From Erysipelotrichaceae bacterium (lineage in GTDB: Bacteria > Bacillota_I > Bacilli_A > RFN20 > CAG-826): a stretch of 64,000 nucleotides of DNA. Below are positions 1-64,000 of the stretch, one piece after another. The stretch spans positions 1-64,000 of the forward strand of contig SVBB01000001.1 of assembly GCA_015059105.1 (NCBI GenBank). Reading direction: 5' to 3'. Every line of letters starts with the position of its first letter. The first letter of the stretch is position 1. The notes under the pieces were generated by a model that made no database searches, was not told where the DNA came from, and was given only the letters and a program-made list of their open reading frames with translations. A program made the translations under genes and the position numbers.

Positions 1-266
1 CTTAACAGTTTATCTGTTAAGTCTAAAACGCAAATTAAAAAGGGGCTTAATCACCTTTTAGGTTTCTTAACAGCCCCCTGATTTTTGAAGATGTCTCCGA
101 TTGTCGGCACCCTAATATGTTTTAAGGTCCAATTGTCCGTACACGAATTTGCTCTCATAAAAAAGAGGATATTCTACATTTCGCATTCAACTTGAAAAGA
201 AAAAAAGCAACAGCGTGAAATGAATTGTTGTATTTAGTTTTTCAATTAGCAAATTATAAAATAGTG
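1..266. other. non-coding left flank with inverted repeats
   Basis: No convincing gene is seen in this stretch. Two inverted repeats are visible. A perfect one at 1-21 has arms CTTAACAG and CTGTTAAG around a 5-nt loop. A looser one at about 42-76 has arms GGGGCT and AGCCCC, and its right arm overlaps another CTTAACAG copy. Neither is followed by a run of T, so they do not look like ordinary terminators. They may be remnants of element ends or operators of genes left of the window. Confidence 0.4.
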
Positions 267-294
267 TTAACAAAATAAAAAAATATGTTAAAAT
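267..294 (+). promoter_or_regulatory. promoter of the XRE-ImmA/PIN pair
   Basis: A -35-like TTAACA (267-272) and a -10 TAAAAT (289-294) are separated by 16 nt, with a TGn extension just before the -10. The start codon at 314 follows a Shine-Dalgarno AGAGGTG at 301-307. Confidence 0.55.
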
Positions 295-313
295 GTTTAC
301 AGAGGTGAGAATT

Positions 314-1363
314 ATGGTAGGAAAGAAAATTAAATACTATCGCCTTAAAAAAGGTTTAACATCTGAACAATTGGCAAAAGAGGTAGGCTGTACAAAAGCA
401 GCAATTTCACTTTATGAAAGTGAAGAAAGAGAGCCAAGCAAGGAAATCTGCAAAACTATTGCGACTGTTTTAGGTGTGCCTTGGGTTGAATTGATATCCA
501 GAAGTAATAATAAATTGGTTTTTGACCATATCAGCTTTAGAAAAAAACAAAAAGCATCAAAAAAAGACATCGAATTACTTAAGATGGGAATTGAAGAAAA
601 ATGTGCCGATCGCATTTCTTTGATGAATATTGTTGGGTTAATTAATTTTAAGACCTTCAAACCAAAGAAATTATCGTATGATAATAGTGCTTCTGAAAAC
701 GCCAAAATTATAAGATCCCTATTAGGCCTTCCTTCTAGCGGTCCAATTTATTCTGTTACTAATGTTCTTGAGCATGCCGGAATCATTGTTTTATCTTTTG
801 AATGCACTGATGAGATTGATGGTATTAATGGATTAGTTAACGGCATCCCATATATTTTCTTTAACTCTAAAAATAGAACCATTGAAAGACAAAGATTCAC
901 AATTGTCCATGAGACTTGTCATCTATTCTTTAACGATTCAGAGGGGAATAAAACAGAAAAAGAAATTGAAAAATATATAAATCAAGTAGCTGGAAATGTT
1001 TTGATTCCTGACGATGATATCTATTCTATTTTTGGAAAAACAAATAGAAACATCACAGTCTATTTAAGAGATAATGTCGCCAAGCAATATAGGATTGCCC
1101 CTTCCTGTTTATTAAATAGGCTTTTAGAAGCCGGCGTCATTACAGAAATGTATCATAAGAATTATTTTATTTATTTAAATAGAAACTGTGGAAGAAAAGC
1201 TGAAAAAACTCTTTTGGATCCTATTAAAGATACTGAAGAACCAACTATTTTCACACAATATGTTTATTTAGCTTTATCTGAAGAGCTTATATCTGCATCT
1301 AGAGCTGCTGAATTTTTACATGTGCCGCTTTATGATGTGATGCAAAACATGAGGGTAGAATAA
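314..1363 (+). CDS. XRE-type HTH regulator fused to ImmA/IrrE metallopeptidase
   Basis: The first 60 or so residues form an XRE/Cro helix-turn-helix (KIKYYRLKKGLTSEQLA, then KAAISLYESEERE). The middle part is an ImmA/IrrE-type (COG2856) zinc peptidase with HETCH at residues 199-203, the HExxH metal and catalytic motif. ImmA-type proteins cut repressors in mobile elements or act as the antitoxin/regulator half of two-gene modules. The ATG at 314 is preferred over the one at 293 because AGAGGTG lies 6-7 nt upstream and the HTH starts there. The PIN gene begins one base after the stop, so the two are surely co-transcribed. A repressor-like, self-regulated role is inferred. Confidence 0.85.
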   Translation: MVGKKIKYYRLKKGLTSEQLAKEVGCTKAAISLYESEEREPSKEICKTIATVLGVPWVELISRSNNKLVFDHISFRKKQKASKKDIELLKMGIEEKCADRISLMNIVGLINFKTFKPKKLSYDNSASENAKIIRSLLGLPSSGPIYSVTNVLEHAGIIVLSFECTDEIDGINGLVNGIPYIFFNSKNRTIERQRFTIVHETCHLFFNDSEGNKTEKEIEKYINQVAGNVLIPDDDIYSIFGKTNRNITVYLRDNVAKQYRIAPSCLLNRLLEAGVITEMYHKNYFIYLNRNCGRKAEKTLLDPIKDTEEPTIFTQYVYLALSEELISASRAAEFLHVPLYDVMQNMRVE

Positions 1364-1364
1364 T

Positions 1365-1781
1365 ATGAAAAAGTTTTTATATTGTGACTCATGCTTTTTA
1401 ATAACATTTTACCAAGACGGATATCTTGGTTCTTTGTCACAATATAAAGATCAATTCTTTATTTCTAAAACTCAAATTGAAGGCGAATTAATCAAACCTT
1501 CCGATATAGCAATAATGGTCAGAAAAAACATTACTGTAATCGAAGAAGATAGAGATGATATAAAAGATAAAACAAATGAATTCTCTTTATTATATGAAAC
1601 TCTATCAATCTATGATTGTCTTTGTATGGCATATTCAATTTTGGATGGTTATTGCTTAATTACTGATGATAAAGCATTACAGAAGAAATGCGCAATTCAT
1701 TGTATAGAAGTAAAGACATCTAAAGAAATAATAGATGAGTTTTTAAAAGGAGGTGTTGGTTATGAGAATATGAAAAAGTAG
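1365..1781 (+). CDS. PIN-like nuclease, candidate toxin
   Basis: A 138-aa protein with the acidic layout of a PIN-domain ribonuclease: Asp8 in the first strand, Glu39/Glu41 in the middle, Asp84 in the helix SIYDCLCMAY, and Asp101/Asp102 after the strand CLIT. PIN toxins of type II toxin-antitoxin systems are this size and cleave tRNA, rRNA or mRNA. It follows the XRE-ImmA gene by one base, which suggests a pair in which the upstream protein restrains it. The sequence is divergent and Cys-rich for a PIN protein, so the family call comes from motif spacing and not overall likeness. Confidence 0.6.
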   Translation: MKKFLYCDSCFLITFYQDGYLGSLSQYKDQFFISKTQIEGELIKPSDIAIMVRKNITVIEEDRDDIKDKTNEFSLLYETLSIYDCLCMAYSILDGYCLITDDKALQKKCAIHCIEVKTSKEIIDEFLKGGVGYENMKK

Positions 1782-1800
1782 CTTGATTTAAGGAGGAAAC

Positions 1801-1860
1801 ATGAACAAAGAACAAACAAAAGCTAAAAAAATCGTAACCAGTGCGAATGGTCACGATTAG
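1801..1860 (+). CDS. 19-codon leader ORF with strong Shine-Dalgarno
   Basis: ATG at 1801 is preceded by a near-perfect AAGGAGG at about 1790-1796. It encodes MNKEQTKAKKIVTSANGHD and stops at TAG 1858-1860. The strong ribosome site on so small an ORF, with its 3' part buried in a stem-loop (1830-1858) and two more hairpins before the next gene, is the layout of a leader peptide controlling a downstream gene. Function is unknown, and it could instead be an arbitrary small protein. Confidence 0.45.
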   Translation: MNKEQTKAKKIVTSANGHD

Positions 1861-1939
1861 AGATATGCTGAAGCACATCTGAGTAGATTCATAGTAGCAT
1901 ATCTCACATTTTTAAGCACGAAAAACGTGCATTGGAGAT
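1830..1939 (+). promoter_or_regulatory. three-hairpin leader before the DUF4417-like gene
   Basis: Three stem-loops follow one another. At 1830-1858, AATCGT and ACCA arms pair with TGGT and ACGATT across the leader ORF's end. At 1860-1905, GAGATATGCT pairs perfectly with AGCATATCTC around a 26-nt loop and is followed by a short T run, like a weak intrinsic terminator. At 1916-1930, GCACG pairs with CGTGC just before the Shine-Dalgarno GGAGAT (1934-1939). This suggests attenuation or translational control of the gene starting at 1947. Confidence 0.5.
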
Positions 1940-1946
1940 ATAAAAT

Positions 1947-2675
1947 ATGAATTTAAAAGATGAAGCGGTGCGTCCCCGCAAAAGTGATAAGGACGTCTTC
2001 TTGGCAGAGAAGTTAAAAAATGCCAATTTCAATACTGGTTTTTATCAAGTTCCTGAAATTGATGATGTGGATATTGATAAACCAAATGGTCTTGTACTTT
2101 GGTCTAACAGAAACAAGTGCAAAGACAAGAAAAACCACGGACTAATATTTTACGAATATGATTGTAAGTTCGATGGAAAGGATGGAATATATAACATCCT
2201 AAAATATGGAACCGATGATGAAGTTCAACAACTCATTGATGAATTGAAAGAATTTGCATTTGTTGTTTGCCCTGATTATTCGGTATATGGAAACTTTCCA
2301 AATTATAAACAAATAGATTCCATGTCTAGGAGTAGAGAAGTCGGATATATCTTATCTACTTATGGGATAAAAGTAGTTGTTAACTTTAGAGCCACATACG
2401 AATGGACTTATGAATTAGCATTAACTGGTATTTGTTATAATGGTGTTGTCTCTATTGGAACATTAGGCTGTCTTAGAGATAATGAATCTAGAACATTACT
2501 GAAAGATAGTGTTCAAGCATTAGCTGAATATATTAAACCACGCATAATTATTGTTTATGGTTATGCTCCAGATGATATATTCCAAGTCGTTAGAGATAGT
2601 GAGGCTGATATTTGGCAATTTGATTCTGAAATAAGTAAAGCTTTTGGAGGTCATCATTATGGGGATGAAATCTAA
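1947..2675 (+). CDS. DUF4417-like mobile-element protein
   Basis: A 242-aa soluble protein resembling the DUF4417 family from its core: CPDYSVYGNFPNYKQIDSM, then a strand KVVVNFRATYEWTYELAL, then VSIGTLGC, and a final strand IIIVYGYAP. The family is met mainly in phages and integrative elements and its activity is not known to me. The start at ATG 1947 has GGAGAT 7 nt upstream. The gene lies behind a leader ORF and hairpins and overlaps the next gene's start by 17 nt, so it is probably co-expressed with the nuclease-like gene that follows. Confidence 0.6.
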   Translation: MNLKDEAVRPRKSDKDVFLAEKLKNANFNTGFYQVPEIDDVDIDKPNGLVLWSNRNKCKDKKNHGLIFYEYDCKFDGKDGIYNILKYGTDDEVQQLIDELKEFAFVVCPDYSVYGNFPNYKQIDSMSRSREVGYILSTYGIKVVVNFRATYEWTYELALTGICYNGVVSIGTLGCLRDNESRTLLKDSVQALAEYIKPRIIIVYGYAPDDIFQVVRDSEADIWQFDSEISKAFGGHHYGDEI

Positions 2676-3165
2676 AAGCGGACATTTTGCTGGATCTGGT
2701 GCAGGCGGTCCATCGAAAAGAGACGGGAAGCTAATATCAAAGCAATATGATCCGTGGGAACGAGACCCTTTATACAAAGAATTGGCCAAATCTGGTAGCA
2801 AGTTTAATAAAAACGATGTTAAATTTGTTGTTAAAGATAAATCAGGACAATTAATTTGGCTCGAAAAAGGCAATTCCAAATCTGGCCTAGAGCATATAGT
2901 TCAACGCCATGAACAAGATTTTAAAAAAATACATGGTGTTTCAAGAGATAATATTGTTCCACATACAAAGATTATAATTTCACAAGGTAATATTGAATAT
3001 TCAAAAACAGTATCTAGAAATGGACGAAGCGGATTTGAAAAATTATACAACTATGAAGGAAAATATTACTTATTATCTGGAATAGGAAGCAACGGGTACT
3101 TGGTTAGTACATATGCTGTAAGTGAGAAAACAGCAAAAATCTACATAAGGAGGAATAAAAAATGA
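2659..3165 (+). CDS. probable BECR-fold RNase (phage/polymorphic toxin-like)
   Basis: A 168-aa protein. A Gly/Ser-rich, Lys-rich N-terminus (about residues 1-30) is followed by a region resembling the phage-linked barnase-EndoU-ColicinE5/D-RelE nuclease domains: a strand ending SGQLIWLEKGN, the helix GLEHIVQRH with candidate catalytic His residues, and a late strand segment YYLLSGIG then YLVSTYAVS. ATG 2659 is chosen because GGAGG (2646-2650) lies 8 nt upstream. The gene overlaps its left neighbour by 17 nt and its right neighbour by 4 nt. RNase activity and toxicity are inferred. An alternative is an unrelated phage morphogenesis-associated nuclease. Confidence 0.55.
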   Translation: MGMKSKSGHFAGSGAGGPSKRDGKLISKQYDPWERDPLYKELAKSGSKFNKNDVKFVVKDKSGQLIWLEKGNSKSGLEHIVQRHEQDFKKIHGVSRDNIVPHTKIIISQGNIEYSKTVSRNGRSGFEKLYNYEGKYYLLSGIGSNGYLVSTYAVSEKTAKIYIRRNKK

Positions 3166-3494
3166 AAAAAGAAGTAGTAACTATCAGATTAGATTTTTTG
3201 CAAGGTCCTATTTGGATTAGCGATGTTGATACTGGACAGCCAATGACTGGTATTGATGTAATCGATAATGACGAAGTTGTTACATCAATCAACCATGAGA
3301 TTTCGCTTTTGTATTCGAGTTTCTATGAGTTCGATTCAAATGGTGAGCCGTGTACTTTTAATTCGCAAAAAGAAAAAGAAAACAAGAATAAATTGCTTGA
3401 GTTATTATCAAAATTGCTTGATCGCTTAAATGAAATTAATGACGGCTCTTATGAAATAAACGACGAGGAAACCGCAAGAATTTCCTCCCTATAA
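3162..3494 (+). CDS. small acidic protein, candidate immunity partner
   Basis: A 110-aa acidic protein whose ATG overlaps the preceding stop (ATGA), with AGGAGG about 10 nt upstream. It has predicted strands at the start (VVTIRLDFLQGPIWI) and a charged helical C-terminus (NKNKLLELLSKLLDRLNEI). No family is recognised. Its size, acidity and translational coupling directly behind a BECR-like nuclease fit an immunity or antitoxin protein, which is an inference from position only. Confidence 0.55.
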   Translation: MKKEVVTIRLDFLQGPIWISDVDTGQPMTGIDVIDNDEVVTSINHEISLLYSSFYEFDSNGEPCTFNSQKEKENKNKLLELLSKLLDRLNEINDGSYEINDEETARISSL

Positions 3495-3503
3495 CCACAA
3501 CTC

Positions 3504-3727
3504 ATGTTAGTGAAACAAGTTAATTGGACATGTACTTGGTACATTGAATCTGTTCCTCATTGTTTGGATTGGAACGATGAAGAGTGTAAGTATGATATTT
3601 TATTGACAGTAAATACCAAAATTCCTTCAAAGATATCTACGACGCATTAGACAGAATAATTATTAACAAAAAAACGTTGAGACAGTTAATTCTAGAAACC
3701 GATTTCGATTTTGACATGATTAACTAA
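3504..3727 (+). pseudogene. frameshifted remnant of a small gene
   Basis: From ATG 3504 one frame reads MLVKQVNWTCTWYIESVPHC and continues to a TAG at 3648-3650. A second frame picks up near 3630 as FKDIYDALDRIIINKK and runs to TAA 3725-3727. The two join smoothly if one frameshift is assumed at about 3625-3635 (around CCT TCA), giving a product of roughly 74 residues. No Shine-Dalgarno is obvious. The family is unknown; it may be a former immunity-type partner of the nuclease operon. Confidence 0.5.
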
Positions 3728-3750
3728 CTTATTGATGACATCTTGATTAG

Positions 3751-3777
3751 ACATCCAGCTATATGCTGGGTGTTTTT
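3751..3777 (+). terminator. intrinsic terminator of the toxin-like operon
   Basis: Arms ACATCCAGC and GCTGGGTGT (one G-T pair) enclose a 4-nt loop and are followed directly by TTTTT. Confidence 0.75.
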
Positions 3778-3800
3778 AATTTATGCAAACGCCCTTTTTA

Positions 3801-4799
3801 AGTCGACACTATTTTTGTGGTACTTTTTCTTTGAGGTGATTAATAATGACTGAAAAAGAAATAACAAAATTAAAAAGAGCAATTTATATTTGGGAAAATA
3901 TTGGAGTGGGAATGAACTCCTCCACAAAAGAGAAGGAAGTCGCTACAAAACAGTTTTTAGAGAAAAATAGTGACTACAATTTTTATCAAGTTTGTGATGT
4001 TATAGGACTAAACAAAGGAACCTATTACCATTTTATAAACGATAAGAAAAGTAAAACCCAGTATGAGATTAAAGATGAAAAACTCTCAATTGAAATAAAG
4101 AACATTTATGATGAGACCGAAGGGCGAATCGGATCTAATAAAATTAAAATAATTTTAGATTCAAGAAATGTTAAGGCCTCGTTACAAAAAGTCCGTAAAT
4201 TAATGAAAAAAATGAATTTGAAAGTTGTGATGAAAAAACCGAATAGGCGTGGCAATAATACAACGCCAAAGAATATATTTAGAAACAATTTATTGAAAAA
4301 GCAATTCTTTCAAGATAAGCCCAATAAAGTGTGGGTATCAGACTTCACTGAAATCAAGATTAATAGAGCAAGGTTTTATTTATGTGTAATTTTAGATTTG
4401 TTCTCGAGAAAAGTGGTGGCATATCGACTTTCTATTAGATTAAATTCAAACCTCGCACTGTTAACATTTAAAGATGCTTATCAAAATAGGGGCGAGCCAA
4501 ATGATTTGCTTTTTCATTCAGATCAAGGCGCGCAGTATACTTCTATCGAATTTATGAATACTCTAAAAGCGCTTAAAATCAAACAATCATTTTCTAATCC
4601 TGGAAACCCTTATGATAATGCTGTTATGGAATCATTTTTTGCCACGTTAAAAAGAGAGGAAGTTCATCGAAAAAAATACAAGGATTATGAAAATCTAAAA
4701 GAATCTATTAGCAAGTATATAGTCTTTTACAATAATGTCAGACCACATAAGTCATTAAATTATTTAACTCCAACCAAATTTGAAGATAACAATAGCTAG
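3801..4799 (+). mobile_element. IS3-type insertion sequence, incomplete (orfB only)
   Basis: The transposase gene at 3846 is an OrfB. No OrfA is found between the terminator at 3777 and its start. The stretch GTCGACACTATTTTTGTGG at about 3803 resembles an IS3-type left end, but no matching inverted copy is seen between 4800 and the tRNA gene at 4867. The element therefore looks internally deleted at orfA and lacking its right end. Exact limits are uncertain. Confidence 0.5.
3846..4799 (+). CDS. IS3-family transposase OrfB (DDE integrase)
   Basis: A 317-aa rve-type integrase. Residues 40-75 hold a helix-turn-helix (VCDVIGLNKGTYYHF), followed by an HTH_21-like region (EGRIGSNKIKIIL). The catalytic triad is Asp156 (WVSDFTEI), Asp216 (HSDQGAQYTS) and Glu252 (YDNAVMESFF), with the exact 35-residue D-to-E spacing of the IS3 family. 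The C-terminus has the usual YNNVRPHKSLNYLTP. GAGGTGA precedes the ATG. OrfB is normally made as an OrfAB fusion by frameshifting; with no orfA upstream, this copy is probably unable to transpose unless helped in trans. Confidence 0.93.
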   Translation: MTEKEITKLKRAIYIWENIGVGMNSSTKEKEVATKQFLEKNSDYNFYQVCDVIGLNKGTYYHFINDKKSKTQYEIKDEKLSIEIKNIYDETEGRIGSNKIKIILDSRNVKASLQKVRKLMKKMNLKVVMKKPNRRGNNTTPKNIFRNNLLKKQFFQDKPNKVWVSDFTEIKINRARFYLCVILDLFSRKVVAYRLSIRLNSNLALLTFKDAYQNRGEPNDLLFHSDQGAQYTSIEFMNTLKALKIKQSFSNPGNPYDNAVMESFFATLKREEVHRKKYKDYENLKESISKYIVFYNNVRPHKSLNYLTPTKFEDNNS

Positions 4800-4809
4800 T
4801 TTAATAGAA

Positions 4810-4853
4810 TTAAAAAAGACTCTCGAATTTAACAAATTAGGTTCGAAAGTCTT
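4810..4853 (-). terminator. terminator of tRNA-Ser(GGA)
   Basis: On the minus strand the arms AAGACT/TTCGAA and TTCGA/AGTCTT pair around a short AT-rich loop and run into TTTTTT. It lies 13 nt past the tRNA 3' end. The tRNA transcription unit is thus complete and the accessory island lies beyond it. Confidence 0.7.
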
Positions 4854-4866
4854 ATACATTATCAGA

Positions 4867-4957
4867 TGGCGGAGGAAAAGGGATTTGAACCCTTGCACAC
4901 TGTTACATGTCTATGAGCTTTCCAAGCCCACCCCTTCAGCCTCTTGGGTATTCCTCC
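4867..4957 (-). tRNA. tRNA-Ser (anticodon GGA)
   Basis: A 91-nt gene with a 7-bp acceptor stem (GGAGGAA/TTCCTCC), D-arm CCC...GGG, anticodon loop TTGGAAA giving GGA, a long class II variable arm, T-loop GGTTCAAATCC, discriminator G and an encoded CCA. It reads UCU/UCC. A -10-like TATAAT on the minus strand at 4993-4988 may be its promoter. It marks the right edge of the accessory island. Confidence 0.95.
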
Positions 4958-5025
4958 GTATAGCTGAACTTGTGCGATTGCTCAACTATTATAGCAAAAA
5001 GAAAAATAAATGCCATAATATATTT

Positions 5026-6003
5026 ATGAGAGAATTTTATATCGACAAAAATAGTGATGGCACTTCCTTAGAGAAGTATGTAAAGAAGATGCTTCCTAAT
5101 GCACCTTTATCTTTTATATATAAAGTCTTTAGACAAAAAGATGTTCGTATCAATGGGGTGAGAAAAGATCGGAAAGAAATTATCCATGAAGGCGATAAAG
5201 TTGCTATATATGTCAGCGAACAATATTTTGAAGAATTTACTTCTACTAAGGAAATAGAAAAAAGAGACGATATATCTAAATACATTATCTACGAAGATGA
5301 TAATATTCTTTTAATCAATAAGCCGAGAGGGATGTTAGTCCAGAAAGCGGAAGCAAATGATGTCTCTTTAAATGAAATGGTTTTATCTTATTTATATTTA
5401 AAAGGAGAATATGATCCTAATGATAATTCCTCTATTCCTGGTCCTGCTCATCGCTTAGATAGAAATACAGCAGGAATAGTGATATTTGGAAAAAATAATG
5501 CCGTTTTGCGGGAATTAAATGAACTTTTGCAAAGAAAATCATCTGTTGAAAAACATTATATTACTTTAGTTAAAGGTAAAATTAATAAAGACGGAATAGT
5601 GGACGCGCCTATTTATAAATTATTAAATAAGTCGCATGCTTTTGTGGATTTTGAAAAAGGGAAAGAAGCAAAAACTGAATACCATGTTTTAACGTCTAAC
5701 GATAATTATTCTTTATTAGATATCAATTTATTAACTGGCCGCACTCACCAGATAAGAGTGCACATGGCTTATATTGAACATCCAGTAATTGGAGATAACA
5801 AATATGGCGATTTTTCACTTAATAAAACTATTGAAAAAGAATATCGCTTTACTAACCAGTTCCTCGAAGCATATAAATTAGTATTTAAAAAAGTGGACGG
5901 ACCACTTTCTTATCTTTCTAATAAAACTTTTAAAATTGATTTAGGTGATGAATTTAAAGAATTATTAATTAATCTAAATCTAAAAGTCCCACCGCTTGTT
6001 TAA
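5026..6003 (+). CDS. RluA-family rRNA pseudouridine synthase
   Basis: A 325-aa enzyme converting specific rRNA uridines to pseudouridine. An S4-like RNA-binding domain fills about residues 15-75 (SFIYKVFRQKDVRINGVRKD). The catalytic domain has HRLDRNTAGIVIF with the nucleophile Asp145 and the late motif LLTGRTHQIRVHMAYI. The start at ATG 5026 is chosen because translation further upstream would run through the antisense of the tRNA gene. There is no Shine-Dalgarno; an extended -10 (TGC-CATAAT, 5014-5019) lies 6 nt before the ATG, so the mRNA is probably leaderless. Its 3' end overlaps convergent trpS by 35 nt. The exact rRNA target (RluC- or RluD-like) is not resolved. Confidence 0.9.
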   Translation: MREFYIDKNSDGTSLEKYVKKMLPNAPLSFIYKVFRQKDVRINGVRKDRKEIIHEGDKVAIYVSEQYFEEFTSTKEIEKRDDISKYIIYEDDNILLINKPRGMLVQKAEANDVSLNEMVLSYLYLKGEYDPNDNSSIPGPAHRLDRNTAGIVIFGKNNAVLRELNELLQRKSSVEKHYITLVKGKINKDGIVDAPIYKLLNKSHAFVDFEKGKEAKTEYHVLTSNDNYSLLDINLLTGRTHQIRVHMAYIEHPVIGDNKYGDFSLNKTIEKEYRFTNQFLEAYKLVFKKVDGPLSYLSNKTFKIDLGDEFKELLINLNLKVPPLV

Positions 6004-6976
6004 CTCTTTTAAGAGTTTGGTTAGCAACTTTATTAGCTTGTTCTGCGCCTTGATGGAGAACTTTTTCATATTCTTTAGTTTCAATGATATGTTTATATCT
6101 TTCTTGGAAGGCTGCTAAGTCTTCACAAACAGCATCGGCAATATCTTTTTTGAAATCACCATAACGATATCCTGCAAAGTGAGCTTCTGCTTCTTCAATT
6201 GAAATACCTTTAGTCGCAGCGTAGATGCTTAACAAATTAGAAACACCTGGTTTATTTTCCATATCATATTTAACTTCGTTGCCAGAATCAGTGACTGCAG
6301 ACATGATTTTCTTTCTAATGACTGATAAATCATCTTTGAGGAAGATATCGCCTTTTGGATCAGATTTAGACATCTTCTTAGTTGGGTCAGATAAGGACAT
6401 GATTCTCGCGCCGACTTTTCTCTTTTCTGCTTTTGGCATTTTAAGAATATCGCCATAGCGGTGGTTGAATCTATTGACGAGATCTCTACATAATTCGACG
6501 TGTTGAGTTTGGTCATCACCGACAGGAACGATATCGGAATCATATAGGACAATATCGCATGCCATAAGGACAGGATAAGCAAAGATACCAAGACCAATAT
6601 GGGCATCGGCAGCATTTTTAGAGATACCCATTTTTGCAGAGATATCTTTAAACTGTGTCATTCTGGATAATTCACCCATATACATATAGTTTTGCATGAT
6701 GGTGTTGAGTTCGGCATGAGCAGGAACAGAGGACTGTAAGAAAATAGTGGCTTTATTTGGGTCTAAACCCGCTGCAAGATAAAAAGCAGCGATATCGATA
6801 GAATTCTGTCTTAATTCTTCAGGATCAATTGGTAAAGTTAAAGCGTGTAAGTCAGCGATGAAGATGTAAGGTTTGCCTCTATTCATCGTTTCAGGAAGAT
6901 GTTTTAAAACACCTAGGTAGTTGCCTAATGTTAGTTTTCCGGTTGGCTTAATGCCTGTTAAAATGATTTCGCTCAT
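5969..6976 (-). CDS. trpS: tryptophanyl-tRNA synthetase
   Basis: A 335-aa class I synthetase that charges tRNA-Trp. The N-terminal PTGKLTLGNYLG is the HIGH-type signature, with Thr where many have His. DDQTQHVELCRD is the Trp/tRNA recognition segment and KKMSKSDP the KMSKS loop. Length matches the bacterial family (about 330). The start ATG at 6976 has GAGGAC about 8 nt upstream, and a -10-like TATTAT lies further up. Its last 35 nt overlap the convergent pseudouridine synthase gene. Confidence 0.97.
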   Translation of the reverse strand: MSEIILTGIKPTGKLTLGNYLGVLKHLPETMNRGKPYIFIADLHALTLPIDPEELRQNSIDIAAFYLAAGLDPNKATIFLQSSVPAHAELNTIMQNYMYMGELSRMTQFKDISAKMGISKNAADAHIGLGIFAYPVLMACDIVLYDSDIVPVGDDQTQHVELCRDLVNRFNHRYGDILKMPKAEKRKVGARIMSLSDPTKKMSKSDPKGDIFLKDDLSVIRKKIMSAVTDSGNEVKYDMENKPGVSNLLSIYAATKGISIEEAEAHFAGYRYGDFKKDIADAVCEDLAAFQERYKHIIETKEYEKVLHQGAEQANKVANQTLKRVKQAVGLLDLD

Positions 6977-7012
6977 AAAAATGTCCTCGAATAATACTAT
7001 AATATTGTTTTA

Positions 7013-7041
7013 TTGAATTATCTATCAATAAAAAGTAAAAT
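7013..7041 (+). promoter_or_regulatory. promoter of spx, leaderless
   Basis: -35 TTGAAT (7013-7018), a 17-nt spacer and -10 TAAAAT (7036-7041). The ATG starts at 7048, 6 nt after the -10, so the predicted transcription start coincides with the start codon. No Shine-Dalgarno is present. Confidence 0.7.
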
Positions 7042-7047
7042 GTTGCC

Positions 7048-7485
7048 ATGGTAAGAATCTACACTGTTCCAAGTTGCTCTAGTTGTCGAAAAGTCAAACA
7101 ATGGTTCTTCGACCAAAATATCCCCTTCGTTGAGAAGAATATTTTAGCGAGACCAATTTCCGATAACGAGATTAAAGATATGCTTCTTCTTTCCGAAAAT
7201 GGCACTGATGATATCATCTCTAAAAGAAGCAATCACATCAAAAAAGATAATGTCGATGTCGATTCGATGAAATTAAATGAATTAATCGAATATATCAAAG
7301 CTAACCCAACCATTTTAAAAAGACCAATCATCGTCGATGATACAAAGATGGTGGTGGGCTATAATCCTGATGAAATCAGCACCTTCATTCCTCAAGCGCG
7401 TCGCTTTGCGGCTTGGGCATGCAAAACCGAATGTCCAAGATACGATGAATGCGACAGTCATTTGGATGAAGAAACAGACGCTTAA
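7048..7485 (+). CDS. spx: Spx/ArsC-family redox regulator
   Basis: A 145-aa thioredoxin-fold protein of the Spx/ArsC family. Spx binds the alpha subunit of RNA polymerase and reprograms transcription under thiol stress. The redox switch CSSC sits at residues 9-12, and ISKRSNHIKK and LIEYIKANPTILKRPIIVDD are typical of Spx. It is slightly longer than Bacillus Spx (131 aa) because of a Cys-containing tail (CKTECPRYDEC). The mRNA looks leaderless. Its stop abuts the convergent CYTH gene. Confidence 0.85.
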   Translation: MVRIYTVPSCSSCRKVKQWFFDQNIPFVEKNILARPISDNEIKDMLLLSENGTDDIISKRSNHIKKDNVDVDSMKLNELIEYIKANPTILKRPIIVDDTKMVVGYNPDEISTFIPQARRFAAWACKTECPRYDECDSHLDEETDA

Positions 7486-8076
7486 TTATTTATTTCTTGC
7501 GTGATTAATTGCTCTCGCACTTTTGACTTGATAATCTGGTGTTAAGGTTAAATGATACTGCTCGCAGTATTTTTTTAATATTTCTTGAGCGTGTTTAACA
7601 GAGATATCAGATTCAATCTCAATGTTAAAGTCTTCGATATCATCGTATCGATTCATATCAATAACAAGAAGATAATCGTCATATTTAACGCTTAATCGAC
7701 GAGTATATAAAGAAGTGATAACTTTTAATTTCTTTGGGGATAAGCCAGTTGCGGCGACAGCGTTATATACTTCCCCGTGTGGCAAAGAGCCTTTTTTCAA
7801 ATATTTATGAACAAATCGAGGAGCGATGTTCTCGTTGATTTCAATATCGCCATCTTCTCCTCTTTCTTTATAAGTTAATTCATAATCAAAACCAATATTT
7901 CTAATGCGGACCATACGGACATTATTAGTAAGTTCAAAATCCTCAGTATCGAAATAATAATTAGTTTGACTAACATAAGGGGCATAAGGATTAGATTTAA
8001 AGATATCGGAACATATGGAAACATATTCCTCGTGGGAAACCATCGTTCTCGTTTCTTTTTCGATGTTTACACTCAT
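7486..8076 (-). CDS. CYTH-domain protein (YjbK-like)
   Basis: A 196-aa triphosphate-tunnel enzyme-like protein. The N-terminal EKETR is the ExExK-type metal-binding signature. Further strand motifs include ELTYKERGEDGDIEINE, SLYTRRLSVKYDD, LLVIDMNRYDDIEDFNIEIE, and acidic and basic residues that line the tunnel in this superfamily. CYTH proteins hydrolyse triphosphorylated substrates or inorganic triphosphate; the substrate here is unknown. In Firmicutes relatives often lie near spx or ppGpp-related genes, which fits the adjacent convergent spx. Confidence 0.8.
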   Translation of the reverse strand: MSVNIEKETRTMVSHEEYVSICSDIFKSNPYAPYVSQTNYYFDTEDFELTNNVRMVRIRNIGFDYELTYKERGEDGDIEINENIAPRFVHKYLKKGSLPHGEVYNAVAATGLSPKKLKVITSLYTRRLSVKYDDYLLVIDMNRYDDIEDFNIEIESDISVKHAQEILKKYCEQYHLTLTPDYQVKSARAINHARNK

Positions 8077-8127
8077 AAATGTTCTCTACTATTATTATTT
8101 TATGCTAAAATAACAATTAGACAAAAT

Positions 8128-8496
8128 ATGAATTTAATTTTATTAGACATTACCCCATTTATCATTGCCGGAAGTATAGCAGCAGGTGTTCTTCTTATCC
8201 TTGTTATTTTCATTATTGTTAAAAGAAGCAAAGGAAAGAAAAAGAATAAAGTAAAAGTTCCAGAGATTGATGATAAACAGTGGTTACTTGCCTTAGGTGA
8301 TAACGATAATGTTAAAGCGGTCACAGTGAGAGGATCAAGACTCTCAGTAGAACTTGTTGACGATAAAAAAATCAATCGCGATATGCTTACCAGTTTAGGA
8401 GTAAAAAGCATCATCACGATGAGCAATAAACTCATTCTAGTAATTGAAAATCAAGCCGCGGAAATCGCGAATAGAATATCTTCACATTTACAGTAA
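8128..8496 (+). CDS. membrane-anchored PTS EIIB-like protein lacking the active Cys
   Basis: A 122-aa protein. Residues about 6-30 form a membrane helix (FIIAGSIAAGVLLILVIFII), followed by a Lys-rich stretch and a glucose-type EIIB fold (WLLALGDNDNVKAVTVRG, SRLSVEL, SLGVKSIITMSNKLILVI). In true EIIB domains the strand reads ...CATRLR with the phosphorylated Cys; here the aligned position is Arg, so phosphotransfer is not expected. ATG 8128 is chosen because it begins the membrane helix. An extended -10 (TGC-TAAAAT, 8106-8111) lies 16 nt upstream without a Shine-Dalgarno site. A sensory or scaffolding role is a guess. Confidence 0.7.
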   Translation: MNLILLDITPFIIAGSIAAGVLLILVIFIIVKRSKGKKKNKVKVPEIDDKQWLLALGDNDNVKAVTVRGSRLSVELVDDKKINRDMLTSLGVKSIITMSNKLILVIENQAAEIANRISSHLQ

Positions 8497-8501
8497 AAAA
8501 G

Positions 8502-9071
8502 TTAATAAATAACCGAAAAATCCCGTAAATCTTTGATTATTTTTTCTATTGGTAGGCCAATTATATTAGTTAAAGAACCTTCATATTTATCTAAAATGTT
8601 CTCGCTGAAATACTTATCTTGAATGCCATACGATCCCGCTTTATCAAGTGGAGGATATTCTTTAATATATCTTCTTATAATTTCATCACCAACATTTTTA
8701 AAAGTTACTGCTGAAACAACACTTCGAAGAATGGATTTATCTTTTAAAATGATGTAGTAACTAGTGATGACTTCATGAGTTTTGCCGCACATGGATTTAA
8801 TCATATTGAAAGCATCTTCTTCGTCTTTGGGTTTACCATATATTTGATTATTGATAACGACAATTGTATCGGCTGAGATGATGACATCGTCTAGATGCTT
8901 ATTATGGATGTAATCGCCTTTAGCTTTCGCAGTAAATTGACTTGTTTTAATCGGGTCTTCGTTTTGATATATTGATTCATCAATATTGCTAGGTTCAACA
9001 ATAAAAGAAGGAGTGATGAACTCCTTCATTAACTCTTTTCTTCTTGGTGAATTGCTCGCGAGGATTATCAT
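8502..9071 (-). CDS. maf: Maf-family nucleoside triphosphate pyrophosphatase
   Basis: A 189-aa house-cleaning enzyme that hydrolyses non-canonical NTPs (dTTP/UTP or modified nucleotides) to monophosphates. It has the N-terminal signature LASNSPRRKELM, the helix KAKGDYI, the core SADTIVV with catalytic Asp, GKPKDEEDAFNMIKSMCGKTHEV, and DKAGSYGIQD. Its start overlaps the stop of the RNase J gene by 4 nt, so they form one operon. Confidence 0.95.
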   Translation of the reverse strand: MIILASNSPRRKELMKEFITPSFIVEPSNIDESIYQNEDPIKTSQFTAKAKGDYIHNKHLDDVIISADTIVVINNQIYGKPKDEEDAFNMIKSMCGKTHEVITSYYIILKDKSILRSVVSAVTFKNVGDEIIRRYIKEYPPLDKAGSYGIQDKYFSENILDKYEGSLTNIIGLPIEKIIKDLRDFSVIY

Positions 9072-10744
9072 TCTTCTTTTTTGGCCATGATGACTGGGAT
9101 GATCATCGGATGACGTTTTGTAATTTGGTAGAAATATTTTTCAGCGACATCTTTAACGATGATTTTCAGTTCGTTATAGTTTGTCTTTTTACCAATTTTG
9201 CCTTTAATTGCTTCTTTAATTAACGAACGACATTCATCAACCGCGCGGTGAGAGTGCTTGCTGATGATACCTTTGGTATAAATGATTGGCTCAACGATGA
9301 GTTCACCTTTATTAGCGTCGATTGATAGGATGATAGAAATCATACCATCTTCTGTCATTTGCTTACGGTCTTGAAGAACTGTTTCATTTAATCCTTCGAT
9401 GTTAAAACCATCGATATAAACAACTCCGTGTTCCACTTGATAACCAGGAGTGATTTTATGGTTGGATAATGTGAGAGTGTCTCCGTTATCTAAGATGAAG
9501 GAATGGCCTTTTTCAACAACACCCATTTCTTCGGATAATTCCGCGTGTAAACGGAGCATGCGGTATTCACCATGCATTGGCATGAAATATTTTGGTTTTA
9601 ATAATTTGAGGACTAAACGTAATTCTTGACGGCATGGGTGACCAGAAGAGTGGATATCACTTAAGATTGAATTTGTCAGAATAGTGGCACCATGTCTCGT
9701 TAATAAGTTGATGAGAGAAGAGATCATAATCTCATTACCAGGAATTGCACTGCTAGAAAAGACAACAGTATCTCCAGGTTTAATAGAGATATCTTTATGC
9801 TCTCCATTAGCGATTCTACTCATCGCAGCAGTTGGCTCGCCTTGGCTGCCTGTACAGAGAATGACAAGTTCATCATTTTTAAATAATTTGATATCTTGAG
9901 TTGGAATAATCGATGAATCTGGAACTTTGATATAACCAAAATCACGCGAGATTTGCACGACTTTTTCCATAGATCTGCCCGCGATTGCGATTTTTCTTTT
10001 ATATTTAACCGCGACTTCAATGATTTGTTGAATACGGGATACGTTACTTGAGAAAGTAGAGACGATGATACGTCCATTTGCATTTAAGAAGATTTCTTCA
10101 ATGGAATCTAAAACGTTCTTTTCGCTTGGCGTGTATCCTTCGCTTTCCGCATTAGTGGAATCACTTAATAATAAGTCAACACCTTCATCACCAAGTTTAG
10201 CCATCTTATGGATATTGATATCTGGTCCAACTGGGGTGAGGTCAACTTTGAAGTCGCCAGTAGAAACAATTCTTCCTTCTTTGGTGTCAACGACAACCCC
10301 AAATGAATCAGGGATGGAATGAGTAACGCGGAAGAAAGATACTTTAAAATCTGGAAGATTAACAACTGTATCATCATCATATTCAACAACTTTAGTGGTT
10401 GTACTGATTCTAAATTCTTCTAATCTGTTCTTGATTAACGCTGCCGCTAGTTTTGGAGCGTATATCACTGGAATATTAACGGATTGAACAAGGAAAGGAA
10501 TACCACCGATATGGTCTTCGTGCCCATGGGTGATAAATAATGCTTTAACTTTGTTTCGATTGTTTCTTAGATGGGTAAAATCAGGGATGACATAGTCAAC
10601 ACCTGGTAATTCGATGCCTGGGAATTTGACGCCGCAATCGATAATGATGATGGAGGATTGATTCTCCACACAGTACATGTTCTTGCCGACTTCACCAAGG
10701 CCGCCTAAAGCATAGATAGAAAACTGACGTGATAAACTTTCCAT
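9068..10744 (-). CDS. rnj: ribonuclease J
   Basis: A 558-aa metallo-beta-lactamase/beta-CASP RNase with 5' exonuclease and endonuclease activity, central to mRNA turnover in Firmicutes. HGHEDHIGG is the metal motif and STNAESEGYTPSE lies in the beta-CASP insertion. GSQGEPTAAM, SSSAIPGNE, HSSGHPCRQE and MPMHGEYRML follow in the usual order, with a C-terminal domain after about residue 450. A -10 TATAAT lies upstream on the minus strand, and TAGGAG precedes the ATG. Only one RNase J copy is in the window, so J1/J2 cannot be distinguished. Confidence 0.96.
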   Translation of the reverse strand: MESLSRQFSIYALGGLGEVGKNMYCVENQSSIIIIDCGVKFPGIELPGVDYVIPDFTHLRNNRNKVKALFITHGHEDHIGGIPFLVQSVNIPVIYAPKLAAALIKNRLEEFRISTTTKVVEYDDDTVVNLPDFKVSFFRVTHSIPDSFGVVVDTKEGRIVSTGDFKVDLTPVGPDINIHKMAKLGDEGVDLLLSDSTNAESEGYTPSEKNVLDSIEEIFLNANGRIIVSTFSSNVSRIQQIIEVAVKYKRKIAIAGRSMEKVVQISRDFGYIKVPDSSIIPTQDIKLFKNDELVILCTGSQGEPTAAMSRIANGEHKDISIKPGDTVVFSSSAIPGNEIMISSLINLLTRHGATILTNSILSDIHSSGHPCRQELRLVLKLLKPKYFMPMHGEYRMLRLHAELSEEMGVVEKGHSFILDNGDTLTLSNHKITPGYQVEHGVVYIDGFNIEGLNETVLQDRKQMTEDGMISIILSIDANKGELIVEPIIYTKGIISKHSHRAVDECRSLIKEAIKGKIGKKTNYNELKIIVKDVAEKYFYQITKRHPMIIPVIMAKKEE

Positions 10745-10803
10745 TAAAACTCCTAATTACTATGTAATCGTGAATAAAGTTATTATAACACGAAAATGAT
10801 ATG

Positions 10804-11349
10804 TTATATCAAGATTTCGCCTTCAAGTTGTTTGTTTGGGTTATTCTTATCGATGCGGTCATAGAAGAATTTGCCATCTAAGTGGTCGTATTCATGTTGT
10901 AAAACAATCGCATCATAACCGCGTGCGATAATGTGCACTTTTTTATTCTGGAGAGCATCGAATGCTTCCATATTAATTTTGAAATAACGGTGAGACAATC
11001 CATTATATGGATTATCAACTGATAAACAGCCTTCTCCATTTGCTAAAGCGCATTTTTTAATGCTCGTTTCAATAATCTTTGGATTGACGATTTGATAGCT
11101 GACTTCTTTACCTTCATCATCGTGATAGTAGATGACAAACATTCTTTTTAAAACACCGACTTGGATAGCTGCTAAACCAACACCAGCTTTGATGTTGTGC
11201 TTTTCTGCGTATTCATCATCTTGTGATAATTTGAGGTATTCAAGCATCTCATCGAGTAGTTCTTTGTCTTCGCTTGAAAGAGGAAGAGGGACTTCTTGAG
11301 AAACTTTTCTCATGATTGGATTACTGTCTTTGATAATTTTTAGTTTCAT
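10804..11349 (-). CDS. def: peptide deformylase
   Basis: Removes the N-terminal formyl group from new proteins. All three family motifs are present: GVGLAAIQVG, EGCLSVDN (metal Cys) and QHEYDHLDG (two metal His and catalytic Glu). The protein is 181 aa from the ATG at 11349, which begins MKLKIIKDSNPIMRKVS; the ATG at 11361 would add four residues. A minus-strand -10 TATGAT (11362-11357) is 7 nt before ATG 11349, so a leaderless start is likely. It is divergent from rsmD with overlapping promoters. Confidence 0.95.
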   Translation of the reverse strand: MKLKIIKDSNPIMRKVSQEVPLPLSSEDKELLDEMLEYLKLSQDDEYAEKHNIKAGVGLAAIQVGVLKRMFVIYYHDDEGKEVSYQIVNPKIIETSIKKCALANGEGCLSVDNPYNGLSHRYFKINMEAFDALQNKKVHIIARGYDAIVLQHEYDHLDGKFFYDRIDKNNPNKQLEGEILI

Positions 11350-11412
11350 AACAATAATCATATTATCATAGATTAATATGAAAAGTCAGTTTTTTCCTCT
11401 ATAATTAAAGAT

Positions 11413-11955
11413 ATGAGAATCGTTTCTGGCAAATTCCGTCATCGCTTAATAGCCTATCCGGAAAACAATCCTAATATCAGACCAACTAAAGATATGGTTA
11501 GAGAAGGAGTGTTTTCAGCATTAGGGGATATTAGTGGTAGTAAAGTATTAGATTTATTCGCTGGCAGTGGGGCGATGGGGATAGAAGCTTTGTCTCGCGG
11601 AGCGGAGCTTTGTTATTTCGTTGATAAAAGTGATATCGCTCTTAAAGTTACTAAAAGTAACCTATTATCACTTAAGATTAGTAATGCGCGCGTAATACAA
11701 AAGGATTATGAAGATGCTTTATCTTATTTTGCTGATAAAAAAGAAGTTTTCGATATCATCATTCTCGATCCACCATACGCGAGTGGATATTATGATATTG
11801 CTCTAAAAACGATTTTTGATAATAGTTTATTATCTGATAAAGGCGTTATTGTCGTCGAATCAGAAGGGAATATTTCTTATGATGATTTTGCTTTTATGAA
11901 AAGTAAAAGATATCATTATGGAAAGACATATGTCGATCTGCTCAGGAGGAAGTAA
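11413..11955 (+). CDS. rsmD: 16S rRNA guanine-N2 methyltransferase RsmD
   Basis: A 180-aa class I SAM-dependent methyltransferase acting on G966 (E. coli numbering) of 16S rRNA. VLDLFAGSGAMGIEALSRG is the SAM-binding motif I and DPPYASG the catalytic motif. The RPTKDMVREGVFSALG segment is typical of the family. -10 TATAAT (11400-11405) ends 7 nt before the ATG with no Shine-Dalgarno, suggesting a leaderless mRNA. coaD follows after 2 nt, the usual rsmD-coaD pairing. Confidence 0.96.
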   Translation: MRIVSGKFRHRLIAYPENNPNIRPTKDMVREGVFSALGDISGSKVLDLFAGSGAMGIEALSRGAELCYFVDKSDIALKVTKSNLLSLKISNARVIQKDYEDALSYFADKKEVFDIIILDPPYASGYYDIALKTIFDNSLLSDKGVIVVESEGNISYDDFAFMKSKRYHYGKTYVDLLRRK

Positions 11956-11957
11956 CC

Positions 11958-12422
11958 ATGAAAGTTGCAATTTACCCAGGTTCATTTGATCCCATTACTA
12001 ATGGGCATCTCGATGTGCTTAAAAGATCTTTAGAAGTTTTTGATAAAGTCATTGTTCTTGTCGCGGTCAATCCTGATAAGCATTCCCGTTTCTCCCCTGA
12101 TGACAGAGTAGCGATGATTAAAGAAGCCACTCAAGATTTAGATAATGTCGAAGTAGATTATTCAACTGGTTTAACAGTGGAATACGCGAAGAAACATAAC
12201 GTTAAGCATTTGATTAGAGGCTTACGCGCTGTTACTGATTTTGAATATGAATTCCAATTAGCGGTCGCTAATGAATTTGCGGATAAAGATATCGATATGA
12301 TTTTCTTCATGTCACATGGAGAAACTAACTTCATCACTTCTTCCATGATTATGGAATTATATAAAAACGGCGTAGATGTTTCTACGCTCGTTCCTAATTC
12401 AGTTTTAAAAAGATTAAAATAA
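11958..12422 (+). CDS. coaD: phosphopantetheine adenylyltransferase
   Basis: A 154-aa nucleotidyltransferase that makes dephospho-CoA from phosphopantetheine and ATP. The N-terminal YPGSFDPITNGHLDVLKRS contains the T/HxGH motif. HLIRGLRAVTDFEYEFQLA and the late FITSSMIMEL segment match the family. AGGAGG lies 8 nt before the ATG. It is translated behind rsmD and is convergent with the CxxC membrane protein gene; only a weak AATAATA/TATTATT hairpin separates the ends. Confidence 0.97.
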   Translation: MKVAIYPGSFDPITNGHLDVLKRSLEVFDKVIVLVAVNPDKHSRFSPDDRVAMIKEATQDLDNVEVDYSTGLTVEYAKKHNVKHLIRGLRAVTDFEYEFQLAVANEFADKDIDMIFFMSHGETNFITSSMIMELYKNGVDVSTLVPNSVLKRLK

Positions 12423-12430
12423 TATAAGTA

Positions 12431-13249
12431 TTATTGTTTGTTATAATCGCTTGAGAAGATTGTTCCTTTAGCGTGATTCCAACAATCGAATAATGTTCTT
12501 GCTCTACCTAAGTCGTTACCACCTTGAGTGTCTTTAGCATCGACAGTGAATAAGACTTCAGTAACTTTTAAGGAATTCTTTTGTGGCGCTGTTTCATTAT
12601 ATGCGACGTCGACATAGAAGAGAGTTGGAACACTCATTGCTTCTGGATCAGCTAATGATTCAATGTTAGTAGCATATGAAGTAGTGGAGCCACCTTTGTT
12701 AGTGTAGTATGGCGCTAATGTCATTGTGCTAGCAAGTTCTTCAAAGTTGACATTGTAGTTGTTGTAGAAATAATTTTGGAATAAGTTTTTGTCATCGCTG
12801 TTAGTTGAATCAACAAATAAAGAATATAAACGGAAATCATCAGAAGTAGTGAATTCGTTCTTATTCCAGTTGTCTCTTAAGTATTTGAGACCTTTATAAA
12901 CATCTTCGCATCCTTCACAGCTTTCTTTTGTGAGCATGATGAAGAATTTTTCACCGTAAACTTTTTTACCTTCTTCTTGGCTTGTTTGACCAGTCATATA
13001 TTTGAATAAGCCGTCAGCTTTGCTTTCACCTTTTTCAGAATCATCTAAAGTTAATTTATATTCAGAGAAGAAAGATTGTGCAGCGTTTGAGGAGTCAAAC
13101 CAGCTTTGAACCCACTTAGTGATATAAGGAATGGAGAAGATGATAGCGAAAATGCCACCGACGATGAGAAGTGGTTGAACCCAAGCTGTATCTCTAATCC
13201 AACGTCCAATTCTTGCAAAGAATCTGCCAATAGCTCTTAAAATAAACAT
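12431..13249 (-). CDS. membrane-anchored thioredoxin-like protein with CEGC motif
   Basis: A 272-aa protein. An Arg-rich N-terminus leads into one membrane helix (about residues 22-45, PLLIVGGIFAIIFSIPYI), with the rest predicted outside. After a charged region of about 60 residues comes a thioredoxin-like core: FFIMLTKESCEGCEDVYKGL with CxxC, and later SVPTLFYVDV, resembling the cis-Pro loop. This suggests an extracytoplasmic thiol-disulphide or reductase role. I do not recognise a named family. The Shine-Dalgarno GGAGGAG is close to the ATG at 13249. It is a single-gene unit convergent with coaD. Confidence 0.65.
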   Translation of the reverse strand: MFILRAIGRFFARIGRWIRDTAWVQPLLIVGGIFAIIFSIPYITKWVQSWFDSSNAAQSFFSEYKLTLDDSEKGESKADGLFKYMTGQTSQEEGKKVYGEKFFIMLTKESCEGCEDVYKGLKYLRDNWNKNEFTTSDDFRLYSLFVDSTNSDDKNLFQNYFYNNYNVNFEELASTMTLAPYYTNKGGSTTSYATNIESLADPEAMSVPTLFYVDVAYNETAPQKNSLKVTEVLFTVDAKDTQGGNDLGRARTLFDCWNHAKGTIFSSDYNKQ

Positions 13250-13393
13250 TTTTGCTCCTCCTACATTACATAGTGCTTGTTAATCTTACCACAAACAATA
13301 ATTTATTTACAATAAAATTCTTGTTAACGGATATAAAATCCATAAAAAGTATTTTGTTATTGTTTTTTAATAAAAACATAATAAGATTTAATC

Positions 13394-14392
13394 ATGACAA
13401 AAATGCAGAAATATCGTAAGAAGGTCATCAACTACTTTTATGACCATCCTCGTCAATCATTTGTCGCTACATATTTATTATCTTTTCTAGTTGCTGCAGT
13501 TTCTGCAGCAATCTATTCCCTTGGCTTTACAGCTTTTACAACTGCCGCTGATCCTGCTAACAACATTATTACTGGTGGCCTCAGTGGTCTTTGCCAAGTC
13601 ATCATTCAAATCATCCGTTTATTCGGTGTTAAAGATATTAGTTTCTATACTCTTCAATCAATTTTATATTTCGTTCTTAACGTTCCTCTTTTTCTCTTTG
13701 CGTTCTTTAAAATATCTAAGAAATTCGCTTTTGGAACATTAGTGAATGTAGGTTTATCTTCTTTATTCATTCAGCTCTTCTCTGGACTCGAATTCATTCA
13801 AGCGATTGCCACTAACCCATTCGTTCAAAATTCATTCCTTGCTAGAGCCTTGTTCGCTGGTATCATGGTTGGCATTTCTTCCTCTTTATGTTTCATCTTT
13901 GATATCTCATGTGGTGGAGGCGATGTCATCAGCTACTATCTATCGATGAGAAAGTCAACTGGAGCGGGCAAATATAGCATTATGATCAATGTCACAATTG
14001 TCACTCTTTACTTCATCTTCTATGTCCTTGGAAATAGCGGAGATTTTGTAAATATCATTGTAATAATCCTATTTTCTATTATTTATCAATTCGTCGGCGG
14101 ATTCGTTGTCGACCATATTAATTTACGTAACGCGAAGATCAGAGTGGAGATCATTACCACTAACTTTGATATGTCAGATGTGTTGCTTGCAATCTTCCCT
14201 CACTCCGCGACTTTATCAAAAGTTGAAGGGGCCTATTCTCATAACAACAGACTCAATATCATGATGATTGTTTCCTCTAATGAAGTGAAGAAAGTTATCC
14301 GCGTTGCAAAAAGTGTTGATAAGCATTCGTTCATCATTACTTACCGCATCAATCAGGTTTACGGAAACTTCTTTGTTAGACCAGTTGAGTAG
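13394..14392 (+). CDS. YitT-family membrane protein (DUF161/DUF2179)
   Basis: A 332-aa membrane protein with about five or six hydrophobic segments between residues 18 and 240 and a soluble C-terminal DUF2179-type domain (RNAKIRVEIITTNFDMSDVL, then SKVEGAYSHNNRLNIMMIV). AADPANNIITGGLSGLCQVI is the YitT-type motif near the start and CGGGDVISYYLSMRKS a second conserved loop. The transported substrate is unknown. -10 TAAGAT (13382-13387) sits 6 nt before the ATG with no Shine-Dalgarno, so the mRNA is probably leaderless. Confidence 0.88.
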   Translation: MTKMQKYRKKVINYFYDHPRQSFVATYLLSFLVAAVSAAIYSLGFTAFTTAADPANNIITGGLSGLCQVIIQIIRLFGVKDISFYTLQSILYFVLNVPLFLFAFFKISKKFAFGTLVNVGLSSLFIQLFSGLEFIQAIATNPFVQNSFLARALFAGIMVGISSSLCFIFDISCGGGDVISYYLSMRKSTGAGKYSIMINVTIVTLYFIFYVLGNSGDFVNIIVIILFSIIYQFVGGFVVDHINLRNAKIRVEIITTNFDMSDVLLAIFPHSATLSKVEGAYSHNNRLNIMMIVSSNEVKKVIRVAKSVDKHSFIITYRINQVYGNFFVRPVE

Positions 14393-14418
14393 GTTATAAA
14401 GTTAATTGCAAAATAAAA

Positions 14419-14446
14419 GTTCCATCGAGGTGGAACATTTTTTATT
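14419..14446. terminator. bidirectional terminator between yitT-like gene and tRNA-Ser
   Basis: Arms GTTCCA and TGGAAC with a 7-nt loop are followed by ATTTTTTATT on the plus strand. The minus strand reads TTTTATTTTG past the same stem. It can serve both the YitT gene and the convergent tRNA. Confidence 0.75.
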
Positions 14447-14448
14447 AT

Positions 14449-14539
14449 TGGCGGAGAAAAAGGGATTTGAACCCTTGCAGGACTTGCATCCTCTAGCAGT
14501 TTTCGAAACTGCCCCCTTCAGCCGCTTGGGTATTTCTCC
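14449..14539 (-). tRNA. tRNA-Ser (anticodon CGA)
   Basis: A 91-nt class II tRNA with acceptor GGAGAAA/TTTCTCC, D-arm CCC...GGG, and an anticodon arm GCAGT-TTCGAAA-ACTGC giving CGA (reads UCG). It has a long variable arm, T-loop GGTTCAAATCC, discriminator G and encoded CCA. Confidence 0.95.
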
Positions 14540-14634
14540 GTTCCTGTATTATAACATATTTTTCCGATACATAAACCTTATTGGTGAGATTATTGACTTT
14601 TAAGTTCAATAAAAGATGTCTATAATTTAATGGT

Positions 14635-16392
14635 ATGGTCTGGTGGGATTTTACAAACCAAGAATTCTTGTACCTATTTATCATCACGGTGATCCTTTTG
14701 GTGCTTTTCATTTTCCTATTTGTTTCGATATTTATTTTCAATTATATCGACCGTCGTCATGACTTAGCGATTGAAAAAGCATCGAACACCATTCGTATCT
14801 TTGTCATCAACTTCAAAGAGGATAGAGTTGTTTATTTTGATAAAAACAACGTTAAAAAGAAAACTACCACTAACTTAGTTGGTTTTTATTCTAATTTCCA
14901 TGAAAATGACGTTGATAAAGTCAAACAATGGATTTATTCGATATGCGTTACTCGTAGTGAAGTGGAAAGCTTTATTGAAGCGGATATCATCGCTGGCCAT
15001 GGTAGAGAGAATTATTTCTCTTTGTTACAACTTTTAAAATATGATTCTGTTGCCGGTGTGGTTCATGTCGAATCACATATGATGAAGTACATCACTCCTA
15101 ATAACAACCCACTTAAAGTCAAACGCGGTATTAACTACGGTGTTGTTGATAAAGCGACTGTTCAAACTTTAGTGACTACCCAGAAAGCTGCGAAAGGTTT
15201 TACGTTTGCAATTAGATTTTATTACATAAAACCAATCGTCAATGCTTCTCATCGTTATGAAACATTTATCACTATGAGTATGAAGGACATTATTTATCCT
15301 TACGCGAATGATCCACATCACATTCGTCAAATCATCGATAATAGCAGCAACCAGCTTCTCTTATTCGATTTGAATATATCTTCAACTTCTGCGGCATTAC
15401 AACTTGCAAACAGCATTGAAAAAGATATTAAGAAGGCAATTTCTTTATCTTCTTATAGTGACTCGATTTCCTTTGCAATCGGTGTTGTTAATAACTCAGA
15501 ATTCTATCAAGACTTCGATGGAGCAGTGGAATGCGTCAGCCAAGCTTGTATTTATGCGCAGCAAAACGATATGTCAATTTATCTATATTCAAGAGCGAAT
15601 TCCCGTCATATCTTCACTACTAAGAAACTTGAAAATCAAATTACGAGTTTGTTTAAACGCAATAACATAAAATATCTTTATCGACCAATCGTCGATGTCA
15701 GTAGAGAAGAGATTCTTGGTTATTTCCAATATATTCGCGCGTATGACTTGCCATTCTCTGATTTCTATGAAATGCAGAAATATGCGATTAAAGTTGAAAA
15801 GAATAGAGAATTATTCTCCCTTATCGCGAAGAATACTATTTCACGCTTTATCTCTCAAAGTGGCAACACAAGCAACCGCTTATTCTTAAATGTTTCTTTA
15901 TTTGACTGCGAATATGTCGATAGTGTCATTAAACAAGTCAAAGATTATGAAACTGTGAAGATAGTCTTGATGTTCGACGAACAAGAAATCTGTGATAACA
16001 CTGAAAACAGTGATGCAGTTATCGCTTCATTCTTAAAACTAAAAGAAGATGGATATAAGATTGCCTTATCGCTTAGAGACCAAGATTTAATCATTGACCC
16101 ATTAATGTATTCGTATTTCGACTATTTCATCGTCGGTGCATCAATGGTTGTAGAAATTAAAAAGAGCACGAGAAATAGACTTGGTATTCTTACTCTTGTC
16201 GAACAACTTCTCAAATATCATAAACCAATTATCGCCACCGACCTTGGAGGTAACCAAGCTATCGAAATCATCATCAAAAGTGGCATTAATTTAGTTTCTA
16301 GTGATGGTATTTCAGCAAGCAGTGAAATGCTACTTCCAATCGATAAAAAGAAATTATCACGTTTACATTTGCTCTACGATAAATATAATTAA
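14635..16392 (+). CDS. membrane protein with degenerate GGDEF-EAL-like domains
   Basis: A 585-aa protein with one N-terminal membrane helix (residues about 9-37). The central part (about 240-330) is laid out like a GGDEF domain (SIEKDIKKAISLSSYSDSIS, FAIGVVNNSEFYQDFDGAVE) without a GGDEF motif. The C-terminal part (about 340-580) follows the EAL fold: YRPIVDVSREEILGYFQYIR in place of the EAL strand, LFLNVSLFD, VKIVLMFDEQEI and YFDYFIVGASMV. The catalytic Glu and metal ligands expected for c-di-GMP hydrolysis appear to be lost. TATAAT (14621-14626) is 8 nt before the ATG. A sensory or regulatory role without catalysis is inferred; proS follows 17 nt downstream. Confidence 0.65.
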   Translation: MVWWDFTNQEFLYLFIITVILLVLFIFLFVSIFIFNYIDRRHDLAIEKASNTIRIFVINFKEDRVVYFDKNNVKKKTTTNLVGFYSNFHENDVDKVKQWIYSICVTRSEVESFIEADIIAGHGRENYFSLLQLLKYDSVAGVVHVESHMMKYITPNNNPLKVKRGINYGVVDKATVQTLVTTQKAAKGFTFAIRFYYIKPIVNASHRYETFITMSMKDIIYPYANDPHHIRQIIDNSSNQLLLFDLNISSTSAALQLANSIEKDIKKAISLSSYSDSISFAIGVVNNSEFYQDFDGAVECVSQACIYAQQNDMSIYLYSRANSRHIFTTKKLENQITSLFKRNNIKYLYRPIVDVSREEILGYFQYIRAYDLPFSDFYEMQKYAIKVEKNRELFSLIAKNTISRFISQSGNTSNRLFLNVSLFDCEYVDSVIKQVKDYETVKIVLMFDEQEICDNTENSDAVIASFLKLKEDGYKIALSLRDQDLIIDPLMYSYFDYFIVGASMVVEIKKSTRNRLGILTLVEQLLKYHKPIIATDLGGNQAIEIIIKSGINLVSSDGISASSEMLLPIDKKKLSRLHLLYDKYN

Positions 16393-16409
16393 CGAGGAGA
16401 TATTATTAT

Positions 16410-17849
16410 ATGGAAAACAATCAAAAGAAAAATGAATCGATCACGAGACAAGAAGATGACTTCGCTCAGTGGTACACAGATGTTTGTAAAAAAGCTGAGT
16501 TAATGGACTATAGTTCCGTTAAAGGTTTTATCATCTATCGTCCTTATGGCTATGCGATTTGGGAACAAATTCAAAGCTATTTAGATAAGAGATTTAAAGA
16601 AACTGGCCACCAAAATGTTTATATGCCAATGGTTATTCCAGAATCACTTTTCCAAAAAGAAAAGGACCACGTCGTTGGTTTTGCTCCTGAAACTTTAGTT
16701 GCGACTATTGGCGGTAACGCTCCAATCGACGATCGATTAATCATTAGACCAACTAGTGAAGTTTTATTCTGTGAACACTATGCGAAAATCATTTCTTCAT
16801 ATCGTGATTTACCAAAACTTTACAATCAGTGGTGTTCCGTCGTCAGATGGGAAAAGACTACTAGACCATTTTTAAGAGGTAGTGAATTCCTTTGGCAAGA
16901 AGGTCATACAATGCATAAAAACGAAGAAGAAGCGAGAACTGAAACTCTTAAGATGCTTGAAATCTATGATGATTTAGGGAGAGATGTTTTAGCGGTTCCA
17001 TTTGTTAAAGGTAGAAAAACCGATAGAGAGAAATTCGCTGGTGCGGAAGAAACATATACAATCGAAGCCCTTATGCCAGATGGTAAAGCCCTTCAAAGTG
17101 GTACTACTCATTACTTTGGTAATGGATTTGCGAAAGCATTCGGCATCAAATTCCAAAATAGAGAAGGCAAACTCGATTTCCCACATCAAACTAGTTGGGG
17201 CGTTTCTACGCGTTTAATCGGTAGCATCATTATGGTGCACGGCGATGATAATGGTTTAGTCTTACCTCCATATGTCGCTCCTATTCAAGTAGTGGTCATT
17301 CCAGTGGCTGCGAATAAGCCTGGCGTTATTCCAGAAGCGAGAAGATTGCACGACATTGTTAAAGCAGCGGGATATCGCACATTCATCGATGATTCTGATA
17401 AATCTGCAGGATGGAAATTCTCTGAATATGAAATGAAAGGTGTCCCAATCAGATTAGAAATTGGTCCACGTGATATCGAGAATAAGCAAGTGACATTAGC
17501 CAAGCGTAACACTGGTGAAAAGATCACTGTTAAATATGAAGATTTAGTGCCAACAATCGATGCCTTAATTAAACAAATCCATCAAGAGATGTATCAAAAG
17601 GCGACCAAATATCTCCAAGAACATATCACTGAAGTCCGTTCCGTTGAAGAACTTGATGAGGTCCTCAATAAGAAGGGTGGATATGCGAAGATGATGTGGA
17701 GTGGGGATGAAGAATCCGAACTCTTTATCAAAGATAAATTCGCTGCGACTGCAAGAGCTATCCCATTCAATCAAATGCCATTTGATGACAAGGATCCTAT
17801 TAACGGCAAACCTGCGAAAAAAGTAGTTCTATTTGCAAAAGCTTATTAA
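16410..17849 (+). CDS. proS: prolyl-tRNA synthetase (archaeal/eukaryotic-like type)
   Basis: A 479-aa class II synthetase of the short ProRS type without the bacterial editing insertion. Motif 1 region is VKGFIIYRPYGYAIWEQIQ, motif 2 is RWEKTTRPFLRGSEFLWQEGHT, and motif 3 lies at TSWGVSTRLIGSIIMVHGDD. The anticodon-binding domain starts near residue 290. The C-terminus ends in ...FAKAY, as usual for this type. A GAGGAGA Shine-Dalgarno precedes the ATG. It sits 17 nt behind the EAL-like gene and may share its transcript. Confidence 0.96.
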   Translation: MENNQKKNESITRQEDDFAQWYTDVCKKAELMDYSSVKGFIIYRPYGYAIWEQIQSYLDKRFKETGHQNVYMPMVIPESLFQKEKDHVVGFAPETLVATIGGNAPIDDRLIIRPTSEVLFCEHYAKIISSYRDLPKLYNQWCSVVRWEKTTRPFLRGSEFLWQEGHTMHKNEEEARTETLKMLEIYDDLGRDVLAVPFVKGRKTDREKFAGAEETYTIEALMPDGKALQSGTTHYFGNGFAKAFGIKFQNREGKLDFPHQTSWGVSTRLIGSIIMVHGDDNGLVLPPYVAPIQVVVIPVAANKPGVIPEARRLHDIVKAAGYRTFIDDSDKSAGWKFSEYEMKGVPIRLEIGPRDIENKQVTLAKRNTGEKITVKYEDLVPTIDALIKQIHQEMYQKATKYLQEHITEVRSVEELDEVLNKKGGYAKMMWSGDEESELFIKDKFAATARAIPFNQMPFDDKDPINGKPAKKVVLFAKAY

Positions 17850-17893
17850 AAATAATAATATAGTAAACGCCTATGAAATATAGGTGTTCACCT

Positions 17894-17984
17894 GGAGCAA
17901 TACCCAAGTTGGTGAAGGGGCGTCCCTGCTAAGGACGTAGATCGGGCAACTGGTGCGAGAGTTCGAGTCTCTCTTGCTCCGCCA
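17894..17984 (+). tRNA. tRNA-Ser (anticodon GCT)
   Basis: A 91-nt class II tRNA: acceptor GGAGCAA/TTGCTCC, anticodon arm CGTCC-CTGCTAA-GGACG giving GCT (reads AGU/AGC), long variable arm, T-loop GTTCGAGTC, discriminator G and encoded CCA. Confidence 0.96.
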
Positions 17985-17996
17985 AGATGAACAGTG

Positions 17997-18026
17997 AGGA
18001 ATCGAGCAATCGGTTCCTTTCTTTTG
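17997..18026 (+). terminator. terminator of tRNA-Ser(GCT)
   Basis: Arms AGGAATCGA and TCGGTTCCT form a 9-bp stem with one G-T pair around the loop GCAA, followed by TTCTTTT. Confidence 0.75.
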
Positions 18027-18077
18027 TTGATTTAAATCAATAAATTTATATAATAATTGCTATAGGAGGATATAAGC

Positions 18078-18491
18078 ATGAAAAAAGCTTCAGATATCTT
18101 ATTAATTATCGGGTTTGTACTCGGTATTCTCGGCGTCATCATTGGTATCGTTTTAACTATTACCTTATTCTCAGTTGCTGGTAATAGAGATGCGATTATT
18201 GAAGGCCTTAAAAATGGAACTATTCACACAAGCTTTGTAGGAGATGTTGAACAACAAGCCGATGCCATTATTAGATTGGTTCGTGGTGTTGCCATTGGTG
18301 GCGTAGTCGGAGTAATCTTATCTATCGTTTTCTGTGTTGTTTCTTTACTCGCAGAAAGAAAAGGTACAGTCGGCTTATACATTGCTGCTCTCATCTTCTC
18401 CGTTCTTGCAACTAACATCGTCTCAATCGTTGGAGCGATTTTAGGTTTAGTAAGTGGTGGTCAAGACGATTCAGAACCACAAGAACAATAA
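18078..18491 (+). CDS. small three-helix membrane protein
   Basis: A 137-aa protein with membrane segments at about residues 7-30 (LLIIGFVLGILGVIIGIVLT), 72-95 (VAIGGVVGVILSIVFCVVSL) and 100-128 (VGLYIAALIFSVLATNIVSI), and an acidic tail (DDSEPQEQ). It resembles DUF4064-type proteins in size and topology, but this is not certain. A GGAGGA Shine-Dalgarno precedes the ATG, and a strong terminator follows, so it is transcribed alone. Function unknown. Confidence 0.75.
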   Translation: MKKASDILLIIGFVLGILGVIIGIVLTITLFSVAGNRDAIIEGLKNGTIHTSFVGDVEQQADAIIRLVRGVAIGGVVGVILSIVFCVVSLLAERKGTVGLYIAALIFSVLATNIVSIVGAILGLVSGGQDDSEPQEQ

Positions 18492-18513
18492 TAGTCTTTG
18501 TTTAAAAGTAATT

Positions 18514-18540
18514 AGAAGGAAGTCATCTTCCTTCTTTTTA
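18514..18540 (+). terminator. intrinsic terminator
   Basis: A perfect 9-bp stem AGAAGGAAG/CTTCCTTCT with loop TCAT and a following T run. Confidence 0.88.
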
Positions 18541-18582
18541 TTTTATTTTTTAGTAGAATATTTATGTTAAGGAGTTTTATTC

Positions 18583-18933
18583 ATGAGAATAGCAATTACA
18601 TATGATTTATCAAACAATACGGTTTGGCAGCATTTTGGTCAGACCACTCATTTCATGTTAGTGGATCTTCCTGATGAAAAAAGAATGATTATCACTAATA
18701 GTGGTTTCTCACATAAAGACTTAATTCCTTATTTAAAGGATTTAGATGTCGAAGTATTAATCTGTGGAGGACTTGGTAATATGGCGATGACTCTACTTAA
18801 AGAAGCAAACATCAAAGTCATTCCAGGTATCACAGGTGATATCAATGATGTATTAGATTTATATAAGAAAGGTCAGTTAGAAGGCGATGAAAGCGTTCTT
18901 CACGACTGCGACTGTGGACATCATCATGGATAA
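18583..18933 (+). CDS. NifX/NifB-type iron-molybdenum cofactor-like protein
   Basis: A 116-aa protein with the dinitrogenase iron-molybdenum cofactor fold: MRIAITYD at the start, WQHFGQTTHFMLVDL with the conserved His of this family, then VEVLICGGLGNMAMTLLKEANIKVIPG. It ends in a Cys/His cluster (CDCGHHHG) likely to bind metal. No other nitrogenase genes are present, so a general iron-sulphur or metal-carrier role is more likely than nitrogen fixation. AAGGAG precedes the ATG. Its end overlaps the alcohol dehydrogenase start, suggesting joint expression. Confidence 0.85.
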   Translation: MRIAITYDLSNNTVWQHFGQTTHFMLVDLPDEKRMIITNSGFSHKDLIPYLKDLDVEVLICGGLGNMAMTLLKEANIKVIPGITGDINDVLDLYKKGQLEGDESVLHDCDCGHHHG

Positions 18934-20098
18934 TTTTGTTTATTACGTTCCTACCAAAGTTTATTTTGGTAAAGGCGAAGAAGATAATGTTGGAAAATAT
19001 TTAAAAGAATACCAACCACATAAAGTTCTCATCCATTATGGCGGAGCTTCCGCGAAGAAAAGCGGACTATTAGATAAAGTAAAATCATTACTTGAAAAAG
19101 AAGATATTTCTTATGTGGAATTAGGTGGGGTTAGACCTAATCCTGAACTCTCATTAGTAAGAGAAGGTATTTCGCTTTGTAAGAAAGAAAAAGTGGACTT
19201 TATCCTCGCTGTTGGTGGGGGTTCGGTAATCGACTCAATGAAGGCGATTGCAAACGGCGTTGCTAATCCTGAAGATGATGTATGGGATTATCATTTAGGT
19301 AAGAAAAAACCGCAAAAAACATTAAAAAAGGCTGCAATTCTCACACTTTCTGCCGCAGGAAGTGAAATGTCTAACTCGTGTGTTATATCAAATGATTCTA
19401 CTAAAGAAAAGCGTGGATGTAATGGTGATTTTAACCGCATTGATTTCGCAATTTGTAACCCAGAACTCACTTATTCAGTTTCCCCTTATCAAACTGCGTG
19501 TGGCATTGTTGATATCGCGATGCATACAATTGAAAGATATTTCGCGATTGGAAATGAAACAGAATTAACTGATGCTTTAAGTGAAGCGATTATTAAAACA
19601 GTTTTTGAATTTGGCAAAGTGGCAATTGCTAATCCAAATGATTATAATGCGCGTGCTCAATTAATGCTTGCTTCTTCCTTTGCTCATAACGGACTCACTA
19701 ATATGGGGAAAACACCTTTATTAACAGTTCACCAACTAGAACATGAAGTATCTGCTTTATATCCAAGCATTGCTCATGGAGCAGGATTAGCCGCATTATG
19801 GCCGTCTTGGGCGAGATATGTTTATAAAGCAAATCTTTCTAGATGGGCACAGTATGCTAAAAATGTCTGGGGCATAGATAGTGGTGATGTCGAAAAAGAT
19901 ATTAACGAAGCGATTAATAGGCAAGAGGAATATTATAAAGATGTTGGAATGCCAACCTCATTAAGAGAATTAGATGTTAAGGAAAGCGATTTAGAATATT
20001 TAGCGTTTAGAACTAGTCGAGAAAAGAGCAGAACCATTCCGGGATATAAACCTCTATCATACGAGGATGATTTAGAAATCTTTAAAATGGCGTTTTGA
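18926..20098 (+). CDS. iron-containing alcohol dehydrogenase
   Basis: A 390-aa type III (Fe) NAD(P)-dependent alcohol dehydrogenase of the butanol dehydrogenase group. GGGSVIDSMKAIA is the nucleotide-binding motif. Metal ligands lie in DIAMHTIERYF and VHQLEHEVSALYPSIAHGAGLA, with AHNGLTNMG between. ATG 18926 is chosen since MDNFVYYVPTKVYFGKG is the normal N-terminus of the group; it overlaps the NifX-like stop by 8 nt. In an anaerobe with PFOR it would reduce aldehydes to alcohols and regenerate NAD(P)+. Physiological substrate is not resolved. Confidence 0.93.
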   Translation: MDNFVYYVPTKVYFGKGEEDNVGKYLKEYQPHKVLIHYGGASAKKSGLLDKVKSLLEKEDISYVELGGVRPNPELSLVREGISLCKKEKVDFILAVGGGSVIDSMKAIANGVANPEDDVWDYHLGKKKPQKTLKKAAILTLSAAGSEMSNSCVISNDSTKEKRGCNGDFNRIDFAICNPELTYSVSPYQTACGIVDIAMHTIERYFAIGNETELTDALSEAIIKTVFEFGKVAIANPNDYNARAQLMLASSFAHNGLTNMGKTPLLTVHQLEHEVSALYPSIAHGAGLAALWPSWARYVYKANLSRWAQYAKNVWGIDSGDVEKDINEAINRQEEYYKDVGMPTSLRELDVKESDLEYLAFRTSREKSRTIPGYKPLSYEDDLEIFKMAF

Positions 20099-20128
20099 TA
20101 TCATGTTTACCTCATATATAATAATGAG

Positions 20129-20986
20129 GTGAATATTGTTAACGGATACGACCCAAAGACTAACAAATATCCTTATCCAGTTGATACTGATAAGCATTAT
20201 TTAGTTGTTAAAAAAGATAATGGTTTAGTGTTTGATAAAGACTATCCATATATTGATAAATCTTTTTGGTTTAATTTTATGCGTCGCCTCATTTATGTGG
20301 TGATTTTTCTTATCGTCTTCCCGCTTACTCATATTCGATTAGGATTAAAAATATACGGCAAAAACAACTTAAAAAAGAATAAAAAGCTAATAAAAGGTGG
20401 AGCAATTACGATGGCAAACCATGTCCATATGTGGGATTATTTGTCAGTAATGAATGCGGTTAAACCAAGAAGACCTTACTTATTTGTATGGGATAAAAAT
20501 ATCAAAGGAGAAATGTCTTTTGTCATTCGTATGGTTGGAGGAGTTCCAATTCCCGAAAACGATATTGAAGGGTCAAAAGCTTTTACCGATGCAATTTGTA
20601 ACGCATTAAATGAAGGACATCTTGTGCATATATATGGTGAAGGTAGTATGTGGGAATATTATCGTCCGATTAGACCATTTAAAACTGGAGCGGCTTATTA
20701 CGCGATTAAAACTAACAAACCGATTATTCCAATGGCCTTTTCTTACCGCAAGCCCGGATGGATTAGAAGCAAGATATTCCATCAAATCGCTTTGTTTAAT
20801 CTTCATATTGGGGAACCGATATTACCAGAAGGAAATAGTCCAGAAGAATTAACAAAAAAAGTACATGAAGAGATTTGCCGTCTAGCAGGAATACAAAATA
20901 ATTTGTATAATGCTATATATCATCACGATAAAAGGATTGATTATTATACAAGCGAATACGGCATTGGCTATAAAGGATCAAAATAG
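20129..20986 (+). CDS. PlsC-type 1-acylglycerol-3-phosphate acyltransferase
   Basis: A 285-aa phospholipid acyltransferase-like enzyme. One membrane helix lies at about residues 50-70 (LIYVVIFLIVFPLT). ANHVHMWDYLSVM carries the catalytic HxxxxD motif, and IYGEGSMWEYYRPIRPFKTG with AYYAIKTNKPIIPMAF are the later acceptor-binding blocks. The start is the GTG at 20129: -35 TTGATA (20095-20100), 16-nt spacer, -10 TATAAT (20117-20122), then 6 nt, so a leaderless GTG start is the simplest reading. Substrate specificity is not resolved. Confidence 0.85.
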   Translation: MNIVNGYDPKTNKYPYPVDTDKHYLVVKKDNGLVFDKDYPYIDKSFWFNFMRRLIYVVIFLIVFPLTHIRLGLKIYGKNNLKKNKKLIKGGAITMANHVHMWDYLSVMNAVKPRRPYLFVWDKNIKGEMSFVIRMVGGVPIPENDIEGSKAFTDAICNALNEGHLVHIYGEGSMWEYYRPIRPFKTGAAYYAIKTNKPIIPMAFSYRKPGWIRSKIFHQIALFNLHIGEPILPEGNSPEELTKKVHEEICRLAGIQNNLYNAIYHHDKRIDYYTSEYGIGYKGSK

Positions 20987-20997
20987 GAGGGACCATT

Positions 20998-21249
20998 ATG
21001 TTAGAATTCCGTTACGACACCCAATTATTAATTGAAGGTACAGGTTTAGACGATATGTCTTTAACTGACTGGATTTTAGAGAATATGAAAGGCGACTCAC
21101 TCATCTGTGTTGGTGATGATGAGCTCATCAAAATCCATTTCCACACGAATGAACCATGGGATTTATTAGCCCACTGTGCAACCCTTGGTGAAATCTTTGA
21201 CATCGTCGTCGAAGATATGGATAGACAAGCAAGAGGTTTAAAAGGCTAA
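20998..21249 (+). CDS. standalone FakA/YloV-like C-terminal fragment protein
   Basis: An 83-aa protein resembling only the segment of fatty-acid kinase FakA/YloV (Dak-related) around GDSLICVGDDELIKIHFHTN and LGEIFDIVVEDMDRQ; in full-length FakA this reads GDSLVVVGD..LVKVHVHTN. It lacks the nucleotide-binding DhaL domain, so kinase activity is not expected. AGGAGGG precedes the ATG, and the DUF362 gene starts 1 nt after the stop. Small proteins like this next to DUF362 genes are something I recall from Firmicutes; function unknown. Confidence 0.75.
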   Translation: MLEFRYDTQLLIEGTGLDDMSLTDWILENMKGDSLICVGDDELIKIHFHTNEPWDLLAHCATLGEIFDIVVEDMDRQARGLKG

Positions 21250-21250
21250 T

Positions 21251-22141
21251 ATGGCTTCAAAAGTATATTTCTCGAAAGAAATTTCTCCTGAGGTTGTTTT
21301 AAAACTATATCGCTGCTTAGGAAAAGACATCAAAGGAAAGATTGCATTTAAAGTTCATAGTGGAGAAGACGGCAATCAAAATTTCTTACATCCGGAATTC
21401 TGGAGACCAATCATCGATGAACTCAAAGGCACAGTTGTTGAATGTAACACCGCCTATGGTGGAGCGAGAAATTCCACTGAAAAGCATAAAAAGTTAATTG
21501 AAAAACATGGTTGGAATGAATTTTTTGATTTTGATTTAATGGATGAAAATGACGATGATATCGTCTTAGATATTCCTAACGGCAAACAAATCAAAAAAGA
21601 TTATGTCGGTGGACATCTTTCTAGATATGATGGAGCGATTGTCTTGTCGCACTTTAAAGGTCATCCAATGGGTGGCTTTGGGGGCGCTTTAAAACAATTA
21701 TCAATTGGCTTTGGTTCTTCTAGAGGAAAAGCTTATATCCATAGTGCTGGTCATACTTTAAAACAAGAAGAATGCTGGGATGATGGTATTATTGCTGAAC
21801 AAGACGCCTTCTTAGAATCGATGGCAGATGCCGCTAGCGCAGTCCATAAACACTTTAACGGTAATATCGCCTATATCAACGTCATGAAGAATTTATCTGT
21901 TGACTGCGATTGCTGCGCGGTCGCGGAAGACCCATGTATGAAAGATATCGGCATCTTAGCTTCCTTAGATCCAATCGCGATTGATCAAGCCTGTGTCGAC
22001 TTAATCTATACGCAGATTCGTGATCCAGGAAGAAATCATTTCATTGAAAGAATTGAATCTCGACACGGCATTCATACTATTGAAGCAGCAGCGGAATTAG
22101 GTTTTGGCTCTCGTGAATACGAACTCATTGAAATCAAATAA
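21251..22141 (+). CDS. DUF362 family protein without ferredoxin domain
   Basis: A 296-aa protein of the DUF362 family: KIAFKVHSGEDGNQNFLHPE, VVECNTAYGGARNSTEKH, GAIVLSHFKGHPMGGFGGAL, VDCDCCAVAEDPCMKDIGIL and LDPIAIDQACVDLIY. Many family members carry a C-terminal 2[4Fe-4S] ferredoxin domain; this one ends without it, although the CDCC...C cluster could bind metal. The biochemical role is not established. It starts one base after the FakA-like ORF, so the two are co-translated. Confidence 0.88.
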   Translation: MASKVYFSKEISPEVVLKLYRCLGKDIKGKIAFKVHSGEDGNQNFLHPEFWRPIIDELKGTVVECNTAYGGARNSTEKHKKLIEKHGWNEFFDFDLMDENDDDIVLDIPNGKQIKKDYVGGHLSRYDGAIVLSHFKGHPMGGFGGALKQLSIGFGSSRGKAYIHSAGHTLKQEECWDDGIIAEQDAFLESMADAASAVHKHFNGNIAYINVMKNLSVDCDCCAVAEDPCMKDIGILASLDPIAIDQACVDLIYTQIRDPGRNHFIERIESRHGIHTIEAAAELGFGSREYELIEIK

Positions 22142-22658
22142 AAAAGAAATTAGAAAGACTATTTTGGATAAGGTTAGCTTTATCACTGACCGAACCGAAA
22201 GGTCTTTTCTTATGATGAATGATTTATTATCTTTTTTAAAAGAATATAATGATATCGCTTTATTCGCATCTTTAGATACTGAGATTGATACATTCCCTTT
22301 GATTAATGAATTATTAAAACAAGGGAAAAATGTTTATCTACCAAAGACTAATAATGATGTTATTGATTTCTACAAAGTAAATGATTTATCTTCGTTAGTG
22401 ATATCAAAAGATCGATATAAGGTTAGAGAACCTAGTGGTGGAGAAATAATAAGTCCAACCACCTTTGATATCATCGTTTGTCCAGGGGTTGCTTTCGATA
22501 AAAATAATAATCGCTTAGGACACGGGAAAGGTTATTATGACCGTTATCTATCTAAGTGCTCCGCTTATAAAATTGGAATATGTTATAAAGAGCAACTAAT
22601 AGACGAATTACCGATTGATGAATATGATGTTAAAATGGATTTAGTAAAGGCATATTAA
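22128..22658 (+). CDS. 5-formyltetrahydrofolate cyclo-ligase
   Basis: A 176-aa enzyme converting 5-formyl-THF to 5,10-methenyl-THF with ATP. The N-terminal KKEIRKTILDKVSF and the signature RLGHGKGYYDRYL are typical. The start is uncertain: TTG at 22128 gives the normal family length and overlaps the DUF362 stop, while GTG 22113 or TTG 22104 would add a few residues. No clear Shine-Dalgarno is seen, so translational coupling to DUF362 is likely. Confidence 0.9.
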   Translation: MKSNKKEIRKTILDKVSFITDRTERSFLMMNDLLSFLKEYNDIALFASLDTEIDTFPLINELLKQGKNVYLPKTNNDVIDFYKVNDLSSLVISKDRYKVREPSGGEIISPTTFDIIVCPGVAFDKNNNRLGHGKGYYDRYLSKCSAYKIGICYKEQLIDELPIDEYDVKMDLVKAY

Positions 22659-23377
22659 TGAGAATCGAAGAAGAAGTTTTACAAGGATATTTATTAAAAG
22701 AAGAAACGTTAAAGGATAATGGTTTTATTTTTGATAATGGGAGATATTATAAAAAATATCCGATATTTAACGGTGATTTTTATGCAGAAATCAGCTTTTT
22801 TAAAGGAAAAATCAAAGGGAGAATGATCGACACTTCTTTTGATGATGAATATGTTTTGTTCAATAATGAGAACTCTACCGGAGAATTCGTTGGACGATTG
22901 AGAGAAGAATATAAAAAGATTCTTATTGAACTTAGAGATAAGTGTTATAGGAAAGCACTTTTCCCTGACTTTCAAGCGGAAAGAATCGCGAAATATATCG
23001 AGAAAACATATGGTGATAAACCAGAATTCTTATGGGAGAAATATCCATACTTTGGAATATTTAGAAATAAGAATAATAACAAATGGTATGCGCTTATTGG
23101 AAGAGTAGATGATGACAAATTAGGAAAAGGGATAAAAGGAAGAACAACCCTTAATCTAAAAGCTAATCCTGATTTATATGATGAACTCGTTAACACAGAT
23201 AACATCTTTCAGGGTTGGCATATGAATAAGAAGAGTTGGATTACCGTTTCTTTATCCGATTATTTACCTGATGAATATATCTTTTCTTTAATAGATATGT
23301 CCTATCAAGAAATCGACAAATTGAAATTATCTAAAACATATAATCGTAAAAGGGTTAGAAATAATAAAAATAAATAG
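22658..23377 (+). CDS. MmcQ/YjbR-family DNA-binding-like protein
   Basis: A 239-aa protein whose C-terminal half (about residues 110-225) matches the MmcQ/YjbR (CyaY-like fold) family: YIEKTYGDKPEFLWEKYPYFGIF, WYALIGRV, LNLKANPDLYDELVN, IFQGWHMNKKSWITVSL. The N-terminal half has KKYPIFNGDFYAEISFFKGK, seen in longer members. Its ATG overlaps the previous stop (TAATG). DNA binding is a family-level guess. Confidence 0.85.
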   Translation: MRIEEEVLQGYLLKEETLKDNGFIFDNGRYYKKYPIFNGDFYAEISFFKGKIKGRMIDTSFDDEYVLFNNENSTGEFVGRLREEYKKILIELRDKCYRKALFPDFQAERIAKYIEKTYGDKPEFLWEKYPYFGIFRNKNNNKWYALIGRVDDDKLGKGIKGRTTLNLKANPDLYDELVNTDNIFQGWHMNKKSWITVSLSDYLPDEYIFSLIDMSYQEIDKLKLSKTYNRKRVRNNKNK

Positions 23378-23393
23378 TAATATAGTAATTAAG

Positions 23394-23810
23394 ATGAAAG
23401 AACCGAATTTATCAACAGTTAAAAAATATTACCTCGCGCTTAGCAAGGTGAAAAAGAAATATGTCACAAGTGAGACATTTTCTTTAACAGTGGGTGTTTA
23501 TCCAGAAGTGATCAATGAAACGCTTTCCTACTTCAATCCAATGGTTAACATGGATTACAAATTCAATTTGTTAGAGCTCCTTCCGGATATGAAGTCATTT
23601 ATCGATAAAAAAGAAGAAGCGAAAAAACCAGCTTCTGCTCCATCTATTAAAAAAGGTGATGTCGATGCCTTTAATTCCGTATCCGATTTCATCTATCGCA
23701 AGATGACATATAACGGCATCGTCGATAAAAATGCCTATCTCTCCGATAAGGATTTGAAACTATTAAAACGTCTTATCGCCGAAGAGCAGAAAAGAAGAAA
23801 AAGCAAATAG
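23394..23810 (+). CDS. orphan Rex-like N-terminal winged-helix protein
   Basis: A 138-aa protein. Residues 4-70 follow the pattern of the N-terminal winged helix of the redox repressor Rex (LSTVKKYYLALSKVKKKYVT, then SLTVGVYPEVINETLSYF, then YKFNLLELLPDM), but the Rossmann NAD(H)-sensing domain is absent. Instead there is a Lys/Ala/Pro linker and a short helical tail ending KRLIAEEQKRRKSK. It may be a DNA-binding protein that lost its sensor. The likeness is weak; hypothetical protein is the safe call. A terminator overlaps its stop codon. Confidence 0.55.
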   Translation: MKEPNLSTVKKYYLALSKVKKKYVTSETFSLTVGVYPEVINETLSYFNPMVNMDYKFNLLELLPDMKSFIDKKEEAKKPASAPSIKKGDVDAFNSVSDFIYRKMTYNGIVDKNAYLSDKDLKLLKRLIAEEQKRRKSK

Positions 23811-23833
23811 TGGTATCAACCACTTTTCTTTTA
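23809..23833 (+). terminator. intrinsic terminator overlapping a stop codon
   Basis: Arms AGTGGT and ACCACT with loop ATCA, followed by TTTTCTTTT. The left arm starts inside the TAG stop of the Rex-like ORF, and the T run reaches the 3' end of the convergent recombinase gene. Confidence 0.75.
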
Positions 23834-24769
23834 CACCAGTCGTTTAATTTTTCGCATCGCTTGCTTTTTGTGATTCATCAAAGAATGAGTATAAATATTT
23901 AAAGTCGTCGTGATATCGGAATGACCAAGTATTTCCGATAATGTTTTTATATCCATTTTATTTTCCAGCGCGCGTGTCGCGAATGTGTGACGAAGACTAT
24001 GAAATGATAATCTACGGATATGAATTCTTTTTAATATCATCCCTAGTCGCCAGACGACAACCTTATCCGTTAATTCTTCCCCGTTATTTCTCGTGATAAC
24101 ATATTTAGAAATCTTTTCTCTTTTTAACTGTTTTAGTTTTTCTTTTAAAAAATTGGGTAGAGGTATCTCTCTTACCGATTTATCAGTTTTAGGGGTGTCG
24201 GTCACATAATACCATCTCCCGTTATTGTCGGTGGTTTTATATTTGGTCTTATTTATCGTCATAATGCCAGTTTTTAAATTGATGTCATTCCAAGTTAACG
24301 CCATTACCTCCCCAAGACGTAAGCCGGTATATAAAACGAAGATATAGACGAAATATTCTTGGTTATCTAGCTTATCGATATAGTTTTCTAATCGGATTTG
24401 TTCTTCTCTAGTGAACACTCTGAGGTTGTCATTTTTCTTTTCGGGGATGCGTTTGATTTTTCGCGTTGGGTTATAAGAAAGTATTTCATAATCTTCCGCG
24501 TAGGCGAATGCTTGACGAAAGATACCGATAAAAGTATTGATAGAAGAAGCAGATAAAGGACGAGAAGTTCTTCCGACACTTATCCTTTCCCGTAGCTCGT
24601 TTACCCAGTGCTGGATATCTCTTGGCGTGATAGTGGAGATATCAAATCCTCCGTAATAGGGGTAAACATAGTTTTTAAGTATGCTTTGATAACGCAGCAT
24701 CGTTCTCTTTTTAATCTCTAAAGCATGGTTTTCATATAACCATTCATCGATCAGTGTTTGTAAATTCAT
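23831..24769 (-). CDS. tyrosine recombinase/integrase
   Basis: A 312-aa site-specific recombinase. The N-terminal SAM-like core-binding domain spans about residues 1-105 (LIDEWLYENHALEIKKRT, PRDIQHWVNELRE). The catalytic domain has YTGLRLGEVMALTW (first Arg), FHSLRHTFATRALE (HxxR), LGHSDITTTLNIYTH (His and the Tyr nucleophile). The ATG at 24769 is chosen because AAGGAGA sits about 8 nt upstream. It has no excisionase, phage or conjugation genes beside it and no tRNA target, so it is a lone or degenerate element, or possibly a resident recombinase. No attachment repeats were recognised. Confidence 0.92.
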   Translation of the reverse strand: MNLQTLIDEWLYENHALEIKKRTMLRYQSILKNYVYPYYGGFDISTITPRDIQHWVNELRERISVGRTSRPLSASSINTFIGIFRQAFAYAEDYEILSYNPTRKIKRIPEKKNDNLRVFTREEQIRLENYIDKLDNQEYFVYIFVLYTGLRLGEVMALTWNDINLKTGIMTINKTKYKTTDNNGRWYYVTDTPKTDKSVREIPLPNFLKEKLKQLKREKISKYVITRNNGEELTDKVVVWRLGMILKRIHIRRLSFHSLRHTFATRALENKMDIKTLSEILGHSDITTTLNIYTHSLMNHKKQAMRKIKRLV

Positions 24770-24907
24770 AAAAAATCTCCTTTTGGTATCAATATACAAA
24801 AATCTTTAAACTAAATTATATGTATAAAACTCATAATTGAAATATGATAATAAACTTTTAATATAATTAAGGAAATATGAAAATATATAAAAAAATATTG
24901 TTAACAG

Positions 24908-24935
24908 TTGCTAATATGTAAAAATCTTATATAAA
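24908..24935 (+). promoter_or_regulatory. putative promoter of the AraC-led galactan operon
   Basis: -35-like TTGCTA (24908-24913), 16-nt spacer and -10 TATAAA (24930-24935), 10 nt before the ATG at 24946. The surrounding 24770-24945 is very AT-rich and holds no gene. Confidence 0.45.
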
Positions 24936-24945
24936 TTTTAATAAT

Positions 24946-25800
24946 ATGACATTATATAGTTGCAGCGAAAAGAAGAATACAATCATGAACGAATTACTTC
25001 TCAGCAGATATTATCACGAATTAGCCCTTTTTGAATGCGGCGATGAAGAATGCGTGAAGAGCAAGGCTATTGTTCTATCCAAAAAAAATTACCATTTATT
25101 TCATTATGTCGTCTCTGGTAAAGGGATTTTGATTTTAAATAAAAAAGAGTATCACCTTAGTAAAGGCGACATCTTTTTCATTCCTCGTCAAACAGATGCG
25201 ATTTATTTCCCGGATAAAGAAGATCCTTGGCATTATCGCTGGGTTGGATTTGATGGGGAAAAGGTTGATGCTTATCTTTCCGCGCTTGATATTGGCTTAA
25301 CTAGCCCAATCATCAATGATGAACGCAAGAAATATTTAAAATATTTCAATGAAATCGTCTCTAACTATGGTGAAAGAGGATTTCTTGATATCCAATCCCA
25401 AGGTTTGATGTATCAATTATTTGGAGAAATGCTTTTAGGAAAAGAAGACTTATCAGCAATCTCTTCTGCAAGAGCGACAGTGGAACAAGCCAAGATGTTC
25501 ATCAACAATAATTATCAATTCGAGATCACAATTAAGGATATCGCTCGCAACGCGAAAAGCGCGCCTAACTATTTATCGACAATCTTTCATAGAGAAGAAG
25601 GGATGTCGACAAAAAAATATCTCACAAAAGTGAGAATGGAAAACGCAAAAGAACTGCTCTTAACTGGTCATTTTAAGATCAAGGAAGTCGCAGAAAGAGT
25701 GGGGTATGACAACCAACTCCATTTCTCCGCACAGTTCAAAGCTTACTTTGGTAAATCCCCTTTAGCATATGTTAAAGAGGTTTCAATACAAGACAAATAA
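24946..25800 (+). CDS. AraC-family transcriptional regulator
   Basis: A 284-aa regulator. An N-terminal cupin-like sensing domain (about residues 30-170; FHYVVSGKGILILNKKEYHL, GDIFFIPRQTDAIYFP, WHYRWVGFDG) is followed by two helix-turn-helix motifs at the C-terminus (ITIKDIARNAKSAPNYLSTI and IKEVAERVGYDNQLHFSAQF, FGKSPLAYV). It begins an operon with the 597-aa protein, the zinc-ribbon protein and GH53, so it most likely senses a galactan breakdown product and activates these genes. The start could also be ATG 24985, which would remove 13 residues. Confidence 0.92.
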   Translation: MTLYSCSEKKNTIMNELLLSRYYHELALFECGDEECVKSKAIVLSKKNYHLFHYVVSGKGILILNKKEYHLSKGDIFFIPRQTDAIYFPDKEDPWHYRWVGFDGEKVDAYLSALDIGLTSPIINDERKKYLKYFNEIVSNYGERGFLDIQSQGLMYQLFGEMLLGKEDLSAISSARATVEQAKMFINNNYQFEITIKDIARNAKSAPNYLSTIFHREEGMSTKKYLTKVRMENAKELLLTGHFKIKEVAERVGYDNQLHFSAQFKAYFGKSPLAYVKEVSIQDK

Positions 25801-25814
25801 TAGGAGGAATATGT

Positions 25815-27608
25815 ATGGAAGATAACAAACTCGTGTTAACGCTCATACACCGTATTGAACTCTCCCCAGAATACGCGGAGAAAACAACGGGAAAGAAAGT
25901 CGGTTCAATGAATGAAGAATCACTCGACATTTTCCGTTTCCAACAAGATGCAGCCCATAAATATGGACTCAAATGTACAATTCAAATCACTTATGCATCC
26001 TTATTTAATAAGGCAGCGATTGATGAAGCGATTCGTTACCGCAAGGAATACGGCGATGAAATCGGCTTAACTCTTCTCGGCTTACCATGCCCAGAATTCA
26101 AAGCAAAATATAAGACAGAAGATTTCTGCTTATGGATGTTCTCTGATGATAAGAAGAAAGAGATCATCGATGATGTCTTTGGCAAATTCTATGAATGCTT
26201 CGGTTATTACCCAGTTTCGACATCATGCTATTTCTTAGATGCTTTCTCAATCAATTACATCAAAGAAAAATATCCATCCGTGAAATGTGCCGTCGCGGCC
26301 TGTTGGGAAGAAGGTCCAAAAGCCTACCATACATGCAATAACTCCTGGTATACATTCCTCGATGGTGGTCCATGGAACCCATGGATTCCTTCCAAGGTGA
26401 ACTCTCATATTCCAGCTTCTTCTAGGGAAGATGATTGTGGGCTCGTCGCGATTCCTCACCTCTCTCGTGACTTAATCGCTTGTTTCGATGGCAATGGTTC
26501 TAACTTTGGTACCCACCCTCAAAACGTTTTAAGGGGTATGATTTATTATAAAGATGGTGACAAGATTGAATACCCATATTTATATAACCTCATCGACCAA
26601 TATCATCATTTAGGTAAATACAATAACGGCTTTGCTTATAACATGATGTATGTTGGACCAGGCTGGCTCAACCAACTCGGTAGATGGGAATGTAACTATG
26701 AATTATTAGCCCAATCATATTTAGACGGCATGAAATATTACGGCAAGCTCAAGCAAGAAGGTAAGTTATTAGACTTAACTATGGGCGAATTCGCGGATTA
26801 CTATCGCGGCTGCCATAAGGATTATATGGACAGTGAAAATGCTTTATGGAAAGACATTTTATACGGTTCAAACAAACAATACTTCTGGTATTATGACCCA
26901 TTCATGAGAACTTGCTTAGATTTCAACCAAGGTGGAGCGATGATCGATTTACGTAACTATGCAGCGAGATTAGATCAAAAAGTTGGTATCGGCACGAATA
27001 ATGTCTACGATGCTTCTTATCCATATTTAATTCAAGCTAACTATCGTGCAGGTTATTTCACCCACTACGCCGGTGCGGGTACTGTGAAATCTTGTAAGAT
27101 TAATTATCACGGACAATCCACTGATTTATGCTTATGCCGTACACTCGCCAAATTCGATAAGAAAGATAACGGCGATGTCGTCATCACTGCTAACCCAGTG
27201 ACTGTCGTCCTCGATGATACGGAAATCAAAGTGCAATCCATCTTCACTTTCCAAAAGGGTAAAGGTGTATTAGAAGTTGAAAGAAAATTATTAAATGATG
27301 TTGAAGGTGTCGAGTTCGTCGAATATATCACTGCCGGATTCGGTGTCAATGAATATCAACCTGATTTAGTCGGTGCGACACTCAGTGTCGATGACCAACA
27401 ATTAGAATATGCTTATCAAGGCAGAAAACTCGCCGGTAAAGGTGTGGCAGTGGCTAACTGTCCACAAGTCTCTTCTCGTTTAGAGATGAGAGTGGAGAAA
27501 GGCACAGTAGAAGCGGAAGAAGGTATCGCCTTCGCCCCAATCTATCACTTACGTGCGAGAAATGTAGGAGGAATCAAATCATGGCTCAAGCTAGCAAAGG
27601 CAAACTAA
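25815..27608 (+). CDS. 597-aa carbohydrate-active enzyme-like protein of unknown family
   Basis: A large cytoplasmic protein with no signal peptide. The N-terminal 250 residues look like a polysaccharide deacetylase/GH57-type beta-alpha barrel (LVLTLIHRIELSPEYAEKTT, GDEIGLTLLGLPCPEFKAKY, VSTSCYFLDAFSINYIKEKY, CAVAACWEEGPKAYHTCNNS). The middle is Trp/Tyr-rich (WLNQLGRWECNYELLAQSYL), and the last 200 residues are beta-rich like a sandwich domain. From memory it may belong to the DUF3863/DUF3864 group, unverified. AGGAGG precedes the ATG 14 nt after araC. The GH53 neighbour suggests that it acts on galactan-derived oligosaccharides. Confidence 0.6.
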   Translation: MEDNKLVLTLIHRIELSPEYAEKTTGKKVGSMNEESLDIFRFQQDAAHKYGLKCTIQITYASLFNKAAIDEAIRYRKEYGDEIGLTLLGLPCPEFKAKYKTEDFCLWMFSDDKKKEIIDDVFGKFYECFGYYPVSTSCYFLDAFSINYIKEKYPSVKCAVAACWEEGPKAYHTCNNSWYTFLDGGPWNPWIPSKVNSHIPASSREDDCGLVAIPHLSRDLIACFDGNGSNFGTHPQNVLRGMIYYKDGDKIEYPYLYNLIDQYHHLGKYNNGFAYNMMYVGPGWLNQLGRWECNYELLAQSYLDGMKYYGKLKQEGKLLDLTMGEFADYYRGCHKDYMDSENALWKDILYGSNKQYFWYYDPFMRTCLDFNQGGAMIDLRNYAARLDQKVGIGTNNVYDASYPYLIQANYRAGYFTHYAGAGTVKSCKINYHGQSTDLCLCRTLAKFDKKDNGDVVITANPVTVVLDDTEIKVQSIFTFQKGKGVLEVERKLLNDVEGVEFVEYITAGFGVNEYQPDLVGATLSVDDQQLEYAYQGRKLAGKGVAVANCPQVSSRLEMRVEKGTVEAEEGIAFAPIYHLRARNVGGIKSWLKLAKAN

Positions 27609-27841
27609 ACTTTAGATGCCCATCATGTTTCATGCGTGATATCGACATGGACATGTTCTACGACGAAGAAAAGAAAGAATATTACTGTCTCCGCTGCTCA
27701 TATCATGCGAGCGAAGAAGAAGTCTTAGCCCATAATGAAATGGCGAAATATCGTTATCGCTTTATGAAGAAGAGAGTGACTTCCTTTGGAGAAGATAACG
27801 AACCACTCACAGTGGTCGATCACAAAGCAGGAGAACAATAA
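27581..27841 (+). CDS. zinc-ribbon protein in the galactan operon
   Basis: An 86-aa protein with two Cys pairs (RCPSC at about 13-17 and CLRCS at about 36-40), a typical zinc ribbon, then a charged helix (SEEEVLAHNEMAKYRYRFMK). It overlaps the end of the 597-aa gene by 28 nt with its own AGGAGG, and its stop overlaps the GH53 start (TAATG). It is thus strictly co-translated with two carbohydrate enzymes. No function is recognised; it could be a small regulator or an enzyme partner. Confidence 0.75.
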   Translation: MAQASKGKLNFRCPSCFMRDIDMDMFYDEEKKEYYCLRCSYHASEEEVLAHNEMAKYRYRFMKKRVTSFGEDNEPLTVVDHKAGEQ

Positions 27842-28944
27842 TGCGACTCGGTGTTGATACATCAACAATCATTGAAGAAGAAGCCGCTGGTGCGAAATAT
27901 TACGACCACGGTAAAGAAGTTGACCCATATGCCTTATTCCCTAAAAACGGTGTCGATCTTATGCGTATTCGCATTTGGAATGACCCATATGATGAAAACG
28001 GCAAACCATATTTAGGTGGGACTAACGATTTAGCGCAAGCGATTAAAATCATTAGAAGAACTAAACAATATGGATACACATATTGCATCAACTTCCATTA
28101 TTCCGATTTCTGGGTTGATCCAATGAAACAAACGCTTCCAAAAGCCTGGAAGAACTACGGGATTGAAGAACTCTGCGATGCGGTTTATAAATATACGAAA
28201 TCTTCATTAGAAGAAATTAAGAAAGAAGATGTTAAAGTCGATTACATTCAAATCGGCAACGAAATCACTAACGGAATGCTTTGGCCGTTAGGGGGACTCA
28301 TCGATCAAGGATGGGGCAAACCACGTTGTAACTACGATAATTTCATCGCTTTATTAAATTCTGGTATATCCGCTGCTAGAGAAATCTATCCAGAAGCGAG
28401 AATTATGATTCACTTAGAAAGTCCACATAACCAAGGGACATTTGATGAAATCATGACCAAATTAAGCGAATATAACGTCGACTTCGATTTACTCGGTACA
28501 TCTTATTATCCATACTGGCATGGTTCAATGGATCAGTTATTTAAAACCTTATCTATGATAAAGAATAAATATCATAAACCAGTGATGATCAGCGAACTCG
28601 GTTATGGATTCACATTTGAAGACTACATCTTAAATAACAATGGCTTCAATCAAATGAAAGTCAACGAAGACACGATTTCTGGCGAACTTCCTTATCCAGT
28701 ATCAATTGAAGGACAAGCGGCGTTCATCGAAGAATTCGTGAAAAGATGCCAAGAAAACGATGTCGAAGGCATCATGTACTGGGAACCATTATGGATTCCA
28801 GGAGATGGCATCTGCTGGGCCAGTGAAGAAGGGCAGAAATACATTCATGAAGAAGGTAAATCCACACGTAATGAATGGGCAAATCAATGCTTCTTCGATT
28901 ATTCTGGCAATATGCTTCCAGCATTTAACAAATATAAAATCTAA
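27841..28944 (+). CDS. GH53 endo-beta-1,4-galactanase, cytoplasmic
   Basis: A 367-aa (beta/alpha)8 glycosidase of family GH53 that cleaves beta-1,4-galactan of pectic arabinogalactan I. VDLMRIRIWNDPYDENGKPY, LGGTNDLAQAIKIIRRTK and NFHYSDFWVDPMKQTLPKAW are hallmarks. The acid/base is Glu141 (QIGNEIT) and the nucleophile Glu252 (MISELGY). It has no signal peptide, unlike the second GH53 of this locus, so it should act inside the cell on imported oligosaccharides. It ends the AraC-led operon; a terminator follows. Confidence 0.92.
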   Translation: MRLGVDTSTIIEEEAAGAKYYDHGKEVDPYALFPKNGVDLMRIRIWNDPYDENGKPYLGGTNDLAQAIKIIRRTKQYGYTYCINFHYSDFWVDPMKQTLPKAWKNYGIEELCDAVYKYTKSSLEEIKKEDVKVDYIQIGNEITNGMLWPLGGLIDQGWGKPRCNYDNFIALLNSGISAAREIYPEARIMIHLESPHNQGTFDEIMTKLSEYNVDFDLLGTSYYPYWHGSMDQLFKTLSMIKNKYHKPVMISELGYGFTFEDYILNNNGFNQMKVNEDTISGELPYPVSIEGQAAFIEEFVKRCQENDVEGIMYWEPLWIPGDGICWASEEGQKYIHEEGKSTRNEWANQCFFDYSGNMLPAFNKYKI

Positions 28945-28960
28945 AACGATATGGATTTTA

Positions 28961-28990
28961 TGGGGGAGGGGTGCAAACCTCTCCTTTTCC
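28961..28990 (+). terminator. terminator after cytoplasmic GH53
   Basis: GGGGAGG pairs with CCTCTCC (one G-T pair) around the loop GGTGCAAA, followed by TTTTCCTT. Confidence 0.65.
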
Positions 28991-29025
28991 TTATATATAA
29001 ATAACTCATTTTTTTAGTAGGGTTA

Positions 29026-29054
29026 TTGAATTATAAAATAGCATTATTTATAAT
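29026..29054 (+). promoter_or_regulatory. strong promoter of the surface lipoprotein
   Basis: -35 TTGAAT (29026-29031), 17-nt spacer, -10 TATAAT (29049-29054). AAGGAG at 29072-29077 and ATG at 29086 follow with a short leader. Confidence 0.75.
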
Positions 29055-29085
29055 AAATGAAAGATTTCATGAAGGAGATTATATT

Positions 29086-30228
29086 ATGAAAAACACAAAG
29101 AAGTTTTTATTAGGTGTTTTCGCTATGTCTGCTTTGATGCTCGGTGCTTGTAGTGGAAATAATAAACCAGCTCCATCTTCAAGCGTTGAACCAACACCAG
29201 CGGCAAGTTCTAGCCAAGCCACCTCTAGTGAACCAGAAGCGAGTACTTCTGTTGAACCAGAATCATCCAGTGTGGACCCTGAATCCAGTTCTTCTGAAAC
29301 AGAACCATCCAGCTCTCAGGAAGTGGTTACTGAACAAACAGTTACCATTAACGAAGCTCCAGCTGCCGGACTCAAAGTTGTTGTTTGGGGTTGGGAAGGT
29401 GCACCAAGCTGGACTAATCACGAAGCTGTTGCTACAGTTAGCGGCACATCTTTAACATTCGATTTTGGAGATGTTGATATCGTCGGTGCTCTTGTTGTCG
29501 AACTTAACAATGGATATACAACTCTTAAAGATGACCAAGGCGAATGGAATAATGATGCTGTTTCAAGAAAATCAAACGATTTCGTTCCAGGCACTGATAC
29601 TACAGTCGATTGGAAAGTTATCACAACTGAAGAAGTAGATTTCTCTATTGATGATTCTGCTTCCGCATTCAGCTCTAGAACTATTTTCGTTCAAAGCTGG
29701 GATGCCAGCGGCTCAAACACTGGCTATGTTGCAAACGGCAAAGTTGAAATCCTTAAAAATGCTACTGGATTCTTAGTTGCTGTTTTAAATGAAGGTGAAA
29801 CTGAACCAAATGCAACTTGGAACAACTTACAAAAAACAAAAGACTATACTGATGTTCCAGAAACAAGCATCACCCTTTACTTATCTGGTAGTACTTTAAT
29901 GGCAGGTATTGATGGTGATGATCCAACTACTGCGGAAGTCACTTATCATCTCGTCGGTAAAATCGGTGGCGTAGAAAAATGGGCATTCGCTAATGGTGTT
30001 GCTCTTATCGCAAACACAGCCTCAGAAGGCGAATATATGCTTGAAGAGGCTATCACTCTAAGTGCTGGTGATGAACTCAAGGTTACTGACAGCAATGGTG
30101 GTTGGTATCCAGCAACTGGCGGTAACTGGGCAATTACTGCAGCAGGCGATTATCAAGTATACTTTAGACCAGCTGGTCACACTGCAGACGGTTGGAATGG
30201 TTATTTCACTGTTGTTAGCGCTGCCTAA
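29086..30228 (+). CDS. surface lipoprotein, probable glycan-binding
   Basis: A 380-aa lipoprotein. The signal KKFLLGVFAMSALMLGAC is a lipobox with Cys19. A Ser/Glu/Pro-rich linker runs to about residue 80, and then two or three beta-rich modules follow. The first (VTINEAPAAGLKVVVWGWEG) resembles starch/pullulanase-type binding domains. The last (WAFANGVALIANTASEGEYM, then NWAITAAGDYQVYFRP) resembles SusE/F- or CBM26-like folds. No catalytic motif is seen. ATG 29086 is chosen over upstream starts because of the AAGGAG and the signal peptide. It probably holds plant glycan at the cell surface for the lipoprotein galactanase next door. Confidence 0.75.
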   Translation: MKNTKKFLLGVFAMSALMLGACSGNNKPAPSSSVEPTPAASSSQATSSEPEASTSVEPESSSVDPESSSSETEPSSSQEVVTEQTVTINEAPAAGLKVVVWGWEGAPSWTNHEAVATVSGTSLTFDFGDVDIVGALVVELNNGYTTLKDDQGEWNNDAVSRKSNDFVPGTDTTVDWKVITTEEVDFSIDDSASAFSSRTIFVQSWDASGSNTGYVANGKVEILKNATGFLVAVLNEGETEPNATWNNLQKTKDYTDVPETSITLYLSGSTLMAGIDGDDPTTAEVTYHLVGKIGGVEKWAFANGVALIANTASEGEYMLEEAITLSAGDELKVTDSNGGWYPATGGNWAITAAGDYQVYFRPAGHTADGWNGYFTVVSAA

Positions 30229-30257
30229 TCAGCTGTTAATTACTATATAAAAATCTA

Positions 30258-30287
30258 AGGCCATTCTTCGTGAATGGTCTTTTTTAT
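30258..30287 (+). terminator. terminator after the glycan-binding lipoprotein
   Basis: AGGCCATTC pairs with GAATGGTCT (one G-T pair) around TTCGT, followed by TTTTTT. Confidence 0.82.
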
Positions 30288-30342
30288 AGAACTATGAACA
30301 ATAATTTATTAAAATATCTTATAGATATTGAGGTTGCTATTT

Positions 30343-32073
30343 ATGAACATTAAGAAGCTTAGCTTATTAGTTGCTGTTTTGGCGTTATCTTCCTGTGGAG
30401 CGAATAATCCTTCTTCTAGTGATACTTCTAAAGTAGAAGTTAGTTCTAGCGAAGTCGTTTCTTCTAGCAAAGAGGAAGTTAGTTCTAGCGAAGTCGTTTC
30501 TTCTAGCAAAGAGGAAGTTAGTTCTAGCGAAGTTATCTCTTCTAGCCAAGAACAAGAAACGATGAAACATGATAACGTTACTACAAGCATTTATCCTTTA
30601 AAAAAGGATGATAAAACTTTGGTCAATGGTCGAGTTGAAATAAAACCAGTCTTCAACGGTGAAGCTCAAAAATTCACAGCCTCTTTCGAAGGTAGTAATA
30701 TTCGTATCGATGAAATCGGCGGGAAGAAATATATCACTGCGTTAAAAGCGGGCACGACGACAAAAGTGACCTTGAATTCCACAGGTGGATTATCATGTAC
30801 TTTTGACGTGAAAGTCTCTTCCTCAAATTATAAAGCAACAGGTGCGAGAGACGCTAAATTTGCTTCTAGTGAGGGTTGGTTTACTTCTACGAAAGTAAAT
30901 GAAATCTCCAACATGGGAAAAGACTTCATGAATGGCTTTGATATCTCAACTTGCAAAGCGCTTTATCAAAACGGAACAAAGTTTTTTAACAAATCAAACG
31001 TTGAACAATCCTTATTCTATATATTAAAAGATAATGGTGTTAACTGGATTAGACTTAAATTATGGGTTGATCCATATACCGCAGAGGGAGTTTCTTATGG
31101 TGGTGGTGAATCCGATTTACCAAACACTTTATGGATGGCTTATGAAGCGAAAAAAGCGGGATTAAATCTATTATTAGATTTCCATTATTCTGATTACTGG
31201 ACTCATCCTGGCCAACAAATTCTTCCAAAGAGTTGGAATAGTTGTAGTAGCAAAGAAGCTTTGTGTGCTAAGATTAAGTCTTATACAACTGAAACATTAA
31301 CAACATTTAAGAATAGTGGTTGTTTACCAGATATGGTGCAACTTGGTAACGAAATATCTTCTGGTATTTACCTACAAAAATTCACAGGTAGCAGTGATAC
31401 CTTAGATAACTATGGCCAACCAACTTATTTAACTGGTAAAACTAATTATTCTTACGGCACGAAAGATGCTTCTCAATATGTCGACTATATCAAAGCTGCC
31501 AGTGAAGGTGTTAATGCCGTCAGCAGCTCTATTAAGAAAGTGATTCACTGGGCTAAGGGCAGTCAGATAAGCGCTTCGATTATTAATAATTTCTTCAATA
31601 ATATGCCAAGCTCTTATTATGATTATGCAGCGATTTCTTTCTATCCATATTACTGTTTTGATTCGATGAATGCCGCTAAGACAATCATCAATGGGTTAAA
31701 CTTATCTAAGCCATGGTTCGTTGCTGAAACAGCATATCCATTCTCTGGTAGTTCATATGTATATGAAAACAGCAAAGATGTCACTAATTTCACAGTCTCA
31801 GATTGGACAACTTCTGGTATTACTAATATCAAATCTGAATATGCATTTACTCCTGCCGGACAAGCGAAATTAATTCACGATTTAACTTCCGCGGTAGTGG
31901 ACAAAGGTGGTAAAGGAATCTTCTACTGGGAAGCAGCGTGGGTTCCAAATCTCAATGTTGGTTGGGCTGGTAAAGGCTCTCTTAACACATACGGCAATCA
32001 AACCTTCTTCTCTTATGACGGTAAGGCAACTGCAAATCTCGATTTGTTTCAACAAATGTCTCCACATATCTAG
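30343..32073 (+). CDS. GH53 endo-beta-1,4-galactanase, surface lipoprotein
   Basis: A 576-aa secreted enzyme. The signal KKLSLLVAVLALSSC is a lipobox at Cys17. Residues 20-75 are a Ser/Glu/Val repeat linker. About 85-165 form an Ig-like (BIG2-type) domain (ITALKAGTTTKVTLNSTGGL), and the GH53 barrel spans about 190-570. Acid/base Glu337 (QLGNEIS) and nucleophile Glu462 (VAETAYPF) are present, with LLLDFHYSDYWTHPGQQILP. ATG 30343 follows GAGGTTG. It would make galacto-oligosaccharides outside, to be finished by the cytoplasmic GH53. No transporter gene lies in the locus. Confidence 0.92.
   Translation: MNIKKLSLLVAVLALSSCGANNPSSSDTSKVEVSSSEVVSSSKEEVSSSEVVSSSKEEVSSSEVISSSQEQETMKHDNVTTSIYPLKKDDKTLVNGRVEIKPVFNGEAQKFTASFEGSNIRIDEIGGKKYITALKAGTTTKVTLNSTGGLSCTFDVKVSSSNYKATGARDAKFASSEGWFTSTKVNEISNMGKDFMNGFDISTCKALYQNGTKFFNKSNVEQSLFYILKDNGVNWIRLKLWVDPYTAEGVSYGGGESDLPNTLWMAYEAKKAGLNLLLDFHYSDYWTHPGQQILPKSWNSCSSKEALCAKIKSYTTETLTTFKNSGCLPDMVQLGNEISSGIYLQKFTGSSDTLDNYGQPTYLTGKTNYSYGTKDASQYVDYIKAASEGVNAVSSSIKKVIHWAKGSQISASIINNFFNNMPSSYYDYAAISFYPYYCFDSMNAAKTIINGLNLSKPWFVAETAYPFSGSSYVYENSKDVTNFTVSDWTTSGITNIKSEYAFTPAGQAKLIHDLTSAVVDKGGKGIFYWEAAWVPNLNVGWAGKGSLNTYGNQTFFSYDGKATANLDLFQQMSPHI
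30436..30552 (+). repeat. 39-bp in-frame tandem repeat in the GH53 linker
   Basis: A 39-bp unit encoding EVSSSEVVSSSKE occurs twice exactly (30436-30474, 30475-30513) and a third time with a few changes (30514-30552). It forms the flexible surface linker and could vary in copy number by slippage. Confidence 0.85.
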
Positions 32074-32082
32074 CAATAATGT

Positions 32083-32090
32083 GGTATAAT
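32083..32090 (+). promoter_or_regulatory. extended -10 promoter of the structured RNA
   Basis: TG at 32082-32083 region then G and TATAAT (32085-32090): an extended -10 (TGG-TATAAT). No good -35 is seen at 16-18 nt. Predicted transcription start is near 32097, right at the start of the structured RNA. Confidence 0.6.
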
Positions 32091-32096
32091 TATAAG

Positions 32097-32223
32097 GCTA
32101 AAGGTGGAGAATCAGTGCGCGACCACGACGCACCGAAAGGTGGGTACGGTGATCCGGGATGTTAACTGCCCCGGTTAGCGAATCGAAAGATTGGAAATGC
32201 TTCGGACGCGGGGCATTTTTTCT
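32097..32223 (+). ncRNA. unidentified structured RNA of about 130 nt upstream of nifJ
   Basis: A GC-rich island in AT-rich surroundings, with its own extended -10 and a final terminator: TGCCCCG (32167-32173) pairs with CGGGGCA (32209-32215) before TTTTTT. Two hairpins are capped by GAAA loops: CACC-GAAA-GGTG (32131-32142) and AATC-GAAA-GATT (32181-32192). GTGCG (32115-32119) can alternatively pair with CGCAC (32129-32133), so two folds compete. No ORF with a ribosome site fits. It does not match the SRP, 6S, tmRNA, RNase P, T-box or common riboswitch cores that I can recall. nifJ has its own promoter further down, so a free-standing RNA is favoured over a riboswitch. Confidence 0.65.
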
Positions 32224-32260
32224 TTTCTATATAAAATTATTAAAATTTTAAGGGTTTTCC

Positions 32261-32290
32261 TTGTTTTTAATATAATTATTCAATTATACT
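32261..32290 (+). promoter_or_regulatory. promoter of nifJ
   Basis: -35 TTGTTT (32261-32266), 18-nt spacer, -10 TATACT (32285-32290); the gene starts at 32318 after AAGGGGG. It lies beyond the terminator of the structured RNA. Confidence 0.6.
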
Positions 32291-32317
32291 ATCTTTGTTA
32301 TACAAGGGGGCTTTATT

Positions 32318-35300
32318 ATGGCTGAAATTAAGAAGACAATGCTTTCTGTTGATGGTAACACAGCAGCAGCAATTGAATCTTACAATTTTATTGAAGTGGC
32401 TGGTATTTACCCAATCACTCCATCTTCCCCAATGGCAGAACAAATCGATATTGATGCCTCAAAGGGAAAAAAGAACTACTTTGGTAGTGTAGTCAAAGTT
32501 AGTGAAATGCAATCTGAAGCGGGTGCTTCTGGTGCGGTTCACGGTGTTGCTCAAGCAGGTGCTTTAGCGGCGACATATACTGCTAGCCAAGGTTTGTTAT
32601 TAATGATTCCAAACATCTATAAATGGTGTGGTGAATTACTTCCAATCGTCTTGCACGTCTCTGCACGTAGCTTAGCGACTCGTAGCTTATCTATCTTTGG
32701 TGACCACCAAGATATTTACGCGATTAGACAAACTGGTATCACCATGTTATGTTCACATTCCGTTCAAGAAATTGCTGACTTAACTCCAATGGCGCACTTA
32801 CTCGCTCTTGATGCGGAAACTCCAGTCTGTCACTTCTTCGATGGATTCAGAACTTCTCATGAAATTCAAAATGTCGAATTCGTCGATGATGAAGAATGGA
32901 AGAAGATCCTCCCATGGGATAAAGTTAAAAAATTCAAAGAAAGAGCACTCAACCCACATACTCACCCAGTGACTCGTGGTGGTGCAGAAAACGATGATAT
33001 CTATTTCCAAGGTAGAGAAGCACAAAATGCTCATTATGCTAAGGTCTTAGATGTCGCCGAAAAATACTTCAAAGAAGTTTCACGTTTAACAGGCAGAGAA
33101 TATGCCCCATTCACATATTATGGTGCCCCTGATGCTGAAAGAGTGATCGTGGCGATGGGTTCTGTCACTGAAACTGCCAAAGAAGTTATCGATGAACTCA
33201 AAGGCGAAAAGATTGGTTTAGTGAAAGTTCACTTATATAGACCATTCTCTGCAAAGCACTTATTAGCGGTTTTACCAAAGAGCGTGAAGAAGATTGCCGT
33301 CTTAGATAGAACTAAAGAAATGGGCGCTCCAGGCGAACCATTATACTTAGATGTCGCTTCCGTTATCAAAGAAGCGGGCTTAGATATTGAAGTTATCGGT
33401 GGTAGATATGGTTTATCTTCTAAAGATACTCAACCAAAAGATGTCAAAGCAGTCTTTGATTTCTTAAAAGGCAAGACTTGGCAAGGCTTCACTGTTGGTA
33501 TCAATGATGATGTCACTCATTTATCAATTCCAGTGGACAATGATTTCCATGTTCACGCTGACTACACATCCTGCTTATTCTATGGTTTAGGTTCCGATGG
33601 TACTGTCTCTGCGAACAAATCATCCATTAAGATTATCGGTGATGCTACTGGTCAATATGCTCAAGCATATTTCGCCTATGACTCCCGTAAAGCTGGTGGT
33701 TTAACTAGATCTCACTTAAGATTTGGTAAAACTCCAATCAGATCAACATATTATGTCCAAAACGCTGACTTCGTGTCCTGCTCCTTGGATTCCTATTTAT
33801 ATAAATATGATATGATCCGTAACTTAAAGGTTGGCGGTACATTCTTACTCAACACAGATATGAGCGATGAAGAATTAGAGAAGAATATGCCAAATAGAGT
33901 TAAATATCAATTAGCGACTAAAGGTGCGAAATTCTTCGTTATCGACGCCAACAAATTAGCGGCTTCCTTAGGTATGGGTAGACATACAAATACTACTCTC
34001 CAAGCCTCATTCTTCTATTTAAATCAACAAATCATGCCATACGCTGATGCACAAAAATGGATGAAGAAGTTCGCTGAAAAATCCTATGCCAAAAAAGGAC
34101 AAGATGTCGTTGAGATGAACTGGAAAGCCATCGACGCTGGTGCGGAAGGCTTAAGAGAAGTCAAAGTTAAAGAAGAATGGAAGAATCTCTCTCCAAACTT
34201 CGAACACAAATTAACTGGTGATGATTACTTCGATAGCTATGTTGCTATTATGGGTAACGGTATGGGTGATGATTTACCAGTTAGCAAATTCACTGAATTC
34301 GAATTACTCGATGGCACAATGCAAAACGATATCACTTTCAAAGAAAAGAGAAATATCGCGGACAAAGTCCCATTATGGCATAAAGAAAATTGTATTCAAT
34401 GTAACCAATGTGCCTTCGTCTGTCCACACGCGACTTTAAGACCATTCTTACTTAACGATGAAGAATTAGCCAACGCTCCTGAACTCGTTAAAGAAGGTGT
34501 TGTTAACGCGGTTGGACCAACTGTTGCGGGCTTAAAATATCGCTTACAAGTCTCTCCAATGAACTGTGTTGGTTGTGGCTTATGTGTCAGCGAATGTATG
34601 GCTAATAAGAATCCAAAGAACGTTGCCGAAGGTAAAAAGGCCCTCGAAATGGTGGAAGCGAGATCTCAAGCTGCCCAAGAAGAAGCGGCCAACTACTTAT
34701 TCAAACAAGTCTCTTATAAGAGTGATAAATTCAGCACAGATACTGTTAAGGGTGTCGGCTTCTTAATGCCTTACATGGAAGTCTCCGGTGCTTGTGCGGG
34801 CTGTGGTGAAACTCCATATTACCGTTTAGTTTCTCAATTATTCGGAAAAGATATGCTCGTTGCTAACGCGACTGGTTGTAGCTCCATCTATTCTGGTTCT
34901 ACTCCACTCACTCCATTCTGCACTGATAAAAACGGTGAAGGTGTGGCATGGGCTAACTCCTTATTCGAAGATAACGCTGAATTCGGTTATGGTATGAGAG
35001 TGGCAACTGACCACAAACTCAAGAGAATCGTTGAAATTCTCTCCGAAGCCAAAGTGAGAGGTGTTGAAGAAGAATTATCATCCTGCATCGATGAATACTT
35101 CGCCAACATCAAAAATAGAAACGCAGTTACTCCAATAGTTGAGAAACTCGTGAAGCTCGTTGAAGCTAGCAAAGATGAAGGTGTTAAAGAAGTCTTAGAT
35201 TACAAGGCTGACTTAAGAGATAAATCCGTTTGGATCGTCGGTGGTGACGGTTGGGGCTATGATATCGGTTACGGTGGATTAGACCACGTTATCGCAAACG

Positions 35301-35872
35301 AAGAAGACGTCAATATCTTACTCTTAGATACTGAAGTTTATTCCAATACTGGTGGGCAATCCTCCAAATCTTCTCAAACTGGTTCTATCGCGAAGTTCAC
35401 TGCTTCCGGTAAGAAGACAGCGAAGAAGAACTTAGCCTTAATCGCGATGAGCTATGGCAATGTCTATGTTGCTCAAATCGCTTTAGGTGCGAACCCAATG
35501 AAGGCCATCAAAGCCTTAAAAGAAGCCGAATCCTATGATGGACCAAGCTTAATCATCTGTTACGCTCCATGCGCGAACCACGGTATCAAAGGTGGTCTTG
35601 CCAACTCTATGAAACAAGAAAAACTCGCTGTTGAATGCGGATACTTCCCAATCTTCAGATACGACCCACGTCTTGCTAAAGAAGGCAAACCATGCTTACA
35701 AATCGATGGACCAGTCGATCCAGATTATTCTAAATTCCGCGACTTCGTGATGACTGAGACTAGATTCTCTCAATTACCACGTGTCAACCCAGCTGAAGCT
35801 GAAGAATTATTGACTAAATCTGAAAACTACGCGAAAGATCGTTGGAACAGAATTAAAAAATACGGTTTATAA
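32318..35872 (+). CDS. nifJ: pyruvate:ferredoxin (flavodoxin) oxidoreductase, single-chain
   Basis: An 1184-aa enzyme turning pyruvate and CoA into acetyl-CoA and CO2 with reduction of ferredoxin. Domain order is as in known PFORs: pyrimidine-binding (YPITPSSPMAEQIDID), CoA-binding region near 250-410, the gamma-like domain, and two [4Fe-4S] motifs at about 691-702 (CIQCNQCAFVCPH) and 748-760 (CVGCGLCVSECM). The TPP-binding C-terminal domain follows (SGACAGCGETPYYRL, GDGWGYDIGYGGLDH, EVYSNTGGQSSK). Codon use is biased toward a small set, as in the rpo/rpl genes, so it is likely highly expressed. It marks anaerobic, oxygen-sensitive fermentation. Confidence 0.98.
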   Translation: MAEIKKTMLSVDGNTAAAIESYNFIEVAGIYPITPSSPMAEQIDIDASKGKKNYFGSVVKVSEMQSEAGASGAVHGVAQAGALAATYTASQGLLLMIPNIYKWCGELLPIVLHVSARSLATRSLSIFGDHQDIYAIRQTGITMLCSHSVQEIADLTPMAHLLALDAETPVCHFFDGFRTSHEIQNVEFVDDEEWKKILPWDKVKKFKERALNPHTHPVTRGGAENDDIYFQGREAQNAHYAKVLDVAEKYFKEVSRLTGREYAPFTYYGAPDAERVIVAMGSVTETAKEVIDELKGEKIGLVKVHLYRPFSAKHLLAVLPKSVKKIAVLDRTKEMGAPGEPLYLDVASVIKEAGLDIEVIGGRYGLSSKDTQPKDVKAVFDFLKGKTWQGFTVGINDDVTHLSIPVDNDFHVHADYTSCLFYGLGSDGTVSANKSSIKIIGDATGQYAQAYFAYDSRKAGGLTRSHLRFGKTPIRSTYYVQNADFVSCSLDSYLYKYDMIRNLKVGGTFLLNTDMSDEELEKNMPNRVKYQLATKGAKFFVIDANKLAASLGMGRHTNTTLQASFFYLNQQIMPYADAQKWMKKFAEKSYAKKGQDVVEMNWKAIDAGAEGLREVKVKEEWKNLSPNFEHKLTGDDYFDSYVAIMGNGMGDDLPVSKFTEFELLDGTMQNDITFKEKRNIADKVPLWHKENCIQCNQCAFVCPHATLRPFLLNDEELANAPELVKEGVVNAVGPTVAGLKYRLQVSPMNCVGCGLCVSECMANKNPKNVAEGKKALEMVEARSQAAQEEAANYLFKQVSYKSDKFSTDTVKGVGFLMPYMEVSGACAGCGETPYYRLVSQLFGKDMLVANATGCSSIYSGSTPLTPFCTDKNGEGVAWANSLFEDNAEFGYGMRVATDHKLKRIVEILSEAKVRGVEEELSSCIDEYFANIKNRNAVTPIVEKLVKLVEASKDEGVKEVLDYKADLRDKSVWIVGGDGWGYDIGYGGLDHVIANEEDVNILLLDTEVYSNTGGQSSKSSQTGSIAKFTASGKKTAKKNLALIAMSYGNVYVAQIALGANPMKAIKALKEAESYDGPSLIICYAPCANHGIKGGLANSMKQEKLAVECGYFPIFRYDPRLAKEGKPCLQIDGPVDPDYSKFRDFVMTETRFSQLPRVNPAEAEELLTKSENYAKDRWNRIKKYGL

Positions 35873-35909
35873 TCGATAACCAAATATACAAGATAAGGAG
35901 GTCAAAACT

Positions 35910-37031
35910 ATGACCAAACGTAAACCAGTCCTCGTACTATTCATCATCACTGCGATTGTTCTCATCGCTGGTGCAGTGCTCTTTGCCATTCCAACATTAT
36001 TTGTTAAAGGCACGGAACTTGAAGTGACATTCGTCGACTTGAATAGTGGAATCATCAACGCCTTAACTGGTAAAAACATGGTGACAAATATCGTCTCCGT
36101 TGCTGTGAGTGCGGTATTATTCATCATTATTCCACTCATCGTTCACATCAAAAGAAAGCAACATTCTGTAACTGTCTTATTATTAATCGGTTCCTTAGTG
36201 ATGCTTTATGTCGAACTTCTCACATTATCCTATACAGAGATTAAAGCACCTTTGATTGAGAAAATTACTCAAGATCAAGCAGCGTTTCAACAACTGCTTA
36301 GCCAAGGACTTCTCTTCGTAATTGGTGTTGGTTTGATCGCTTTATCCGGTATTTTAGAATTAGTTACTTTCATCGTCGATATGGTGATTAGAGTGAAAAG
36401 AGAACCAGAGGTCGTCCCAACTGCTCAAGAAATGAGAGAAGAAAAAGTTGAGGAAGAACCAGTTCAAGAAGAAGCTAAAGAAGAACCTGCGCAAGTAGTT
36501 GCTGCTCCAGTTAATGAACCTCAACAAGAAGAAGCCGCTCCAAAAGAGCAGGAAGAAGAAGTTGAAGTGGAAGCTGAACCTGAAGAAGAAGTAGTGGAAG
36601 AAGCCGCTCCAGCAGAAGAAGAGCAAGAGAAAGAAGAAAAACCCGCTCCTAAGAAAGCTCCAGCCAAGAAAGAAGCTAAGAAAGCTCCGGCTAAAAAAGA
36701 AGAAGCGAAAAAGTCAACTAGAGAAACAACAACTATCAAGAAACCAGCTTCTAGAGAAACTACAACTATCAAGAAACCTTCTAGAGAAACTCAAACAGTT
36801 AAGAAAGCTGAGATTCTCACTAACGAAGAGGGTAAACAATTCGTCAAAGCTTACCACGTCTCTCAAAGAAAAGAGCTCAATAAGTGGCAAGTTAAAGGCG
36901 CTGGTAGTGAAAAAGCCATCAAATTATTCGACACTCAAAAAGAAGCCATTGAATACGCGAACCAATTATCCGCGAACAATGGAGCAGCCGTCAGAGTTCA
37001 CTCTCGTGCTGGTAAAATGAGAAAAGCTTAA
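35910..37031 (+). CDS. membrane protein with charged repeat region and DUF2188-type tail
   Basis: A 373-aa protein. Membrane helices lie at about residues 7-30, 50-72, 82-105 and 128-155. A long Glu-rich acidic stretch (about 160-245) then changes to Lys/Ala/Pro repeats (APKKAPAKKEAKKAPAKKEE) and Thr/Lys repeats (TTTIKKPASRETTTIKKPSR). The last 65 residues match the DUF2188 type (KAYHVSQRKELNKWQVKGAG, LFDTQKEAIEYANQL, AAVRVHSRAGK). Basic Ala-Pro repeats resemble histone H1-like tails, so nucleic-acid binding at the membrane is possible but unproven. AAGGAGG precedes the ATG. Confidence 0.75.
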   Translation: MTKRKPVLVLFIITAIVLIAGAVLFAIPTLFVKGTELEVTFVDLNSGIINALTGKNMVTNIVSVAVSAVLFIIIPLIVHIKRKQHSVTVLLLIGSLVMLYVELLTLSYTEIKAPLIEKITQDQAAFQQLLSQGLLFVIGVGLIALSGILELVTFIVDMVIRVKREPEVVPTAQEMREEKVEEEPVQEEAKEEPAQVVAAPVNEPQQEEAAPKEQEEEVEVEAEPEEEVVEEAAPAEEEQEKEEKPAPKKAPAKKEAKKAPAKKEEAKKSTRETTTIKKPASRETTTIKKPSRETQTVKKAEILTNEEGKQFVKAYHVSQRKELNKWQVKGAGSEKAIKLFDTQKEAIEYANQLSANNGAAVRVHSRAGKMRKA

Positions 37032-37052
37032 TTCTATACTAAAAACAACATT

Positions 37053-37080
37053 TGGGGCCAACAAAATGGCCCTTTTTGTT
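37053..37080 (+). terminator. intrinsic terminator
   Basis: GGGCCA pairs with TGGCCC around ACAAAA, followed by TTTTTGTT. Confidence 0.85.
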
Positions 37081-37202
37081 ACTTCCTTGTTTATTTTATT
37101 TATTTTATAAATAGGAGAAGAAGGAACTCATATATGAAAAAAACTAGATTTCTCTTGATAAGTCTTTCTCTTTAAGTATATAATTCATTCAGTAGGTTAG
37201 AT

Positions 37203-37691
37203 ATGAACAAAGAACAAAGACAAATTGAAGTGCTCTCATCATCCTTATTAGAAGAATATCGCATCGAACAAGTGATCGAATCTTTACCAAGAGGATATAT
37301 CTCCGTCAAGCAAATCGCTGGCCATACTTACTATTATCGTCAGTGGAGAGAAGGAGATAAGATCATTTCCAATTATGTTCCAGAAGCATTCTTAAAAGGT
37401 GTTAAACAAAAGATCGTTATCCGTAAGGAAAACGAACAACTCCTCAAAATCACCAAAAAAGATATCGCGAAATCTACTAAAGCAGTCCTCAAAGCCGGAT
37501 TATTAAGCGAAGAACAAATCTCTGCCTTAAAAGAAGGCGTCAAGAACGATGATGTGAAACCAGAAGAAAGAGAAGCCTTTATCGAAAAAGCCTTCCCAAA
37601 TCCATCAGCATCTACAAAAAAAGCAATGGGATATTATGTTGAAGGTGTTGCTTCATATAATGATGTCCTCTTAGCAAGCTGGGGACTATAA
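37203..37691 (+). CDS. hypothetical protein with LPRGYIS N-terminal module
   Basis: A 162-aa soluble protein. Residues 26-60 (LPRGYISVKQIAGHTYYYRQ, WREGDKIISNYVP) match a short beta module that precedes diverse domains in Firmicutes proteins, including abortive-infection-type ones. The rest is helical and charged and is not recognised. -35 TTGATA (37155-37160), 18-nt spacer and -10 TATAAT (37179-37184) lie upstream. The leader would be about 12 nt with only GTAGG as a weak ribosome site. It is a single-gene unit with its own terminator. Confidence 0.65.
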   Translation: MNKEQRQIEVLSSSLLEEYRIEQVIESLPRGYISVKQIAGHTYYYRQWREGDKIISNYVPEAFLKGVKQKIVIRKENEQLLKITKKDIAKSTKAVLKAGLLSEEQISALKEGVKNDDVKPEEREAFIEKAFPNPSASTKKAMGYYVEGVASYNDVLLASWGL

Positions 37692-37712
37692 TCCTTAATT
37701 AATAATATATAG

Positions 37713-37737
37713 ACCTCGTAAAAACGAGGTTTTTTAT
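37713..37737 (+). terminator. intrinsic terminator
   Basis: ACCTCGT and ACGAGGT form a perfect 7-bp stem with loop AAAA, followed by TTTTTT. Confidence 0.9.
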
Positions 37738-37806
37738 TGCTTGATAAACATGCTAATTGAAATAACGAATTATTTCAAATATAGTAATGATAAGGAGAAC
37801 AAAAAC

Positions 37807-38463
37807 ATGAAATATAAATGCAAGATTTGTGGTGCAGTCTTTGAAGTGGCCGAAGGCGAAGAACCAGTATGCCCATTATGTGGAGTTGGTATCGATCAAT
37901 TAGAACCAATTATTGAAGGTAATGCAAACGGCAATTTAAAAGGCAGCCAAACAGAAAAGAATTTACAAGCAGCTTTCGCTGGAGAATCACAAGCGAGAAA
38001 TAAATATACTTATTTCGCAGAAGTGGCCTCTAGAGAAGGATATGAACAAATCGCTGAATTATTTATCAAGACAGCGAACAATGAACGTGAGCACGCGAAA
38101 TTATGGGCAAACGAATTAGGTTTAGTCCAAGACACACCTGCTAACTTACTCGCCGCGGCAGAAGGTGAAAACCATGAATGGACAGATATGTATGAAGGCT
38201 TTGCCGTCACTGCTGAAAAAGAAGGTTTCCCAGAACTCGCGAAGAAATTTAGAGCAGTTGCTAAAATTGAAAAGAGGCACGAAGAAAGATATAGAGCGTT
38301 ATTAAAGAACGTCGAGACAAATGAAGTCTTTAAAAAAAGTTCAGTCAAAGTGTGGGAATGCCGTAACTGTGGTCATATCGTCGTTGGCTTAAATGCCCCT
38401 GAAAGATGTGAAGTTTGCGGTTATTCAAAATCATTCTTTGAAGTCAGCGCAGAAAACTTCTAG
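37807..38463 (+). CDS. rbr: rubrerythrin with two rubredoxin-type centres
   Basis: A 218-aa peroxide-scavenging protein. The N-terminal rubredoxin-like knuckles are CKIC and CPLC (residues 4-7 and 22-25). The middle is a diiron four-helix bundle with [33 protein letters not shown] and EKRHEERY supplying Glu/His ligands. The C-terminal rubredoxin is CRNC...CEVC. Common rubrerythrins have only the C-terminal centre, so the extra N-terminal one is notable. ATG 37807 follows AAGGAG. It protects the oxygen-sensitive enzymes such as PFOR. Confidence 0.95.
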
Positions 38464-38473
38464 TTAATAAAAA

Positions 38474-38508
38474 AACCCGCGTTTTAACAAAAATATGCGG
38501 GTTTTATT
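38474..38508. terminator. bidirectional terminator
   Basis: AACCCGC pairs with GCGGGTT around a 16-nt loop. T runs follow on both strands (TTTATTG on plus; TTTTTTATT on minus), serving rubrerythrin and the convergent methyltransferase-like gene. Confidence 0.8.
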
Positions 38509-38516
38509 GTGCTTTT

Positions 38517-39575
38517 TTATTTTATTAAAGATAGTAACGATTCATTTGTTAAGAGGTTATTAATTTCTTCAAAGGTCGTTATTTTCTTTTCTTTAGTAGC
38601 GTAATATAACATAGAAACTATCGCATCATCGTCGTTAGTTATATTGATATATTCTTTTTCTTTATATCCTTTTAATTGCTCTTCAATAAGAGTGATCATA
38701 TATCTTCTAAGCAATGCGATTAACGATTCTTCAAGCCAATAATAAGACTTCTTCTTTTCTAGTTTTTTAAGCTTGATATATAAGTTTAAGCCGTCGTTTG
38801 GATTATGCCATAAATCATAATAGATGAAATCATATTGGTTCATATCTACTTTATTTAGATAATCTAAAGCATCGCTTTTAATGATTTCAATTTTCTCTTT
38901 ATGTGGGAAATAGGGGAGGATATTCTTTTTAAAGATATCGATAATCTTTTCTTCTCTTTCGATGATAGTTACTTTCTTTACTTCTTTTTTATTAGAAGCC
39001 ATAAAAGCAAAATATCCTAGACCAAGACCAAAGGTGATGACATTTCCTGTTGCCTTATCAACATATGGCTGCATCGTATTAATCTCATTAGGAGTGATGC
39101 ACATCCATATACCTTCTTTATCGATAAGGGCTAAATAAGGATATTCTTTTTTAAACAACCCTAATGAAGATATTTCTCGATAATTGTCTTCTATTTTGAT
39201 TTCATCAAGGGGGAAGAAAGTAAATGGTTCGTATTTTAAAGTGGTGAGCTTCACATCGTGATTATGGTCTTCAAATGGTTTGATAGTTTGATAGTATGGG
39301 TTAGAAAGATATTTGTTAATATCCTCAAGATTAAATGAATGTTCTAAATACGGTCTCACCATTTTGATATCATCAACATCAATGAGATTTAAAACACTCT
39401 GAAAAAGAAAAGTATTAGTGATATCCTTTTCATTCTCTTTTAAGTAATCAGAAAGATATTCATCGTTATATAAACAAAGGCTATTAAATAAAGAAGCGAT
39501 TTCAATATTGTATGATTTTTGCTTCTCAACATTAATAAACTTTTGACGATCAGAGACGCTTAACTTGATTTCCAT
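38517..39575 (-). CDS. SAM-dependent methyltransferase-like protein
   Basis: A 352-aa protein. The N-terminal 160 residues are unrecognised and mostly helical (KYEPFTFFPLDEI is a notable block). About 170-270 form a Rossmann methyltransferase/spermidine-synthase-like domain: NVITFGLGLGYFAFMAS as motif I, KVTIIEREEKIIDIFKKNIL as motif II, IIKSDALDYL and YDFIYYDLWHNPND. The true start is the ATG at 39575, not the TTG just before it. A minus-strand extended -10 (TGG-TAATAT) ends 7 nt before it, so a leaderless mRNA is likely. Its promoter overlaps that of the divergent zinc-ribbon gene. Confidence 0.75.
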   Translation of the reverse strand: MEIKLSVSDRQKFINVEKQKSYNIEIASLFNSLCLYNDEYLSDYLKENEKDITNTFLFQSVLNLIDVDDIKMVRPYLEHSFNLEDINKYLSNPYYQTIKPFEDHNHDVKLTTLKYEPFTFFPLDEIKIEDNYREISSLGLFKKEYPYLALIDKEGIWMCITPNEINTMQPYVDKATGNVITFGLGLGYFAFMASNKKEVKKVTIIEREEKIIDIFKKNILPYFPHKEKIEIIKSDALDYLNKVDMNQYDFIYYDLWHNPNDGLNLYIKLKKLEKKKSYYWLEESLIALLRRYMITLIEEQLKGYKEKEYINITNDDDAIVSMLYYATKEKKITTFEEINNLLTNESLLSLIK

Positions 39576-39632
39576 CAAATAAATATTACCATATGAAGAG
39601 GAGAAAGTGATAAACTCTTATATCATAGATAT

Positions 39633-40706
39633 ATGAAAAAATTAAAAGCGTACTGTGCCTATTGCCCAAAGGATGTTGGAGAAAAAGAGAGAATCTTTGA
39701 ATACAACAAAGATACGACTTTTTTGGTTTGCCCTAACTGTGGTAAACAACTTAACCCTATTGAAGCACATCACGCCTATCTTTCATTCTTAAGAAAGCAA
39801 GTTCATAAAGCTGATAATTACCTCGACTTTTATGGGCAATATTTAAAAGCATATCAACAGTATGCCTATGTCATCTCTATTGAAAATGAATCAGTGGAGG
39901 CGAGATTAGGAAGAATTCTTTCCTTGTCTTATTTATCAACTTTAAGGAAAGCATATTTCATCGACTGTCTGACGTTGTTTAATACGGAAAAAGAGTCATA
40001 TACATATACCCAACAAGATTTATTAACGTTTCTATATTTTGCAAAAAATATGAATTATATGGCTAAATTATATGCGTCTCAAATTAAAAAAAGATTAACA
40101 ACATATCGATATTTCTATGATGTTGAATGTATCAAATTATATTTTCAAAGAATATTTGAACTAAAAAGACTACTCACTTGCATCTTAAATGAATTGACCG
40201 CACTAAAAGAAGAAATATCAAACCATGAAGTGCTCAATAAAGCTTATACAACATATAGCAATGGAATTGTTAAATTCGGTAGATTTTTAACTGCTGACGC
40301 GAATGCATTAGATGGCTCGGTATATAATTTTGATACCATAGACGAAAAAGGAAATGTCCTCATAAAATTGAAAAAGAAGTACCAACTTAACCATATGTTC
40401 AATTATCGTCATCTGCATCTATATTCAGAGAATAATCGTCATTTGATTAAGGATGATGTTTTCCATTTTTCAAATAGCTTACTAACATCATTAAGAGTGT
40501 GGACAGCAGTGGCTCTTATCACCCTTGTATTGTTCGTTTTAACAGGTATTGCTTCAGGTCCATCATTTGTTCTGCCATACGATTGGTTAAAATATGTGAT
40601 GGCCGGTTCAAGCGTGCTATTTTTATTAGCAGCTTTGACATCACTGGTCGTTGTTTTGATTCTTAGAAGAAAGATTAAAAAGATTAAAAGAGGAACAGCT
40701 AGATAA
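39633..40706 (+). CDS. zinc-ribbon membrane protein
   Basis: A 357-aa protein. The N-terminus carries a zinc ribbon (CAYCPKD at 8-14 and CPNCGK at 33-38). The middle 200 residues are helical with many Tyr and Lys, like a TPR-type or coiled region. Two membrane helices close the protein (WTAVALITLVLFVLTGIASG and AGSSVLFLLAALTSLVVVLI). No named family is recognised. -10 TATCAT (39621-39626) is 6 nt before the ATG, so it is probably leaderless and divergent from the methyltransferase-like gene. Confidence 0.7.
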   Translation: MKKLKAYCAYCPKDVGEKERIFEYNKDTTFLVCPNCGKQLNPIEAHHAYLSFLRKQVHKADNYLDFYGQYLKAYQQYAYVISIENESVEARLGRILSLSYLSTLRKAYFIDCLTLFNTEKESYTYTQQDLLTFLYFAKNMNYMAKLYASQIKKRLTTYRYFYDVECIKLYFQRIFELKRLLTCILNELTALKEEISNHEVLNKAYTTYSNGIVKFGRFLTADANALDGSVYNFDTIDEKGNVLIKLKKKYQLNHMFNYRHLHLYSENNRHLIKDDVFHFSNSLLTSLRVWTAVALITLVLFVLTGIASGPSFVLPYDWLKYVMAGSSVLFLLAALTSLVVVLILRRKIKKIKRGTAR

Positions 40707-40938
40707 CTATTCGTTTTATCCTATTCTTTTTTAAATATACATATTTGCATATAACAGAAAAAATATAAAATAATTAACAAATATTGAAAAAAAGTATGTA
40801 AATACAAGTTATTTATAAATATATTTTTATTAGATTTAACAAGATAACATCATTAATGATAACCTACTAATATGTATTTTATATTACGCATTTATCTATG
40901 CATTTATCATGTGTTAGAATAAATAAGGGGGTAATAAA

Positions 40939-41523
40939 ATGACTATTGAAGAAGATATAAAAAGAATATTAGATAATGATGAAGAAATCATTAAAACATA
41001 TAGACCAAACAAAAAGAGATTTGTTTTTATTAATTTCTGCTTAACTTGTTTATTTTTCTTGATTCCTATCGGAGTTTTTATTTTTGGAGTTTTTGGCTTA
41101 TCAGGAGTTGTGAGTTTTGTTAATGAAGCAGGAGAAAGGGAATTTGGTGGACCAATTGGTTTAATGGCTTTCGGTGGTTTCGGATTATTGATCCTTGCTG
41201 TTCACGGCATAAGCTTATTTGTACGTTACAAGAAAACATATTATATCGTTAGCAATAAACGCTTGATTATCAGAACTGGCTTTATCGGCGCGGATTATAA
41301 ATCAATTCCACTTGAAACTGTTGGAGTTGTGGATGTTCGTGTTGATTTCCTTGATAAATTAGTAAAAAACGATACAGGGACGATTGTTTTTGGAAGCGCT
41401 TCTTCTCCTGTTGTTAATCGTGAAAATACAATTTTTGCATTTAGCCATATTGATAATCCATATCAGAGCTATAAAGAGGTCAAAGAAATCATTTCTAATA
41501 AACAAAATGAAAAAGTTTCTTGA
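40939..41523 (+). CDS. bacterial PH-domain membrane protein (YdbS-like)
   Basis: A 194-aa protein. Two membrane helices (about 28-55 and 76-98) precede a bPH2-type domain (KTYYIVSNKRLIIRTGFIGA, YKSIPLETVGVVDVRVDFLD, GTIVFGSAS). Such proteins are membrane-associated and of unclear function. AAGGGGG precedes the ATG. The 230 bp upstream are AT-rich and hold no gene. It ends 59 nt before rpmG. Confidence 0.82.
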   Translation: MTIEEDIKRILDNDEEIIKTYRPNKKRFVFINFCLTCLFFLIPIGVFIFGVFGLSGVVSFVNEAGEREFGGPIGLMAFGGFGLLILAVHGISLFVRYKKTYYIVSNKRLIIRTGFIGADYKSIPLETVGVVDVRVDFLDKLVKNDTGTIVFGSASSPVVNRENTIFAFSHIDNPYQSYKEVKEIISNKQNEKVS

Positions 41524-41582
41524 TTAGTTTAGATAGTATCATTAAAATAAGTTAGCAATATAAAACATAGGGAGGGGTTAAA

Positions 41583-41729
41583 ATGAGAGAAAAAGTGATT
41601 TTGGTTTGCTCCGAATGTTTATCTCGAAACTACACGACATCGATAAATAAAGATGGCAAGAAGATAATTGAGGTGAACAAATATTGCAAGAAATGTGGAA
41701 AGATGACTCCACATAAGATTAGTAAATAA
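41583..41729 (+). CDS. rpmG: ribosomal protein L33
   Basis: A 48-codon gene. The protein begins [20 protein letters not shown] and has two Cys pairs (CSEC, CKKC), the zinc-binding C+ form of L33, ending TPHKISK. A GGGAGGGG Shine-Dalgarno precedes ATG 41583. It is followed by secE and nusG, the standard Bacillus order. Confidence 0.95.
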
Positions 41730-41744
41730 AATAGGGAGGTCTTT

Positions 41745-41948
41745 ATGGGGTTAAAAAACTTTACAAAAGGTGTCGTTAAAGAAGGCAAACGCGTGAGATG
41801 GCCTAAGAGAGATGTCTTAATTCCATCAATCGTCGTCGTTGTTGTTATCGCCGTGTTCTTTGGTCTTATCTTATTCGCGGAAGACTGGGCTGGTAACTCT
41901 TTAATTCAAATTCTTAAAAACGCATTCAATAATGGAGGTGCACAATAA
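41745..41948 (+). CDS. secE: preprotein translocase subunit SecE
   Basis: A 67-aa single-helix subunit of the SecYEG channel. KEGKRVRWPKRDVLIPS is the amphipathic conserved start and VVVVIAVFFGLILF the membrane helix. Its stop overlaps nusG (TAATG). GGGAGG precedes the ATG. Confidence 0.95.
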   Translation: MGLKNFTKGVVKEGKRVRWPKRDVLIPSIVVVVVIAVFFGLILFAEDWAGNSLIQILKNAFNNGGAQ

Positions 41949-42556
41949 TGCCTGATATCAAATTCACAGATTCTACTACAGATATTCGTGATGAAAATTC
42001 TAATCAAGCCCAATTAGGTGAAAAAGCTTGGTATGTGTGTAACGCATATGCGACACACGAAAAGAAAGTTGCGGACAACTTAAAAAGACGTGTTGAGTCC
42101 ATGGGACTTCAAGACTTCATCTTCCGTATCATCGTTGCCGAACAAGATGTTCCAGTGATGAAGGATGGTGTTCCAACTGATAAAACTAGAAAGAAGAACT
42201 TATATCCAGGTTACATCTTCATTGAAATGATCATGACTGACTATGCTTGGTATGTCGTTAGAAACACTCCAGGTGTTACTGGCTTTATCGGATCTAGTGG
42301 TAAAGGCACTAAACCATTCCCAGTGCCAAGAGAACAAATCGAACCAGTCTTAAAGAGAATGGGCATGGTTGATGAATCCATGTATGACCGTTATAACGAA
42401 GGTGACTACATCAAAGTTATTCACGGCGCTCTTGAAGGTACTGAAGGTAGAATCGTTTCTATCAATAAAGAAACTGGCGAAGTTGAAGTTGAAACTAGCT
42501 TCTTCGGTAGAACGACTAAAGCCCAAGTCGACTTCTCTGAAATCGAAAAAATCTAA
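41948..42556 (+). CDS. nusG: transcription termination/antitermination protein NusG
   Basis: A 202-aa elongation factor that binds RNA polymerase and couples it to ribosomes. The N-terminal NGN domain (WYVCNAYATHEKKVADNLKR, KKNLYPGYIFIEM, NTPGVTGFIGS) is followed by a KOW domain (DYIKVIHGALEGTEGRIVSI). It has an extra N-terminal tail of about 25 residues. A strong terminator follows, so the operon ends here and does not run into rplK. Confidence 0.97.
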   Translation: MPDIKFTDSTTDIRDENSNQAQLGEKAWYVCNAYATHEKKVADNLKRRVESMGLQDFIFRIIVAEQDVPVMKDGVPTDKTRKKNLYPGYIFIEMIMTDYAWYVVRNTPGVTGFIGSSGKGTKPFPVPREQIEPVLKRMGMVDESMYDRYNEGDYIKVIHGALEGTEGRIVSINKETGEVEVETSFFGRTTKAQVDFSEIEKI

Positions 42557-42573
42557 TACTATTAGAACAAACA

Positions 42574-42605
42574 AAAATCCAAGCGTTGAACTTGGATTTT
42601 TTTGT
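42574..42605 (+). terminator. terminator of rpmG-secE-nusG
   Basis: AAATCCAAG pairs perfectly with CTTGGATTT around CGTTGAA, followed by a T run. Confidence 0.9.
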
Positions 42606-42619
42606 TGTTTAAGAATTGA

Positions 42620-43291
42620 CTATCTTTGTTTTCCGTTAATTGATTCACGGAAGGCTTTGACTTCTTTGTTTGTACCGACGACATAGATCATATCATCTGG
42701 AAGAATGGAGTCATTACCGCCTGGAACGAAGGATGAGTTCTTTCTTCTAATTAAGACGATGTTAACACCGTATAAGTTTTTGGAATTGATTTCTTTAAGT
42801 TGTTTTGGAACAAATCCTGGATTGACAACGATAGAAACAACAGAATATTTATCATCGAGTTTATAGAAGTCTTTATAGTCATCATTGCCAAGTCTATTAG
42901 CGAGGGCTTGACCAGCGGCTCTTTGAGGAGTGATAACTTCAGTCGCGCCTAATTTCTTCATAATTGGGATATAGGAATCATCATCGACACGAACGATGAC
43001 GTGAGAAACACCGATATCTTTAAGTAAGACAGTGGTAAGAACACTGGCTTCTTGGTTACTACCAAAGGCGACAATCGCGTATTCAACATCTTTAATACCG
43101 AGTTCTCTTAACGCTTGTTCATCAGAGCTATCTGCGACATATGATGTTGGGAGAATATTAGAAACTTTTTTAATCGCTGATTCATCTTTATCAATCGCGA
43201 CGACGTCCATTCCTAAATCGATCAATTCTTCGACGACGCTTCGTCCAAATTGACCAATACCGATAACTGCAAATGATTTTGCTTTTGCCAT
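42620..43291 (-). CDS. ktrA: Ktr/Trk potassium uptake regulatory subunit
   Basis: A 223-aa cytosolic gating subunit. The N-terminal RCK domain has the NAD(H)/ATP-binding GIGQFGRSVVEELIDLG and the acidic end of strand 2 (VVAIDKDE). A C-terminal RCK_C domain (about 140-220) is a site where c-di-AMP binds in Bacillus/Staphylococcus relatives. AAGGAGG precedes the ATG. It lies 16 nt behind ktrB in the same operon. Confidence 0.93.
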   Translation of the reverse strand: MAKAKSFAVIGIGQFGRSVVEELIDLGMDVVAIDKDESAIKKVSNILPTSYVADSSDEQALRELGIKDVEYAIVAFGSNQEASVLTTVLLKDIGVSHVIVRVDDDSYIPIMKKLGATEVITPQRAAGQALANRLGNDDYKDFYKLDDKYSVVSIVVNPGFVPKQLKEINSKNLYGVNIVLIRRKNSSFVPGGNDSILPDDMIYVVGTNKEVKAFRESINGKQR

Positions 43292-43307
43292 AATTTTTCC
43301 TCCTTAA

Positions 43308-44690
43308 TTAACCAATTAAGATTTCTTCTTCAACGAAGCGGTAGTGGGTATCCGCTTCAACATTCATATTAGAGGAGAACACTTGGAACATAGTCATTGG
43401 ACCAAGTCTTCCTAAAAACATTAACACACACATGGTAATTTTGCTACCTACACCTAATGTCGCAGTGAGTTCAGTAGTGAAGCCAGTCGTGGAGAATCCG
43501 GCGATGACTTCATATATAACGTGTTCACCTGTAGCAAGGCTATTACCATTTTCAAAGATTGATATTAACAAATATCCAAACATAACGATGAGGATAGAAG
43601 TAATGAAAACCGCCATCGATTTGACAATCATGTTTTGGGAATAATAACGTTTGAACGCCGCGACCTTCTTACCTCTCACATAACACCAAATGGTGAGGAT
43701 AATGATGAAGATAGTCGTGGTTTTAATACCGCCAGCAGTACCTAATGGAGAACCGCCGATGAACATGATGACACAGACGATGATACGACCAGAAATAGTT
43801 AACTGATATGGGTCATAGTTCATAAATCCTGCCGTTCTAGAAGAAACAGTTTGGAATAACGCTTGGAATGGATTCATCGCCCAGTTATTTAGTACACCTT
43901 CGGTGAGGATTAATAAAGCCGTGCCGCTTACGATGATGACAGCAGTCATAATCAAACACATCTTGGTAAATGCTCTCCATTGGTTTGGTCTCTTTTTAAA
44001 GGAGAACACTTCAAAGATGACGAGATATGATATGCCGCCCATCACGATGAGGATAATCATATATGACTGAATGTAATAATAGGCCCATGTTGGGAGATTA
44101 TCGATGATTGGGGAACCGCCACCTAAGATGAGACTAGTACCGCTTAGGATATCAAATCCCGCGTTATTGAATGCGGATATCGACATGAATAAGGATGTCC
44201 AAATCGCATGTGGAACATCTTGAACAGTGAGATAGGCTGGGATACCTAAACCCGCACCAATGAGCTCGATAAAGACAGTGACTAAGAATAATTTTTTGAC
44301 AAATTTGCTGACCTCTGCAACAGTGTCAGAAGAAACGGCTGCAGAAATGAAGGCACGGTCTCTAAATGATAACCTTCTTCTGAACAAAGTAACGAAGAAA
44401 ACGAAGACGGTGATAAAACCTAGACCACCGATTTGGATCATGACCGCCATCACGATTTGTCCGAATAATGATAACTCTGTACCAATACCGCCTACGTATG
44501 AATCAAAGCCGGTCACACAAGTAGCACTGGTAGCGATATATAGCGATTCGACATAATTACCCCATTGTCTAGAACGATGCGCAATTGGAAGACATAAAAG
44601 AAGCGAACCGACGAGGATCACCATGAGGAACGATAATATCACTAATAAGTATGGTGATATTCTTTGTTTTTTAACGACTTTGTGCTCCAT
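43308..44690 (-). CDS. ktrB: Ktr/Trk potassium uptake membrane subunit
   Basis: A 460-aa potassium channel-like transporter with four repeated membrane-pore-membrane units. Filter-type segments are SATCVTGFDSY, AFNNAGFDILS, SSRTAGFMNYD and GFSTTGFT, each with the conserved Gly. With KtrA it forms a K+ uptake system. The operon sits, inverted, between nusG and rplK. No clear Shine-Dalgarno precedes the ATG at 44690. No c-di-AMP (ydaO-type) leader was recognised upstream. Confidence 0.93.
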   Translation of the reverse strand: MEHKVVKKQRISPYLLVILSFLMVILVGSLLLCLPIAHRSRQWGNYVESLYIATSATCVTGFDSYVGGIGTELSLFGQIVMAVMIQIGGLGFITVFVFFVTLFRRRLSFRDRAFISAAVSSDTVAEVSKFVKKLFLVTVFIELIGAGLGIPAYLTVQDVPHAIWTSLFMSISAFNNAGFDILSGTSLILGGGSPIIDNLPTWAYYYIQSYMIILIVMGGISYLVIFEVFSFKKRPNQWRAFTKMCLIMTAVIIVSGTALLILTEGVLNNWAMNPFQALFQTVSSRTAGFMNYDPYQLTISGRIIVCVIMFIGGSPLGTAGGIKTTTIFIIILTIWCYVRGKKVAAFKRYYSQNMIVKSMAVFITSILIVMFGYLLISIFENGNSLATGEHVIYEVIAGFSTTGFTTELTATLGVGSKITMCVLMFLGRLGPMTMFQVFSSNMNVEADTHYRFVEEEILIG

Positions 44691-44756
44691 GATTAATAGA
44701 AGTAATATATAACGTTTTTATTTAAAAGTCTAATGTGAGTAACAACTCATTTACAT

Positions 44757-44786
44757 ATAGTAAAACCACTCTAGATAAAATGTCAA
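44757..44786 (-). promoter_or_regulatory. promoter of ktrBA
   Basis: On the minus strand TTGACA (44786-44781), an 18-nt spacer and TACTAT (44762-44757). The leader to the ATG is about 60 nt. Confidence 0.65.
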
Positions 44787-44912
44787 GAATGTGGAGTGTG
44801 TATTTTTAACCTATTTTTGCTATTTTTGGTAGTGAAATTATGCTAAAAACATCGTAATTTCGATAAAAAAAGTAAATAATAAATTATTTAAAATAAAAAA
44901 AGAAATTTCTCC

Positions 44913-44942
44913 TTGCGTTCATATACGTATATTTGCTATATT
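44913..44942 (+). promoter_or_regulatory. promoter of the rplKA operon
   Basis: -35 TTGCGT (44913-44918), 18-nt spacer, and -10 TATATT (44937-44942) preceded by TGC. Confidence 0.65.
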
Positions 44943-44961
44943 TTTAAGGCATGCCGTCTCG

Positions 44962-45029
44962 TACCTGTATGTGTATGAAAGGTAATGCAGTGTGTGGGAG
45001 AGTGGTGATTCACTCATTAACCACAACAC
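44962..45029 (+). promoter_or_regulatory. rplK leader with probable L1-binding stem-loop
   Basis: Two hairpins lie in the leader. TACCT/AGGTA pair at 44962-44984. A longer stem at 44990-45029 pairs GTGTGTGG with CCACAACAC (one bulge), then, across an internal loop, GAGTG with CACTC around GTGATT. A helix broken by an asymmetric internal loop before rplK is the form of L1 autoregulatory sites; assignment is by position and shape. AAGGAGG at 45045-45051 follows. Confidence 0.5.
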
Positions 45030-45059
45030 GGACTAACTAAAGAAAAGGAGGAAAGTCAC

Positions 45060-45470
45060 GTGAGCAAAAAAATCGCTAAAGTAGTGAAAATGGAACTCCC
45101 TGGTGGTGAAGCTAAACCAGGACCAAAACTCGCTTCTGCCGGTGTTGTCATGCCAAAGTTCTGTACCGACTTCAACGCTAAGACAGCTGATAGAAAAGGT
45201 GAGATCGTTCCAGTCATCATCACTGCCTATGAAGACAAATCATTTGATTTCGTCATCAAAACTTCCCCAGTTGCCCCATTATTATTAAAGGCTGCTGGAA
45301 TCCAAAAAGGATCCCCAAATAGTAAGACCACAATCGTCGGTCATATTACTAAGGACCAACTCCGCCAAATCGCGGAATACAAATTACCAGATCTCAACTG
45401 CAATGACGTTGAAGCAGCGATGAAGGTAATTGAAGGCTCTGCCCGCAACATGGGCATTGTCGTTGACTAA
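45060..45470 (+). CDS. rplK: ribosomal protein L11
   Basis: A 136-aa 50S protein at the GTPase-associated centre. It starts with GTG at 45060, 8 nt after [27 protein letters not shown] contains the conserved GxAxPGP-type loop, here with Glu-Ala-Lys. [18 protein letters not shown] and [16 protein letters not shown] complete the family signature. It is first in the rplK-rplA unit. Confidence 0.97.
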
Positions 45471-45481
45471 GGAGAACTAAT

Positions 45482-46165
45482 ATGAAACACGGAAAGAAAT
45501 ATCTCGAAGCGCTTAAATTAGTCGACCAAGAAAAACTCTATACTGTCGAAGAAGCAGTGGCATTAGTCAAAAAGACTTCTACTACTAAGTTCGATGCCAG
45601 TATTGATGTCAGCTTCAATCTTAACGTCGATCCAAAGCAAGCTGATCAACAAGTCAGAGGCACATTAGTGCTCCCAAATGGTAATGGTAAAACTAAAAAA
45701 GTGTTAGCCATCACTGACAAGGTTGAAGATGCTAAGTCTGCCGGTGCGGATTTCGTCGGTGGCAAAGAAATGCTTGAAAAAATCCAAAAAGATAACTGGT
45801 TTGAATTCGATGTTATCGTCGCCACTCCAAATATGATGGGTGAAATTGGTAAATTCGCTCGTTTACTTGGTCCAAAAGGCTTAATGCCAAACCCAAAGGC
45901 TGGCACTGTGAGCCCAGATATCGTGAAAGCGATCAATGAAATCAAAGCTGGTAAAGTCGAATACCGCGTTGACAAAGAAGGCAATATGCACGTCTCTGTC
46001 GCCAAAGTTTCATTCGACGAAAAGAAGGTAGTGGAAAACGTCAACGCCTTAACTGATGCAATCATCAAGGCTCGTCCTGCTTCCGTAAAAGGTACATACT
46101 TTAAAAATGCGGTCCTCACTACGACCATGGGCCCAAGCGTACCATTCACATTCAACGGTCGTTAA
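45482..46165 (+). CDS. rplA: ribosomal protein L1
   Basis: A 227-aa 50S stalk protein and translational repressor of its own operon. [59 protein letters not shown] and the C-terminal [16 protein letters not shown] are characteristic. GGAG lies upstream of the ATG, 11 nt after rplK. Confidence 0.98.
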
Positions 46166-46173
46166 TCAAACAA

Positions 46174-46237
46174 GACTCTAATATACCGAAGACAGTAACG
46201 GAGGTGGACTCTTAATAATGTTACCGAGGCTCTAGAT
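46174..46237 (+). promoter_or_regulatory. L10 ribosomal leader (autoregulatory)
   Basis: The leader of rplJL has the L10-binding kink-turn pattern of Firmicutes: CCGAAGACAGTAACGGAGGT followed after a loop by AATGTTACCGAGGCTCTAG, with AGTAAC pairing GTTAC and outer AGACTCT/AGGCTCT-type arms. L10(L12)4 binding here would repress rplJL translation. Confidence 0.8.
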
Positions 46238-46305
46238 ATAATCTAATCCCCAAGTATATTGGACCCTTCAAACAAAAATTTAAGAAAAAGGAGGTTAGAG
46301 AACAC

Positions 46306-46794
46306 ATGAATCAAGAAGTTTTAAAAGCTAAGCAAGAAACAGTCTCTGAAATCGAAGAGAGAGCAAAAGCTAGCCAAACAATCTTTGTCGCGGAATATCG
46401 TGGCTTAACAGTCGCGCAAATCCAAGAATTACGTCGTGCTTTACGTAAGGAAAACGCTTCCATGTACGTCTACAAGAACTCTCTTGTGGAAAGAGCAGCT
46501 GACAATCTCGGCTATTCCGGATTAAAAGAATACTTGAGCGGACCTAACGCCATCTTCTTCTCTGAAGATGTCTCTGCAGGTGCCAAGATCGTTTCTAAAT
46601 ATGCGAAGAAATTCCCTGAAATCTTAAAGATCAAAGGTGGTGTCGTCGAAGGTAAAGTCGTCGATGCAACTGGTATCAAAGATGTTGCCAGCTTACCATC
46701 AAGAGAAGGTCTTTATGCGATGTTCTTATCGTGCTTACAAGCACCAGTCCGTCAATTTGCCTGCGTAGTTAAGGCAGTCGCGGATGCAAAATAA
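46306..46794 (+). CDS. rplJ: ribosomal protein L10
   Basis: A 162-aa base of the L7/L12 stalk. AKASQTIFVAEYRGLTVAQI, ELRRALRKENASMYVYKNSL and YLSGPNAIFFSEDV are typical. AAGGAGG precedes the ATG. It is controlled by the L10 leader and followed by rplL after 22 nt. Confidence 0.97.
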   Translation: MNQEVLKAKQETVSEIEERAKASQTIFVAEYRGLTVAQIQELRRALRKENASMYVYKNSLVERAADNLGYSGLKEYLSGPNAIFFSEDVSAGAKIVSKYAKKFPEILKIKGGVVEGKVVDATGIKDVASLPSREGLYAMFLSCLQAPVRQFACVVKAVADAK

Positions 46795-46816
46795 TGCCAA
46801 TTAGGAGGAAAAAATT

Positions 46817-47194
46817 ATGGCAAAGTTAACTAAAGAAGAAATTATTGCTTCATTAAAAGAAATGACTGTTGTTGAATTAAACGAATTAGTCAAAGCAGTC
46901 GAAGATGAATTTGGCGTTACTGCCGCGGCCCCAGTCGCTGTTGCAGCCGCTGCCCCAGCTGAAGAAGAAGCTGCTGCTGGCCCAAGCGAAGTCAGCTTAT
47001 TCATCAAATCCGTCGGTGCCACTAAGGTTGCCGTTATCAAAGCCGTTCAAGCGATCACTGGCTTAGGCTTAATGGATGCGAAGAAATTAGTCGATGGTGC
47101 TCCATGTGCCGTCAAAGAACACATCTCTCCAGTTGAAGCTGAAGAACACAAGAAAGCTCTCACTGAAGCTGGTGCTGAAGTCGAAATCAAGTAA
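46817..47194 (+). CDS. rplL: ribosomal protein L7/L12
   Basis: A 125-aa stalk protein. The N-terminal dimer domain ([20 protein letters not shown]) is followed by an Ala-rich hinge and the C-terminal factor-binding domain ([35 protein letters not shown]). A TAGGAGG Shine-Dalgarno is present. Confidence 0.98.
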
Positions 47195-47217
47195 TTTATT
47201 ATCCTTTTAAGTAATCT

Positions 47218-47823
47218 ATGTCCCATTATTATGACCAAGAACCTCAAAGTGTTTCTAATGAACGACTCATTTCGTTCGAGGTTTGTGGGACTAAGGTAAC
47301 CTTATATACCGATAATGGAGTATTTTCTAAAACTCGAGTGGATGAAGGCTCACTTCTCTTGCTTAAGAATGTGATACCCCTTCACCTCTCGGGTAGAATA
47401 CTTGATTTAGGCGCTGGTTATGGCACTTTAGGTCTATCGATTGCCTTAACTAGTCCAGAAGCGAGAGTGGATCTCGCTGATGTTAATATGCGCGCCTTAC
47501 GTTTATGTGAAAAGAACGCGAGGTTATTAAAGGTAGACCAACGAGTCACCTGCCTTCAAAGTGACATATATTCAAATATTGAAGGACCGTATGATTCAAT
47601 TGTTGTCAATCCACCGATACGCGCTGGTAAGAAAGTGACTTATCAAATGTATGAGGGTGCGAAACAACACTTGTCTGATGGCGGCTCTCTCTATCTTGTT
47701 ATAAGAAAAGCTCAAGGGGCAGAAAGTGCTTCCAAATATATCAAAGAACTATTTGGAAACATTGCTCTGCTCGATAGAAAAAAAGGCTATTTGATTTATC
47801 AAGCTAGAAAAGAGACTAACTAA
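47218..47823 (+). CDS. RsmC-like class I methyltransferase (YbxB)
   Basis: A 201-aa SAM-dependent methyltransferase of the RsmC/YbxB type, which in other bacteria modifies 16S r[23 protein letters not shown] is motif I and [10 protein letters not shown] the NPP[YFW]-type catalytic motif, here with Ile. [11 protein letters not shown] is typical of this group. Its place between rplL and rpoB is conserved in Bacilli. No Shine-Dalgarno is obvious 24 nt after rplL. Confidence 0.9.
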
Positions 47824-47842
47824 AAAGAAAAGGAGCCAATCA

Positions 47843-50800
47843 ATGTCAAGAAACATTCAAGATTTAAAAGTCCTCAATAACGGACGTCGTGACTATTCCA
47901 AGATTTCTGGAGAATTACCACTCCCAAATCTTGTGGAGATTCAAACTAGTTCTTATCAAGAATTCATCGATAAGGGCTTAGACGAAGTCTTCCGCGAATC
48001 GTTCCCTATTGATAACTATACAAACACATTATCCATCGAGTATGAAAGCGTCCGTTTAGGCGAACCAAAGCATACATTTATGGAATGCAAAGCCAAAGGC
48101 TTGACTTATGAAGTCCCTATTTATGTTACTCTTCGCTTAGTGCATAAAGAAACAGATGAAGTGCAAGAAAGCGAAGTCTATATGGGTAACTTCCCACTTA
48201 TGACTTCCTCAGGAACATTCATCGTCAACGGGGCTGAAAGAGTCATCGTTAGCCAACTCGTCCGTTCCCCAGGCGCTTATATGTCTAAGGAAAATCACGC
48301 GGGCAAGTACATCTATGAAGCGGATTTAATCCCAGGTAGAGGTACTTGGTTACAATTTGAAAGCGATGCAAAGGATTTATTATCCGTCCGTATCGACCGT
48401 CAAAGAAAACTCCACGCGACTACATTCATTCGTGCCTTAGGAATTGAAACTAGTGAAGATATCAATGCCTTATTCGGTAGAAGTGAAGCTTTGAGCAACA
48501 CTTTAAAGAAAGATGATGATTTAGGTATCAAATCTTCGAGAGATGCTTTAATCGACATCTTTAAAAAGATGAAATCTGGTGAACCAGTCACCGATGAAGG
48601 TATCTATAACTTCCTCTATCAAAAATTCTTCGATGGCAAGCGTTATGACCTCGGTAGAGCGGGTAGATTTAAGTTCAATAAGAAACTTGGTATCTATAAC
48701 CGTTTACCAAACACCATCCTCGCGGAGAACTTAATCTCTAGCGAAGGTGAAGTGCGCTTCCCAAAAGATCACCTTTTAACAGTGGAAGATGTCGAAGCTC
48801 TTCGTAACGAAGAATTCTTCGAAAATGGTGCCCACTTAAAGGTTTTACCAGTCAATAGCAAACTCGATGACCACGGTAATGTCAATATCGTCAAAGTTTA
48901 CGCCAACGATAAGAAAGAAAAGAAATCCGTCATCATCGGTTGCGATTTAAATAATACTTGCATCCACGCGACAATTACTGATGTCATTGCCATCTTCTCA
49001 TATTTCTTAAATATCCAAGATGGTATCGGTACCACTGATGATATCGACCACTTAGGTAACCGTCGTATTAGATGCGTTGGCGAATTAATTCAAAACCAAT
49101 TCCGCTTAGGTTTAGCGAAGATGGTGAAGACTGTGCAACAAAAGATGTCCATTTCCGATTTAGGAAATGTCAAACCAAAGACACTTATCAATCCACGTCC
49201 ATTATCCGCTTCAATCCGTGAGTTCTTTGCGACTAGCCAACTCAGTCAGTTCATGGATCAAACTAACCCATTAGCCGAATTAACTAATAAGAGAAGATTA
49301 TCAGCCTTAGGTCCTGGCGGCTTAACTCGTGATAGAGCTTCTACTGAAGTCCGTGACGTTCACGTTTCTCACTATGGACGTATTTGTCCAATTGAAACTC
49401 CTGAAGGTCAAAACATCGGTCTTATCAATAACTTAGCTTCTTACGCTAAGATCAACAAATTTGGATTTATTGAAACTCCATATAGAAGAGTGGATAAAGC
49501 CACTCACAGAGTCCTTAACAAGGCTGAAGACTCCGTTTATTTATCCGCGGATGAAGAATGGGATTATGTCATCGCTGAAGCGAATATTAATCTCGGCCCA
49601 GATGGTGAAATCTTAGATAGCCAAGTCGTCGCCCGTCATAAAGGTGAAAACGTCATGGCTTCTAGAGAAGATATCGACTATGTCGACGTCTCTCCAAAAC
49701 AAATCGTCTCCATCGCCGCTGGTTGTATTCCATTCTTAGAAAACGATGATACGACTCGTGCTCTTATGGGTGCGAACATGCAGCGTCAAGCCTTACCACT
49801 TCTTAGACCAACAGCTCCACTCGTGGGTACTGGTCTAGAATACCAAATCGCTCACGACTCCGGTTTAGCGGTTGTCTCTAGCAGCGATGGTGTGGTTACT
49901 TATTCCGATAGCAAGATTATTGAAATTAAGGAAAAAGGCGTCGCGCAACCACACGTGTACGAACTTCAAAAATTCGAAAGAAGTAACCAAGGCACTTGCA
50001 TCAACCAAGTCTCTATCGTCAAGGTTGGTGACCAAGTGAAGAAAGGTCAAATCATCGCGGATGGCCCAGCCATGCAAAATGGTGATCTCGCCTTAGGTCA
50101 AAACGTCACAATCGCCTTCATGACTTGGAACGGTTATAACTATGAAGATGCCGTCATCATGTCTGAAAGACTTGTGAAAGATGATGTTTATACATCCATC
50201 CATATTGAAAAATATGAATTAGAATGTCGTTCTATCACCAAACTTGGTGATGAAGAAATCACTGCTGAGATTCCTAATGTTTCATTAGAAGCCAAAGCTC
50301 ACTTAGACGAAAATGGTATTGTTACTATCGGTTCTGAAGTGAAAGAAGGCGATATCTTAGTTGGTAAAGTCACTCCAAGAGGACAAACAGAAGCCACTCC
50401 AGAAGATAAACTCTTCATGGCCATCTTAGGTAAGAATCCAAAAGAAGGTAAAGATGCTTCCTTACGTGTCCCACACGGTGGCGCTGGTATCGTTTTAGAC
50501 GTCAAAGTCATGGAACGTAACGGCAAAAACAATGAGAACGAATTAGCCCCAGGTGTCAACAAAGTTGTCACTGTCTATATCGTCCAAAAGAGAAAGATCT
50601 CCGAAGGTGATAAGATGTCTGGTCGTCACGGTAATAAGGGTGTTATCTCCCGTATCTTACCTGTTGAAGATATGCCGTTCTTACCAGATGGCACTCCAGT
50701 GGATATCATGCTCAACCCATTAGGCGTCCCTTCTCGTATGAATATCGGACAAATCTTAGAAGTCCATTTAGGTATGGCTCTTAAGAAACTTGGCTATAAA

Positions 50801-51439
50801 GTAGCCACCCCAGTTTTCGATGGTATCACCAATGAAGAAATCTTTGATTTGATGAAGAAAGCAGAGATGGATCCAGATGGTAAGACTGTCTTATACGATG
50901 GTCGTACTGGTGAGAAATTCGATGAAAGAATCACTGTCGGCGTCATGTATATGATTAAACTCGTCCACATGGTCGATGATAAATTACACGCTCGTGCGAC
51001 TGGACCATACTCCCTCGTCACTCAACAACCTCTTGGTGGTAAAGCCCAAAATGGTGGTCAAAGATTCGGTGAAATGGAAGTCTGGGCTCTTGAAGCTTAT
51101 GGTGCCGCCCACGTCCTTCAAGAAATCATCACGGTCAAATCCGATGACCGCGTTGGTAGAAGAAAGACTTATGAAGCGATCATCAAGGGTAATCAATTAC
51201 CACGCCCTGGTATCCCAGAAGCCTTCAAGGTGTTAGTCAAAGAATTACAAGGCTTAGCCTTGAATGTCACTCTCTTCGATAACGATGGTCAAGCTATCGA
51301 TATGGAAGCTCTCGCCAAAGAAATTCAAAAAGAAGAGAGAAAAACAAATGATAATATCCGCAAACTCGGCGGAGATAGTGAAGTGGTTAACGAAGTCGAA
51401 CAAGCTGACTTAACAACCATCTTCAAGGATGAAGATTAA
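47843..51439 (+). CDS. rpoB: RNA polymerase beta subunit
   Basis: A 1198-aa catalytic subunit. The rifampicin-pocket segment reads [17 protein letters not shown] then [19 protein letters not shown]; the position equal to E. coli His526 is Asn (residue 482, codon 49286-49288). [13 protein letters not shown] and the late [20 protein letters not shown] are the usual active-centre and clamp motifs. AAAGGAG precedes the ATG. rpoC follows after 14 nt. Asn at this place is linked to natural rifampicin insensitivity in Mollicutes. Confidence 0.99.
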
Positions 51440-51453
51440 GGAGGGTAATAACG

Positions 51454-54400
51454 ATGTTTGATGCAAAGAAAATTTCCGCAATCCAAGTAGGACTTGCCTC
51501 TCCTGAACAAATCAGAAAATGGTCTCATGGTGAAGTCACTAAACCAGAGACGATCAACTACCGTAGCCAAAAGCCTGAAATGGATGGCTTATGCTGCGAA
51601 AAAGTCTTCGGTCCAAGCAAGGACTATGAATGTCACTGTGGTAAATATAAGAAGATTAGATTCGCTGGTATCACTTGTGAAAGATGTGGTGTTGAAGTCA
51701 CCACTAAAGATGTTCGTAGAGAAAGAATGGGTCATATCGAACTCGCTTCTCCATGTACACACATCTGGTACTTAAAAGGTATCCCTTCTCGTATCGGTTT
51801 ACTCTTAAACATTTCCTTAAAGGAACTCGAAGAAGTGACTTATTATGCCGCTCACATCTGTTTAAACCCAGGTAAGAGCAATAAACTCTTCTACCGTGAA
51901 ATCATCAAAGAATCCAACGGTAGAGAAGTCTTCGTCGAAGCGATTAGAGACGTGCAAGAGCACGGAGAAGAATGGGGCTTAACTGTTGGTAGTGAAGATT
52001 ACCTCAGAAGTGAAGAACTCATCTCTAGACTCAATAACCGTGGTGAAGTCTTTGACTTCCAAACTTGTGCGAACTTCCTAAAGAAATATGTCGGCTGCGA
52101 ATTCTCTGAAGGTGCTGCCGCCATTCAACGCTTATTAAGAGAAGTTGACCTTGATAAAGAAGCAGAAGAATTATCTGCCAAGATCAAAGATACTACGCAA
52201 GCCCAAAGAGGCAAATTCACTAAACAACTCGAAGTCATCGAAGCGTTCAGAAATTCTAATAACAAACCAGAATGGATGGTGCTCGACGTCATTCCAGTCA
52301 TTCCACCAGATTTAAGACCAATGCTTCAACTCGATGGTGGTAGATATGCTTCCTCTGACTTAAACGATTTATATCGCCGCGTTATTTCAAGAAATAACAG
52401 ATTAAAACGTCTTATCGATATGAACGCGCCTACTGTCATCTTGATGAACGAAAAACGTATGCTTCAAGAAGCGGTTGATGCTCTTATTGATAACGGCAGA
52501 AGAAATAAACCAGTTACTGGCCCAGGTGGTAGAGCTCTTAAGAGCTTATCCTCCGGCTTAAAAGGTAAACAAGGTAGATTTAGACAAAACTTACTCGGTA
52601 AACGTGTCGACTATTCCGGTCGTTCCGTTATCGCGGTTGGTCCATCCCTCAAGATGTATGAATGTGGTTTACCAAGAGAAATGGCAATCCAACTCTTAAG
52701 ACCATTCATCGCTTGTGAATTATTACGTCGTAAAGTGGCGACAGCCCATAGACAAGCGGATAAGATTATCGATAGATATGAAAACGTCGTTTTTGAAATC
52801 GTCGAACAAATCATCGATAAGCACCCAGTCTTACTCAACCGTGCGCCTACTTTACATAGACTTGGTATCCAAGCCTTCCAACCAAAATTAGTCGATGGCC
52901 GTGCCATCCGTTTACACCCACTCGTCTGTACTGGATTTAACGCCGACTTCGATGGTGACCAAATGGCGGTTCACGTGCCACTCAGCAAAGCAGCTCAAGA
53001 AGAAGCTTTAGACTTGATGTTAGCCTCTAATAACATCCTTGGTCCAAAAGACGGTAAACCAATCGTTACTCCATCTCAAGACATGGTTTTAGGTAACTAT
53101 TACTTAACGATGGAAGAAAGCAAGGAAGAATTCCTCGCGAAAGCCAAGAAATATAGAGAACAAGGTAATGAAGAAGATGCGGAGATGTTCGAATTATACG
53201 CCGCTAGTGAAGGTAAAGTATTCCGCCACATCAACGAAATCATCCTCTCTTACCAAACAAAACAAATTCACTTACATAACCGTATTGCTATCCCAGGCTT
53301 TGCCATTCATAAGCAAGGCTTAACAGAAGAGATGAGCAATGGTTACTTAATCACCACAGTCGGTAAGATTATCTTCAACCAAATCTTCCCAGGTGACTTC
53401 CCATACCTCAATAAATGTAATGAGGCCAATTTAGCAGGCAATGTCGCCGAATATTTCGTCCCACGTGGAACAGATATCAAAGCCCACATCGCCGCGCAAC
53501 CATTACTTTCTCCATTTAAGAAGAAAGATTTAGGAAAGATCATCAACGAAATCTTCCAACGTTATGACCGTAAAGGCTTACCAAAGGCTTCCGCAGTCTT
53601 AGATAAGATGAAAGACCAAGGCTTCCAATACGCGACTTATGCCGGATTTACAGTTTCTATTACTGATGTCCCAGTCGTCTCTGGTAAAAAAGAATTATTA
53701 CAAGCTGGCGATCAAAAAGTTGATGAGATTTGGGAGATGTACGATCTCGGCTTATTAACTGATGATGAACGTCATAGACACATTGTTGATGTGTGGAATG
53801 ATGTCTTAGACAAAGTTCGTACTAACTTAATCAACGAATGGCAAAAAGACGCGAAGAACCCAATTTACATGATGTCTGATTCCGGCGCTCGTGGTAATAT
53901 CTCCAATATTACTCAATTAGCGGGTATGAGAGGCTTGATGGGTAACACTTCCGGTGGCGTTATCGAACTTCCAGTTAAGAACTGTTTCCGTGAAGGTATG
54001 TCCGTTTCTGAATTCTTTATTGCCACTCACGGTGCTCGTAAAGGTGGTGCTGATACTGCCCTTAAGACTGCTGACTCTGGTTACTTAACTCGTCGTTTAG
54101 TCGACGTTTCCCAAGACGTTATCGTCAGAGAAATCGATTGCGGTACTGATCAAGGTTATTCCGTTAAAGAAATTAGAGATACAGCCCGTAATGCGGTCAT
54201 CGTCAAATTATATGACCGTTTAGTCGGTAGATTTGCCCTCAATGATGTCGTTCACCCAGAAACTGGTGAAGTCTTAGTCAAAGGCAATACGATGATCGAT
54301 GAAGAATCCGCACAAAGAATCGTTGATGCGGGTATCACTGAAGTCGTCATCAGAAGCTTATTCACTTGTGAAACTAAAGATGGTGTCTGTGCGCACTGTT

Positions 54401-55347
54401 ATGGTCGTAACCTCGCCACTGGTAAACTCGTCGATATCGGCGAAGCCGTTGGTATTATGGCGGCCCAATCCATTGGTGAACCAGGTACTCAGTTAACGAT
54501 GAGAACTTTCCATACTGGTGGTGTTGCTGGTAGCGATATCACTCAAGGTTTACCTCGTGTTCAAGAATTATTTGAAGCGCGTAATCCAAAAGGTGAAGCC
54601 CTCATTTCCGAAATCTCTGGTAAAGTCACTGACATCGAACCAAAAGGCGAATGTTACTTAGTAACTGTCGATAGTGGTCTCGAAGTCAAAGAATACATGA
54701 CTCCATATGGCGCGAGACTTAGAGTGAAGAAAGGCGATATGGTCAAAAACGGTGGCAAGATCACCGAAGGTGCCATCTCTCCAAAACGCTTACTCGAAGT
54801 CAGCGATGTCACAGAAGTTCAACGTTATATCTTAAAAGAAGTTCAAAAGGTTTACTCCTTACAAGATATCGCGATTTCTGACAAACACATCGAAGTCATC
54901 GTCAAGCAAATGCTTAACAAAGTCTATATCGTCGAAAGTGGCGATACTGATATGATCGCTGGTACAAGAGTGTCCTTACACACATTCACCGAGAAGAACA
55001 ATGAAGCGATTCTCGCTGGCAAACGTCCAGCCGTCTTCTCTCCACTTGTGTTAGGTATCACAAAAGCGGCCTTAGAGACTGATAGCTTCCTCTCCGCGGC
55101 TTCCTTCCAAGAAACCACTCGTGTCCTTACTGATGCGGCCATCAAGGGTAAAGTTGATACTTTACACGGCTTAAAAGAAAACGTCATCGTCGGACACCTC
55201 ATCCCAGCGGGACGTGGCTTAATGGATGAAAATCAAGAGAAAGAACTCCTCGCCAATTTCAGTGTTGAGAAGAAGATGAAAGAAGTTTCCGATAATTATA
55301 TTGAGGAACACGATCGTACGATTAAAGAAATCCACGAAGAAGCTTAA
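51454..55347 (+). CDS. rpoC: RNA polymerase beta' subunit
   Basis: A 1297-aa catalytic subunit. The N-terminal zinc site has [20 protein letters not shown], the active-site loop is [12 protein letters not shown] with the Mg-binding Asp triad, the trigger-loop region includes [11 protein letters not shown], and the second zinc site is [13 protein letters not shown]. Length is close to that of Bacillus (about 1200). AAGGAGGG lies before the ATG. A strong terminator ends the operon. Confidence 0.99.
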
Positions 55348-55362
55348 TCAAACTTAATTAAT

Positions 55363-55394
55363 GAGAACCTCAGCGATGGGGTTCTCTTTTTTTG
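55363..55394 (+). terminator. terminator of the rpoBC operon
   Basis: GAGAACCTC pairs with GGGGTTCTC (one G-T pair) around AGCGAT, followed by TTTTTTT. Confidence 0.9.
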
Positions 55395-55403
55395 TTTGGC
55401 GCC

Positions 55404-55825
55404 CCAAAGTTAAAGGGGGCACAAGATGAAAAGTCCCAAAGTTAAAGGGGGCATTTCAAAGGAAAATTGCCTGGAAATCATTGGTTTCCGGGCTTTTTAT
55501 ATCTCCCGTTTATAAACACAAACATGTTCAATTTCGGCAACTAAAAAATATTTGTGATTATGCGATCCGTTTGGCATCACCTGATTGATAAATAAATACC
55601 TTATAATTTATATATCCTTTAGGATAATGTTTATAATTTTATTCTGAAATAACAAGAAAAAGTGTTATTGAAATAACTTTATTTCTCTTTCTTTTCTTCC
55701 CAGCGGGAAAAGAAAGCCGACAAAGAAAAGAAGGCATCCGTTTGGACTGCCCCCTTTAACTTTGGGACTCGATTTCTAGGCCCCCCTTAACTTTGGAGGG
55801 GTATCCATGCCCCCTTAAACTTTGG
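55404..55825. mobile_element. non-coding element with multiple inverted terminal repeats (MITE-like)
   Basis: This 422-bp stretch has no ORF but begins with two direct copies of CCAAAGTTAAAGGGGGCA (55404-55421, 55436-55453) and ends with three copies in the opposite orientation (55748-55765 exact; 55779-55796 and 55808-55825 with one or two changes). Spacing of copies is 29-32 bp. Clusters of repeats at both ends, facing each other, are a hallmark of IS21-type and similar transposon ends. With no transposase inside it would be a non-autonomous derivative or deleted remnant. The interior has its own terminator-like hairpins. Confidence 0.7.
55468..55499 (+). terminator. terminator-like hairpin inside the repeat element
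   Basis: GCCTGGAAA pairs with TTTCCGGGC (one G-T pair) around TCATTGG, followed by TTTTTAT. It could insulate ftsK from read-through of the rpo operon. A second inverted repeat (TTTCTTTTC/GAAAAGAAA) lies at about 55690-55720. Confidence 0.7.
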
Positions 55826-55871
55826 TTTACTGAAAAAGAAAGCACAAATGTGCTTTTTTTTAATTAATTTG

Positions 55872-55901
55872 TTAGACTAAGATAATCTCTATATATATAA
55901 T
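55872..55901 (+). promoter_or_regulatory. promoter of ftsK, leaderless
   Basis: TTAGAC (55872-55877), 18-nt spacer, TATAAT (55896-55901). The ATG at 55909 starts 7 nt later with no Shine-Dalgarno. Confidence 0.6.
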
Positions 55902-55908
55902 AATATAT

Positions 55909-58560
55909 ATGGAAGACGAAGTTAAGTATAACCATAGACTGTTCTATATTGCAAGTGGCTTATTAATAATTCTCTTATCGATATCTTGTGTGCTCAACAT
56001 GGGTGTTGTTTCTAGAGGTATCGCTTTTCCATTTTTCTATTTATTTGGCTTTGGCGCATATTTCTTATATGCCTTTTTTATTGTCCAAGGTTTCTCCTTA
56101 ATGATTAGATGTAAAGGTTATATGCCGAAATCATTCTTCTTCAATCTCGGTTTAGGACTTTCAATTGTTGGTGGATTATTCATCTATTCTGTTGCCTCAT
56201 ATTATAACGGGGAGCCACTTCAAGCGATCAACACATATAATGACCGCTTCTTCACATATGATCCTAACTATTTTGAATATAGACCTTTCGTCAACGTCTT
56301 CCAGGGTCAATTAGCAGGCGGTTTCTTTGGGTTTTTATATGTCTTTGTTTTTTATAATTGGCTTGGTAGTGCCCTTTCTTTAACGATCGCTATTATCATC
56401 GCTAGTGTGGGGGTCATTCTTTTATTAGCTAAACCTACAATTAAATTGATTCAATATATTAGGGTCAAAGTGAGAAATATGCCTCCAAGAGAAAAAAGAG
56501 AAAAGAAGATTCGCAAAAAACCTGATACGATTGATGAATTTGATTCTTATGTTGGTAGCAACATTTATACCCAAGCAAAGATTGTTGGTCGTGATGAAAT
56601 CAATGTCAATAACTCCGTCAGCGAAATCAAACCTGTCAGTTTTGATAATCGCGACACCAACAAAACACCTCCAATTGAATTCACTCAAAATATCCGCGAA
56701 ACTGGCGTTATTATTCGTCCAGAATTCTCTTTAGGTGGAGAAAATAAAGAACAAAAACGCGAATATCAACCCGAACCAAAAGTGGAGATTGTTGAGGAAG
56801 CAATCGCCCCTCTTCCACAAGTTAGTCAACCTGTTCCAGAAGTGACAAAACCAGTTATTCAGGAAGAACATCACGAACAGATGAACCTCGATTTCGACGC
56901 CCCTCGTGAACTCAATCAAGAGCTTCTTTTCAAGCAACCAGAGATGGCGCCTTTAAAAGAAATAACAACTCCCGCTCAACCTACGCCTACACCTATGGCT
57001 GCGCCTATCCAACCACAGGTAAGACAAGAAGAAGCACCTGTTTTTAACGAACCAGCGAAGAGAAAACCAATCGTTTGGATACCACCTTCTACTGAATTAT
57101 TATCGACATATCAAAGTCAAGAAGCAGAAGCGACTAATATCGCCGTAGCAGAAGAAAGAAAAGAACTCATCAACCAAGTCTTTAACGATTTCAATATTGC
57201 CGCGACTTGCTCTGGCTATACCATTGGTCCATCCATCACTCGTTTCCATATTCATTATTCTTCTAATGGCTTAGTGAAAAATGTTCAAAATTTAGTGCAG
57301 GATATCTCTCGTCGTCTTAGCGGCGTGCCGGTGAGATTCGAAGCAACGGTTTCTGGATATGATTATTCTGGATTAGAAGTGCCTAATGGTATGGTTACAA
57401 CCGTTTCCTTTAAGGAAGTATTTGAATCTCTTGAAGATGTTAAGAAACATCCATTTAATATCGCTTTTGGTAAAGATATATCTGGCAAAGTAGTGGTTGG
57501 TGATTTTGATAAATTCCCTCACTTACTTGTAAGTGGTACTACTGGTTCTGGTAAATCTGTTTTCGTCAACTCGATTATTACTACTCTCATTATGAGAATG
57601 TCACCAGATGAATTAAGAGTGGCGTTAATCGACCCAAAACGTGTGGAAATGAATAAATATAAAGACATCCCTCACTTATTATGCCCGGTCGTTAATGAAC
57701 CACAAGAAGCCTATGTTTTAATGAAGCGACTAGTTGAAGAGATGGAAGATCGTTATCGTCGTTTTGAAATTGCTGATTGTTCGACGAACGTCAAAGAATA
57801 TAACGAATATGCAGAAGAACACGGCATTGAGAAGATGTATTACATTTTAGCGATTCTTGATGAATACGCGGATTTAAATGATAACTGCAAAGAATTAGCA
57901 GGACCGGTTCAATCATTATGTCAAAAAGCTCGTGCGGCTGGTATTCACTTGATGATTGCCACTCAAAGACCAACTGTCAATGTTATTACCGGTACTATCA
58001 AAGCCAACTTATCAACAAGAGTTGCTCTTTCTGCTGCAAGTGCACAGGACTCCATGGTTGTTCTTGACCAAGGTGGCGCGGAAGACTTGATGGGAAACGG
58101 CGATATGCTTGTCAAATACCCACTACTTTCAAGAAGTGGTCCAATGCGTTTACAAGGTTGCTATATCCAAGGCAAAGAAATCATGCATGTCGTCAGTTAT
58201 TTAAAAGAGCATTATCAAGTTTGTTACGAACCTAAATTCTTGAATTTAGATGAAAAGATGAATGAAGGGGCTAATGAACTTTTAGGCAGTGAGAAATTCA
58301 CTAGCGATGCCGCTAATAGTGACGAAGAGAAATATCAATCCATTAAAGAATGGGTGATGACTCTTGATTATGTCTCAATGAGTAAGATACAAAGAGAATG
58401 TGGGGTTGGTTTTAACCGCGCAGGACGTATCTTCAAACGTTTACAAGAAGAAGGTGTAGTTGCTTCTACAGCGGAAGCGGCTGCCCGTGGAAATAAAGTA
58501 TTGGTCAACGATAAATTCTATAGTGGAAGTGACGTTGCCAGTAGTGAGCAAGAAAAATAG
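55909..58560 (+). CDS. FtsK/SpoIIIE-family DNA translocase
   Basis: An 883-aa hexameric DNA pump for chromosome segregation. Membrane helices lie at about residues 12-32, 42-65, 80-105 and 140-170. A Pro/Glu-rich linker spans 180-400, and the motor domain starts near 410. Walker A is at about 544-553 (GTTGSGKSVF), with ALIDPKRVEM and Walker B ILAILDEYADL. The C-terminal gamma domain (YQSIKEWVMTLDYVSMSKIQ, RECGVGFNRAGRIFKRLQEE) reads DNA polarity sequences. Only four membrane helices and no sporulation genes nearby, so FtsK versus SpoIIIE is left open. The mRNA looks leaderless; pullulanase follows 9 nt later. Confidence 0.95.
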   Translation: MEDEVKYNHRLFYIASGLLIILLSISCVLNMGVVSRGIAFPFFYLFGFGAYFLYAFFIVQGFSLMIRCKGYMPKSFFFNLGLGLSIVGGLFIYSVASYYNGEPLQAINTYNDRFFTYDPNYFEYRPFVNVFQGQLAGGFFGFLYVFVFYNWLGSALSLTIAIIIASVGVILLLAKPTIKLIQYIRVKVRNMPPREKREKKIRKKPDTIDEFDSYVGSNIYTQAKIVGRDEINVNNSVSEIKPVSFDNRDTNKTPPIEFTQNIRETGVIIRPEFSLGGENKEQKREYQPEPKVEIVEEAIAPLPQVSQPVPEVTKPVIQEEHHEQMNLDFDAPRELNQELLFKQPEMAPLKEITTPAQPTPTPMAAPIQPQVRQEEAPVFNEPAKRKPIVWIPPSTELLSTYQSQEAEATNIAVAEERKELINQVFNDFNIAATCSGYTIGPSITRFHIHYSSNGLVKNVQNLVQDISRRLSGVPVRFEATVSGYDYSGLEVPNGMVTTVSFKEVFESLEDVKKHPFNIAFGKDISGKVVVGDFDKFPHLLVSGTTGSGKSVFVNSIITTLIMRMSPDELRVALIDPKRVEMNKYKDIPHLLCPVVNEPQEAYVLMKRLVEEMEDRYRRFEIADCSTNVKEYNEYAEEHGIEKMYYILAILDEYADLNDNCKELAGPVQSLCQKARAAGIHLMIATQRPTVNVITGTIKANLSTRVALSAASAQDSMVVLDQGGAEDLMGNGDMLVKYPLLSRSGPMRLQGCYIQGKEIMHVVSYLKEHYQVCYEPKFLNLDEKMNEGANELLGSEKFTSDAANSDEEKYQSIKEWVMTLDYVSMSKIQRECGVGFNRAGRIFKRLQEEGVVASTAEAAARGNKVLVNDKFYSGSDVASSEQEK

Positions 58561-58569
58561 GAGCTATTT

Positions 58570-60714
58570 ATGAGAAATTCCTTTATTAAGGCCCAACTAA
58601 CATCGCTTAAGACAATTCAACTTATGGTATTTACCAATGTTCCAAGACCATATGATTTGACGTTTACTTTATTCGATTCCCCTAAAGATGAAGGCACGAA
58701 ATTAAGAATTCTTAAACAAAGTGGTAGTAACTTAGTTAATATCTTTGAACTTGAACTCCCAAAACCATATGAATTTGGTAAGCAGTATTATATTGGTGTG
58801 ACATCATTTAATCCCCAACCAGTTGATGTCAACAATGCGATATATTTCCCAGAATTTGATGAATTATTCAACTATAACGGTGATGATTTAGGTGCGATTT
58901 ATCATAAAGATCATACTGATTTTGCTTTATGGGCTCCTTTAGCGACCCGTGTCGCGATTAAGATTTGCCATGGGAAAGATGATTTTGAATATCATACGAT
59001 GAAAAGAACCAGTAAAGGTGTATGGAGATACACTCACCCAGGAAATAATCTCAACCTTCGTTATTCTTATTTGGTGACCAATGATGGCGTGACTAGAGAA
59101 TCAACTGACCCATATGCGAAAGGCGCTTCTACTAATAGCTTTTTCTCCGCGGTTGTCGATTATGAAGCAATTAGAAAAAAGAGCAAACATCAACCTAAGG
59201 TTGAAATCAAGAATTATGTCGACGCGGTCATCTATGAAGTCGGTATTCGTGACTTTACTGAACAGAATAATAAAGCGACGGATATCGTTAATAAAGGTAA
59301 ATATCTTGGATTTGTAGAAGAAGGCAGAAAGACTGCAGGTGGTCATCCAGCGGGATTAGATTATTTAAAGAATCTTGGTATTACCCACGTACAGCTCAAC
59401 CCAGTTATCGATTTCGGCACTGTCGATGATATCGATATGGATAAAAAATATAACTGGGGATATGACCCAATTTCTATGTTTGCCTTAGAAGGCAGCTATT
59501 CTCTCCATCCTGATATTCCTCAAGAAAGACTTGTGGAATTCCGTACGATGGTCGATAAATTACATAAAGCGAACATCCGCGTCATCATGGATGTCGTTTA
59601 TAACCATACATACAATTATATAACTAGCTGTTATGAAAAGATTGTTCCTCAATATTATTTCCGTAGATGTTATAACGGCAATATTTCCTGTGCATCTGGA
59701 TGTGGAAACGATATCGCTAGTGAAAAATATATGGTCAGAAAGATGATTATTGACTCACTTAAATATTTTGCCGATGTATTTGATATCGATGGCTATAGAT
59801 TTGACTTAATGGGCTTAAGTGATGTTGAAACGATTAATCAGGGTTTAAGAGAATGCCGCAAGATTAAAAAAGACATTATGTTTTATGGCGAAGGATGGAA
59901 CATGGGCGATCTTCCTCACGAGAAGAAAGCTTGTTCTGATAATGCTTATCAGATGCCAGAAGTTGGTTTCTTTAATGATACATATCGCGACATTATTAAA
60001 GGCGCGACATTTGATAAAAGTGCAAAAGGATATATCGGTGGCGATATCAATTATGCTTTTGGCATGAAATTTGCATTAACTGGTTCAACAATCAACTTAA
60101 ATTATGAGGCAAAATACGCTAACGCGAACCAAAGCATCAATTATGCCGAATGCCATGACAACAACACATTATTCGATAAATTAACTTTCTCTAATCCAGA
60201 TGAAGATGAGGATACTTTATTAGAGAGAGTGAGATTAACCAATGGTTTAATCGCTTGCTCAATTGGAGTTCCTTTCTATCATATGGGACAAGAAATCGGT
60301 CAAAGTAAGAAAGGTTTAGATAACACTTATAACGTCTTAGGAATCAATAAAATGAACTGGCACCTTGTTGATGAAAGATATGAGATGGTCAATTATTTAA
60401 AAGCCATGATTGCCTATCGTCGTAACCCAGATATGCCGATTCCACACGCAAAAGAAGAAATCCAAAAATGGGTTAATATTTATGAGCGAGATGGTGGAAT
60501 GTTTCTCGAAGCAAACCACCTTAAGACAAACAGCATGTATTCCTCTTTTGTAGTTGCTGTGAATCCAACGACAAAGGTAATTCAAGTGAACCCTGAAGAT
60601 AAATATGAATTGGTGGTTGGCACCCATGGGGCAGCAAACCCAAAACATACGAGCAAGAATCTAATTGTCTCTATCCCGCCACTATGTACAATAGTGATCG
60701 GAAAACGAAAATAA
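58570..60714 (+). CDS. pulA: type I pullulanase (GH13)
   Basis: A 714-aa alpha-1,6-debranching enzyme. An N-terminal domain of about 110 residues precedes a CBM48-like module (DFALWAPLATRVAIKIC). The GH13 barrel includes YNWGYDP, the signature motif of pullulanases, and VIMDVVYNHTY. The nucleophile is Asp412 (DGYRFDLM), acid/base Glu441 (YGEGWNMG) and third acid Asp530 (ECHDNNTLFD). No signal peptide, so it acts inside on glycogen or imported alpha-glucans. The Shine-Dalgarno AGGAG lies at the end of ftsK, so it may be co-transcribed with it. Confidence 0.95.
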   Translation: MRNSFIKAQLTSLKTIQLMVFTNVPRPYDLTFTLFDSPKDEGTKLRILKQSGSNLVNIFELELPKPYEFGKQYYIGVTSFNPQPVDVNNAIYFPEFDELFNYNGDDLGAIYHKDHTDFALWAPLATRVAIKICHGKDDFEYHTMKRTSKGVWRYTHPGNNLNLRYSYLVTNDGVTRESTDPYAKGASTNSFFSAVVDYEAIRKKSKHQPKVEIKNYVDAVIYEVGIRDFTEQNNKATDIVNKGKYLGFVEEGRKTAGGHPAGLDYLKNLGITHVQLNPVIDFGTVDDIDMDKKYNWGYDPISMFALEGSYSLHPDIPQERLVEFRTMVDKLHKANIRVIMDVVYNHTYNYITSCYEKIVPQYYFRRCYNGNISCASGCGNDIASEKYMVRKMIIDSLKYFADVFDIDGYRFDLMGLSDVETINQGLRECRKIKKDIMFYGEGWNMGDLPHEKKACSDNAYQMPEVGFFNDTYRDIIKGATFDKSAKGYIGGDINYAFGMKFALTGSTINLNYEAKYANANQSINYAECHDNNTLFDKLTFSNPDEDEDTLLERVRLTNGLIACSIGVPFYHMGQEIGQSKKGLDNTYNVLGINKMNWHLVDERYEMVNYLKAMIAYRRNPDMPIPHAKEEIQKWVNIYERDGGMFLEANHLKTNSMYSSFVVAVNPTTKVIQVNPEDKYELVVGTHGAANPKHTSKNLIVSIPPLCTIVIGKRK

Positions 60715-60715
60715 A

Positions 60716-62008
60716 TTAAAACAATATATCTTTTTTACGAAGCTTTTTCGGATAATGATTTTTAATTATATTTCCGTTTATTTTTGAAAAATCTAGTGGA
60801 ATTCCTTGATATTTTATTAAGATATTGCCTTTGTTTTTATTTTCGTTAATATTTATTTCTTCGCCACTAAGATATTTTGTTATTTCTTCTTTATTTAAAT
60901 CGACTTCGTTAACAAAAGAAGATAAATAGTGAGCGAGATGATAATCGTAATTAGTGCCTTTAGAGAATATTTCTCCAATCTTTAATCCGTATTGAATGAT
61001 ATTTAGTTTTTTATATGTAAAAAGCGTGGGTAAACCAAATAAAACATTATTGAAATTTTTGATATCAAAAGCGCTTATGTCTTTTGGCAATTCCTTATTC
61101 TTGTAGGTTGCTACTTTATTATGGTATTTGATTTCTCCTGGCTTTTTTATTAAGCAGATATAATGCCCTTCTCCAGAAAATAAATGTGGGAATAAATGTA
61201 TGCCTAAATGATCTTTGCTTTCATAATATTGTTTCCTACTTGGGATAGGGATAATCTCTGCATCGGTATGCTCTAATAGATGCTTAATAACCATTTCATC
61301 TTCTTCGTATGAATATGAACAAGTGGAATAAACCATTGTCCCACCTATAGCTAGCATTTCATAACATATGTCGATTAGTTGACACTGGGTTAACGAGAAT
61401 TTATAGACTTTATTAAGCGACCAATCATCAACCATCTTATCTTCTTTTCTAAACATTCCAGAACCAGAACAAGGAGCATCGAGAATGATTTTTGTAAAGT
61501 AATTAAGATAATGCTGATAGATATTACCAAAATCGTTATTGGTGATCACTATATTGCTTCTACCCATTCTTTGGACGTTTTCTTGAAGAATAAAGGTGCG
61601 GTCTCTTGCTAAATCGTTAGAGATGATGAGTCCTTTGTTATCCATTAGCAAAGACGCCCCAATGGTTTTCCCTCCAGGAGCAGCACATAAATCTAAAACA
61701 GTATCGTTTTCATTTGGATTAAGAAGATAACTCACTAATATCGCAGAAGGCTCTTGAATATAAAAACAACCGAGTTCATGATAAATGCTCTTTCCTAATT
61801 GATATTCATCTTTATCAAAAATATAAGCGTATGGCACGATAGGATGCTTTTTGATATTTGGAAATAAAGATAACAATGTTTCTTCATCCATCTTTTCTTT
61901 GTTTAGGATTAATCCATTAACATTTTTCTCTTTTAAAGAATCTAGTAATGAATTGATATCATTTTCTGATAAATATGAACGGAGATGGGAGATGAATTCT
62001 TGCTTCAT
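60716..62008 (-). CDS. NOL1/NOP2/sun-family rRNA cytosine-C5 methyltransferase
   Basis: A 430-aa RsmF/YebU-like enzyme. SAM-binding motif I is VLDLCAAPGGKTIGASLLM. The catalytic pair of Cys lies in DAPCSGSGMFRKE and YSTCSYSYEEDE. A C-terminal extension of about 130 residues (GEGHYICLIKK onward) is the PUA-like region of RsmF-type members. On the minus strand a TATGAT box ends 6 nt before the ATG, so a leaderless start is likely. It is convergent with pulA (1 nt between stops) and divergent from rarA. Confidence 0.92.
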   Translation of the reverse strand: MKQEFISHLRSYLSENDINSLLDSLKEKNVNGLILNKEKMDEETLLSLFPNIKKHPIVPYAYIFDKDEYQLGKSIYHELGCFYIQEPSAILVSYLLNPNENDTVLDLCAAPGGKTIGASLLMDNKGLIISNDLARDRTFILQENVQRMGRSNIVITNNDFGNIYQHYLNYFTKIILDAPCSGSGMFRKEDKMVDDWSLNKVYKFSLTQCQLIDICYEMLAIGGTMVYSTCSYSYEEDEMVIKHLLEHTDAEIIPIPSRKQYYESKDHLGIHLFPHLFSGEGHYICLIKKPGEIKYHNKVATYKNKELPKDISAFDIKNFNNVLFGLPTLFTYKKLNIIQYGLKIGEIFSKGTNYDYHLAHYLSSFVNEVDLNKEEITKYLSGEEININENKNKGNILIKYQGIPLDFSKINGNIIKNHYPKKLRKKDILF

Positions 62009-62084
62009 TCTTCTATCATAACTGAAGCGAAAGTAAAAATTAATGTTTAATTCTTTTTCTTTACCTTATAAAATAAGGAAGAAA

Positions 62085-63320
62085 ATGAATAGACCATTAG
62101 CGGACATCATGAGACCAAATACCCTTGAAGAGATGGTGGGACAAACTCATCTTCTTAAAGAGGGAAGCGTCTTTCGTAATGCGTTAAACAATAAGAAAGT
62201 TCCAAATATGATCTTTTATGGTCCTCCTGGAACTGGAAAAACGACAATCGCGAATATCATTGCGAAGCAGTCTAATCTCTCTTTATATAAACTGAACGGT
62301 ACATCTGCTTCCACAGAAGATATTAAAAAAGTAATTGGAGAAATCGATTCATTATTTAATGGAAACGGTATTCTCTTATATTTAGATGAGATTCAATATC
62401 TCAATAAGAAACAACAACAATCATTATTAGAATTTGTGGAAAGTGGCGACATCACTTTAATTGCATCAACCACCGAAAACCCATACTTTTATATTTATCC
62501 AGCATTAATCTCGCGTTGTGTGGTTTTTGAATTTAAAGCGATTAGTAGTAAAGAGATTGAAAAAGGCATCTTAAGAGCGTGTTCTGTCTTAAATATTGAA
62601 ATTGAAGAAGAAGCATTAAGCAAACTTGCTTTAGCAAGTAATGGTGATATGCGTAAATGCTTGAACAATTTAGAATTTTTAACCGCTTCTTTGCAGAATA
62701 ATAAAATCACTCTTGATAGAGTCAATGAATTAATCGATAAAGCAAATATCGTTTACGATAGAGGTGAAGATAAGCATTTTGATAATTTAAGCGCACTAAT
62801 GAAATCGTTAAGAGGTTCTGATCCTGACGCGGCTTTATTTTATATGGCTAAACTCCTTGAAGGGGGAGATTTAATCGCTGTATGCCGTAGATTATTATGC
62901 TCCGCTAGTGAAGATATTGGTTTAGCTTATCCACAGATTATTCCGATTGTTAAAGCAGCAGTGGATTCCGCGCTTCAATTAGGAATGCCAGAAGCTAGAC
63001 TTCCTCTTGCAAACGCTGCTATTTTGCTCGCGACTGCCCCTAAGAGCAATGCCGCTTGTTTAGCAATTGATGCCGCAATTGAAGACGTTCATAACGGATT
63101 AGGAATAAACGTTCCTCGTCAACTTCAAAACACGCATTTTGATGGGAAAGATGCAAAAGTCAAAGGACAGCATTATTTATATCCACACGATTTTGAAAAT
63201 CATTGGGTTAATCAACAATATCTTCCAGATGATATCAAAGATCACAAATACTATGTCTATCAAGACAATAAATACGAGCAATCATTAAAAGAATATTGGA
63301 ACAAGGTGAAGAAGAAATGA
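62085..63320 (+). CDS. rarA: replication-associated recombination protein RarA (MgsA)
   Basis: A 411-aa AAA+ ATPase acting at stalled forks. It starts MNRPLADIMRPNTLEEMVGQ, the normal family N-terminus, so ATG 62085 is preferred over 62043. Walker A is FYGPPGTGKTTIANI, Walker B LYLDEIQYLNKKQQ, sensor 1 ASTTENPYF, followed by the tetramerisation domain (ASEDIGLAYPQIIPIVKAAV, AILLATAPKSNA). dtd overlaps its stop by 4 nt, so rarA-dtd-mnmA form one operon. Confidence 0.97.
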   Translation: MNRPLADIMRPNTLEEMVGQTHLLKEGSVFRNALNNKKVPNMIFYGPPGTGKTTIANIIAKQSNLSLYKLNGTSASTEDIKKVIGEIDSLFNGNGILLYLDEIQYLNKKQQQSLLEFVESGDITLIASTTENPYFYIYPALISRCVVFEFKAISSKEIEKGILRACSVLNIEIEEEALSKLALASNGDMRKCLNNLEFLTASLQNNKITLDRVNELIDKANIVYDRGEDKHFDNLSALMKSLRGSDPDAALFYMAKLLEGGDLIAVCRRLLCSASEDIGLAYPQIIPIVKAAVDSALQLGMPEARLPLANAAILLATAPKSNAACLAIDAAIEDVHNGLGINVPRQLQNTHFDGKDAKVKGQHYLYPHDFENHWVNQQYLPDDIKDHKYYVYQDNKYEQSLKEYWNKVKKK

Positions 63321-63772
63321 GAGTAGTGCTAACAACAGTTAATCACGCAGATGTGAAAATCGATGGAAAAGTCGTCGGTGCGATTAAGCGCGGCTACCTT
63401 TTGCTCGTCGGTTTTACTGAAGGGGATGATAAAGCAATCGTTGAAAAGATGGTTGATAAGATTTTAGCGTTACGCGTTTTCCCAGATGAACACGGACAAA
63501 TCAATATCTCTTTAAACGATGTTAACGGCGATATTCTTTCTATCTCCCAATTCACTTTATATGGTGATGTTAGAAAAGGAAGAAGACCATCATTTACTGA
63601 TGTGCTTCGTCCACATGACGCTGAACTATTATATGATTACTTTAACCTATTAATCGAACAAAAACATGGCAGTGTTTCCACAGGTGTTTTTGGCGCGGAC
63701 ATGAAAGTCACAAGCGAAAATGATGGGCCTTTTACTTTAACTCTTGATAGCAAGGAGCTATTCCCTTTATGA
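63317..63772 (+). CDS. dtd: D-aminoacyl-tRNA deacylase
   Basis: A 151-aa homodimeric editor that removes D-amino acids and glycine from tRNA. It starts MRVVLTTVNHADVKIDGKVV and has SQFTLYGDVRKGRRPSFTD and the late NDGPFTLTLDS (Gly-cis-Pro motif). The ATG overlaps the rarA stop (ATGA), and its own stop overlaps mnmA in the same way. Translational coupling is thus likely across all three genes. Confidence 0.97.
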   Translation: MRVVLTTVNHADVKIDGKVVGAIKRGYLLLVGFTEGDDKAIVEKMVDKILALRVFPDEHGQINISLNDVNGDILSISQFTLYGDVRKGRRPSFTDVLRPHDAELLYDYFNLLIEQKHGSVSTGVFGADMKVTSENDGPFTLTLDSKELFPL

Positions 63773-64000
63773 AAAAAGTATTATTAGGTTTATCGGGCGG
63801 AGTTGATTCCGCGGTAGCTTTATATTTACTTAAAAAAGATGGTTATGATGTCACCTGTTGCTTTATGCGTAACTGGGACGCTCTCGCGAATAACGATTAT
63901 CTTGGTAATCCGACAATAGGTAACTCTCAGTGCCCACAAGAAAAAGACTGGGATGATGCAAAAAAAGTTGCAGAATTATTAAAAACACCGATAATTCGCC
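63769..64000 (+). CDS. mnmA: tRNA-specific 2-thiouridylase MnmA (5' part, runs off window)
   Basis: Only the first 77 codons are in the window. KKVLLGLSGGVDSAVALYLL is the PP-loop ATP pyrophosphatase motif and VTCCFMRNWD the next conserved block. QCPQEKDWDDAKKVAELL follows as in MnmA, which thiolates U34 of tRNA-Lys/Glu/Gln. AAGGAG lies shortly before the ATG. Confidence 0.93.
   Translation, partial: MKKVLLGLSGGVDSAVALYLLKKDGYDVTCCFMRNWDALANNDYLGNPTIGNSQCPQEKDWDDAKKVAELLKTPIIR

Follow-up and report, generated by a model that had tools for sequence, protein, structure and literature searches.

What is the GC-rich RNA that lies between a galactanase-like gene and nifJ in the window (the whole stretch of 64,000 nt analysed here), and is nifJ what it serves? 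In a preliminary description it had been taken for a structured RNA of no standard class, placed upstream of nifJ and possibly a new regulator of its lineage or a riboswitch. The locus is examined here from the RNA itself outwards, through its homologues, the class to which it is related and the gene that most often accompanies it.

Structure and setting of the RNA

The RNA at 32085-32223 is real, and its gene specifies a stand-alone transcript of about 120 nt, with the following parts and neighbours.

30328..32073 (+): GH53-like endo-galactanase lipoprotein ORF, upstream neighbour (name inferred from sequence)
32061..32066 (+): weak -35-like hexamer TCCACA (sequence)
32082..32090 (+): extended -10 promoter TGGTATAAT, with TATAAT at 32085-32090 (sequence)
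32097..32179 (+): conserved GC-rich core of about 83 nt, P1-P2-P3-P4 and pseudoknot, a divergent skipping-rope fold
32097..32101 (+): 5' strand of P1, GCTAA, partner TTAGC at 32175-32179
32104..32107 (+): 5' strand of P2, GTGG, partner CCAC at 32123-32126; nearly invariant
32113..32116 (+): 5' half of the pseudoknot, CAGT, in the P2 loop, partner ACTG at 32165-32168 in the P4 loop
32131..32142 (+): P3 hairpin CACC-GAAA-GGTG, conserved (folding and alignment)
32154..32174 (+): P4 hairpin CCGGG...CCCGG, with the 3' half of the pseudoknot in its loop
32181..32192 (+): linker hairpin AATC-GAAA-GATT
32167-32173 with 32209-32215 (+): candidate alternative stem TGCCCCG/CGGGGCA
32193..32220 (+): intrinsic terminator, 12 pairs and a U-run (sequence)
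32318..35872 (+): nifJ (pyruvate:ferredoxin oxidoreductase), downstream neighbour

Much of the preliminary description stands at this level. The extended -10 element and the terminator that it named are in place, and its view of a free-standing, terminated structured RNA is upheld by a promoter and a terminator of the RNA's own, with nifJ starting beyond the latter. The two promoter hexamers match 10 of 12 consensus positions. Both of its GAAA-capped hairpins are present, conservation being found for P3 and not, among relatives, for the linker hairpin. An Rfam scan of the RNA returned no family at or above its gathering threshold, in agreement with the earlier statement that this is not a standard RNA. 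Folded as a single sequence it reaches -42.5 kcal/mol with a z of -1.47, marginally above chance, a weakness due in part to the pseudoknot, which is not counted. Elsewhere in the window, at 46168-46292 (+), a ribosomal protein L10 leader (RF00557) scores just over its cut-off.

Homologues and covariation

Copies of the window RNA were found by blastn in related genomes. A manual structure, consisting of P1-P4 and the pairing of the P2 and P4 loops, had 97.8% of its cells paired in 11 homologues, with two-sided changes at 13 of 25 pairs. A covariance model made from relatives of the window RNA (R1) was run on 224 family genomes and gave 143 copies in 75 of them, at most seven per genome and frequently in tandem; its match in the window spans 32087-32187 with 101.1 bits. 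Collecting homologues and checking them for covariation, as the preliminary description had proposed, showed that the core helices covary strongly: 48 short-form sequences have 97.5% of their cells paired, where slid controls have 27-46%, and two-sided changes occur at 21 of 25 pairs. They include all six pairs of P1 and all four of the pseudoknot, each of these elements being 97.9% paired. When loops were reshuffled between family copies, 0 of 5000 reshufflings reached the observed complementarity of the P2 and P4 loops. It is this covariation among homologues that decides that the RNA is real, since the folding energy alone is weak.

Signals around the core recur as well. TGnTAnAAT precedes P1 at a constant position in 31 of 40 copies with a linked toxin and in 18 of 46 solo ones (background about 0.0003 per position), and a terminator-like stem with a T-run follows most family copies. 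In certain subtypes P2 or P4 contains large insertions. At the family loci read in detail, other than the window, the RNA adjoins unrelated genes; the link to nifJ that had been suggested is lost in this comparison, and the window RNA has no tie to nifJ, an incidental neighbour. In two family genomes a skipping-rope-like RNA is followed, at a distance of a few hundred nt, by three cow-rumen-1 RNAs (RF02946) in tandem (L026:2054-2745 and L043:2066-2757).

Relation to skipping-rope RNA

The sole Rfam hit of the window RNA is skipping-rope RNA (RF02924), at 32094-32182, with 21.7 bits (E 0.014 in 501 bp) where the gathering cut-off is 36.7, so that membership of a known Rfam family was rejected; the best RF02924 score in the window's branch, 31.3 bits (G126), is likewise under the cut-off. 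Searched the other way, R1 finds true RF02924 RNAs in Macrococcus (L180, 28.2 bits, E 4.9e-7) and in genome G353 (L082, 26.0 bits, E 3e-6), scores 16.6 bits on a third (L177), and does not match L013, L014 and most other RF02924 RNAs tried. The junctions are of 2 nt between P1 and P2 and 0 nt between P4 and P1 in 48 of 48 family sequences, as in the structure line of RF02924. A pseudoknot of RF02924 with covariation support was reported in Rfam 14 (PMC7779021), and in RF02924 itself the complementarity of the two loops is equalled in 52 of 5000 shuffles.

Because the models match in both directions, each detecting some of the other's members, and because helix order, junctions and the P2-loop/P4-loop pseudoknot are common to both, the window RNA is, on sequence and structure comparison, a divergent relative of skipping-rope RNA and not an Rfam member. 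Genes of BECR-type RNases adjoin both. The window's branch differs from RF02924 in consensus sequence, in a 15-nt P2 loop with a conserved CGACCACG(A/G)CGC segment and in having the subtypes with large P2 or P4 insertions. The earlier idea of a new, lineage-specific regulator gives way to that of a divergent skipping-rope branch that as a rule lies beside a gene for a BECR-type RNase. A pattern search of IMG/VR returned four contigs, of which only one (L190) has a weak R1 match (15 bits) and none an RF02924 match; the window's branch is therefore hardly seen in that viral collection.

An RNase-like protein beside the RNA

A protein of about 125 aa recurs directly upstream of family RNA copies, and the linkage holds in both directions. 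This protein has 74 matches in the 224 family genomes. In 67 cases the RNA follows immediately on the same strand, mostly at 24-37 nt, and six of the seven unpaired matches are weak. From the side of the RNA, 78 of the 143 family copies have the protein within 1 kb, and 65 (about 45%), the window's included, have no nearby RNase.

The nature of this protein is indicated by its predicted structure (AF2, pLDDT 87.5), which is of a BECR-type fold with a His in the N-terminal helix and a Thr/Ser in the last strand; the BECR active site is described in PMC5512222. Foldseek gives phage MuF-C, minor capsid and 'nuclease' proteins as viral neighbours, with probabilities up to 1.0, and several of the top viral neighbours are held in common with a PBECR3 model, itself of low confidence (pLDDT 66). 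In structural neighbourhood the protein is thus akin to PBECR3 RNases and phage MuF-C domains, from which it is set apart in Pfam by scores under both cut-offs (PF18812 and PF18819). Pfam gave nothing significant for it (best MuF_C, E 0.02; DUF4258, E 0.044), PADLOC and NCBIfam gave no informative match, and hhalign gave no support when its profile was compared with that of PBECR3, both from small alignments. The best relevant PDB match is a weak one to BrnT (E 0.14), and a single-protein search of genome contigs matched only the query's own MAG. Because sequence support is weak, it is the predicted fold and the pattern of the active site that carry the assignment, and the protein is probably a BECR-like RNase.

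Copies with and without the protein, here called the toxin, can lie at one place: at a syntenic chromosomal locus of genus g23, L058 has toxin and RNA, and L059, L061 and L067 have the RNA only. Two loci (L143 and L164) have an intact RNA with a weak toxin remnant at the usual position. In the window there is neither toxin gene nor remnant between the GH53-like ORF and the RNA, nor within 1.5 kb of the RNA. The same genome has one complete toxin-RNA pair on another contig (G000:C11) and one further RNA (C16). The window's flanking DNA has no match in the sole other genome of the genus, and its DNA has none among phage records.

True skipping-rope RNAs beside PBECR3 genes

In 247 class genomes there are ten RF02924 matches; five have a PBECR3 gene or gene fragment within about 600 nt, and five have no nearby RNase. 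Counted from the PBECR3 hits in these genomes, the RNA is present at five of six small stand-alone ORFs and at none of three giant polyvalent proteins, nor at either of two further weak matches under the cut-off. Because such hits are rare per genome, the contribution of chance to this adjacency is negligible.

The association extends to phages and plasmids. Streptococcus suis phage proteins annotated 'spbA' are PBECR3, and an RF02924 RNA (70.3 bits) lies 19 nt downstream of the gene in 3/3 testable records, a fourth, whose sequence ends at the gene, being left out. All 11 plasmid PBECR3 loci fetched, from four phyla (Priestia, Sporosarcina, Brevibacillus, Macrococcus, two Fusobacterium, Treponema, B. 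velezensis, B. subtilis pTA1060, Planococcus and Azospirillum), have RF02924 shortly downstream, ten over the cut-off and one at 30.9 bits. At four of these plasmid loci, RNA and gene are convergent, and the RNA is therefore a transcript of its own. A spbA locus is also known from plasmid pHT1030 of B. thuringiensis, where it is reportedly concerned with segregational stability (Lereclus & Arantes 1992, cited in PMC13001229); such a role would fit a toxin-antitoxin module, the connection with the S. suis proteins being one of annotation name. No mention of a nuclease link of skipping-rope RNA was found in the literature searched, a scope that did not extend to its original description (10.1093/nar/gkx699) or to the 1992 spbA paper.

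Several of these loci have further features. A gene for an HTH-like or hypothetical protein ends just 5' of the PBECR3 gene in Fusobacterium, Bacillus and Planococcus plasmids (L181:1242-1484, L182:1242-1484, L185:548-1465, L186:548-1465, L187:562-1464) and is a possible third component of the module. In pTA1060 and the B. velezensis plasmid, about 100 nt separate the convergent skipping-rope RNA from a Bacillus-plasmid RNA (RF01691; L185:2077-2132 and L186:2077-2132). One true skipping-rope RNA (L013:1501-1585) is located in a phage structural module, between portal-like and scaffold-like genes named from their sequence, and at another locus (L087) the RNA has a MuF-type neighbour protein in which a BECR domain is not demonstrable by Pfam. 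Altogether, the skipping-rope class is widespread in relatives, plasmids and phages beside the gene for a small RNA-cutting enzyme, and the window copy is a lone member of it.

A probable antitoxin without its toxin, and other readings

It is likely that the window RNA belongs to a type III-like toxin-antitoxin module as its RNA antitoxin, and that it is present as an orphan copy. According to this proposal, the RNA would be made from its own promoter in excess of the RNase, would fold into four helices with a pseudoknot between loops, and would bind the BECR-fold RNase and hold it inactive. Were the module lost, the more stable toxin would be freed, making plasmids and prophages hard to lose. 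Solo RNAs are common and solo proteins almost absent in the family, the pattern expected were the protein to do harm in the RNA's absence. The window copy could have been kept after loss of its toxin or have moved without one, and might neutralize related toxins in trans; its promoter, pseudoknot and terminator are all kept, so that it probably still functions as an orphan antitoxin. On the other side stand the score of the window copy under the RF02924 cut-off and its lack of a toxin, and some of the toxin-less RNAs of the family and of RF02924 may have a different role.

In classical type III loci, short tandem RNA repeats lie upstream of a ToxN-type toxin. In most of the loci described here, one to four RNA units of about 85-150 nt lie 3' of the toxin gene, and the RNA is usually placed after, or convergent to, that gene. 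The RNA unit itself, of about 85 nt, is built as a four-helix junction rather than as a short tandem repeat, and the toxin is BECR-like or PBECR3 and not ToxN-like or AbiQ-type. What the family and the class have in common with ToxIN, CptIN and TenpIN (PMC8860590) is a pseudoknotted RNA beside a small RNase gene, the window copy being solo; occurrence on plasmids, phages and chromosomes is a further likeness, and direct inhibition of the protein by RNA would be expected by analogy.

Among other readings, a ribonucleoprotein for defence or regulation, in which the RNA would be activator, sensor or substrate of the RNase and not its antidote, is unlikely, though it survives best. Linkage shows a partnership and not its sign, and solo RNAs could serve other roles; against it, the excess of solo RNAs over solo proteins (67 of 74 matches paired, six of the seven others weak) and an RNA that is driven by its own promoter and at some loci runs convergent to the gene fit an antidote better. 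It is more improbable still that the RNA is an independent sRNA that base-pairs in trans and is simply carried along with a nuclease gene on mobile elements. Rfam does list RF02924 as 'Gene; sRNA', and many copies are solo, but the spacing to the RNase-like gene in the family is tight and fixed, the RNA recurs beside PBECR3 in four phyla, and the loops covary with each other in an internal pseudoknot instead of being left free for targets.

Since the RNA adjoins the toxin gene, a type I antisense antitoxin acting on the toxin mRNA was also considered. It was rejected as very improbable because complementarity to the toxin's translation start is not in excess (-21.8 kcal/mol for the RNA's own toxin, -21.5 +/- 0.55 for the starts of other toxins, with 57 of 200 shuffles as good), and the RNA is usually co-directional and downstream, without overlap. 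Scarcely credible, lastly, is the riboswitch or attenuator for nifJ or a short transcript, suggested by the distance of about 140 nt from the end of the core to the nifJ start and by the competing stem, which is indeed formable with the terminator in the window but fails as a conserved switch, as it occurs in one of 86 distinct copies, the window's own, and unrelated genes follow the other copies.

If the antitoxin reading is right, its meaning reaches beyond the window. For skipping-rope RNA, to which Rfam assigns no function, a candidate function follows from its almost exclusive association with small BECR RNases. Such a module would add to the ToxN-type systems a further combination of RNA antitoxin and toxin fold, could account for the stability of certain plasmids and prophages, and would give a reason for the persistence of toxin-less copies such as the window's.

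A tRNA-like layout

In helix spacing (8 bp, 2 nt, 5 bp, 1 nt, 5 bp, a variable stretch, 5 bp, 0 nt) and in the kiss between its second and fourth hairpin loops, RF02924 has the layout of the tRNA cloverleaf; in the window's branch the P2 loop (15 nt) and the P2-P3 junction (4 nt) are longer. In such a mapping, an acceptor-like P1 would be stacked on a T-arm-like P4, P2 would follow a 2-nt linker as a D-arm-like helix, P3 would resemble the anticodon arm, and the kiss between P2 and P4 would stand for the contact of D-loop and T-loop. ARAGORN found no tRNA in the loci scanned, and RF00005 does not match the window RNA.

A tRNA decoy is attractive because the spacing is tRNA-like and some BECR RNases cut tRNA (PMC5512222), and it could be speculated that the RNA mimics tRNA and so blocks a tRNA-cutting enzyme. 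The fuller proposal is tentative and rather doubtful: RNAs of the skipping-rope class would be tRNA-shaped antitoxins, lodged in the active site of BECR RNases that cut tRNA. The toxin-antitoxin type so constituted would be present in at least four phyla on plasmids, phages and chromosomes, and its orphans would provide immunity against addiction or phages.

A minor observation concerns the number of RNAs that can surround one toxin gene. At L075:1996-3304 (G264:C18), a single toxin gene has around it, within 1.3 kb, four skipping-rope-like RNAs that belong to different subtypes, a set that suggests multiple specificities.
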